33,804 nt of DNA from Burkholderiales bacterium (lineage in GTDB: Bacteria > Pseudomonadota > Gammaproteobacteria > Burkholderiales > Burkholderiaceae_C): NCBI GenBank assembly GCA_016195825.1, contig JACPYV010000054.1, positions 1 through 33,804 of the forward strand, given 5' to 3'. Both the position numbers and the translations under genes were made by a program. Positions 1-33,804 of this stretch are shown here, piece after piece (positions within the stretch are counted from its first letter, which is position 1; the number at the start of each line of letters is the position of its first letter). Below the pieces are notes generated by a model that worked only from the letters and a program-made list of their open reading frames with translations, searched no databases and had not been told where the DNA came from.

Positions 1-45
1 CGAGTGCTTGCCCAGGTCGATGCCGACCAGCGTCACAGAGTCCAT
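1..45 (-). CDS. IS110-family transposase, N-terminal fragment (runs off the left edge)
   Basis: Reading leftwards from the ATG at 43-45 gives 15 residues, MDSVTLVGIDLGKHS. This is the characteristic start of IS110-type DEDD recombinases, and Asp10 in the G-I-D-L-G-K context is the first RuvC-like catalytic acidic residue of that family. Only the N-terminus lies inside the window, so integrity of the element cannot be judged. IS110 elements move through a circular intermediate and, where tested, are guided by a bridge RNA from a non-coding end. The subgroup (IS110 or IS1111 type) cannot be set from 15 residues. Confidence 0.7.
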   Translation of the reverse strand, partial: MDSVTLVGIDLGKHS

Positions 46-66
46 GATGACCTCCGCCACAAATAA

Positions 67-100
67 GAACACCCCGGCAACGTACGTCACCGGGGTGTTC
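67..100. repeat. Perfect 11-bp inverted repeat upstream of the IS110 transposase
   Basis: The arms GAACACCCCGG (67-77) and CCGGGGTGTTC (90-100) are perfectly complementary. The 12-base loop contains the self-complementary octamer ACGTACGT. The repeat lies 22 bases upstream of the transposase start, in what should be the non-coding left end of the element. It could be a structural stem of an IS110 bridge RNA or a terminator-like hairpin. The element boundary is not visible, so this is position-based inference. Confidence 0.5.
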
Positions 101-111
101 GGGGCAAACAC

Positions 112-153
112 GAGATGGGGGTGACCATCTCATTAAGCCCGGCAGGCCGGGCT
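112..153 (-). terminator. Two adjacent hairpins downstream of the PEP-CTERM gene
   Basis: The first stem has arms GAGATGG (112-118) and CCATCTC (125-131) with a 6-base loop. The second is AGCCCGGC (136-143) paired with GCCGGGCT (146-153), effectively 7 base pairs with a 4-base loop. They sit 26-67 bases past the stop codon of the minus-strand PEP-CTERM gene, so a transcription stop for that gene is the simplest reading. Neither has a clear U-tract, and part of the region could belong to the insertion sequence. Confidence 0.4.
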
Positions 154-178
154 CTTTGCGGCGGGCAGTGCAGCCGGC

Positions 179-805
179 TCAGCGGCGGCGTCGCGTCGCG
201 CCCAGTCCCAGCAGGCTCAGTCCGACCAGGGCCAGGCTGGCGGGTTCGGGGATGGTGTTGGCCGTGCCGCGCAGCTCGGCACGGAAGGCGCCGACGACGC
301 CCACGTCCTTGACGACGAAGTCCAGCGTGTTGACGCCGGCGACAAAGCCGCTGCCGATGGAGAAGCTGTGCAGCGAAGTGAAGTTGGTGACCGCGCTGCC
401 CGGCAGCGAGATGCCGGTGCTGATGCCATTGAGAAGGATGTCGATGCCGGTGTTGTCCGTGCCCCAGAGGCCGCTGATCTGTGCCGAGGCGGCGTCCATG
501 CCGCTCAGGTCAAACGTGGTGCGGAAAGTGAAGGTCGTGATGGCCGGCTGGCCGTTGGCCTGCGCCCAGATCCACTTGGATGCAGCGCTATTGGCCGCGT
601 AGGTTCCCGGCGGGGCGGTGAGCACGACGGCGGGTGCGCCGCTGGAGACCACGTTGTAGTGGGCGTCTGCCAGGCCGCCAGTCTGGGCGGTGCCAGCGGC
701 GTTCAGGCCCGTGCTGAACAGGCCGAGGATGGGGGCGGCTTGGGCGCCGGCCGCGAGAACGACCGTGAGAGCCAGGGCCGAGAAGCTGTTGCGGATGAAG
801 GACAT
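179..805 (-). CDS. PEP-CTERM sorting domain exoprotein
   Basis: This 208-residue secreted protein begins with a Sec-type signal peptide (MSFIRNSFSALALTVVLAAG, cleavage probably after AQA). It ends with the tripartite PEP-CTERM signal: the IPEPAS motif, a hydrophobic helix and a terminal run of four arginines. The PEP-CTERM system (exosortase EpsH) removes this tail and is linked to exopolysaccharide and floc formation in Gram-negative bacteria. The middle part, about residues 25-185, is a beta-rich, Gly/Ala/Ser/Thr-rich domain I do not recognise; two FxxxFDLSGMDAA-like stretches suggest a jelly-roll or carbohydrate-binding-like fold, but this is only impression. No exosortase gene is in the window. 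A sigma-54-type promoter lies just upstream. Confidence 0.9.
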   Translation of the reverse strand: MSFIRNSFSALALTVVLAAGAQAAPILGLFSTGLNAAGTAQTGGLADAHYNVVSSGAPAVVLTAPPGTYAANSAASKWIWAQANGQPAITTFTFRTTFDLSGMDAASAQISGLWGTDNTGIDILLNGISTGISLPGSAVTNFTSLHSFSIGSGFVAGVNTLDFVVKDVGVVGAFRAELRGTANTIPEPASLALVGLSLLGLGATRRRR

Positions 806-838
806 CGTGACCTCGTTGCTTTGGGTTTCGGCTTCGTC

Positions 839-854
839 AGCAAAAGTCGGGCCG
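839..854 (-). promoter_or_regulatory. Sigma-54 (RpoN) promoter for the PEP-CTERM gene
   Basis: On the minus strand the sequence CGGCCCGACTTTTGCT matches the RpoN consensus TGGCACRNNNNTTGCW at the invariant GG and GC, which are separated by exactly 10 bases, and at most other positions. The GC lies about 35 bases before the ATG, so transcription would start near 828 and leave a leader of about 23 bases. PEP-CTERM genes are known in several betaproteobacteria to depend on RpoN with the PrsK/PrsR two-component system, which supports the call. Confidence 0.65.
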
Positions 855-911
855 GTGCCTGAAATCTCCGGCCGATCAAGGGGTTGCCGCCGTTCGGCAC
901 TGCCCGGCCGC

Positions 912-929
912 GGCGGCTGTAAAGCCGCC
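912..929 (-). terminator. Hairpin just after the LytTR regulator gene
   Basis: Perfect 7-bp stem GGCGGCT (912-918) and AGCCGCC (923-929) with loop GTAA, 18 bases past the stop codon of the regulator gene. There is no U-tract, so it is a weak terminator candidate for the minus-strand sensor operon. It lies upstream of the sigma-54 promoter of the next gene and would insulate it. Confidence 0.4.
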
Positions 930-946
930 CGACACCCACCCGGCGC

Positions 947-1711
947 CTACATCTGCCGGAACAGGTGCGCGCAGCTTTCGGCGACGAGCAGGCTCTCGGT
1001 CCCGTGTTTCAGCTTGATCTGCATGCGCCCGCGGAAGTCGCGGCTGACGCTGGCGATCGCGTTTACGTTGACCAGCGTTGAGCGGTGGATCTGCCAGAAC
1101 TGCTGCGGGTCCAGCTCGTCGATGAGCTCCTTCAGCGGCTTGCGGATCAGCGCCTCGCCGTCTTTCAGCCCCAGCCGCGTGTACTTGTTGTCGCTTTGGA
1201 AGAACAGGACCTCGTCGACGGTGATGAGGCGCAGCGTCTGGCCGACCGAGGCGTTGATCCAGCGCAGCGGTGCGCGTGCGGCCGACGGCGCGGGCCGCTC
1301 GGCGAGCTGGTCGATCACGCCGCCGAGCGGAGCGGGTGCCTGCCCCAGCCGCGCCTTCAGCCGCGAGATGGCCGTGAACAGCCGCGCGCCGGCCAGCGGC
1401 TTGAGCAGGTAGTCGACGGCGCCCTGGTCGAAAGCGGCGATGGCGTACTGGTCGTAGGCCGTCACGAAGACGACGTGCGCGCGGCCGTTGACCTGGCGGG
1501 CCACGTCGATGCCGGTGGCGCCGGGCATCTCGATGTCCAGGAACAGGATGTCGGGGCGGTGCTGGTCCAGCAGGCGCAGCGCCTCCAGGCCGTCGGCCGC
1601 CTCGCCGACGATGCTGAGTTCGGGCCAGAGCTTGCCGAGCTGCTCGACGAGTTCGCCGCGCAGCGCAGCTTCGTCTTCGGCTACCACGGCGGTCGGGGAG
1701 AAAAGGCTCAT
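947..1711 (-). CDS. LytTR-family response regulator (LytR/AlgR type)
   Basis: This 254-residue cytoplasmic DNA-binding regulator has an N-terminal receiver domain (about 8-125) followed by a LytTR domain (about 150-250). The receiver carries the acidic pair E12/D13, the phospho-acceptor D59 in LFLDIEMPG, T84 and K104 in the LLKP motif. The C-terminal part has the typical LytTR signatures: the LRLITVDEVLFFQSDNKYT-like strand, and WQIHRSTLVNVNAI before the final strands. Its start codon overlaps the stop of the upstream kinase-like gene by ATGA (1708-1711), so the two are translationally coupled. It should be the output of the two sensor proteins encoded upstream. Targets are unknown. The alternative reading frame starting at 1862 is a shadow. 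Confidence 0.93.
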   Translation of the reverse strand: MSLFSPTAVVAEDEAALRGELVEQLGKLWPELSIVGEAADGLEALRLLDQHRPDILFLDIEMPGATGIDVARQVNGRAHVVFVTAYDQYAIAAFDQGAVDYLLKPLAGARLFTAISRLKARLGQAPAPLGGVIDQLAERPAPSAARAPLRWINASVGQTLRLITVDEVLFFQSDNKYTRLGLKDGEALIRKPLKELIDELDPQQFWQIHRSTLVNVNAIASVSRDFRGRMQIKLKHGTESLLVAESCAHLFRQM

Positions 1712-2781
1712 GACGGCAATTCAAACCTGAATTCGGTGCGGCCGTTGCCGCTGGTGCAGGTGAGTTTCGCGCCCAGCACGGCCAGGCGCTCGCGCAGCGA
1801 CGCGAGGTCGTTGTCCTCGGCGCACAGGCCGTCCTGGTCGAAGCCCAGCGTGGTGCCGTCATGGACCTTCAGCCAGCAGCGCGTCGGGTGGCCCAGGCGC
1901 AGCGCACGCTGCACGAGCGGCAGCAGCAGCATTGGTGGCAGCGGGGTGGCGCCGCGGGAGCCGAGTTCGCAGTCGAACGCGGGTGGGTGGCCGTTCAGGT
2001 CGCGCAGCAGGTCGAGGTAGCTGGCGATCAGCTCGGCCTCGCTGCCCAGCGTGGCGCCGGCCACGCCGCCGTGCGGCATCTGCTGGTGCCGTGGCAGCCG
2101 CGGCAGCGCCACGCGCAGGTGGCGGATCAACCGCTCCAGCCGGGCGCTGGCACCGGCGTCCTGGCGGGCATAGGCCTGCTCGACAGCGACCAGCGCGTCG
2201 AACAGCAGGCCGGGGTCGACCTGGGCCTGCAGCGCCGCCAGCTGCGAGGCCAGCGCGTGGCGGCGCAGCTGGCTGTGCTCGCGCAGCAGGTCCTGCGCGG
2301 CCTGGTCCTGGCGGCGGCGCAGCGTGCGGAACTCCAGCACGCCGACGATCATCAGCGCCGGCATGAAGACCCACAGGGTGTCGCCGACGACCGCGGTGAA
2401 GCGGAACACCGTGCACTTGGGTTTGCCGTGGGCGAGGGCATACCAGTCGCAGATGGATGGCCAGGGCAGGGCGGTGACGAGCGGGTAGACGATGGCGATG
2501 GTCAGCGCCGAGCCCAGCAGCGTGGCGGCCACCAGGCGCTTGCGGCGCGCCGGGTGAATGGGGTCGCTGCGCGCGGCCGGCAGCCAGCACAGGACCAGCA
2601 GCACGCAGCTCAGCAGCGGCACGATGAGGTGGCGGGCCAGCACCTGGGGCAACTGGTCGCCGACGTTAAATTCGAGCAGCGACGTCAGGTCGATGGCGCC
2701 GAACAGCAGCGCCGCGGTGACGAAGGCGAGGGCCTCGTTCGGGCGCAGCGAGCGCCAGGAGCGCAGTATGTGCGCGATCAT
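1708..2781 (-). CDS. LytS-like membrane histidine kinase homologue, degenerate (pseudokinase)
   Basis: This 357-residue protein has four predicted membrane helices (about 18-36, 51-68, 83-103, 135-150), then a coiled linker and a region aligning with the His_kinase/HATPase part of LytS-type sensors. Where the family has PHFLFN with the phospho-accepting His, this protein reads D-P-G-L-L-F-D, with Gly191 replacing His. The N-box, normally LVENAIKHG, reads LVQRALRLG (289-297), so the Glu and the Mg-ATP-coordinating Asn are gone. The G-box DNGxG is also absent, though a SLRERL segment remains. It therefore probably cannot autophosphorylate. It overlaps both neighbours by four bases, between an intact kinase and a LytTR regulator, so a role as heterodimer partner or allosteric sensor is plausible (inference). 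The reading frame is intact, arguing against simple decay. Confidence 0.85.
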   Translation of the reverse strand: MIAHILRSWRSLRPNEALAFVTAALLFGAIDLTSLLEFNVGDQLPQVLARHLIVPLLSCVLLVLCWLPAARSDPIHPARRKRLVAATLLGSALTIAIVYPLVTALPWPSICDWYALAHGKPKCTVFRFTAVVGDTLWVFMPALMIVGVLEFRTLRRRQDQAAQDLLREHSQLRRHALASQLAALQAQVDPGLLFDALVAVEQAYARQDAGASARLERLIRHLRVALPRLPRHQQMPHGGVAGATLGSEAELIASYLDLLRDLNGHPPAFDCELGSRGATPLPPMLLLPLVQRALRLGHPTRCWLKVHDGTTLGFDQDGLCAEDNDLASLRERLAVLGAKLTCTSGNGRTEFRFELPS

Positions 2782-3875
2782 GAAAGTGCCTCGACCGGCA
2801 GGCGCACGCGTGCCACGACGCCGCGTGGCCGGGCGGCCTCCAGCTCCAGCACCGCGGCGTCGCCGAAGCGTGCCGCCAGCCGCGCCCGCGTGTTCGCCAG
2901 GCCCACGCCGGTGCCGCCGCTGGCGGCGCCGAAGCCCTGGCCGTTGTCGGCCACCTCGATCGTGACGCCGCCATCGGCCATGGGGTGGGCACTGATCTCG
3001 ATGCGCCCGCCCTCGGGCAGCGGCGACAGGCCGTGCTTGATGGCGTTCTCCACCAGCGTGGGCAGCACCAGCGTGGGCAGGCGCGCCGTCAGCAGCTCGG
3101 GCGGCGCGGCGATGTCGAAGGACAGGCGCTCGCCCATGCGCATCTGCAGGATGGCCAGGTAGTGGCGCACCAGCTCCAGCTCGTCGGCCAGCGTGGATTC
3201 GTGGCGGCGCATGCCGGGCAGTGCCGCACGCAGGTAGGCGATCAGCGCGACCAGCATGTTGCGGCCGCGCTCGGGCTGGGTCTCGTACAACCGCTTGACG
3301 TTGGCCAGCGTGTTGAACAGGAAATGTGGCTCGATCTGTGCATGCAGCGCCGACAGCTGGGCCTCGGTCTGCTGCGCCTTGAGCGCCTCGCGCTCACGGA
3401 ACAGCTGGGTCAGCTGTGCGCGGCCTTCGCGCTGCGCGCGGCTGACGCGCAGCAGTGCATAGGCCATGCCGCCCAGCAGCGTCCAGATGGCGATGGTGGA
3501 TGCGACCCAGCCGGCCTTGACCGGCATGCCTGGGTCTTCCATCGCAGCTACCGTGTAGCGCAGGAAGGTGCCCAGCGCGGCACCCAGCCCGACGGCCCCG
3601 GCCTGCACGGCCAGCGCCGCCGGCAGCTTCCAGCGGCGGCCGGCCAGCACCGCCTCGGCCAGGGCCACCATCAGCATCAGCGACAGACCGGTCAGTAGCG
3701 ACTGGCGGCTGAAGCGGACCAGGTCGAACAGCGCATCGCCGATGTCCCGGTCGCTGTCGCCGAACCAGGTCAGCGAGCGCGACGTGGCGTGCAGCAGGCA
3801 GAAGTAGTAGACGCCCGCCAGCATGCGCAGATTGCACACACGGCGAAAGGCTTGCAGCGGGCTGATGTCCTCCAT
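2778..3875 (-). CDS. LytS-type sensor histidine kinase
   Basis: About 365 residues from the chosen ATG. Four membrane helices (about 15-31, 58-78, 84-106, 123-142) precede a coiled segment and a His_kinase domain with the phospho-acceptor H184 in HAQIEPHFLFNTL. The ATPase domain has an intact N-box (LVENAIKHG, N277), G-box (ADNGQGFG) and G2-box (GTGVGLANTRARL). It should autophosphorylate and pass phosphate to D59 of the LytTR regulator two genes downstream. The frame is open upstream to 3953, but those extra 26 residues are low-complexity Pro/Arg and would overlap the PilZ gene. ATG 3884 is an equally possible start. It is coupled to the degenerate paralogue by an ATGA overlap. The signal sensed is unknown. 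Confidence 0.9.
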   Translation of the reverse strand: MEDISPLQAFRRVCNLRMLAGVYYFCLLHATSRSLTWFGDSDRDIGDALFDLVRFSRQSLLTGLSLMLMVALAEAVLAGRRWKLPAALAVQAGAVGLGAALGTFLRYTVAAMEDPGMPVKAGWVASTIAIWTLLGGMAYALLRVSRAQREGRAQLTQLFREREALKAQQTEAQLSALHAQIEPHFLFNTLANVKRLYETQPERGRNMLVALIAYLRAALPGMRRHESTLADELELVRHYLAILQMRMGERLSFDIAAPPELLTARLPTLVLPTLVENAIKHGLSPLPEGGRIEISAHPMADGGVTIEVADNGQGFGAASGGTGVGLANTRARLAARFGDAAVLELEAARPRGVVARVRLPVEALS

Positions 3876-3930
3876 GCCCGGCATTCTCGGGCGCCCCCGC
3901 GGCGCCGGGGCAGGCTGCGACGAATTGGGC

Positions 3931-4344
3931 TCAGGCCGTGCTGGCCGCGGCAATCAGCGCCTTGAGTTCGCGCTCCGAGGCCGCCGGGTCGGCGAGATTG
4001 ACCTCAATGAGGCGGCGCAGATGGGTGATGGATTCGATGTCGATGCTGCGGCACAGCACGCCGGCATGGTCGCCCTCGACATGGGCCAGCTCGCCGGCCA
4101 TCGCGATGACGAGGTCGTCGGTCGTGTCACCCAGCGGCAGCTTCACGAGGCAGGGCATGCCCGCCTGCGGCGCGGGGCCGGCCGGTAGTTGCAGCAGCAC
4201 GCCCTTGAGCGAGATATCGATCACCTGGCAGAGCAGATGCGCCTGGGTGGTGATCAGCTCAGCGCCCGCGGCGAAGGTGACTCGGGCGAATTGGCGACGT
4301 TCAGTGCTGATGATGTTCTCCCGGTGGCGGGCGCGGTCGGCCAA
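3931..4344 (-). CDS. PilZ domain protein (c-di-GMP binding)
   Basis: This single-domain cytoplasmic protein of 137 residues is near the usual size for stand-alone PilZ proteins. It has both parts of the c-di-GMP binding signature: RxxxR at R17-R21 in ERRQFAR, and D/NxSxxG at D43-S45-G48 in VIDISLKGV. It is therefore expected to bind cyclic di-GMP. The C-terminal part (about 100-137) forms a helix rich in Ala and Glu. It lies 2 bases downstream of the preceding hypothetical gene and 46-55 bases upstream of the LytS kinase gene, so it may be part of one transcript. The effector partner is unknown; the adjacent hypothetical protein is a candidate. Confidence 0.9.
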   Translation of the reverse strand: MADRARHRENIISTERRQFARVTFAAGAELITTQAHLLCQVIDISLKGVLLQLPAGPAPQAGMPCLVKLPLGDTTDDLVIAMAGELAHVEGDHAGVLCRSIDIESITHLRRLIEVNLADPAASERELKALIAAASTA

Positions 4345-4346
4345 TC

Positions 4347-4778
4347 CTAGACGAAAGGTTCCAACTCAGTGCCGCCGAACACCGTGCTGTGCTCCACGGC
4401 CTGCTGCAGCCGCTCGGGCGCCAGCGAGGCCAGGCCCATGGCCTCCAGCATGAACCAGGCGGCGCGCAGGAAGGCGATGGTTTCCTCGCGCGTGCCGTCT
4501 GTCAGTACGGGTTCGTCGTCCCAGTTGCGCTCCGGCGTCTGGCGCGGCGCGACGACGGCTGGACGGTGCGCCCGCGCGATGCGGGCCAGCAGCTCGCGCG
4601 TGTCTACCGTGGCGCTAGGGGCGTCGATCAGGCGCACCAGATCGCCCAGCTGCTGCTCGGCCGCGGCTGCCAGCAGCCGCGCGGCCTGGTCGGCCCCGCC
4701 CGCGAGATACAGGCCGGCGGCGAGGTCGACGTATTCGAGCGCGGCGGACAGCCGCTGGAGGTCGGGATTGGACGACAT
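4347..4778 (-). CDS. Hypothetical helical protein, possibly HEPN-like
   Basis: The 143-residue protein is predicted to be almost wholly helical and lacks a signal peptide or membrane segment. The first half (EYVDLAAGLYLAGGADQAARLL and the following Ala-rich helix) and the late segment (EETIAFLRAAWFMLEAMGL) resemble small proteobacterial helical proteins of the HEPN-like type, in which a helix with LYLAG is followed by an alanine-rich helix. This similarity is from memory and weak, and I do not see a convincing RxxxxH motif. It is the first gene of a probable operon, ending 2 bases before the PilZ gene. The start ATG at 4778 gives the only sensible N-terminus, although no strong ribosome binding site is seen. 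Confidence 0.7.
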   Translation of the reverse strand: MSSNPDLQRLSAALEYVDLAAGLYLAGGADQAARLLAAAAEQQLGDLVRLIDAPSATVDTRELLARIARAHRPAVVAPRQTPERNWDDEPVLTDGTREETIAFLRAAWFMLEAMGLASLAPERLQQAVEHSTVFGGTELEPFV

Positions 4779-4879
4779 GACTGCTGAGTCTAGGTTGTGT
4801 GAAGGGGCAACGGGCGGCCAAACTTCACACGGCTTTGTTTATGCTGGCCTGCTAAAGGAATGCCCCAAGGAGCCCCCCG

Positions 4880-5470
4880 ATGATCGACCGCCGCCAGCAC
4901 CTGCAACATCTCGCCGCCCTGGCCACCGCCTCGGCCCTTCCCGTGGCCGCCGTCGCCGCCGACGACGACAAGGACAAGGATAAGGACAGCACGTACGACG
5001 AGGATTCCATCGTCAAGGCCGCCACCGACTTCTTCGGTCAGACCACCGAGGGCCTGGCCAAGGTCATTGAGAAGGCCTTCAAGGAGCAGGGCCGGCCCAA
5101 TGCCTACATCAAGGGCGAGGAGGCCGGTGCAGCCATCACCGTGGGCCTGCGCTATGGCAACGGCGATCTGGTGATGAAGGGCGGCGGCGCGGCCAAGGTC
5201 TACTGGGCCGGCCCCTCCATCGGCTTCGACCTGGGCGCCAATGCGTCCAAGGTGTTCACGCTGGTCTACCACCTGCCGCGGGCAAGCGCCATCTATCAGC
5301 GCTTTCCTGGCGTGGACGGCAGCCTGTACTACATCGGTGGCGCCTGCATCAACTACCAGCGGCTCAACGGCATCACGCTGGCTCCCATCCGCCTGGGCGT
5401 GGGCCTGCGGGCCGGCGCCAGCGTGGGCTATCTCCACTACCGGCGCGAGAAGAGCATCAACCCCTTCTGA
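4880..5470 (+). CDS. DUF1134 / EipA-like periplasmic protein
   Basis: This 196-residue exported protein belongs to DUF1134, the family of the Brucella envelope integrity protein EipA. Conserved family segments are visible: FFGQTTEGLAKVIEKAF, GRPNAYIKGEEAGAAITVGLRYG, VYWAGPSIGFDLGANASKVFTLVY, YYIGGACINY, and LAPIRLGVGLRAGASVGYL with a terminal NPF. The N-terminus has a twin Arg (MIDRRQHLQHLAAL) and a short hydrophobic stretch ending in AVAA, so export may be by the Tat route; this is inferred. A charged linker of Asp and Lys (about 28-38) follows. AAGGAG at 4863-4868 region and the spacing to the ATG support the start. EipA acts in the cell envelope, but its molecular activity is not established. 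Confidence 0.9.
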   Translation: MIDRRQHLQHLAALATASALPVAAVAADDDKDKDKDSTYDEDSIVKAATDFFGQTTEGLAKVIEKAFKEQGRPNAYIKGEEAGAAITVGLRYGNGDLVMKGGGAAKVYWAGPSIGFDLGANASKVFTLVYHLPRASAIYQRFPGVDGSLYYIGGACINYQRLNGITLAPIRLGVGLRAGASVGYLHYRREKSINPF

Positions 5471-5602
5471 CGCTGGCCGACGCGAGGTTGTGCGCCGCGT
5501 CAAGGTCGGTTGCCGGGCGGGCTGGCAAGCTCCACCTCTTTCGCCGCACGGTCGGGCCGTCAAGTCGTAGACTGTGCTTTTATCCAGTATTCCGAGGCTG
5601 CC

Positions 5603-8600
5603 GTGAGTTCCACCATCGATCTCCCCCTGCAGGACATCAGCAGCGAAGTCCTGATCGAGAAATATGCCAAGGGTGGCGAGCTGCACGCCGACGAACTGCG
5701 CGAACGTGTCGCCCACGCGCTCAGCGCAGCCGAGAAGCCGGCCGACCGCGCCCGCTGGGCGGCCGCCTTCCTGGACGCCCAGAAGCGCGGCTTCGTGCCG
5801 GCCGGCCGCATCATGTCTGCCGCCGGCACCGAGCTGTCTGCCACGCTGATCAACTGCTTCGTGCAGCCGGTGGGCGACTCCATCGCCACGCCCGAGGACG
5901 GCGTGCCCGGCATCTACACCGCGCTGACCGAGGCCGCCGAGACCATGCGCCGCGGCGGCGGCGTGGGCTACGACTTCAGCCGCATCCGCCCGCTGGGCGC
6001 CTGGGTGGGCTCCACGCGCAGCCATGCATCGGGTCCCATCAGCTACATGCGCGTGTTTGACCGCAGCTGCGAGACGGTGGAGAGTGCCGGCAGCCGCCGC
6101 GGCGCGCAGATGGGCGTGCTGCGCTGCGACCACCCGGACATCGAGGCCTTCATCCACGCCAAGGACGAAGGCGACCTGCGCAACTTCAACATCTCCATCG
6201 GCGTCACCGACGCCTTCATGGAAGCGGTGCAGGCCGACGGCATGGTCGAGCTGGCGCACAAGGCCCAGCCCAGTGCCGAGCAGATCGAGGCCGGCGCCTA
6301 CCAGCGCGGCGACGGGCAGTGGGTCTACCGCAAGGTCAAGGCGCGTGCGCTGTGGGACCAGGTCATGCGCTCCACCTACGACCACGCCGAGCCGGGCGTG
6401 CTCTTCCTGGATCGCATCAACGCCGACAACAACCTGCACTACTGCGAAACCATCGCGGCGACCAACCCTTGCGTGACAGGTGACACGCGGTTGGCGACGC
6501 AGCACGGCCTTGTGCCCATCGCCTGGCTGCAAGCCAATGGCGCGGCGCTGGAATGCACGGTGGATCGGCGCGCTCTGGGCGACGAGCAGCGAGGCACGTT
6601 CACGCGGCCAGCGGTGCCGGCCTTTCTGAGCGCTGGCCGGGCGGAAGTGTTCAAGGTCACGACTGCTGAGGGCTATGAGATCAAGGCCACGGCCTGGCAT
6701 GAGTTCTACACGGCGCGTGGCAAGCTCAAGCTGTCCGACCTGCAGCCTGGCGATGAGCTTTGGGTTCAATCGGGCAAAGGCCAGTTCGGCGCTCAAGGCA
6801 GCGAGTCGCTGGGCACGCTGCTGGGGCTCATCACGGGCGATGGCCACTTCACGAATCGTGGCAAGGGCGTGCAGGCTGCGGTCGTCAACCTTTGGAACGA
6901 AGAGCGCGAGCTGGCTGATGGCATTGCCGGCTTCATCAACACGCTCATTGCCGGCATCGCGAATTCGTCACGTGAGTACGAGGTCAAGCCGGTGGCCGTT
7001 GCATCGCGCAACCTGGTGATGATTCGCTCGATCATGTTGGCCCGCGCGCTGGCCAGCTACGGCTTCAACGCCCAGACCAAGTTGGCCGTGCCCGAGGTCG
7101 TCTGGCAGGGCAGCGAGGACTGCATGCGCGGCTACCTGCGCGGCTTGTTCCAAACGGACGGCACCGTCGATGTGTCCTCCAGCAGCCAGAGTTGCTCCGT
7201 GCGGTTGTCGTCTATCCACCGGCGCTTGCTGCAGGACGTGCAAGTGTTGCTCGCCAACTTCGGCGTGTTCTCACGTATCCACGAAAGGCGCCAGGGCAGC
7301 ATGCGCAGCCTGCCCGACGGCCATGGCAGCCGGCGTGACTACGGCTGCCAGACGGTGCACGAATTGATCGTCGACGGTGAATCGCGCGAGACCTTCATGC
7401 GCGAAGTCGGCTTCCTGTTGCCTGCCAAGCGGGAGAAGTACGAGGCTTGGGTCAAGGACAAGGCGCTGCTCGAGACGCAGCGCTTCACGGCAACCATCAA
7501 TGCCATCGAGTTGGCTGGCGTCGAACCCGTCTACGACACGACCCAGCCCGACGGCAACACCGTCATCTTCAATGGTCTGGTGACCGGGCAATGCGCCGAG
7601 CAGCCGCTCCCGCCCTACGGCTGCTGCTGCCTCGGCTCCATCGACCTGACGCGCTTCGTGCGTGACCCGTTCGCGCCCAAGCCCGCGTTCGACGAAACCG
7701 GCTTTGCCGAGGTCGTGGCCGTGGCCACGCGCATGCTGGACAACGTGCTGGACGTGACGCCCTGGCCGCTGCCCGCGCAGCAGCAGGAGGCGGCCAACAA
7801 GCGCCGTGTGGGCCTGGGCTTCACGGGCCTGGGCGACGCCCTCGTCATGCTCAACCTGCGCTACGACACGCAGGCCGCGCGCGACATGGCCAGCCGCATC
7901 AGCGAGGTCATGCGCGACGCTGCCTACGCGGCCTCCAGCGACCTGGCCGCGGAGCGCGGCAGCTTCCCGCTGTTCAACGCCGACCTGTACCTCTCGGGCG
8001 GCAGCTTCGCGTCGCGCCTGCCGCAAGGCCTGAAGGACAAGATCCGCGCCCAGGGGCTGCGCAACTCGCACCTGCTGTCCATCGCCCCCACCGGCACCAT
8101 CAGCCTGGCTTTTGCCGACAACGCCAGCAACGGCATCGAGCCAGCCTTCTCCTGGGCCTACACGCGCAAGAAGCGCCTGCCGCAGACTGAGGGTGGCGGC
8201 TTCAAGGAATACCAGGTCGAGGATCATGCCTGGCGGCTGTACCGCCACCTGTTCGGCACCGACGCGCCGCTGAGCGACGCCTTCGTCACGGCACTGGAGT
8301 TGAGCGCGGCCGACCACGCGTCCATGGTCGCGGCCGTGGCGCCCTACATCGACACGTCGATCAGCAAGACAGTCAACGTGCCGGCCGATTACCCCTACGA
8401 GGACTTCCAGAACCTCTATATCCAGGCTTGGCAGACCCAGCTCAAGGGCCTGGCCACCTACCGGCCCAACAGCGTGCTGGGCTCGGTGCTCAGCGTCACG
8501 CCGGAGGTCAAGCAGCCGGAGCCCCTTCGGCCCGACTCGGGTGCCGATGGTGGCGGGGCTAACCAGCGCCTGCGGGTCGAGCGCCTGCCGCAGGCCGTCG

Positions 8601-9634
8601 TGGCGTCGCTGCGCTGGCCAAGCCGTCCCGAGATGCCAGGCGGCAACCCGGCCTGGAGCTACCTGATCCATCATCCGCACGGTGACTTCGCGCTCTTCAT
8701 CGGCGAGCTGCCGCTGGACGGTCCGGATGGTGGTCTGTTTGGGCGCAACCTGCCGTTCGAGGTCTGGGTCAATGGCGCCGAGCAGCCACGCGGCCTGTCG
8801 GCCCTGGCCAAGACGCTGTCCACCGACCTGCGCACCAACGACGCGGCCTGGCTGCGCCTCAAGCTCGACGCGCTGGCCACCGTGGCCGAGGAGCGCGCCT
8901 TCGAGATGCCCATGCCGCCCGGCGGCGAGAAGCGCCTGTTCCCCGGCGTGGTCGCCGCGACGGCGGCCGTCATCCGCTGGCGCTGCGAGCAGCTCGGCGC
9001 CCTCGGCGAAGGTGGCCCCACGCCGGTGGTGGACGCCATGTTCAGCCGCAATGAGCCGCGCACGGGCGTGTCCGGCACGCTGGCCTGGGCGGTGGACGTG
9101 GACAACCCGGCCACCAACGAGCAGTTCACGCTGACGCTGAAGGAGGTCGTGCTGCCCACACCCGACGGCGGCACCGTCATGCGCCCCTGCGCAATGGGCT
9201 TCTCGGGCAACTACCCCAAGGCGCTGGATGGCCTGGCCCGGCTGCTGTCGCTGGACATGCGCGTCATGGACCCCGGCTGGATCGCGATGAAGCTGCGCAA
9301 GCTGCTCAACGTGGGCGAGCCGCTGGGCCACTTCATGGCGCCCGTGCCGTCGCTGAACGGCGAGCGTCGCCAGCAGGTCTGGCCGTCTACGGTGGCCTAT
9401 GTGGCGCGCCTCATCATCCACCGCTACGCGATGCTGGGCATCCTCGACGAGGAAGGCCAGCCACTGACCGACATGGGCCTGCTGCAGACCCCAGCGCCCA
9501 AGCTGGCCGCGGCGGCCGGAAGCCTGCAGGTGCAGGCCGGCAGGCCCTGCCCGGAGTGCGGCAACGCCACCATGATCCACAAGGATGGCTGCGATTTCTG
9601 CACGGCCTGCGGTTACGTGGGGCAGTGCGGCTGA
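5603..9634 (+). CDS. nrdJ: Class II (adenosylcobalamin-dependent) ribonucleotide reductase with an intein
   Basis: The enzyme reduces ribonucleotides to deoxyribonucleotides using a B12-generated thiyl radical. The 1343-residue precursor would yield a mature enzyme of about 969 residues once the intein at 6470-7591 is removed. Core motifs include [10 protein letters not shown], the [13 protein letters not shown] loop and, after splicing, the radical-site N-P-C-A-E followed by QPLPPYGCC. The phosphate-binding APTGTIS segment (about 8092) is also present. The C-terminal third has two TSCPD-like units (about 8620-8900 and 9040-9350) and a zinc-ribbon tail with four CxxC/CxC cysteines (CPECG, CTACG, ending GQCG). 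I chose GTG 5603, which has GAGG six bases upstream and gives the family's [17 protein letters not shown] start; the frame is open from 5510. No B12 riboswitch or NrdR box is apparent in the 132-base gap upstream. Confidence 0.93.
6470..7591 (+). mobile_element. Intein with LAGLIDADG homing endonuclease inside nrdJ, Gln-terminated
   Basis: This in-frame 374-residue insertion splits N-P from C-A-E at the radical-site cysteine of NrdJ. It starts with Cys1 in [10 protein letters not shown] (block A) and has a block B TxxH at T74-H77. Endonuclease motifs LLGLITGDG (117-125, D124) and [10 protein letters not shown] (222-231, D230) are both intact. Block F is [16 protein letters not shown]. The end reads NGLVTGQ followed by the extein Cys, so the last residue is Gln and the penultimate one Gly, in place of the usual His-Asn. 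Gln-ending inteins are known (the Chilo iridescent virus ribonucleotide reductase intein is the classic case). By eye the insert is somewhat less GC-rich than the flanking exteins, fitting horizontal mobility. Splicing must occur for active enzyme. Confidence 0.92.
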
Positions 9635-9666
9635 GGCCGAAAACCGCCTTCACCGTCGGGTCAGAA

Positions 9667-9694
9667 GCGCGCCCCCTGGTGCCGGGGGGCGCGC
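9667..9694. terminator. Strong GC hairpin between convergent nrdJ and heat-shock operon
   Basis: Arms GCGCGCCCCC (9667-9676) and GGGGGCGCGC (9685-9694) form a perfect 10-bp stem with an 8-base loop. It lies 32 bases past the nrdJ stop and 26 bases past the end of the convergent minus-strand gene, so it can serve both strands. No U-tract follows on either side, so it is hairpin-based evidence only. Confidence 0.6.
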
Positions 9695-9719
9695 AAGAGG
9701 GCGCCAACTGGGCCGGCGG

Positions 9720-10052
9720 CTAGTCGAGCGTCAGCAAATGGCCCCTCTCGGCCCAGTTTTCAGGGCCCACCACATGGGCCTTTACCGCCTTCCAATGCAG
9801 CACTGGTTCATCGACCAGCTGGCGATGTGCCACCGAGCGCTCAAGAAGCGCTTCGGCCTCTTGAGGGCGCAGGGCCAGGCCGCCCACCAGCCAGTGGCGC
9901 AGGGTCCGGAGTTCGTCCCCGTTCAGAGGGGCTGATCGAGCCTGCGCTGGCGTCCCCTCGCCGTGGACGAATGTCTCGTCCCGCTTGTCGGGACGCCAGC
10001 GCCCCCTCTGCGCCTGGGGCGATGTCGCCCGTGAGTGAGAGGGGCTGCGCAT
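9720..10052 (-). CDS. Hypothetical protein, third gene of the groES-groEL operon
   Basis: The 110-residue product is not recognised. Its ATG comes one base after the groEL stop codon, and GGAG inside the end of groEL stands 7 bases upstream of it, so coupled translation is likely. The first 30 residues are basic and Ser/Arg-rich; the rest (about 42-110) looks folded, with helices around LNGDELRTLRHWLVGGLAL, a QEAEALLERSVAHRQLV segment, and Trp residues at WKAVKAHVVGPENWAERG. There is no signal peptide or membrane helix. Its place suggests heat-shock co-expression under the sigma-32 promoter upstream of groES. It could be a spurious frame, but the spacing, the ribosome binding site and a normal codon pattern argue for a real gene. 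Confidence 0.6.
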   Translation of the reverse strand: MRSPSHSRATSPQAQRGRWRPDKRDETFVHGEGTPAQARSAPLNGDELRTLRHWLVGGLALRPQEAEALLERSVAHRQLVDEPVLHWKAVKAHVVGPENWAERGHLLTLD

Positions 10053-10053
10053 G

Positions 10054-12041
<1,988 letters not shown>

Positions 12042-12141
12042 CGTGGGTCTCCTTGTGAGTGACAGAAAAATTGGCAAAGTCTTGACCGAGCGGGGAGCGC
12101 CACCCCGTTGCCGGCATTGACGCCCGCTCAGCCGAGCAGCG

Positions 12142-12169
12142 ACATAGGAGCGGCTGGCGGACTTTCAAG
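12142..12169 (-). promoter_or_regulatory. Sigma-32 heat-shock promoter of groES-groEL
   Basis: On the minus strand, CTTGAAA (12163-12169) is followed after 12 bases by CTCCTATGT (12142-12150). This matches the RpoH consensus CTTGAAA-N12-14-CCCCATNT closely. It lies about 100 bases upstream of groES and begins only 12 bases after the stop of the preceding gene. The same CTCTTGAAA-N11-GCTCCTA layout recurs before the HSP20 genes at 14483-14510, which strengthens both calls. Confidence 0.8.
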
Positions 12170-12180
12170 AGGTCGGTTTT

Positions 12181-12837
12181 TCATCGATGCGCGGGTGGCT
12201 GAAGCAGCACGATGCGATCGATGCGGCCGAGCTGATAGCGGTAGCTGGTCCCGGTCAACCCGGTGGTCGACCTGGGCTGGACCGGGCAGGGCGGCAGGCG
12301 GCCGCCATCGGGCGACAAGCTGTCGTCTTCACCTGCCTGACGCCACAGGCCATCCGCAACCGGGCGGAACAGCCAACGCACATACCCCAGCCGGGACGCG
12401 ATGTCGCGCAGCTCGATGCGGTCCGGCGCGTCAGCCACGAGGTGGCTGTCGTCGTCCGGGGCCAGCGGGTTGTCGCCAAAGGCCTGGCGGCATTCGACGG
12501 CTTCCTGGGCCGAGGCACCCACGACGCTACACCCCTGTCGTTGCTCGCGCGTCAGATCCCAGGCACCCAGCTGCCAGGCAGCATCGAGCATCTGGGCGTC
12601 CACTTGCGCCAGGTCGTCCCACGGCGGGGTCAGCTGAAGTGCGGAGCTGGGCAGGGCGGCGCGCCGTCCTCGACCGTCAGCCGCCTGCGTGCCGCGCTTG
12701 CGCTCATCGAGCAGAAATCCATGCCAATGCAGCAACAACAACAGCGGCGACGACTTTCGAGGCAGGGTCGCCAGTGACACCGCTGCCAGCGGCCTGCGCA
12801 AGGACGTAACCTGCTCCTGAATGATGTTCAAGATCAT
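12181..12837 (-). CDS. Hypothetical protein between HSP20 and groESL operons
   Basis: The 218-residue product is not recognised. It is probably cytoplasmic: the stretch LPRKSSPLLLLLHWHGFLLD is hydrophobic but short. Further on it is rich in Trp, Asp and Arg, with LTPPWDDLAQVDAQMLDAAWQLGAWDLTREQR, an EAVECRQAFGDNPLA stretch, and RIELRDIASRLGYVRWLFRPV. These look like a folded domain rather than a random frame. A good sigma-70-like promoter ends 33 bases upstream of the ATG, supporting a real gene, and a strong terminator separates it from the HSP20 operon. An internal TTG start 12 codons in, with AGGAG before it, is possible. Its stop lies 12 bases before the groES promoter. A role in stress response is only suggested by position. 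Confidence 0.65.
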   Translation of the reverse strand: MILNIIQEQVTSLRRPLAAVSLATLPRKSSPLLLLLHWHGFLLDERKRGTQAADGRGRRAALPSSALQLTPPWDDLAQVDAQMLDAAWQLGAWDLTREQRQGCSVVGASAQEAVECRQAFGDNPLAPDDDSHLVADAPDRIELRDIASRLGYVRWLFRPVADGLWRQAGEDDSLSPDGGRLPPCPVQPRSTTGLTGTSYRYQLGRIDRIVLLQPPAHR

Positions 12838-12869
12838 GGTCGTCGAGATGCGTGAACGAACTGAAAAAA

Positions 12870-12898
12870 TTTATATCCAACAGCGCGCAAGGATTCAA
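12870..12898 (-). promoter_or_regulatory. Sigma-70-type promoter for the 218-residue hypothetical protein
   Basis: On the minus strand TTGAAT (12893-12898) and TATAAA (12870-12875) are spaced by exactly 17 bases. An A/T-rich run follows. Predicted transcription start is near 12863, leaving a leader of about 26 bases before the ATG at 12837. This is the most AT-rich spot of the heat-shock island. Confidence 0.65.
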
Positions 12899-12924
12899 GT
12901 GGCGACTGCAGGTAGGTACAGAAC

Positions 12925-12953
12925 GAGCAGCCCCGCGACGGGCGGGGCTGCTC
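12925..12953 (-). terminator. Rho-independent-type hairpin after the HSP20 operon
   Basis: Perfect 12-bp stem GAGCAGCCCCGC (12925-12936) and GCGGGGCTGCTC (12942-12953) with a 5-base loop, 48 bases after the last HSP20 stop. On the minus strand it is followed by GTTCTGT, a weak U-rich tail. It separates the HSP20 operon from the next promoter. Confidence 0.75.
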
Positions 12954-13000
12954 CGTGACGCATCGGCCAGTGCATCGGCCGGTTCGTCAGCGCACCGGGC

Positions 13001-13537
13001 TCAGGCGGCGCGGACCTCGATGCGTCGGTTCGGCGTTGGCTCGCGCCGAGGGAGATCGACGCGAAGCACGCCCGCTTCGTAGCTTGCCTTCGCGCGTTCG
13101 ACATCCACGGGCACCGGCAGCTGGATATCGCGCCTGAAGCTGCCGTAGGCAGACTGCACGAGCGCATAGCTGCTGGTCGCGTACGCGCGCTCGAAGCGCT
13201 TGTGACCCGCGATGCTGAGCAGTTCCGGCGAACTCATCTCGATGCGGAAGTCCTCGCGGGTCATGCCGGGGGCCTCGATGCGCACGAGCACCCTGTCGCG
13301 CGACGCGTACACGTCCACCGCCATGAAAGACCACCGCGCCGATGAGGGCCGGTGATCGCCCGCGTCGTCCCATGCGGTCGGGTCGCTGCCGGCATTCGCG
13401 GAAGGTGGGCCATCCACGCCCGGCCAGAATCGCGTCAGGGCACCGCTCGCGCGAGCTCCGAGTTCGCGCCATCCCTCGGCCAGCGATTCCCAGGCTTGGC
13501 CGGCGCCATGCTTCAACTGCTCTGCAAGTTTGGTCAT
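13001..13537 (-). CDS. HSP20 small heat-shock protein, third of three, with N-terminal extension
   Basis: The 178-residue protein has an alpha-crystallin domain at about 72-165 (VDVYASRDRVLVRIEAPGMTREDF through KASYEAGVLRVDLPRR). The GVL signature and a final I-E-V (IxI/V-type) oligomerisation motif are present. The first 70 residues are longer than in the two sister proteins and include an amphipathic helix (LAEQLKHGAGQAWESLAEGWRELG) and a disordered Gly/Ser/Asp stretch. Small heat-shock proteins hold unfolding proteins for refolding by DnaK and GroEL. It is the last gene of a three-gene run, 16 bases downstream of the second. The long N-terminal arm may give it a different client set or let it form mixed oligomers (inference). 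Confidence 0.88.
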   Translation of the reverse strand: MTKLAEQLKHGAGQAWESLAEGWRELGARASGALTRFWPGVDGPPSANAGSDPTAWDDAGDHRPSSARWSFMAVDVYASRDRVLVRIEAPGMTREDFRIEMSSPELLSIAGHKRFERAYATSSYALVQSAYGSFRRDIQLPVPVDVERAKASYEAGVLRVDLPRREPTPNRRIEVRAA

Positions 13538-13553
13538 GGTTTCGGCCCTCCGA

Positions 13554-13943
13554 TCATCCGGCGCTCACGGCGATGCGCCTGGGCTGGGCATGTACCTGCT
13601 TGGGAATGCGCAGGGTCAGCACGCCATCCTTGAGGTTGGCATCGATGCGAGTCGTGTCCAGCTCGCGGCTGAGCGTGAAGCTGCGGCGATAGCGTGGTAC
13701 GCGAAGTTCCGCATAGGTCGCCTCCAGCCCCGCAGGCGTCTGCGGCTGGACCCGGCCTTCGATGTGCAGGGCGTCGCCCTCGACCCGCAGCTCCAGCTGC
13801 TCGCGGGGCACGCCCGGCATGTCGGCCAGCAGCGTGATGCCGGTCTCGTCCTCCAGCACGTCGACAGCGGGCGCGACGGCGCGCTCGGTGGCGTTGTCCG
13901 CGGCGGCCTGTTGCTTGTCGTTTTGCGTGATCTCCTTGCTCAT
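13554..13943 (-). CDS. HSP20 small heat-shock protein, second of three
   Basis: A compact 129-residue holdase with the alpha-crystallin domain at about 28-120. Typical segments are VDVLEDETGITLLADMPGVP, LRVEGDALHIEGR, and LKDGVLTLRIPK with the conserved GVL, followed by a C-terminal I-A-V motif. AGGAG upstream of ATG 13943 supports the start. It sits between two paralogues, 30 bases after the first and 16 before the third, so all three should be co-transcribed from the heat-shock promoter at 14483-14510. The proteins differ enough that tandem duplication must be old or they were assembled from separate lineages. Confidence 0.93.
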   Translation of the reverse strand: MSKEITQNDKQQAAADNATERAVAPAVDVLEDETGITLLADMPGVPREQLELRVEGDALHIEGRVQPQTPAGLEATYAELRVPRYRRSFTLSRELDTTRIDANLKDGVLTLRIPKQVHAQPRRIAVSAG

Positions 13944-13973
13944 GATCTCGGCTCCTTTGACAACTCTTGCGGG

Positions 13974-14426
13974 TTACTGCACGTTGATGCGCTTGGGCTG
14001 AGCCGTCTCGCGGCGCGCGATGCTCACCTGCAGCACACCGTCCCGATAGCTCGCCTTCACATGTTCGGGATCGATGTCATCTGGCAGTGACACCGTCCGG
14101 TCGAAGCGGCCCGTGGCTCGCTCCCTCGCATAGATGCGCTGCCGCTCGCTGCCCGGTGCGGGATCCACCCGCTCACCGGACAGACGCAGTACGCCCCGAT
14201 CGAGGGTGACCTCGATCTTGCTGGCGTCTAGGCCGGGCGCGAAGGCGTAGACCTCCACACTCTGCGCCGTGCGACCCACGTTGAGTTTGGGCAAGGTGCC
14301 GGTGGCGACCGAGCGGATGCTGCTGGGCATCGACGACATGCCGAAAAGCATGTCGTCCAGCTCACGCTGCAGGCGGTCGAATTGTCCGAACAGGCTGTTC
14401 GGATGGCTCAGCAATGAATTGAACAT
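13974..14426 (-). CDS. HSP20 small heat-shock protein, first of three
   Basis: The 150-residue protein begins MFNSLLSHPNSLFGQFDRL, typical of the class that has an aromatic N-terminal arm. The alpha-crystallin domain covers about 45-140, with VEVYAFAPGLDASKIEVTLDRGVLRL, the RTVSLPDDIDPEHVKASY strand and DGVLQVSI, ending in the I-N-V motif. I chose ATG 14426, which has GGAGA at good spacing; the frame opens upstream at 14465, but that point falls next to the predicted transcription start. It leads the operon of three small heat-shock proteins. Confidence 0.94.
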   Translation of the reverse strand: MFNSLLSHPNSLFGQFDRLQRELDDMLFGMSSMPSSIRSVATGTLPKLNVGRTAQSVEVYAFAPGLDASKIEVTLDRGVLRLSGERVDPAPGSERQRIYARERATGRFDRTVSLPDDIDPEHVKASYRDGVLQVSIARRETAQPKRINVQ

Positions 14427-14482
14427 GGCTTGATCTCCGTTCAGGGTGTCGACCGGCCGGGACATCCGGTCAGTCAGCGCCG

Positions 14483-14510
14483 AAGTAGGAGCCGCTCAAG
14501 ACATTTCAAG
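14483..14510 (-). promoter_or_regulatory. Sigma-32 heat-shock promoter of the HSP20 operon
   Basis: On the minus strand CTTGAAA (14504-14510) is followed after 12 bases by CTCCTACTT (14483-14491), close to the RpoH consensus. The element has the same spacing as the groES promoter and shares CTCTTGAAA and GCTCCTA with it. Predicted start of transcription is near 14476, giving a leader of about 50 bases. Confidence 0.8.
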
Positions 14511-14588
14511 AGGGGTGTTTTCGGGCGCTCGTCTGACCGTTCAGGCGGGCGTGTGCCGCCATTGGGATGTCAAGGCGCCTCCTCGCGC

Positions 14589-15674
14589 TCAGTTCGACGA
14601 CACCTTTCCCTTGCCCGAAGCACCGCCGAACCACTGCCGCCGATATTCGGCCCGGTAAGGCAGCGCGTCGTCTACGTCGTGCGGCCCCAGCTGGCGCAGC
14701 AGCGCCGTCGTGACGGTGACCGGGCGGGCGACGCGGCCGCTGGGTGGCTGCCCAGCGAAGGCCCGCCTCAGCTCGTCGGCCAACTGCCAGCCCTGCAGGC
14801 CCGTCGGCTCGGCGATGGTGGCGATCTGCTGGGATCGACCGGAGCGTATGCGGCTCAAGGCGTTGCGGGACCCGTCTCCCGCGGCGATGCCGACGATGTC
14901 GAGGCGGCCCAGGGCCTGCAGCGGGAAGTGCATGGAATCCATGTAGACGTCGTTGATCGCCAGCACATGCGTCCATCGCTTGCCAAAGCGGCGCTGCAGG
15001 CCCTCCAGCGCCGCCGGCATCTCCTTGGCGGCGTTGGAGATCGGCAGATCCTCGACCGCCAGCAGCTCGCAACGGGCGCAACGTGACAAGGCCTCCCGCA
15101 TGCGCAGCGTCTTGAGGTTGGCGATGTCGAAGCGGCTGTCGTTGAAGATGACAACGCCGGGGCGCGCGGCCGTGGACTGAGTCACGAAGGCGGCGGCCAT
15201 CTCGGCGACCACGGCGGGGTCGGTGCCGACGTTGGCGAACAGGCTGGACGGCGGGCCCTGGCGCGAGGCCGCATGCCAGCCGACCAGAACGGGCACGGGT
15301 CGCGCGGCTGCGGCCAGCCGGTCGGCGATGTCGGCTTCGTCGAAACCTCCCAACACGACTGCGTCCGTGTCGGTGCGCAGCGCCTGGTCGAACAGGCGCC
15401 TGATCGTGGCCTTGTCACCCGCGCCGTTGACGATGCTCAGCGTCCAGCCCAGTTCCTGGCAGGCCTGCTCGAAGCCGCGATAGACGGCGGTGATGCCGCC
15501 GTTGCGGAAGTCCTGTGCCAGGAAGACGATGCGTCGTGGCCCGTCACGCGGCGCTTCGCTCTGCGCCGTGGCTGCGGTGGCGGCCCAGGCAGTGAGCGCG
15601 ACCAGTGCCTTGCGCCGCGCCCATCGAAGGTGGAAGAGGGGTGCTGCACGCCATCCGCGGGATGTGGGGGCCAT
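14589..15674 (-). CDS. Periplasmic sugar-type substrate-binding protein, orphan
   Basis: This 361-residue protein has the type I periplasmic-binding / LacI-like fold seen in RbsB-type sugar transporters. An N-terminal basic segment and a hydrophobic stretch (KALVALTAWAATAATAQ) give a signal peptide. The mature part starts with RRIVFLAQDFRNGGITAVYRGFEQACQELGW. Family landmarks follow: an LFDQALRTDTDAVVLGGFD segment, GVVIFNDSRFDIANLK, THVLAINDVYMDSMHF and a DIVGIAAGDGSRNALSRI stretch. No ABC ATPase or permease is encoded nearby, so it may serve a distant transporter or a sensor kinase rather than local uptake. Its stop lies 78 bases downstream of the HSP20 heat-shock promoter. The ligand cannot be stated. 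Confidence 0.8.
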   Translation of the reverse strand: MAPTSRGWRAAPLFHLRWARRKALVALTAWAATAATAQSEAPRDGPRRIVFLAQDFRNGGITAVYRGFEQACQELGWTLSIVNGAGDKATIRRLFDQALRTDTDAVVLGGFDEADIADRLAAAARPVPVLVGWHAASRQGPPSSLFANVGTDPAVVAEMAAAFVTQSTAARPGVVIFNDSRFDIANLKTLRMREALSRCARCELLAVEDLPISNAAKEMPAALEGLQRRFGKRWTHVLAINDVYMDSMHFPLQALGRLDIVGIAAGDGSRNALSRIRSGRSQQIATIAEPTGLQGWQLADELRRAFAGQPPSGRVARPVTVTTALLRQLGPHDVDDALPYRAEYRRQWFGGASGKGKVSSN

Positions 15675-15758
15675 GCGCGCAGCGTAACCCGCTGAGGCCG
15701 CGTATGCACAGGGCCGACGGCCGCCCCGCTGCCCTGACGTCGGTCCGTTGGCGCCGAG

Positions 15759-17228
15759 TTAGCGACCGTCGGCGCCCTCCCCGTCGATCAAGCGCCGCAG
15801 CCAGGGCCGCAGTGCAAACAGCACGGCGCCCGTGACCAGGCTGCCGACGGCCAGCTGCGTGAACAGCGCCGCGTACTGAGGGTTCGTCGTCAGCGGGGAA
15901 CCATCCACCGGCTGCGACACCATGCCCGAGAAGTCGCCGGCGAACAGCGACGCCAGCCCGGTCACCAGCATCCAGCTGCCCATCATGACGCCCTGGTACT
16001 GCCGCGGTGCCAAGCGGCCGATCATGGCGTAGCCGATGGGCGAGATCAGCAGCTCGCCGATCGACTGCAGCACATAGCTGAGGAAGAGCCAGGAGAAGTC
16101 GGACTTGCCCGAGCCGTCGGCAAAGTGAATGCCGATGGGCAGCACGAGGAAGCCCAGCCCCATCAGCACGATCGCTGCGGCGAACTGCATCGGGATGTCC
16201 ACCGGCCAGCCGCGCGCGCGCCAGCGCGTGAAGAGGGCGGCCAGCAGCGGGCCGCCGATGACGATGGTGACGGTGTTGATGTTCTGCACCCACTGCGGCG
16301 CCACCGGCACGCCCCAGACGTTCATCAGCACATTGCCCACTGCATAGAGCTGCAGGCCGTTCGGTGCCATCTGGTAGAGCGACCAGAACACCAGCGAGCC
16401 CAGCGTCAGCACCAGATAGGCCTGCATGCGCTGCTTCTCGGCCGGCACCGGATGGCGCACCGTGATGACGACGAGGACGATGGCCACCAGGGCGCAGAAG
16501 GCCTTCATGCCGATGGCGGTGTCGCCCGGCTGCTTCAGCAGCCAGACCAGCAGGGGCACCAGACCCACCAGGATGGCCGTGCCGATGGCGAAACGGCCCC
16601 AAAAGTCCGCGCCCCGGCGCTGCATGAGCGGTGTGTTGCGGTCGGCCAGCGTGCGCCAGAAGATCAGCGCCACCGCGATAGCGGCGGCATTGCCCAGGGT
16701 CGCGAACCAGAACAGCGAGCGGTAGTCCTCGCTGAGCTGGAACACGCCTGACACCGTGAAGCCGATGAAGAAGCCGACGTTCATGCCGGCGTAGTTCCAC
16801 AAGAAGGCGGCCTCGCGGCGGTCGTCCTCAGGCTTGAAGCGCTGCGTCAGCATCATGTTCACGCAGGTCACGTTCAGGCCGCTGCCGGTCAGTAAGAGTG
16901 CCATGCCCCAGTACAGGCCCTCGAGGCTGCCGCCCGCGACGGTGCCGCAGCCCAGCACCTGCAGCAGCATGCCGCCGACGAACAGGTTGCGGTTGCTGAG
17001 GAAGCGTCCACCCAGGTAACCGCCGAACAGGTGCAGCCCGTAGTTGAAGGCGCCGAACACGCCGGTGATCAACGCGGCCTGCTCGCTGGTGAAGCCATGA
17101 TGGCGCGTCGTGTACAGCGTCAGCGTGAATTGCAGGACGGCGAATCCCAGTGTGGCGAAGACCTGGATCAGGAACAGCACCGCAGACCCTTCGGGAATGC
17201 GTGCCTGGAGTTGTTGGAATCGGCTCAT
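15759..17228 (-). CDS. POT/PTR family proton-dependent peptide transporter, atypical
   Basis: The 489-residue inner-membrane protein has 12-14 predicted helices and the POT family signature in the loop after helix 2 (GVFGAFNYGLHLFGGYLGGRFLSNRN). The second family region lies around NYAGMNVGFFIG. Proton-coupled transport of di- or tripeptides is expected. In helix 1 the usual ExxERF(Y/S)YYG motif, which takes part in proton coupling, is replaced by Q-V-F-A-T-L-G-F-A-V. Similar divergent members exist, so the change may define a subgroup. I chose ATG 17228 (MSRFQQLQ) by homology; the frame is open to 17276 and no ribosome binding site is clear at either. It is divergent from the carboxylase gene, 109 bases away, and upstream of the orphan binding protein. 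Confidence 0.85.
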   Translation of the reverse strand: MSRFQQLQARIPEGSAVLFLIQVFATLGFAVLQFTLTLYTTRHHGFTSEQAALITGVFGAFNYGLHLFGGYLGGRFLSNRNLFVGGMLLQVLGCGTVAGGSLEGLYWGMALLLTGSGLNVTCVNMMLTQRFKPEDDRREAAFLWNYAGMNVGFFIGFTVSGVFQLSEDYRSLFWFATLGNAAAIAVALIFWRTLADRNTPLMQRRGADFWGRFAIGTAILVGLVPLLVWLLKQPGDTAIGMKAFCALVAIVLVVITVRHPVPAEKQRMQAYLVLTLGSLVFWSLYQMAPNGLQLYAVGNVLMNVWGVPVAPQWVQNINTVTIVIGGPLLAALFTRWRARGWPVDIPMQFAAAIVLMGLGFLVLPIGIHFADGSGKSDFSWLFLSYVLQSIGELLISPIGYAMIGRLAPRQYQGVMMGSWMLVTGLASLFAGDFSGMVSQPVDGSPLTTNPQYAALFTQLAVGSLVTGAVLFALRPWLRRLIDGEGADGR

Positions 17229-17337
17229 GGGGGAGGGATTGTCCGGGCGCGAAGCGAGGTTTCGCCTGGGTGTCATCCCGCGGACAGGGCGGCGCCAGGC
17301 CCGCGACTAGCATTCAGGCGCCTTCCTTTGCCTGCCC

Positions 17338-20300
17338 ATGACCGACGCTCCACCCTTCAGGAAAGTTCTCGTCGCCAACCGCGGGGAGGTCGCGCTGCGC
17401 GTGGTGCGGGCCTTGTCCGACTTGGGTGTCGCCAGCGTTGCCGTCCATGCGGCAGAAGATAGTGCGGTGGTGGCGGACGAGGTCGTTGCGCTGCCTGCCA
17501 CTGGGCCGATGGCCTACCTGGACATCGCCGGCCTGGTGGCCGTCGCGCGTCGCACAAGTTGCGACGCCGTCCACCCCGGCTACGGCTTCTTGAGCGAGAG
17601 CGCCGACTTCGCGCAAGCCTGCGCAGCGGCCGGTCTCGTCTTCATCGGCGCCACGCCGGACCAGCTCGCGCTGTTTGGTGACAAGGCCCGTGCGCGCACG
17701 CTCGCGCAGCAGTGCGGCGTGCCCGTGCTCGCGGGCAGCGCGGGCGAGGTGACGCTCGTTGAGGCGCAGGCGTTTCTTGCGGCCCAGGGCGGGCAGGGCG
17801 TCATGCTGAAGGCCATCGCCGGTGGTGGCGGCCGCGGCATGCGCGCGGTGTGGGCGGCGGACGAGCTACCCGCCGCCTTCGAGCGCTGCCGCTCCGAGGC
17901 CCGCGCGGCCTTCGGCGTGGCCGGCGTCTACGTCGAGCAGCTGATGCACGACGCGCGCCACATCGAGGTGCAGGTCATCGGCGACGGCCGCGACGTGGTC
18001 GCGCTGGGCGAGCGCGACTGCACGCTGCAGCGGCGCTTTCAGAAGCTGGTCGAGATCGCGCCCAGCCCCGTGCTGGGCGACACGCTGCGCGCCCGGCTGA
18101 CCGACGCCGCGCTGCGCATGGCCCGCAAGGTGGGCTATCTGGGCCTGGGCACCTTCGAGTTCCTGGTCGATGTGGCGCGTGGCGAGTTCGTCTTCATCGA
18201 GACCAACGCGCGCCTTCAGGTCGAGCACACAGTCACCGAGGCCGTCACGGGGCTGGATCTGGTGCAGCTGCAAGTCCAGCTCGCCACCGGTCGCAGCCTG
18301 GCCGAGCTGGGGTTGAGCGAGCCGCCACATCCGCAAGGCTTCGCCATCCAGTGGCGCATCAATGCCGAATCCGCCAGCGGCCGGCTGGACCGCTTCGAAT
18401 TGCCCACCGGGCCCGGCGTGCGGGTGGACAGCCACGGCGTGGCCGGCAGCACGCCGTCGCCGCACTACGACAGCCTGTTGGCCAAGCTCATCGTCAGCAC
18501 GCGCGGCAGCCGGTTCGCAGACGTGCAGCGGCGCTCGCAGCGGGCCCTGGCCGAATGCCGTATCGAGGGCTTGGCCACCAACCTTGCGGTGCTGCGCATG
18601 CTGGCCGCCCGGCCCGAGCTGGGCGGCGTCCAGCTGCACACCGGCTGGCTGGAGGCGCACCTGGCCGAGCTGCTGCCTGCCACGGCCGCTGCGCCCGCCG
18701 ACCCGCAGGCCGTGCCTGCGACGATGGCGGGCCGGCTGCTGCAGTTCAGTGTGGCTTCCGGCGACGTGGTGGCGGCCGGCGCCGAGCTGGCCGTGGTCGA
18801 GGCGATGAAGATGGAGCACGTGATCGCCGCGCCGCACGCCGGCCGCGTGCTCGCCCTGGCCGCCGAGCCCGGGAGCTTCATCGATGCCGGCCAGCGGCTG
18901 CTGACGCTGGAACCAGTGGCCGATGTGGGCGGCAAGGCCATGGAGGCTGCGGCGCAGGACGGCGATCGCATCCGCCCCGACCTGCAGCGGCTGGTCCATC
19001 GCCTGGCCTTCACGCTCGACGCTGCCCGCCCGGATGCCGTCGCCAGACGCCATGCCCAGGGCTTGCGCACGGCGCGCGAGAACATCGCCGACCTGTGCGA
19101 CACCGGTTCCTTTATCGAGTACGGCGCGCTGGCCGTCGCCGCCCAGTCGCGCCGCCGCTCGGCCGAGGACCTGATCGCCAACACGCCGGCCGACGGCATC
19201 GTGACCGGCATCGGTGCCGTCAACGGCCGCGACTGCGGCGCGGAGGCTTCGCGCACCGTCGTCATGGCCTACGACGCCACTGTGCTGGCCGGCACCCAGG
19301 GTGCGCGCAACCATGCCAAGACTGACCGCATGCTGGGCATCGCCGCCGAGCAGCGCTTGCCCGTGGTGCTGTTCGCCGAAGGAGGCGGCGGCCGGCCGGG
19401 GGACACCGACATGCCCGTCGTCGCGGGCCTGCATGTGACCACCTTCGCCAGCCATGCGGCGCTGTCCGGCCGCGTGCCCGTCGTGGGCATCGCGGCGGGG
19501 CGCTGCTTTGCCGGCAACGCGGCGCTGCTGGGCTGCAGCGACGTCATCATCGCCACGCGGCGCAGCAACATCGGCATGGGCGGCCCGGCCATGGTGGAGG
19601 GCGGCGGGCTGGGGGTCTTCAAACCCGAGCAGATCGGCCCGGCCGAGGTGCAGCATGCCAACGGTGTCATCGACGTGCTGGTCGACGACGAGGCCGCTGC
19701 CGTCGCCGCGGCCCGGCGCTACCTGGGCTTCTTCCAGGGGCGCACGGGCGACTGGCAAGCCCCTGACGCGCGTGCGCTGCGCCTCGTGGTGCCCGAGAAC
19801 CGGCTGCGCGTCTACGACAGCCGCGCGGCCGTGCAGGGCTTGTTCGACACCGACAGCGTGCTGTTCCTGCGCAGCGGTTTCGGTGCGGGCCTGCACACGG
19901 CGCTGGCGCGGCTGGAGGGCCGGCCGGTCGGCGTCATCGCCAGCAACCCTGGCCATCTCGGCGGGGCCATCGATGCCGACGCGGCCGACAAGGCCGCACG
20001 CTTCATGCAGTTGTGCAACGTACACGGCCTGCCGCTGGTCAGCCTCATCGACACGCCAGGCTTCATGGTGGGACCCGATGCGGAGGCGCAGGCGCAGGTT
20101 CGCCACGTCAGCCGCCTGTTCGTGACGGCCGGCGCGCTGCGTGTGCCCTTCTTCGCCGTCGTGCTGCGCAAGAGCTATGGCCTGGGCGCGATGGCGCTGG
20201 CTGCCGGCGGGCTGCACCGGCCGGTGTTCACGCTGGCCTGGCCCAGCGGCGAGTTCGGCGCGATGGGCTTGGAGGGGGCCGTGCGACTGGGCTTTCGCAA

Positions 20301-20514
20301 GGAGCTGGAGGCGCTGCCGGCCGGGCCGGAGCGTGAGGCGCTGTTCCAGCGGCTGGTTGCGCAGCAGTACGTCAACGGCGAGGCGATCAACCTGGCGGCG
20401 ACGCTGGAGATCGACGCCGTCATCGACCCGGCCGAGACGCGTGCCTGGCTGGCGCGCGGCCTGGCCTCGGCGCACGTCCGTCCTCTTGAAGCCCGTTTCA
20501 TCGACACCTGGTGA
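17338..20514 (+). CDS. Single-chain acyl-CoA carboxylase (biotin carboxylase-BCCP-carboxyltransferase fusion)
   Basis: All three activities of a biotin-dependent acyl-CoA carboxylase lie in one 1058-residue chain. Biotin carboxylase (about 8-450): FRKVLVANRGEVALR, the ATP-grasp glycine loop AGGGGRGMRAV, RRFQKLVEIAPSP, and RLQVEH. Biotinyl domain (about 463-527): the VVEAMKMEH motif with the biotin-accepting K491. Carboxyltransferase (about 545-1058): GARNHAKTDRMLGIA, GGPAMVEGGGLGVF, SLIDTPGFMVGP and WPSGEFGAMGLEGAV. Only about 20 residues separate the first two domains, leaving no room for a BT domain as in long-chain carboxylases of mycobacteria. The substrate is not predictable; acetyl-, propionyl- or longer acyl-CoA are all possible. 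An NTF2-like gene overlaps its stop. Confidence 0.9.
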   Translation: MTDAPPFRKVLVANRGEVALRVVRALSDLGVASVAVHAAEDSAVVADEVVALPATGPMAYLDIAGLVAVARRTSCDAVHPGYGFLSESADFAQACAAAGLVFIGATPDQLALFGDKARARTLAQQCGVPVLAGSAGEVTLVEAQAFLAAQGGQGVMLKAIAGGGGRGMRAVWAADELPAAFERCRSEARAAFGVAGVYVEQLMHDARHIEVQVIGDGRDVVALGERDCTLQRRFQKLVEIAPSPVLGDTLRARLTDAALRMARKVGYLGLGTFEFLVDVARGEFVFIETNARLQVEHTVTEAVTGLDLVQLQVQLATGRSLAELGLSEPPHPQGFAIQWRINAESASGRLDRFELPTGPGVRVDSHGVAGSTPSPHYDSLLAKLIVSTRGSRFADVQRRSQRALAECRIEGLATNLAVLRMLAARPELGGVQLHTGWLEAHLAELLPATAAAPADPQAVPATMAGRLLQFSVASGDVVAAGAELAVVEAMKMEHVIAAPHAGRVLALAAEPGSFIDAGQRLLTLEPVADVGGKAMEAAAQDGDRIRPDLQRLVHRLAFTLDAARPDAVARRHAQGLRTARENIADLCDTGSFIEYGALAVAAQSRRRSAEDLIANTPADGIVTGIGAVNGRDCGAEASRTVVMAYDATVLAGTQGARNHAKTDRMLGIAAEQRLPVVLFAEGGGGRPGDTDMPVVAGLHVTTFASHAALSGRVPVVGIAAGRCFAGNAALLGCSDVIIATRRSNIGMGGPAMVEGGGLGVFKPEQIGPAEVQHANGVIDVLVDDEAAAVAAARRYLGFFQGRTGDWQAPDARALRLVVPENRLRVYDSRAAVQGLFDTDSVLFLRSGFGAGLHTALARLEGRPVGVIASNPGHLGGAIDADAADKAARFMQLCNVHGLPLVSLIDTPGFMVGPDAEAQAQVRHVSRLFVTAGALRVPFFAVVLRKSYGLGAMALAAGGLHRPVFTLAWPSGEFGAMGLEGAVRLGFRKELEALPAGPEREALFQRLVAQQYVNGEAINLAATLEIDAVIDPAETRAWLARGLASAHVRPLEARFIDTW

Positions 20515-20858
20515 TGAGCCACACACTGACCCTTGTGCGCGCCTACCTGGCCGCCTACGCCGCGCGCGACCTCGCGACCATCGAGCCGATGCTGGCCGAC
20601 GACATCACGCTGCGCGACTGGAAGATCCGCGTCATCGGCAAGGCTGCGGCACTGGCTGAGACGCGCAAGAACTTCGAGTCCGTCGACAGCCTGGCGATCG
20701 ACGTGCTGACCACCTGCGAGCGTCCGGGCGGCGCAGCGGCGGAGCTGAGGATCGTGGTCGACCAGCGCGACACCATCCACGTTGTCGACATGTTCTATGT
20801 CGACGACCAGGGCCGCATCTCGGCCATCCGCGCCTACATCGGGCGCGGCGACGACTGA
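20514..20858 (+). CDS. NTF2/SnoaL-like protein coupled to the carboxylase
   Basis: The 114-residue protein has the cone-shaped NTF2/SnoaL-like pattern: an N-terminal helix (LVRAYLAAYAARDLATIEPMLADD), then ITLRDWKIRVIGKAAALAETRKNF and four beta strands, ending VVDMFYVDDQGRISAIRAYIG. Members are cyclases, isomerases, epoxide hydrolases or binding proteins. ATG 20514 overlaps the carboxylase TGA as TGATG; a GTG three bases earlier is an alternative. The tight coupling suggests it acts on the carboxylase product or an intermediate of the same pathway, but I see no clear catalytic residues. It has no signal peptide. Confidence 0.8.
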   Translation: MSHTLTLVRAYLAAYAARDLATIEPMLADDITLRDWKIRVIGKAAALAETRKNFESVDSLAIDVLTTCERPGGAAAELRIVVDQRDTIHVVDMFYVDDQGRISAIRAYIGRGDD

Positions 20859-20868
20859 GCCCGGCCGT

Positions 20869-21045
20869 TCAGCCCGGCATGGCCGCGTCGGGCTTGTAGT
20901 CCACGTCGTGCGCGGCCAAGTAGTCGCGGATCAGCCGCCGCACGACTTGCGAGGGGGTCTGGTCCTGCTGCGCGCACAGGGTCTCGAAGGCCTTTTTCTT
21001 GTCCGGGTCGATCAACACCGTCAGGCGGGCGGTCTTTTGTTCCAT
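20869..21045 (-). CDS. Small ribbon-helix-helix (CopG-type) protein
   Basis: A 58-residue gene on the minus strand, found by direct reading. It starts MEQKTARLTVLIDPDKKKAF. A beta-strand rich in R-L-T-V-L-I is followed by two helices, about 15-28 and 31-46 (TPSQVVRRLIRDYLAAH), the classic RHH layout. AAGGAG lies 6 bases upstream of the ATG, and a promoter-like -35/-10 pair precedes it. Such short RHH proteins are DNA-binding repressors or antitoxins. I see no partner toxin; the neighbour is a divergent membrane protein, which could be its target. Its end lies 10 bases after the convergent NTF2-like gene. Confidence 0.8.
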   Translation of the reverse strand: MEQKTARLTVLIDPDKKKAFETLCAQQDQTPSQVVRRLIRDYLAAHDVDYKPDAAMPG

Positions 21046-21067
21046 GCCGGCTCCTTATGTGCGTTCA

Positions 21068-21095
21068 ATGATAATTGCAAGCGTAGAGAATTCAA
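21068..21095 (-). promoter_or_regulatory. Promoter of the RHH gene (minus strand)
   Basis: TTGAAT (21090-21095, minus strand) and TATCAT (21068-21073) are 16 bases apart. The start of transcription should be near 21061, giving a 15-base leader that carries AAGGAG. It overlaps the promoter of the divergent DUF1275 gene. Confidence 0.5.
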
Positions 21096-21103
21096 ACTAA
21101 ATT
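21075..21103 (+). promoter_or_regulatory. Promoter of the DUF1275 gene, probably giving a leaderless message
   Basis: TTGCAA (21075-21080) and TAAATT (21098-21103) are spaced 17 bases. Transcription would then start at or next to the GTG start codon at 21110. The in-frame TAA at 21098-21100 rules out an earlier start and there is no ribosome binding site, so a leaderless message fits. Confidence 0.4.
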
Positions 21104-21109
21104 AGCGTT

Positions 21110-21853
21110 GTGACCATTAGCTTCCTGCACCGCCTCACCGGCAGCCACCGTACGCGGTCGGCCAACCGGCAACTCGGCGCTGTGCTGGCCTTCGTGGCCG
21201 GGGCGGTCAATGCGGGCGGCTTCCTGGCCGTGCGGCGCTATACCTCGCACATGACCGGCGTGATCTCCGGCATGGCCGACGACCTGGCCACCGGCGGGTT
21301 CGCGCTGGCGCTGGCCGGGCTGGCGTCGTTGCTGGCCTTCATGGCGGGTGCGGCCTGCACGGCCTTGCTCATCAACTGGGCGCGCCAGCGCCAGATGCAC
21401 GGCAAGTACGCGCTGGCGCTGCTGCTGGAGGCTGCGCTGCTGCTGGTGTTCGGCCTGTTGGGGTCCCACCTCGACACCCTGGCCCACCTGCTGGTGCCGA
21501 CCGCCGTGCTGCTGCTGTGTTTCATCATGGGTCTGCAGAACGCCATCGTGACCAAGATCTCCCAGGCCGAGATCCGCACCACCCACATGACCGGCGTCGT
21601 GACCGACCTGGGGCTGGAGCTGGGGCGGCTGCTGTACTGGAACGGCGCCACGGCGCCCGACTCGGTTCACTTCGTGCGGGCCAACCGCGACAAACTCTTC
21701 ATCCACAGCCTGGTGCTGGGCCTGTTCTTCGGTGGCGGCCTCGCCGGCGCGTTGGCGTTCAAGCATTTCGGCTTCGCGGCCACGTTGCCCATCGCGCTGC
21801 TCCTGGTGCTGCTGGCCTCACCGCCGCTGATCAACGACCTGCAGCGCGCCTGA
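21110..21853 (+). CDS. DUF1275 (YoaK-type) membrane protein
   Basis: The 247-residue inner-membrane protein has five to six predicted helices. It shows the DUF1275 pattern: LAFVAGAVNAGGFLAVRRYTSHMTGVISGMADDLA in helix 1, then a repeated LLLCFIMGLQNAIVTKISQAEIRTTHMTGVVTDLG in the second half, so the protein is an internal duplication around an HMTG motif. Its function is unknown; YoaK-type proteins are widespread. The GTG start lies three codons after an in-frame stop and has no Shine-Dalgarno, suggesting leaderless translation. The spermidine-synthase-like gene follows 33 bases later. Confidence 0.9.
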   Translation: MTISFLHRLTGSHRTRSANRQLGAVLAFVAGAVNAGGFLAVRRYTSHMTGVISGMADDLATGGFALALAGLASLLAFMAGAACTALLINWARQRQMHGKYALALLLEAALLLVFGLLGSHLDTLAHLLVPTAVLLLCFIMGLQNAIVTKISQAEIRTTHMTGVVTDLGLELGRLLYWNGATAPDSVHFVRANRDKLFIHSLVLGLFFGGGLAGALAFKHFGFAATLPIALLLVLLASPPLINDLQRA

Positions 21854-21886
21854 GGGTCGCCCCTGCCGCTGCCTTTCCCGCACGCC

Positions 21887-22648
21887 ATGCCCGACACCGC
21901 CGACCCGCATCCCTTCGTCAAGCCCTACGTCTACGAGACGCTGGATACCCGGGCCATGCATTTCTCGATCTGCGAGATCCAGAGCCGCATGCAAGTGCAG
22001 CACCCGCACGCGCTGGACCTGGCCTACACGCGCACGATGATGGCCTTCCTGCTCTTCGTGCCGAGGCCGCGGGCGCTGGCCATGATCGGGCTGGGCGGCG
22101 GCTCCATGGCCAAGTTCTGCCACCGCCAGTTGCCCGACACCCGCATCGAGGTCGTGGAGATCAACCCCCACGTCATCGCGCTGCGCGAGCAGTTCCAGGT
22201 GCCGCCGGACGATGCTCGCTTCCAGGTCCGGCGCGGCGACGGGGCCGACTTTGTCCGCGAAACGCATGACCGGCTGGACGTGCTGCTCGTGGACGGCTTC
22301 GACCACGAAGGCCAGCCGCCTGCTCTGTGCTCCCAGGCCTTCTACGACGACTGCCGCACGGCGCTGCGGGCCAACGGCCTGCTGGTGGTCAACCTGCACA
22401 CGGCCCACGCCGATTTCCAGCGACATGCGGCCCGCCTCGAACGCGCCTTCGACGGCGAGGTGCTGCTGGTGAGCGACAGGGACTGCAGCAACACCATCGC
22501 CTTTGCCGGCCAAGGCGCGCTGCGGGGCCGGCCCGGCGCGGGTGCGATGCGCAAGCCAAGGTCGCTGGCCCGCCAGGCCTGGGACGAGCTACTGCCCGCC
22601 TTCACCCATGTCGCGGCCTCGCTGCAGCGGCAGCGCGAGGACGGCTGA
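21887..22648 (+). CDS. Spermidine-synthase-like (SpeE fold) protein
   Basis: The 253-residue protein has the Rossmann-like aminopropyl-/methyltransferase fold of spermidine synthases. Visible landmarks are YVYETLDTRAMHFSICEIQSRMQ (N-terminal strands), the glycine-rich nucleotide motif MIGLGGGSMAKF, the acidic end of strand 2 (RIEVVEINP), and DVLLVDGFDHEG where SpeE has the catalytic DxTDP. Here that segment reads DGFDHEG, so true spermidine synthesis is uncertain and the protein may act on another acceptor. No decarboxylase partner is near. Its stop is 4 bases before the end of the convergent cfa gene. Confidence 0.85.
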   Translation: MPDTADPHPFVKPYVYETLDTRAMHFSICEIQSRMQVQHPHALDLAYTRTMMAFLLFVPRPRALAMIGLGGGSMAKFCHRQLPDTRIEVVEINPHVIALREQFQVPPDDARFQVRRGDGADFVRETHDRLDVLLVDGFDHEGQPPALCSQAFYDDCRTALRANGLLVVNLHTAHADFQRHAARLERAFDGEVLLVSDRDCSNTIAFAGQGALRGRPGAGAMRKPRSLARQAWDELLPAFTHVAASLQRQREDG

Positions 22649-22652
22649 GCAT

Positions 22653-23852
22653 TCAGCGCTGGTTGGCGGCAGCCGTAGAGGCCAGAGGGGCCGCAGACAA
22701 GGGCAGGGGTGGCCTGAAGGAGCGATACGCCTCGCGCCGTGCCGGCCCGCTCAGCACCAGTTGCCAAAGCTGGCCCTGGCGCGAACGGAAGAAGCCCGCG
22801 CAGCTCAGCAGGTAGTAGCGGAACATGCGGCGAAAGCCTTCGTCGTAGCCGGCGCTCAGTCGCGCCCAGGCGGCCTCGAAGCGCTCGGCCCAGCACATCA
22901 GCGTACGGTCGTAGTCCAGGCCGAAGTTGTGCCAGTCCTCGACGATGAAGCGCCCTTCCAGCGCGCCGGCCAGCTCCTGCGCAGACGGCAGCTTGCCGTT
23001 GGGAAAGATGTAGCGCTCTATCCAAGGGTCGGTGTGCGGCGCGCGGCGGTCTACGCCGATGGTGTGCAGCAGGAACAGTCCGTCCGGTGCCAGCAGCCTG
23101 CGCGTGGTGTCAAAGTAGACGCCGTAGTTCTTCAGCCCCACGTGCTCGAACATGCCCACCGACACGATCTTGTCGAAGCTGCCCTGCACTGAGCGGTAGT
23201 CCTGCAGCAGCAGCGTCACCGGCCAGCCTTCGCAGCGGGCCTGGGCGATGGCCAGCTGCTCTTTGCTGATGGTGATGCCGGTCACGCGCACGCCAAATCG
23301 CTCGGCCGCAAAGCGCGCCAGGCCGCCCCAGCCGCAGCCGATGTCCAGCAGCTTCTCGCCGGGCTGCAGTGCCAGCTTGCGGCAGATCATCTCCAGCTTG
23401 TCGAGCTGGGCCTGCTCCAGGTCCCGCGCCCGACCCCAGTAGGCACAGGAATAGATCATGCGCGAGTCCAGCATGGCCTCGAACACATCGTTGCCGATGT
23501 CGTAGTGACGCTCGCCGACCTGGTGGGCGCGCGCCACCGTCTGCAGGTTGAAAACGCGCTGGCGCAGGCTTTCCAGCAGCAGCCGCAGGCGGGCGGTGCC
23601 GGGCGCAGTGCGGTCCAGGTCGGCGCGCAGCAGGCGGTCGAACAGCATGTCCAGGCGCTCGCAGTCCCAGTCGCCGTCCACGTAGGCCTCGCCCGCACCC
23701 AGGGACCACTGCGTCAGCAGCCGCCGGTACAGCCGGGCATCGTTCACGCGCATGTCCCAGGGGCGCGTGCCGTTGAAGCGCACGTCGGCGCGCGCCAGCA
23801 GCTCGATCAGCACGTTGGGTGGGTCGATGGAGAGGGCGGGCACGTAGTTCAT
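22653..23852 (-). CDS. cfa: Cyclopropane-fatty-acyl-phospholipid synthase
   Basis: The 399-residue enzyme methylenates unsaturated acyl chains in membrane phospholipids using S-adenosylmethionine. It aligns with E. coli Cfa nearly end to end: GAGEAYVDGDWDCERLDMLF, VGERHYDIGNDVFEAMLD, YSCAYW, the SAM site LLDIGCGWGGLA, and VSVGMFEHVG. WIERYIFPNGKLPS and EDWHNFGLDYDRTLMCW follow. I chose ATG 23852 (MNYVPALSID); the frame is open for another 55 codons, but these would cover the upstream regulatory region and are not conserved. It is divergent from the NO-reductase operon. The modification protects membranes against acid and stress. Confidence 0.93.
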   Translation of the reverse strand: MNYVPALSIDPPNVLIELLARADVRFNGTRPWDMRVNDARLYRRLLTQWSLGAGEAYVDGDWDCERLDMLFDRLLRADLDRTAPGTARLRLLLESLRQRVFNLQTVARAHQVGERHYDIGNDVFEAMLDSRMIYSCAYWGRARDLEQAQLDKLEMICRKLALQPGEKLLDIGCGWGGLARFAAERFGVRVTGITISKEQLAIAQARCEGWPVTLLLQDYRSVQGSFDKIVSVGMFEHVGLKNYGVYFDTTRRLLAPDGLFLLHTIGVDRRAPHTDPWIERYIFPNGKLPSAQELAGALEGRFIVEDWHNFGLDYDRTLMCWAERFEAAWARLSAGYDEGFRRMFRYYLLSCAGFFRSRQGQLWQLVLSGPARREAYRSFRPPLPLSAAPLASTAAANQR

Positions 23853-23964
23853 GCGCGGCGGGGCTTCTTCACCTGAACGCAAGTTTGCCGCCGGTGCCGC
23901 GCGGAAGCGATCCCAAGTTGTCAACGCGTGTGATGCCCGTACCGCGCGGAATTCCCCCATGGCT

Positions 23965-23978
23965 TTGACGGAGATCAA
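23965..23978 (+). promoter_or_regulatory. FNR/DNR-type binding site of the nitric oxide operon
   Basis: TTGACGGAGATCAA matches the Crp/Fnr consensus TTGAT-N4-ATCAA at nine of the ten fixed bases. Its centre (about 23971.5) is about 41 bases upstream of the predicted transcription start, the standard class II activator position. FNR, DNR or NnrR-type regulators use such boxes to switch on denitrification and NO reductase genes. Confidence 0.75.
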
Positions 23979-23999
23979 ACCGGATCGCCGTCGGCTTCC

Positions 24000-24005
24000 T
24001 AGAAT
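24000..24005 (+). promoter_or_regulatory. -10 element of the NO reductase operon
   Basis: TAGAAT matches the -10 consensus at five of six positions and is placed correctly behind the FNR-type box. Start of transcription would be near 24012. The leader carries AAGGAGG about 7 bases before the DUF2249 ATG. Confidence 0.6.
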
Positions 24006-24007
24006 AC

Positions 24008-24024
24008 ATTCATGCAAAATGAAT
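24008..24024 (+). promoter_or_regulatory. Palindrome overlapping the transcription start, candidate NO-responsive operator
   Basis: ATTCAT (24008-24013) and ATGAAT (24019-24024) form a perfect 6-bp inverted repeat with a 5-base spacer. It spans the predicted transcription start, where a repressor such as an NsrR-type protein could act. The match to the NsrR consensus is poor, so identity is open. Confidence 0.35.
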
Positions 24025-24049
24025 CTTTAATGCCAAGGAGGCAAGCGAC

Positions 24050-24337
24050 ATGAGTGCATCCATCCGCCAGATCGACGTCCGCGACATCACGCCGCGCGAG
24101 CGTCACCCGCTGATCTTCTCGACGTTCCGGGGCCTGGATGGCGCCGAGGCGATGGAGATCGTCAACGACCACGACCCCCGGCCGCTGTACTACCAGATGC
24201 AGGCCGAGCAACCGGGCCAGTTCTCTTGGGACTACGTCGAGAACGGTCCCTTCGTCTGGCGGGTACGCATCACCCGGCGTGCCGGCAACGGAGCGCACGC
24301 CCAGGGCGGCTGCTGCGGTGCCTGCGGCGGCGCCTGA
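24050..24337 (+). CDS. DUF2249 protein with Cys-rich tail
   Basis: The 95-residue cytoplasmic protein has the DUF2249 (TusA-like fold) sequence: IDVRDITPRERHPLIFSTFRGL, the VNDHDPRPLYYQMQAEQ core, and FSWDYVENGPFVWRVRI. A C-terminal GGCCGACGGA tail holds three cysteines and could bind metal or a thiol. DUF2249 genes often sit next to nitrite or NO reductase genes, but their biochemical role is not settled. It is the first gene of the NO operon, with an AAGGAGG ribosome binding site, and ends 39 bases before the qNor gene. Confidence 0.88.
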   Translation: MSASIRQIDVRDITPRERHPLIFSTFRGLDGAEAMEIVNDHDPRPLYYQMQAEQPGQFSWDYVENGPFVWRVRITRRAGNGAHAQGGCCGACGGA

Positions 24338-24376
24338 TCGCCTTCTTCGTCTTCCTTCCACCACTCAGGAAACGCC

Positions 24377-26656
24377 ATGAAATCCACCCACAGGCTGTGG
24401 CGCTGGCTCGGCCTCATCTTCGTGCTGTCGTTCGGGGCGCTCGGCTACCTCGGCTGGCAGATCCACCTCAGCGCACCCCCCATCCCCAAGGCCGTCGTGA
24501 CGACGGACGGTGAAACCCTTTACACCGGCGAGCAGATCCAGTACGGCCAGCAGGCCTGGCTGTCCGCCGGCGGCCAGCAGCTCGGCACCGTCTGGGGCCA
24601 CGGCAGCTATGTCGCGCCCGACTGGTCGGCCGACTGGCTGCACCGCGAGGCCACAACGCTGCAGGCGCTGCGCGCCGAAGAGCAGCGCCGCGCGACGCCG
24701 CAGCTGGGCGCCGCCGAGCAGGCCGCCGTCGATGCCCGCGTGAAGGCCGAGATGCGCCTGAACACCTACGACGCCGAGACCGGCGTGCTGAAGGTGTCGC
24801 CGGCGCGCGCGCAGGCCATCCGCGCCGTTGCGGCCCACTACGCGGGCCTGTTCGGCACCGACCCGGCGCTGGCCAAGCTGCGCGAGCAGTACGCGATGAC
24901 CGAGGGCGCTTTGCCCGAGGCGACCGACCGCCAGGCGCTGACCGGGTTCTTCTTCTGGGCCGCCTGGGCTACGGCGACGGACCGCCCCGGCGAGGCCGGG
25001 CTGTCCTACACCAGCAACTGGCCGCACGAGCCGCTGGTGGGCAACACCATGACCACGACCTCGGCGATGTGGTCCATGGCCAGCATCGTGCTGCTGCTGG
25101 CCGGCATCGCCGCGATGCTGTGGCTGCACGGCCGCGAGGCGCACGAGCCCGAGGCCGTTGTGCCCAAGGCCGACCCGCTGGCCGGCATCAAGGCCACGCC
25201 GTCCATGCTGGCCACACGCAAGTATTTCTTCATCGTCATCGCACTGATGCTGCTGCAGATCGGCATGGGCGTCGTCACGGCGCACTACGCGGTGGAGGGC
25301 CAGTCCTTCTTCGGCCTGCCGCTGGCGCAGATCCTGCCGTACACCATCAGCCGCACCGTGCACACGCAGATCGGCGTGTTCTGGATCGCCACCGCGTGGC
25401 TGGCCACTGGCCTGTACGTCGCGCCGCTGCTGTCGGGGCGCGAGCCGCCGCTGCAGAAACTGGGCGTGGACCTGCTGTTCTACGCGCTGGTCTTCGTCGT
25501 GTTGGGCTCCACCGTGACCGGCTGGCTGGGCACGCTGCAGCACCGCGGCGTTGACTTCAGCTTCTGGCTGGGCAACCAGGGCTTGGAATACACCAGCATG
25601 GGTCGGATCTGGCAGTACCTGCTGTTCGTCGGCCTGCTGCTGTGGGTCGTGTTGCTGGGCCGCGCACTGTGGCCGGCGCTGAAGCGCCCCTCGGAGACGC
25701 GCGGCATGATTGCCATGGTCTTCCTGTCGGCGACCTGCATCGGCGGCTTCTACGCCTCGTCGCTGGCCTGGGACCAGCACAGCCACTACTCAATGGTCGA
25801 GTACTGGCGCTGGTGGCTGGTGCACCTGTGGGTGGAGGGCTTCTTCGAGGTCTTCGCCACAGCCGTGGTTGCACTGATCTTCACCAACTTGGGCCTGGTG
25901 CGCGCCGAATCCGCCAACCGTGCCATCGTCGCCGAGACCATCGTCTTCCTGTTCGGCGGCATCCTGGGCACGCTGCACCACCTGTACTGGACCGGCACGC
26001 CCACCTCTGTCATCGCCGTGGGTGCTGTGTTCTCGGCGCTGGAAGTGGTGCCGCTGACGCTGATCGGCTTGGAAGCCTTGCAGACGTATCGCCGCTCCAA
26101 GGGCGTGGTCTGGCTGGAAGCCTACAAGTGGGTCGTCCTCAGCTTCGTGGCCGTCGGCTTCTGGAACACCGTGGGCGCCGGCCTGCTGGGCTTCGCGATC
26201 AACCCGCCGGCCTCGCTGTACTACGTGCAAGGCCTGAACATGACGGCGGCCCATGGTCACGCGGCGCTGTTTGGTGTCTACGGCATGCTGGGCATCGGCC
26301 TGATGCTGTTCTGCCTGCGAGGCCTGTTCGAGCGCAGCCTGCATGCCGACCGCCTGCTGAAGCCCGCCTTCTGGAGCCTCAACATCGGCCTGGCGATGAT
26401 GGTCTTCCTGTCGCTGCTGCCCGCCGGCATCTACCAGGCCTGGGCCAGCATGACCCAGGGCCTGTGGTTCGCCCGCTCGCCGGAGATCATCCACTCGCCG
26501 GTGATGGAGACCCTGGTCTGGATGCGCGTGCCGGGTGACATCGTGTTCGCCGCCGGCAGCGTCTGCCTGGCCGTCTACGCCTTCTTCCTGTTGCGCCGGC
26601 CCGCCGGCCGCACGCAGGCCGTGGGCGGTGTGACGGCCACCGCAGCACGCCGCTGA
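24377..26656 (+). CDS. norB: Quinol-dependent nitric oxide reductase (qNor)
   Basis: The 759-residue inner-membrane enzyme reduces NO to N2O with electrons from quinol. It has the qNor layout: a signal-anchor helix, an N-terminal periplasmic domain (about 30-230, a cytochrome c-like fold without heme motif), then twelve-odd helices of the heme-copper oxidase type. Landmarks are HTQIGVFWIATAWLATGLYVAPLL, LQHRGVDFSFWLGNQGLEY, VEYWRWWLVHLWVEGFFEVFATAVVALIF (with the conserved Glu and His) and ILGTLHHLYWTGTP. The HGHAALFGVYGMLGIGLMLFCLRGL segment also fits. No norC precedes it, consistent with the quinol type. It is the second gene of the FNR-box operon and is probably used for NO detoxification or denitrification. 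Confidence 0.94.
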   Translation: MKSTHRLWRWLGLIFVLSFGALGYLGWQIHLSAPPIPKAVVTTDGETLYTGEQIQYGQQAWLSAGGQQLGTVWGHGSYVAPDWSADWLHREATTLQALRAEEQRRATPQLGAAEQAAVDARVKAEMRLNTYDAETGVLKVSPARAQAIRAVAAHYAGLFGTDPALAKLREQYAMTEGALPEATDRQALTGFFFWAAWATATDRPGEAGLSYTSNWPHEPLVGNTMTTTSAMWSMASIVLLLAGIAAMLWLHGREAHEPEAVVPKADPLAGIKATPSMLATRKYFFIVIALMLLQIGMGVVTAHYAVEGQSFFGLPLAQILPYTISRTVHTQIGVFWIATAWLATGLYVAPLLSGREPPLQKLGVDLLFYALVFVVLGSTVTGWLGTLQHRGVDFSFWLGNQGLEYTSMGRIWQYLLFVGLLLWVVLLGRALWPALKRPSETRGMIAMVFLSATCIGGFYASSLAWDQHSHYSMVEYWRWWLVHLWVEGFFEVFATAVVALIFTNLGLVRAESANRAIVAETIVFLFGGILGTLHHLYWTGTPTSVIAVGAVFSALEVVPLTLIGLEALQTYRRSKGVVWLEAYKWVVLSFVAVGFWNTVGAGLLGFAINPPASLYYVQGLNMTAAHGHAALFGVYGMLGIGLMLFCLRGLFERSLHADRLLKPAFWSLNIGLAMMVFLSLLPAGIYQAWASMTQGLWFARSPEIIHSPVMETLVWMRVPGDIVFAAGSVCLAVYAFFLLRRPAGRTQAVGGVTATAARR

Positions 26657-26673
26657 TCGAGGAGGTTCGCGCC

Positions 26674-27039
26674 ATGACGTCCGACGGCCCCAACGCAGAC
26701 GATCGCCATGCGGCAACGGGCTTTGCGTACACGGGGCCCGAAGCGTTACGCGAGCCCATCGAGCAGGCGTTGCGCCGCGTCATCGACCCCGAGATCGCGC
26801 TGAGCATCGTCGATGTGGGCCTGATCTACGCGGTCGACATCGTGGCCCAGCGCCTGCACCTGCGCATGACGATGACGTCGGCCGCCTGCCCGGTGGCCGA
26901 CGTCATCCTCGACGACATCGACACCGAACTGGACCGCGTGCTGCCTGAAGGCATGCAGGTCGAACTCGAGATGGTCTGGGACCCACCCTGGACCCCCGAG
27001 CGCCTCAGCCCTGAGGCGCGCATCTTCATGGGCTGGTAG
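26674..27039 (+). CDS. MIP18/DUF59-family iron-sulfur assembly-type protein
   Basis: The 121-residue cytoplasmic protein carries the DUF59 (MIP18, PaaD, SufT) pattern: VIDPEIALSIVDVGLIYAVDI, followed by LRMTMTSAACPVADVILDDI with the conserved Cys, and PPWTPERLSPEARIFMGW at the end. Family members help insert or repair iron-sulfur clusters. In this operon it may repair clusters damaged by NO (inference). AGGAGG lies 9 bases before the ATG. The next gene begins 4 bases after its stop. Confidence 0.88.
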   Translation: MTSDGPNADDRHAATGFAYTGPEALREPIEQALRRVIDPEIALSIVDVGLIYAVDIVAQRLHLRMTMTSAACPVADVILDDIDTELDRVLPEGMQVELEMVWDPPWTPERLSPEARIFMGW

Positions 27040-27043
27040 CGGC

Positions 27044-28144
27044 ATGCCGCGCAGCCCTGCTACCGCCGCCCGCCGCATCCGGCCGGCGGCGGTGCTTCTT
27101 TTCCTACTGCCGATCGCCGCGGCACTGCTGACCGGCCTAGCCGGCGGCCTGCTGCGTGCTGGCGTGCCGCTGCCCCAGCGCCTGATGGGCGGCTGGGCCG
27201 GGCCTGCGGTGAGCGGCCACGCCTTCCTGATGATCTGCGGCTTCATGGGCACGGTCATCGGGCTGGAGCGCGCGGTGGCGCTGCGTCACCGCGCGGCGTT
27301 GCTGGGGCCGCTGGCCTCGGCGCTGGCCGCGCTGGCCTGGCTCGGCGGTGCAGCCGGCGTGGCGCAGGGCCTGGCGCTCGCGGCCGGCACCAGCTTCGTC
27401 GTCGTCAATGCCTGGCTGTGGCGCCGCCAGCCGGTGGCGCATACGTCGCTGCTGGGCATCGCGGCGCTGGCCTGGCTGGCCGGGCTGGCACTTCACGCGC
27501 TGCGAGCGCCCGTCGCCGCCGTGTTGGCGGCCTGGTTCGCCTTCCTCGTGTTGACCATCGCAGCCGAGCGGCTGGAGATGACGCGCCTGATGCGCCACCA
27601 CGCCGCCGCCGCGCCGGTGCTGGCTGCCATCGTCGCTGCTCTTCTTCTGGGCGCGGCGCTGTCGCTGGCCGAGCCGGCCTGGGGCGGGCTGGTCTACGGC
27701 GCTGCGCTCGTGGCGCTGGCGGCCTGGCTGTTCGCCTGTGACATCGCGCGGCGCACCGTGCGCGCCCATGGCCTGAGCCGCTACATGGCCGTCTGCCTGC
27801 TGCTGGGCTACGGCTGGCTGGCGCTGGCAGGCCTGGCCTGGGCTGCCAACGCTTGGGGCTGGCCCGCGCGCGACGCCGCCCTGCACGCGCTGGCGCTGGG
27901 CTTCGTCTTCAGCATGGTGCTGGGGCATGCGCCGGTCATCCTGCCGGCGCTGGCGCGCGTCAAGCTGGCCTTCGGGCCGGCGTTCTATGCGCCGCTGGCA
28001 CTGCTGCACGGCTCGCTGGTGTTGCGCCTGTTCGTGCCGGGCGGGCAGGCGCCGGGCTCGGCCGGCAATGCGCTGGCGCTTGCGGTGTTCGTTGCCACGG
28101 TACTGCACGCGGCGTGGCGCTGGCGCAGGACGCCAGCGGCCTAG
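27044..28144 (+). CDS. Polytopic membrane protein, NnrS-like
   Basis: The 366-residue protein has about 12 predicted hydrophobic helices ([23 protein letters not shown] and [22 protein letters not shown] at the start). Late on, the segment [33 protein letters not shown] resembles the conserved His-containing part of NnrS, a heme- and copper-containing membrane protein that protects against NO. I assign it only loosely to that family. It is the last gene of the NO operon, 4 bases after the MIP18 gene, and shares a CTAG at its stop with the convergent epimerase gene. Confidence 0.65.
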
Positions 28145-29091
28145 GCAGGTTGCAGCCCCCAGCCGAAGGGATCGGCCGGGTCGATCAGCAACGTGGCCTC
28201 GGCACTGACGAAGGCCTGGCCGCGGATGGTCGGGATCAGTGCGTCGCCGACCTGTTCGTACCAGCCCTCGAAGATGCTGCCGATGACGCTGGCCTGCCGC
28301 CAGACCTGGCCTGGCGCCAGCTCTCCCCGCGCGGCCAGTGCCGCCAGCTTGGCGCTGGTGCCGGTGCCGCAGGGCGAGCGGTCGTACTCGCGGCCAGGGC
28401 ACAGCACGAAGCTGCGGCTGTCGGCGCCCGCGTTGTCGTCGGCGAACAGTTCAATGTGGTCGATGACTGCGCCATCCGCGCCACGGTGGCCCTGGGCCAG
28501 AAGCGCCTGGGCGATGCCGTCGGCGTAGTCAGTCAGTGCCGCAACGCGCCCGGGCGCGATCTGCTGGCCGTGGTCGGCGCACAGGAAGAACCAGTTGCCG
28601 CCCCAGGCGACGTCGCCGGTGACGGATTGGCCCGAGGGCAGCGTCACCGCCACATCTGCGGCCAGTCGGTAGGCCGGCACGTTGCGCACGCTGACCCGTC
28701 CGTCGTCGTGCAGCGTGGCGCGCACATCGCCCACCGGCGTCTCGATGACGTGCTCGCCCGGCGCGATGCGACCCAGGTGGGCCAGCGTGGCGACCAGGCC
28801 GATGGTGCCGTGGCCGCACATGCCCAAATAGCCAGTGTTGTTGAAGAAGATGACTCCGGCCGTGTGCGCCGGGTCCTGTGGCGCGCAGAGCAGGGCGCCG
28901 ACGAGGACGGCGCTGCCACGCGGCTCCAGCAGCGTGGCGCGGCGGTAGCGGTCGTGCTCGCGGGCAAGCCGCTCGCGCCGTTCGGCCATCGAGCCCGTGC
29001 CCAGGTCAGGGAAGCCGTCGACGACCACGCGCGTGGGCTCGCCACCGGTGTGCGAGTCAATGATCAGGATGCGCTGCATGGGTGCCGTCAT
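28141..29091 (-). CDS. 4-hydroxyproline epimerase (proline racemase family)
   Basis: The 316-residue enzyme interconverts trans-4-hydroxy-L-proline and cis-4-hydroxy-D-proline by a two-base mechanism. Both active-site cysteines are present: C92 in GMCGHGTIG and C241 in [11 protein letters not shown]. The N-terminus [13 protein letters not shown] is typical of the family. ATG 29091 is chosen because it overlaps the upstream gene's TGA as ATGA; an open frame extends five codons further. Its partner, a DHDPS-family deaminase, supports the hydroxyproline role over plain proline racemase. No D-hydroxyproline dehydrogenase gene is in the window; it must lie elsewhere. Confidence 0.9.
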
Positions 29092-30011
29092 GGCTGGGAC
29101 TGCCACTGCGCCGGCCGGGTTGCCAGTGCCTTCGCCACCAGGGTTTCGACCCGCTCGCGCTCCGCGCCTACCAGCGGCAGCCGCGGGCGGCGCATGTGCT
29201 CCGTGCCCACGCCCACCAGCACGTCGATGAGCTTGAGGTTCTGCACCAGCTTCGTGGACACGTCCAGGTGCAGCAGCGGCGTCATCCAGCGGTAGATGGC
29301 ACGCGCCTCGTCCCAGCGGCCGGCCTGCATCAGGTCGAAGAGAGCCACCGTTTCGCGCGGGAAGGCGCAGCCCACGCCGGCCAGCAGGCCGTCGCAGCCC
29401 AGCGCCAGGCCTTCGAAGGCCAGGTCGTCCACGCCCATGAAGAGCTGGTAACGGTCGCCCAGCAGGTTGCGCAGGTCAGTGATGCGGGTCACGTCGCCGC
29501 TGCTCTCCTTGATGGCGGCGATGTGTTCACTGTGTGGGCCCTGGGCCAGCTCGGCGAAGTGCTCGGGCTTGAGGTCCACCCGGTAGGCTACCGGGTTGTT
29601 GTAGACCATCAGCGGGCGCTGTGCGGCGGCGGCGTAGGCGCGCACATTGGCCATGGCCTCGCGCGCATCGGCCACGTAGATGACCGAGGGCATGACCATA
29701 TAGCCGGCGACGCCCAGCGCGTTGGCGCCCTCGATGAAGCGCAGCGCCTCGCGCGTGCTGGTCTCGGACACGGTGGCCAGAACAGGCACGCGGCCTGCCG
29801 CCGCGTCCAGCGCGCAGCGGGCGACGGCCAGCTTCTCGTCCAGCGCCAGCGTGCTGGCCTCGCCCAGCGAGCCGCAGCAGACGACACCGTGGATGCCGTT
29901 GCGGATCTGGAAGTCGATGTGGCGCGCCGTGCCGGCGAAGTCCAGACTTTCGTCGGAGTGGAACTTGGTGGTGACGGCGGGGAAGACGCCGCGCCAGGGG
30001 AAGGTCTGCAT
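29088..30011 (-). CDS. DHDPS-family deaminase, probably 1-pyrroline-4-hydroxy-2-carboxylate deaminase
   Basis: The 307-residue TIM-barrel enzyme is in the dihydrodipicolinate synthase / N-acetylneuraminate lyase family. It has the Schiff-base lysine K168 in AAIKESSGD and Y137 in MVYNNP, with GSLGEASTL for carboxylate binding. Next to a hydroxyproline epimerase, the expected reaction is deamination of 1-pyrroline-4-hydroxy-2-carboxylate to alpha-ketoglutarate semialdehyde. I chose ATG 30011 ([10 protein letters not shown]), which has AGGAG at good spacing; ten residues further are open but not conserved. A hairpin that covers the ribosome binding site is noted at 30015-30039. Confidence 0.88.
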
Positions 30012-30014
30012 CGT

Positions 30015-30039
30015 GGGGACTCCTGCGCTGTGGAGCCCC
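30015..30039 (-). promoter_or_regulatory. Imperfect hairpin covering the deaminase ribosome binding site
   Basis: On the minus strand GGGGCTCC (30032-30039) can pair with GGAGTCCCC (30015-30023), leaving one bulged base and an 8-base loop. The GGAG Shine-Dalgarno sits in the second arm. Folding would lower translation of the deaminase gene. This could be chance in GC-rich DNA. Confidence 0.3.
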
Positions 30040-30081
30040 ATGTTCGCTCAAGCGGGGCCTGCCGCTGTCGTGTGAACAGGC

Positions 30082-31830
30082 CTAGAAGCTCGTCCAGTCG
30101 TCGTCGGCCGCTGCCGTTGTTGCGGCTCCAACTGCCGGCCGGGGGGCAGCCGGCGTGCGCGGCGCAGCGGCCGCAGCGGCGGCTGCGGGTCGGGGCTTCA
30201 CAGCCGCCGCTTTCGCGATCACGGGCGCGCGCGATTTGGTGGCCTTGGTGACCTTGGCGGCAACGGGCCTGGGCGCAGCCGTGGCTTCGAGCTTGAAGGC
30301 CGAGACCGTCGCGGCGAGCTGCTGCGCCTGGGCTTGCAGGCTTTCGGCCGCGGCGGCGCTTTCCTCGACCAGGGCGGCGTTCTGCTGCGTGACCTGGTCC
30401 AGTTGGTTCACAGCCTCGCCGATCTGGCCGATGCCCTTGCTCTGCTCGCCGCTGGCCGCACTGATCTCGCTGATCAGATCGGCCACGCGCCTCACCTGGC
30501 TGACGACGTCGTCCATGGTGCGGCCGGCCTCGCCGACCAGCGTGTTGCCAGCCTCCACGCGCTCGACGCTGGCGCCGATCAAGGCCTTGATCTCGCGCGC
30601 CGCTTCCGCGCTGCGCTGGGCCAGCAGGCGCACCTCGCCGGCCACCACGGCAAAGCCGCGGCCCTGCTCGCCGGCCCGCGCTGCCTCCACCGCGGCGTTC
30701 AACGCCAGGATGTTGGTCTGGAAGGCAATGCCGTCGATGGTGCCGATGATGTCGGCGATCCGCTTGGAGCTGGTGGTGATCTGCTCCATCGTGTCGACCA
30801 CCTGGCCCATGACCTGGCCACCACTCTCGGCCACGCGCGCCGCGCTGGTGGCCAGCTGGGCGGCCTGGCGGGCGGTGTCGTTGTTGTGGTTGACGGTCGC
30901 ACTCAGCTCCTCCATGGAGGCCGCCGTCTCCTGCAGGTTGCTGGCCTGCTGTTCGGTGCGCTGGCTCAGGTCGGCATTGCCCTGGGCGATCTGGCCGCTG
31001 GCCGTGGCCACGCTGTCGGCGTTGCCGCGCACGGCGCCCACGATGCCCACCAGCGAATCGTTCATGCGCTGCAGTGCGCCCAGCAACTGGCCGGCCTCGT
31101 CCTTGCGGTCGGTGGCCAGGCGCAGGCGCAAGTCGCCACCGGCCACGGTTTCGGCAGCGTCGACGGCCTGCTGGATGGGCGTCACCACCGAGCGCGTGAT
31201 CAGCAGCGCCATCGCCGCACCGATGGCGATGGCGGCCGCGGCGGCCACCACCACGGCGATGGCGGCGAAGTCCACCGTGTCGTCGGCCGTCTTGGCCGCG
31301 GCTTGCATCAGCTCCTTCTGGAAGTCGACCAGCGTCTCCAGTGCCTTGAAGTACTGGGACTGCAGGTTCTGGGTCTCACCGAGAAGCAGGTCGCGTGCCG
31401 ACTCGGTCTCGTCCTTCAGCCCCAGATCGATGACCTTGCGCACAGAGCCCACGAACGGGGCGCGTGCCTGCACCGCCGCAGCCAACAGCTGGCGGCCGCG
31501 CTCGGCCTTGATGCTGGCATCGAGCTTCTCGAACAGCTCCGCATTCGCCTTGGCCACCGAATCGACGACCGCCAGCTCCTTGCGCCTGCCGTCGGCGTTG
31601 GGCAGCAGCAGCACGTTGCGCGCCGCCTGTGCCGTCAGGTTGACGTTGTCCTTGATCTGTTCGAGCTGCTGCACCTTGACCAGGCGGTCTTCGACCATCA
31701 TGGCCAGCTCGTCGTTGACCTGGATCAGCGCCGTGCGCGCATAGGCGGCCAGCAGCACCGTGAACGCGATGGAGATCGCGAATGCAAAGCCGAGGCGCCG
31801 GCCTATGCGCAGGTTGGTGAGGACGTTCAT
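30082..31830 (-). CDS. Methyl-accepting chemotaxis protein
   Basis: The 582-residue transmembrane chemoreceptor has a first helix (about 12-30), a periplasmic four-helix-bundle sensor (about 35-185), and a second helix (about 190-215). A HAMP domain (about 215-270) and a long signalling coiled coil follow, with the invariant hairpin tip [37 protein letters not shown]. After a Pro/Ala-rich linker it ends DDDWTSF, which fits the WxxF type tail used to tether CheR/CheB. I chose ATG 31830 ([10 protein letters not shown]), which follows GGGAGAACC. Signal unknown; the hydroxyproline genes 70 bases downstream make an amino-acid ligand conceivable. Confidence 0.93.
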
Positions 31831-31996
31831 GCATGGTTCTCCCTGGGTTTGTCGGGTCGTAACGCTTCGGTCGCACAGCAGGTCAGGCATCATGGCCTTG
31901 CAGGGGTGCGCTGGGTGCGCGTCTGTGTCATTCTTTTGAGGTGGCGCAAGGCCGGTTTGTGCAGTAGGGCCGCAGCGTCTGCAACGGAGTACGGGC

Positions 31997-32572
31997 ATGG
32001 GAAGTGATGTGAGTCTGAGCAACCGAGTTCTTGCCCTGGTGGCCCAGCCGCCGCAGCCGGATTGCGTGCCCAGTGCCCGCCCGGGCGATGCGGCAGCGCG
32101 TGCCATCGACAGCGCGGCAAACAAGGCTGCGCTGGCCGCGGGCGCGCTGGCTTTGCCGGCCGGGCCGCTGGGCTGGGCCACCATCCTGCCCGAGATGACG
32201 GCGGTCTGGCACATCCAGCGCCAGCTGGTCGCGGACATCGCGGCGCTCTACGGCCGCAGTGCCGAGCTGGGTCCCGCTCAGATGCTGTGGTGCCTGTTCC
32301 GCCACACGGCCGCGCAGGCGCTGCGCGACCTGACGGTGCGGGTGGGCGAGCGCGTCATCGTGCGGCCGGCCGCGCAGGCGCTGCTGCAGCGGGCTGCCGC
32401 AGCCGTGGGCATGCACCTGGGCAAGCAGGCCGCCAGTCGGGCGCTGTCGCGTTGGGTGCCGCTGGTCGGCGCGGCAGGCGTGGGCGCCTATGCTTGGTGG
32501 GACACGCGCCAGGTCGGGCGCGCGGCGCTGCAGTTGTTCGAGCGCGAACAAGTCATCGACAACCCTGTGTAG
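31997..32572 (+). CDS. EcsC-like hydrophobic protein
   Basis: The 191-residue protein carries [46 protein letters not shown], which resembles the core of EcsC-family proteins, and a second hydrophobic segment ([18 protein letters not shown]) near the end. Function is unknown; EcsC-type proteins are peripheral or integral membrane proteins. GGAG 10 bases before the ATG supports the start. It is divergent from the chemoreceptor gene and followed 32 bases later by an exonuclease gene in the same direction. Confidence 0.6.
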
Positions 32573-32604
32573 CTTTCTGTATCCGGCCTGACAAACTCGG
32601 CGGC

Positions 32605-33102
32605 ATGCAGCCGCTGCCCGCCATCCTCGACGTCGAAGCCTCCGGCTTTGGCCGCGGCAGCTATCCCATCGAGGTGGGCTTCGTGTCGGCGGACGGTGCG
32701 TTGTTCTGCGGCCTGATCCGCCCCGAGCCCGACTGGCTGCACTGGGACGACGCCGCCGAGGCCTTGCATGGCATCAGCCGCGAGCTGCTGCAGACCCACG
32801 GTCGCCCGGCGCGGTGGATGGCCGAGCAGATCAACGTGAGGCTGCGCGGCCAGACGGTCTACTGCGACGGCTGGGGCCAGGACTACCCCTGGCTGGCGCG
32901 GCTCTACGACGCCGCTGGCCTGCAGCCCAGCTTCCGCCTGGACGACCTGCGCCGCCTGCTCAACGAGCAGGAGGCCCAGCGCTGGCGCGGCGTGACCGAG
33001 GCCGTGCGCCAGCGTCAGCAGCTGACCCGCCACCGCGCCAGCAGCGACGCGCGCGTGCTACAGCTGGCGCTGGACGCGATCAAGAACGGCGTCGCCGCTT
33101 AG
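32605..33102 (+). CDS. DEDDh-type 3'-5' exonuclease (DnaQ-like)
   Basis: The 165-residue protein has the DEDDh exonuclease signature. Motif I is LDVEASG (D9, E11), motif II is around YCDGWGQDYPW, and motif III HRASSDA gives His and Asp near the C-terminus. Members cut single-stranded DNA or short RNA using two metal ions. The ATG at 32605 is chosen because 32062, the longer open frame, overlaps the EcsC-like gene in another frame. Its stop overlaps that of the convergent diguanylate cyclase by three bases. Confidence 0.85.
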   Translation: MQPLPAILDVEASGFGRGSYPIEVGFVSADGALFCGLIRPEPDWLHWDDAAEALHGISRELLQTHGRPARWMAEQINVRLRGQTVYCDGWGQDYPWLARLYDAAGLQPSFRLDDLRRLLNEQEAQRWRGVTEAVRQRQQLTRHRASSDARVLQLALDAIKNGVAA

Positions 33103-33804
33103 GCAGTCAGCTCGCCACCTCTGAAGCAGCCGCGCCCGGCGCGCTTGGCAGCGTAGAGGCTGGCGTCGGCGCTGGCGACCAGCGCCTCCAGGCCGACCGA
33201 GCCGGTCGTCGCGACGGCGTAGCCGATGCTGACGCCGATCTCCAGCTCCAGCTCACCGATGTGATACGGCGCGCTGATGGCCTGCAGCAGCTTGGCCGAG
33301 ACGGTGGCGGCATCGTCGCTGCCGTGCAGCTGCGGCAGCAGCACGGCGAACTCATCGCCCCCCAGCCGAGCGACCAGGTCTGCCGGGCGCAGCGCGTGGC
33401 GCAGGCGCAGCGCGACGGCTTTCAGCAGCGCATCGCCGGTCGGGTGGCCGTGCTGGTCGTTGACGGGCTTGAACTTGTCGAGGTCCAGGCACAGCAGCGC
33501 CACGCGCTGCCCTGCGGGTGCGGCCAGCACGCGGCGCGCGCCGTCCTCGAAACCGGCGCGGTTGAGCGCCTGGGTCAGCGCGTCGGTCTGCGAGGCCAGG
33601 CGCAGCCGGGCCTCTTCGCGGCGGGCGTCGGTCACGTCCACCTCGATGCCGATGACGCCTTCGATCTTGCCGCTGAGAACGCGCAGCGGCGCGTACTGCA
33701 GGTCAAAGCTGCGGCCGTCGCGCTCGCTGAGGCTGGCCAGGTCCATGCGGCGCGTCTCGCCAGCCAGCGCCGCGGCGATCAGCGGTGCTCGAGCCGCGTA
33801 ACCC
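33099..33804 (-). CDS. PAS-GGDEF diguanylate cyclase, truncated by the window edge
   Basis: The visible 234 or so residues are the C-terminal part. A PAS/PAC end (DLQYAPLRVLSGKIEGVIGIEVDVTDAR) leads into a GGDEF domain starting near DALTQALNRAGFEDGARR. The catalytic motif RLGGDEF is intact. RPAD five residues before it forms the inhibitory I-site RxxD, so feedback by c-di-GMP is expected. The frame stays open upstream of the first in-window Met to 33804, so the protein continues beyond the window and its sensor part is not seen. Confidence 0.9.
   Translation of the reverse strand, partial: GYAARAPLIAAALAGETRRMDLASLSERDGRSFDLQYAPLRVLSGKIEGVIGIEVDVTDARREEARLRLASQTDALTQALNRAGFEDGARRVLAAPAGQRVALLCLDLDKFKPVNDQHGHPTGDALLKAVALRLRHALRPADLVARLGGDEFAVLLPQLHGSDDAATVSAKLLQAISAPYHIGELELEIGVSIGYAVATTGSVGLEALVASADASLYAAKRAGRGCFRGGELTA

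Follow-up and report, generated by a model that had tools for sequence, protein, structure and literature searches.

The window, a 33,804-nt stretch of DNA from a Burkholderiales bacterium (all unlabelled coordinates refer to it), carries an nrdJ gene, for a class II ribonucleotide reductase (RNR), that is interrupted by a 374-residue intein with two LAGLIDADG motifs, inserted right in front of what is likely the catalytic cysteine. From sequence comparison we consider it highly probable that this insert is a class 1 splicing intein in which a terminal Gln likely cyclises in place of Asn, and whose endonuclease probably carries it into nrdJ alleles that lack it.

Intein structure and predicted splicing class

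The intein and its flanking exteins have the following features, where counts refer to the 231 sequences of the intein's own family (see below).

5603 to 6469, + strand: NrdJ N-extein, up to ATNP; NrdJ is a class II, B12-dependent ribonucleotide reductase
6470 to 7591, + strand: intein of 374 aa, Cys1 to Gln374, recognized by profiles and missing from four same-genus alleles
6470 to 6472, + strand: Cys1, the block A nucleophile; Cys in 231/231
6689 to 6700, + strand: block B, T74-x-W76-H77 (TxxH); T74 and H77 in 231/231, W76 in 229/231
6812 to 6847, + strand: first LAGLIDADG motif, with Asp124 (225/231); the PF14528 match falls in two stretches
7133 to 7171, + strand: second LAGLIDADG motif, with Asp230 (227/231)
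7529 to 7558, + strand: block F, with Asp356 at F:4 and no His at 362 or 363, where 166/231 relatives have one
7571 to 7591, + strand: block G, NGLVTGQ, with Thr372 (227/231), penultimate Gly373 (228/231) and terminal Gln374 (Gln in 129, Asn in 102)
7592 to 9634, + strand: C-extein of NrdJ, opening with the +1 Cys (CAEQ), which aligns with T. maritima NrdJ residue 322

The sequence-only reading had placed a Gln-ended intein at 6470-7591, with Gly replacing the penultimate His, and both the placement and the replacement are exact: the insert has 374 codons, the last of them caa (Gln, 7589-7591), with Gly penultimate and Cys at +1, and the junction reads NGLVTGQ followed by CAEQ. The intein passes the profiles intein_Nterm (TIGR01445; 37.7 bits, cut-off 24.5) and LAGLIDADG_3 (PF14528; 100.4 bits, cut-off 22.5, in two stretches), and it falls below the cut-offs of the C-terminal intein model TIGR01443 (13.5 vs 15.6) and of Pfam Intein_splicing (30.4 vs 35.8). 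In its AF2 model (pLDDT 91.3), the best structural matches are inteins, spanning model residues 4-379.

The residues found are those of class 1 inteins, i.e. Cys1, Cys+1, the block B Thr and His, and a cyclisable terminal residue, in an intein fold; the penultimate His, typical of the class and non-essential, is replaced by Gly373. Block F positions 362-363 are Gly-Asn, in place of any His, so that both histidines that usually aid the third splicing step are absent from the window copy. As in LAGLIDADG endonucleases, both motifs bear their acidic residues (Asp124 and Asp230). Two other classes were rejected. Class 2 inteins have no nucleophile at position 1, and Cys1 rules this class out. Class 3 inteins have a Trp-Cys-Thr triad at B:12, F:4 and G:5, and were considered because of the Thr at G:5; this is the only triad residue that fits, the residue two past H77 being Phe79, while F:4 is Asp in 231/231 sequences and Cys1 is present.

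Host gene and insertion point

The nrdJ frame translates without internal stops at 5603-9634 (+); GTG 5603 was chosen as its start, and the open frame itself begins with TTG at 5510. The product passes the NCBIfam equivalog NrdJ_Z (TIGR02504; 562.7 bits, cut-off 399.95), which makes it a class II (B12) RNR. The intein-free sequence ATNPCAEQPL occupies the insertion point in 4 of 20 same-genus genomes, and when one such empty-site relative (L026) is compared with solved structures, the cysteine of TNPC falls on T. maritima NrdJ residue 322 (PDB 1xje). We take this residue to be the radical-site cysteine. The intein thus likely lies directly before the catalytic cysteine of NrdJ. That the insertion splits N-P from C-A-E at the radical-site cysteine, as first read from the sequence, is borne out by the empty alleles and by this alignment; with N-P cut off from C-A-E at such a position (hereafter NP/C), unspliced NrdJ would be inactive.

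Three other genes of the window may be mentioned. Just upstream of nrdJ lies an EipA envelope-integrity gene (4880-5470, +), and a single frame of 1058 aa (17338-20514, +) combines biotin carboxylase, biotin carrier and carboxyl transferase domains. At 24377-26656 (+) there is a gene resembling nitric oxide reductase NorB (PF22085 and COX1); life at low oxygen would accord with an RNR that works independently of oxygen.

A family of Gly-Gln and Gly-Asn inteins

A protein search scored on the window's intein region gave 1789 homologues, and in all of the best 120, as in the window, Gly-Gln stands right before the +1 Cys (the homologue P0018 included). Such constancy is not chance. Gln-ended inteins had been called uncommon in the sequence-only reading; within this lineage and at the NrdJ site, at least among these best 120 of 1789, Gly-Gln is instead the rule. 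A more distant relative from the Campylobacterales (L009, 35% identical in the best segment) ends in Gly-Asn at the corresponding position, SSNL/C, within an RNR of NrdA type (TIGR02506, 613.0 bits vs 341.05) that fails the NrdJ model. Searching with L009 gave 982 matches, whose best 120 are mostly Gly-Asn inteins at NL/C, with some Gly-Asn and Gly-Gln at NP/C and a few Gly-Gln at NL/C; one of the last kind, P0231, passes the class 1a model NF006578 (891.7 vs 813).

The sample for residue counts was thus selected by likeness to the window (best 120 of 1789) and to L009 (best 120 of 982), and is biased accordingly. After removal of duplicates and of six of the 240 proteins that lacked one or both junctions by our pattern, which allowed N, Q, D or E as the last intein residue, 273 sequences remained, loci included. 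Among the dropped proteins (P0130, P0134, P0213, P0217, P0221 and P0240), the C-terminal junction is Gly-Asn in P0130, P0134 and P0213, Gly-Gln in P0217 and Ser-Gln in P0240. The 273 divide into 231 of the window's family and 42 of a second family (41 His-Asn, 1 Ser-Asn), and all 273 have the +1 Cys.

Five positions are invariant across the 231: Cys1, T74, H77, the F:4 Asp and Gln359. The end of the intein is nearly so, with Thr at position 372 in 227 (Ser in 4) and penultimate Gly in 228 (Ala in 2, Met in 1). The last residue is Gln in 129 and Asn in 102, and the Asp and Glu that the pattern allowed were never found. By site, NP/C has 125 Gly-Gln, 2 Ala-Gln and 9 Gly-Asn, and NL/C has 92 Gly-Asn, 1 Met-Asn and 2 Gly-Gln. 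Block F has a His (position 362 or 363) in 72/129 of the Gln-ended and 94/102 of the Asn-ended sequences.

We note some peculiar relatives: (i) The intein at L007 466-1587 ends Thr-Ala-Gln rather than Thr-Gly-Gln. (ii) In four RNRs of 1527-1533 aa (P0096, P0100, P0120 and P0226) the intein of the window's family starts only near residue 760, which suggests a second insert upstream within the same protein.

Switching between Gln and Asn

A quick tree was built from 102 representatives and 6 His-Asn sequences with the last three residues left out. On it, the Gln/Asn state changes at least five times, a count that depends on the tree, in which 40 of 105 inner branches have support below 80; the minimum in 100 shuffles was 26 changes. 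The state therefore tracks descent, yet it has flipped several times while the Gly stayed constant. Five independent Gln/Asn pairs sit on starred branches of the tree.

Gln is associated with NP/C (127/136) and Asn with NL/C (93/95). The idea that a class II host causes the Gln end was set aside after an independent-pairs test over 200 pairings: in most of them the host context was the same within all 5 pairs, and in a few a single pair differed, in the opposite direction. Five pairs cannot reach 0.05. The association may reflect shared descent only. Nor did the same kind of test show a link between the last residue and the presence of a block F His (median p 0.625, range 0.125-1).

Three states at one codon

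Twenty genomes of the genus were compared, the window's own (G000) included. The Gly-Gln intein occurs in four (G000, G001, G009 and G012), a His-Asn intein in eleven, and four have the empty site; the remaining genome (G015) gave a weak NrdA-like match and none to NrdJ. The His-Asn intein (L014-L023 and L025) occupies the same NP/C site, is 380 aa long and 32-35% identical to the window's, and has the canonical end ANGLYVHN together with a block F His; L014, the one copy scanned, matches LAGLIDADG_3 (PF14528) with 81.7 bits. Exteins are 85-96% identical to those of the window (85-95% for the empty-site NrdJ); the one exception is the 82% of the L025 C-extein, where the contig breaks off within the gene. 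The extein tree, with 19 rows, requires 7 changes among these states; as the 10 shuffles listed came to 7 or 8, intein state barely tracks descent. More widely, any match at E 0.001, weak intein or endonuclease matches counted, was found in 50 of 299 genomes of the family and 20 of 398 of the phylum.

Probable homing, and selection

The distribution of the intein in the genus is, by sequence, that of a mobile element, and one pair of loci bears on its possible movement. The inteins of L011 and L012 are nearly identical (5 differences in 1122 bases; dN 0, dS 0.018) within diverged exteins (dS 0.271; 24 of 600 bases differ upstream and 58 of 750 downstream); the 120 bases just upstream of the intein hold a single difference, and the 18 just downstream hold three. 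This pattern points to a recent intein transfer by gene conversion (homing), of which it is the expected trace, in this single pair. In the other 60 of the 61 same-type pairs within the genus, the ratio of intein to extein dS is at least 1.41. An excess of intein over extein dS in comparisons with the window had been considered as a sign of separate arrivals; being present in 60/61 pairs, it is uninformative.

Against the window copy, intein dN/dS is 0.087-0.106, a low value indicating that the protein is being kept. In two shortened relatives, with inteins of 276 and 252 aa (L064:1486-2352, +, and L065:1099-1893, -, short flanks included), the first endonuclease motif is missing and the second is altered, while block B and the Gly-Gln/Cys junction are retained; L064 still passes the LAGLIDADG model (30.0, cut-off 22.5) and L065 fails it (19.2). 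Their erosion fits a late stage of the homing cycle.

Proposed splicing mechanism

Splicing would begin with attack on the Pro-Cys bond by Cys1, with the block B Thr and His assisting; these residues are observed, and their chemistry is that predicted for them. The N-extein would then be passed to Cys+1, likewise observed, which would later serve as the radical-site cysteine. In the third step Gln374 is predicted to form an aminoglutarimide and release the C-extein without the help of a penultimate or block F His; the absence of both is observed, and we infer the cyclisation from other Gln-ended inteins. An S-to-N shift would finally rearrange the thioester to the predicted product ...ATNPCAEQ..., as read in the empty alleles of relatives. 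Spread by homing would follow, as suggested by the scattered presence and absence of the insert and by near-identical inteins in diverged exteins (one species pair).

The sequence-only reading held that the usual Asn cyclisation cannot occur here in its standard form. The terminal residue is indeed Gln, but its cyclisation is an accepted variant of step 3: Gln cyclisation to aminoglutarimide is stated for Gln-ended inteins in PMC8175363, and PMC4031507 as well accepts Gln, alongside Asp and Glu, beside the usual Asn, placing Gln under the same mechanism. The latter source also puts at ~5% the functional inteins with a penultimate residue other than His. It leaves room, moreover, for alternative mechanisms at Glu, Gln and Asp ends, and the usual helpers of step 3 are lacking here, with Gly penultimate and, in 57 of the 129 Gln-ended sequences, a residue other than His at both block F positions. 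Excision might then proceed without Gln cyclisation, e.g. by slow hydrolysis or attack by another side chain. We regard this as improbable: a position not used for cyclisation would be expected to drift, whereas all 231 sequences end in Gln or Asn under a pattern open to N, Q, D and E, through at least five exchanges. When the pattern left the last residue free, the proteins listed from the L009 search again ended in N or Q where the intein meets the radical-site cysteine.

The sub-threshold score for the C-terminal profile TIGR01443 (13.5 vs 15.6) could also be taken to mean that the intein is in decay and has ceased to splice, with NrdJ lost and another RNR serving the cell. This is hard to credit in view of the low dN/dS of intein and exteins, the open frame, the Gly-Gln kept in 120/120 listed homologues, and the failure to find another RNR in a genome that is 93% complete. 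In that genome (G000) we looked for the class I small subunit (PF00268), a second large subunit (PF02867) and class III (PF13597), and found none; same-genus genomes do show NrdA-like matches, among the matches listed, and the missing RNRs may be an assembly gap. If other RNRs are truly absent, splicing of NrdJ would be obligatory, which would argue for a reliable reaction.

That same dependence would make any control of splicing matter to the host, and the sequence-only reading had proposed a redox switch. As such a switch would work, a Cys1-Cys+1 disulfide or other redox event would restrain splicing, and unspliced NrdJ would be a reserve, activated when the cell is reduced. Both nucleophiles are Cys, one of them the likely radical-site cysteine, and a Cys1-Cys+1 disulfide is on record in the Gln-ended P. 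abyssi PolII intein (PMC8175363). Yet the same two cysteines border the His-Asn intein in 11/20 same-genus genomes, so the pair is not specific to the Gly-Gln type; 4/20 genomes do without an intein in NrdJ exteins 85-95% identical to the window's; and the scatter of states over the extein tree, typical of a mobile element, is not what would be expected of a retained regulator. Redox control here would be an analogy to the PolII intein with no specific support, and we find a switch useful to the host unlikely, contrary to that proposal.

Relation to known inteins

Several described inteins resemble the window's in part. The RNR intein of Chilo iridescent virus is likewise Gln-ended and lies in a ribonucleotide reductase (PMC4031507, PMC549080), and it splices with Gln more efficiently than with Asn (PMC4031507); its host is an insect virus, and the likeness to the window's intein is by description only. 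The PolII inteins of Pyrococcus abyssi, P. horikoshii and Methanoculleus marisnigri are also Gln-ended (PMC8175363, PMC4031507), that of P. abyssi having Cys1 and Cys+1 as in the window (PMC8175363). They splice slowly, and Asn improves splicing in P. abyssi and M. marisnigri (PMC8175363, PMC4031507). They differ from the window's intein in their host, DNA polymerase II, and, for the Pyrococcus pair, in having the penultimate block G His and the block F His, both absent from the window copy (PMC8175363). The intein of Azotobacter chroococcum NCIMB 8003 NrdJa (residues 321-690, ~370 aa, LAGLIDADG-3) lies at about the same place in a B12-dependent NrdJ and is missing from the A. vinelandii ortholog; it is likened to the window's by description (PMC4465626) and may be of either type, Gly-Gln or His-Asn. 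The RNR intein allele rir1-b, as counted in 55 Bacteria (Betaproteobacteria included), 15 Halobacteria and 5 other Euryarchaeota (PMC4071816), is also matched by description, and its codon may differ.

Gln ends, a missing penultimate His, RNR inteins and the Azotobacter NrdJ intein (PMC4465626) are thus already known from these sources. In the open-access literature we found no described Gly-Gln NrdJ intein, no Thr-Gly-(Gln/Asn) lineage at the RNR radical cysteine, and no contest of two unlike inteins for the NrdJ codon. Kerrigan 2009 reportedly includes three P. abyssi RNR inteins, among which there may be a described member of the window's family. New, as far as the open-access literature shows, are a large lineage fixed on Thr-Gly-(Gln/Asn) and a window copy that also lacks the block F His.

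Significance

We tentatively suggest, with rather less than even confidence, that the inteins with a Thr-Gly-(Gln/Asn) end inserted at the radical cysteine of RNRs may form a separate mechanistic line, in which a Thr-Gly turn would position either residue for cyclisation, the penultimate His would have been lost for good, and the last residue could flip without loss of function; the window copy would be a member that also dispenses with the block F His. In this one genus the line would compete with an unlike His-Asn intein for a single codon, a contest of three alleles (Gly-Gln, His-Asn and empty). Gln-ended and non-His inteins have been viewed as stages of recovery after the loss of a catalytic residue (PMC4031507). 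In contrast to this view, the near fixation of Thr and Gly (227 and 228 of 231), together with at least five Gln/Asn swaps, suggests a stable alternative active site. The genus is a natural experiment, offering similar NrdJ exteins with a Gly-Gln intein, with a His-Asn intein or with none. This would allow the two active sites to be compared for rate, accuracy and cost within a single host protein.
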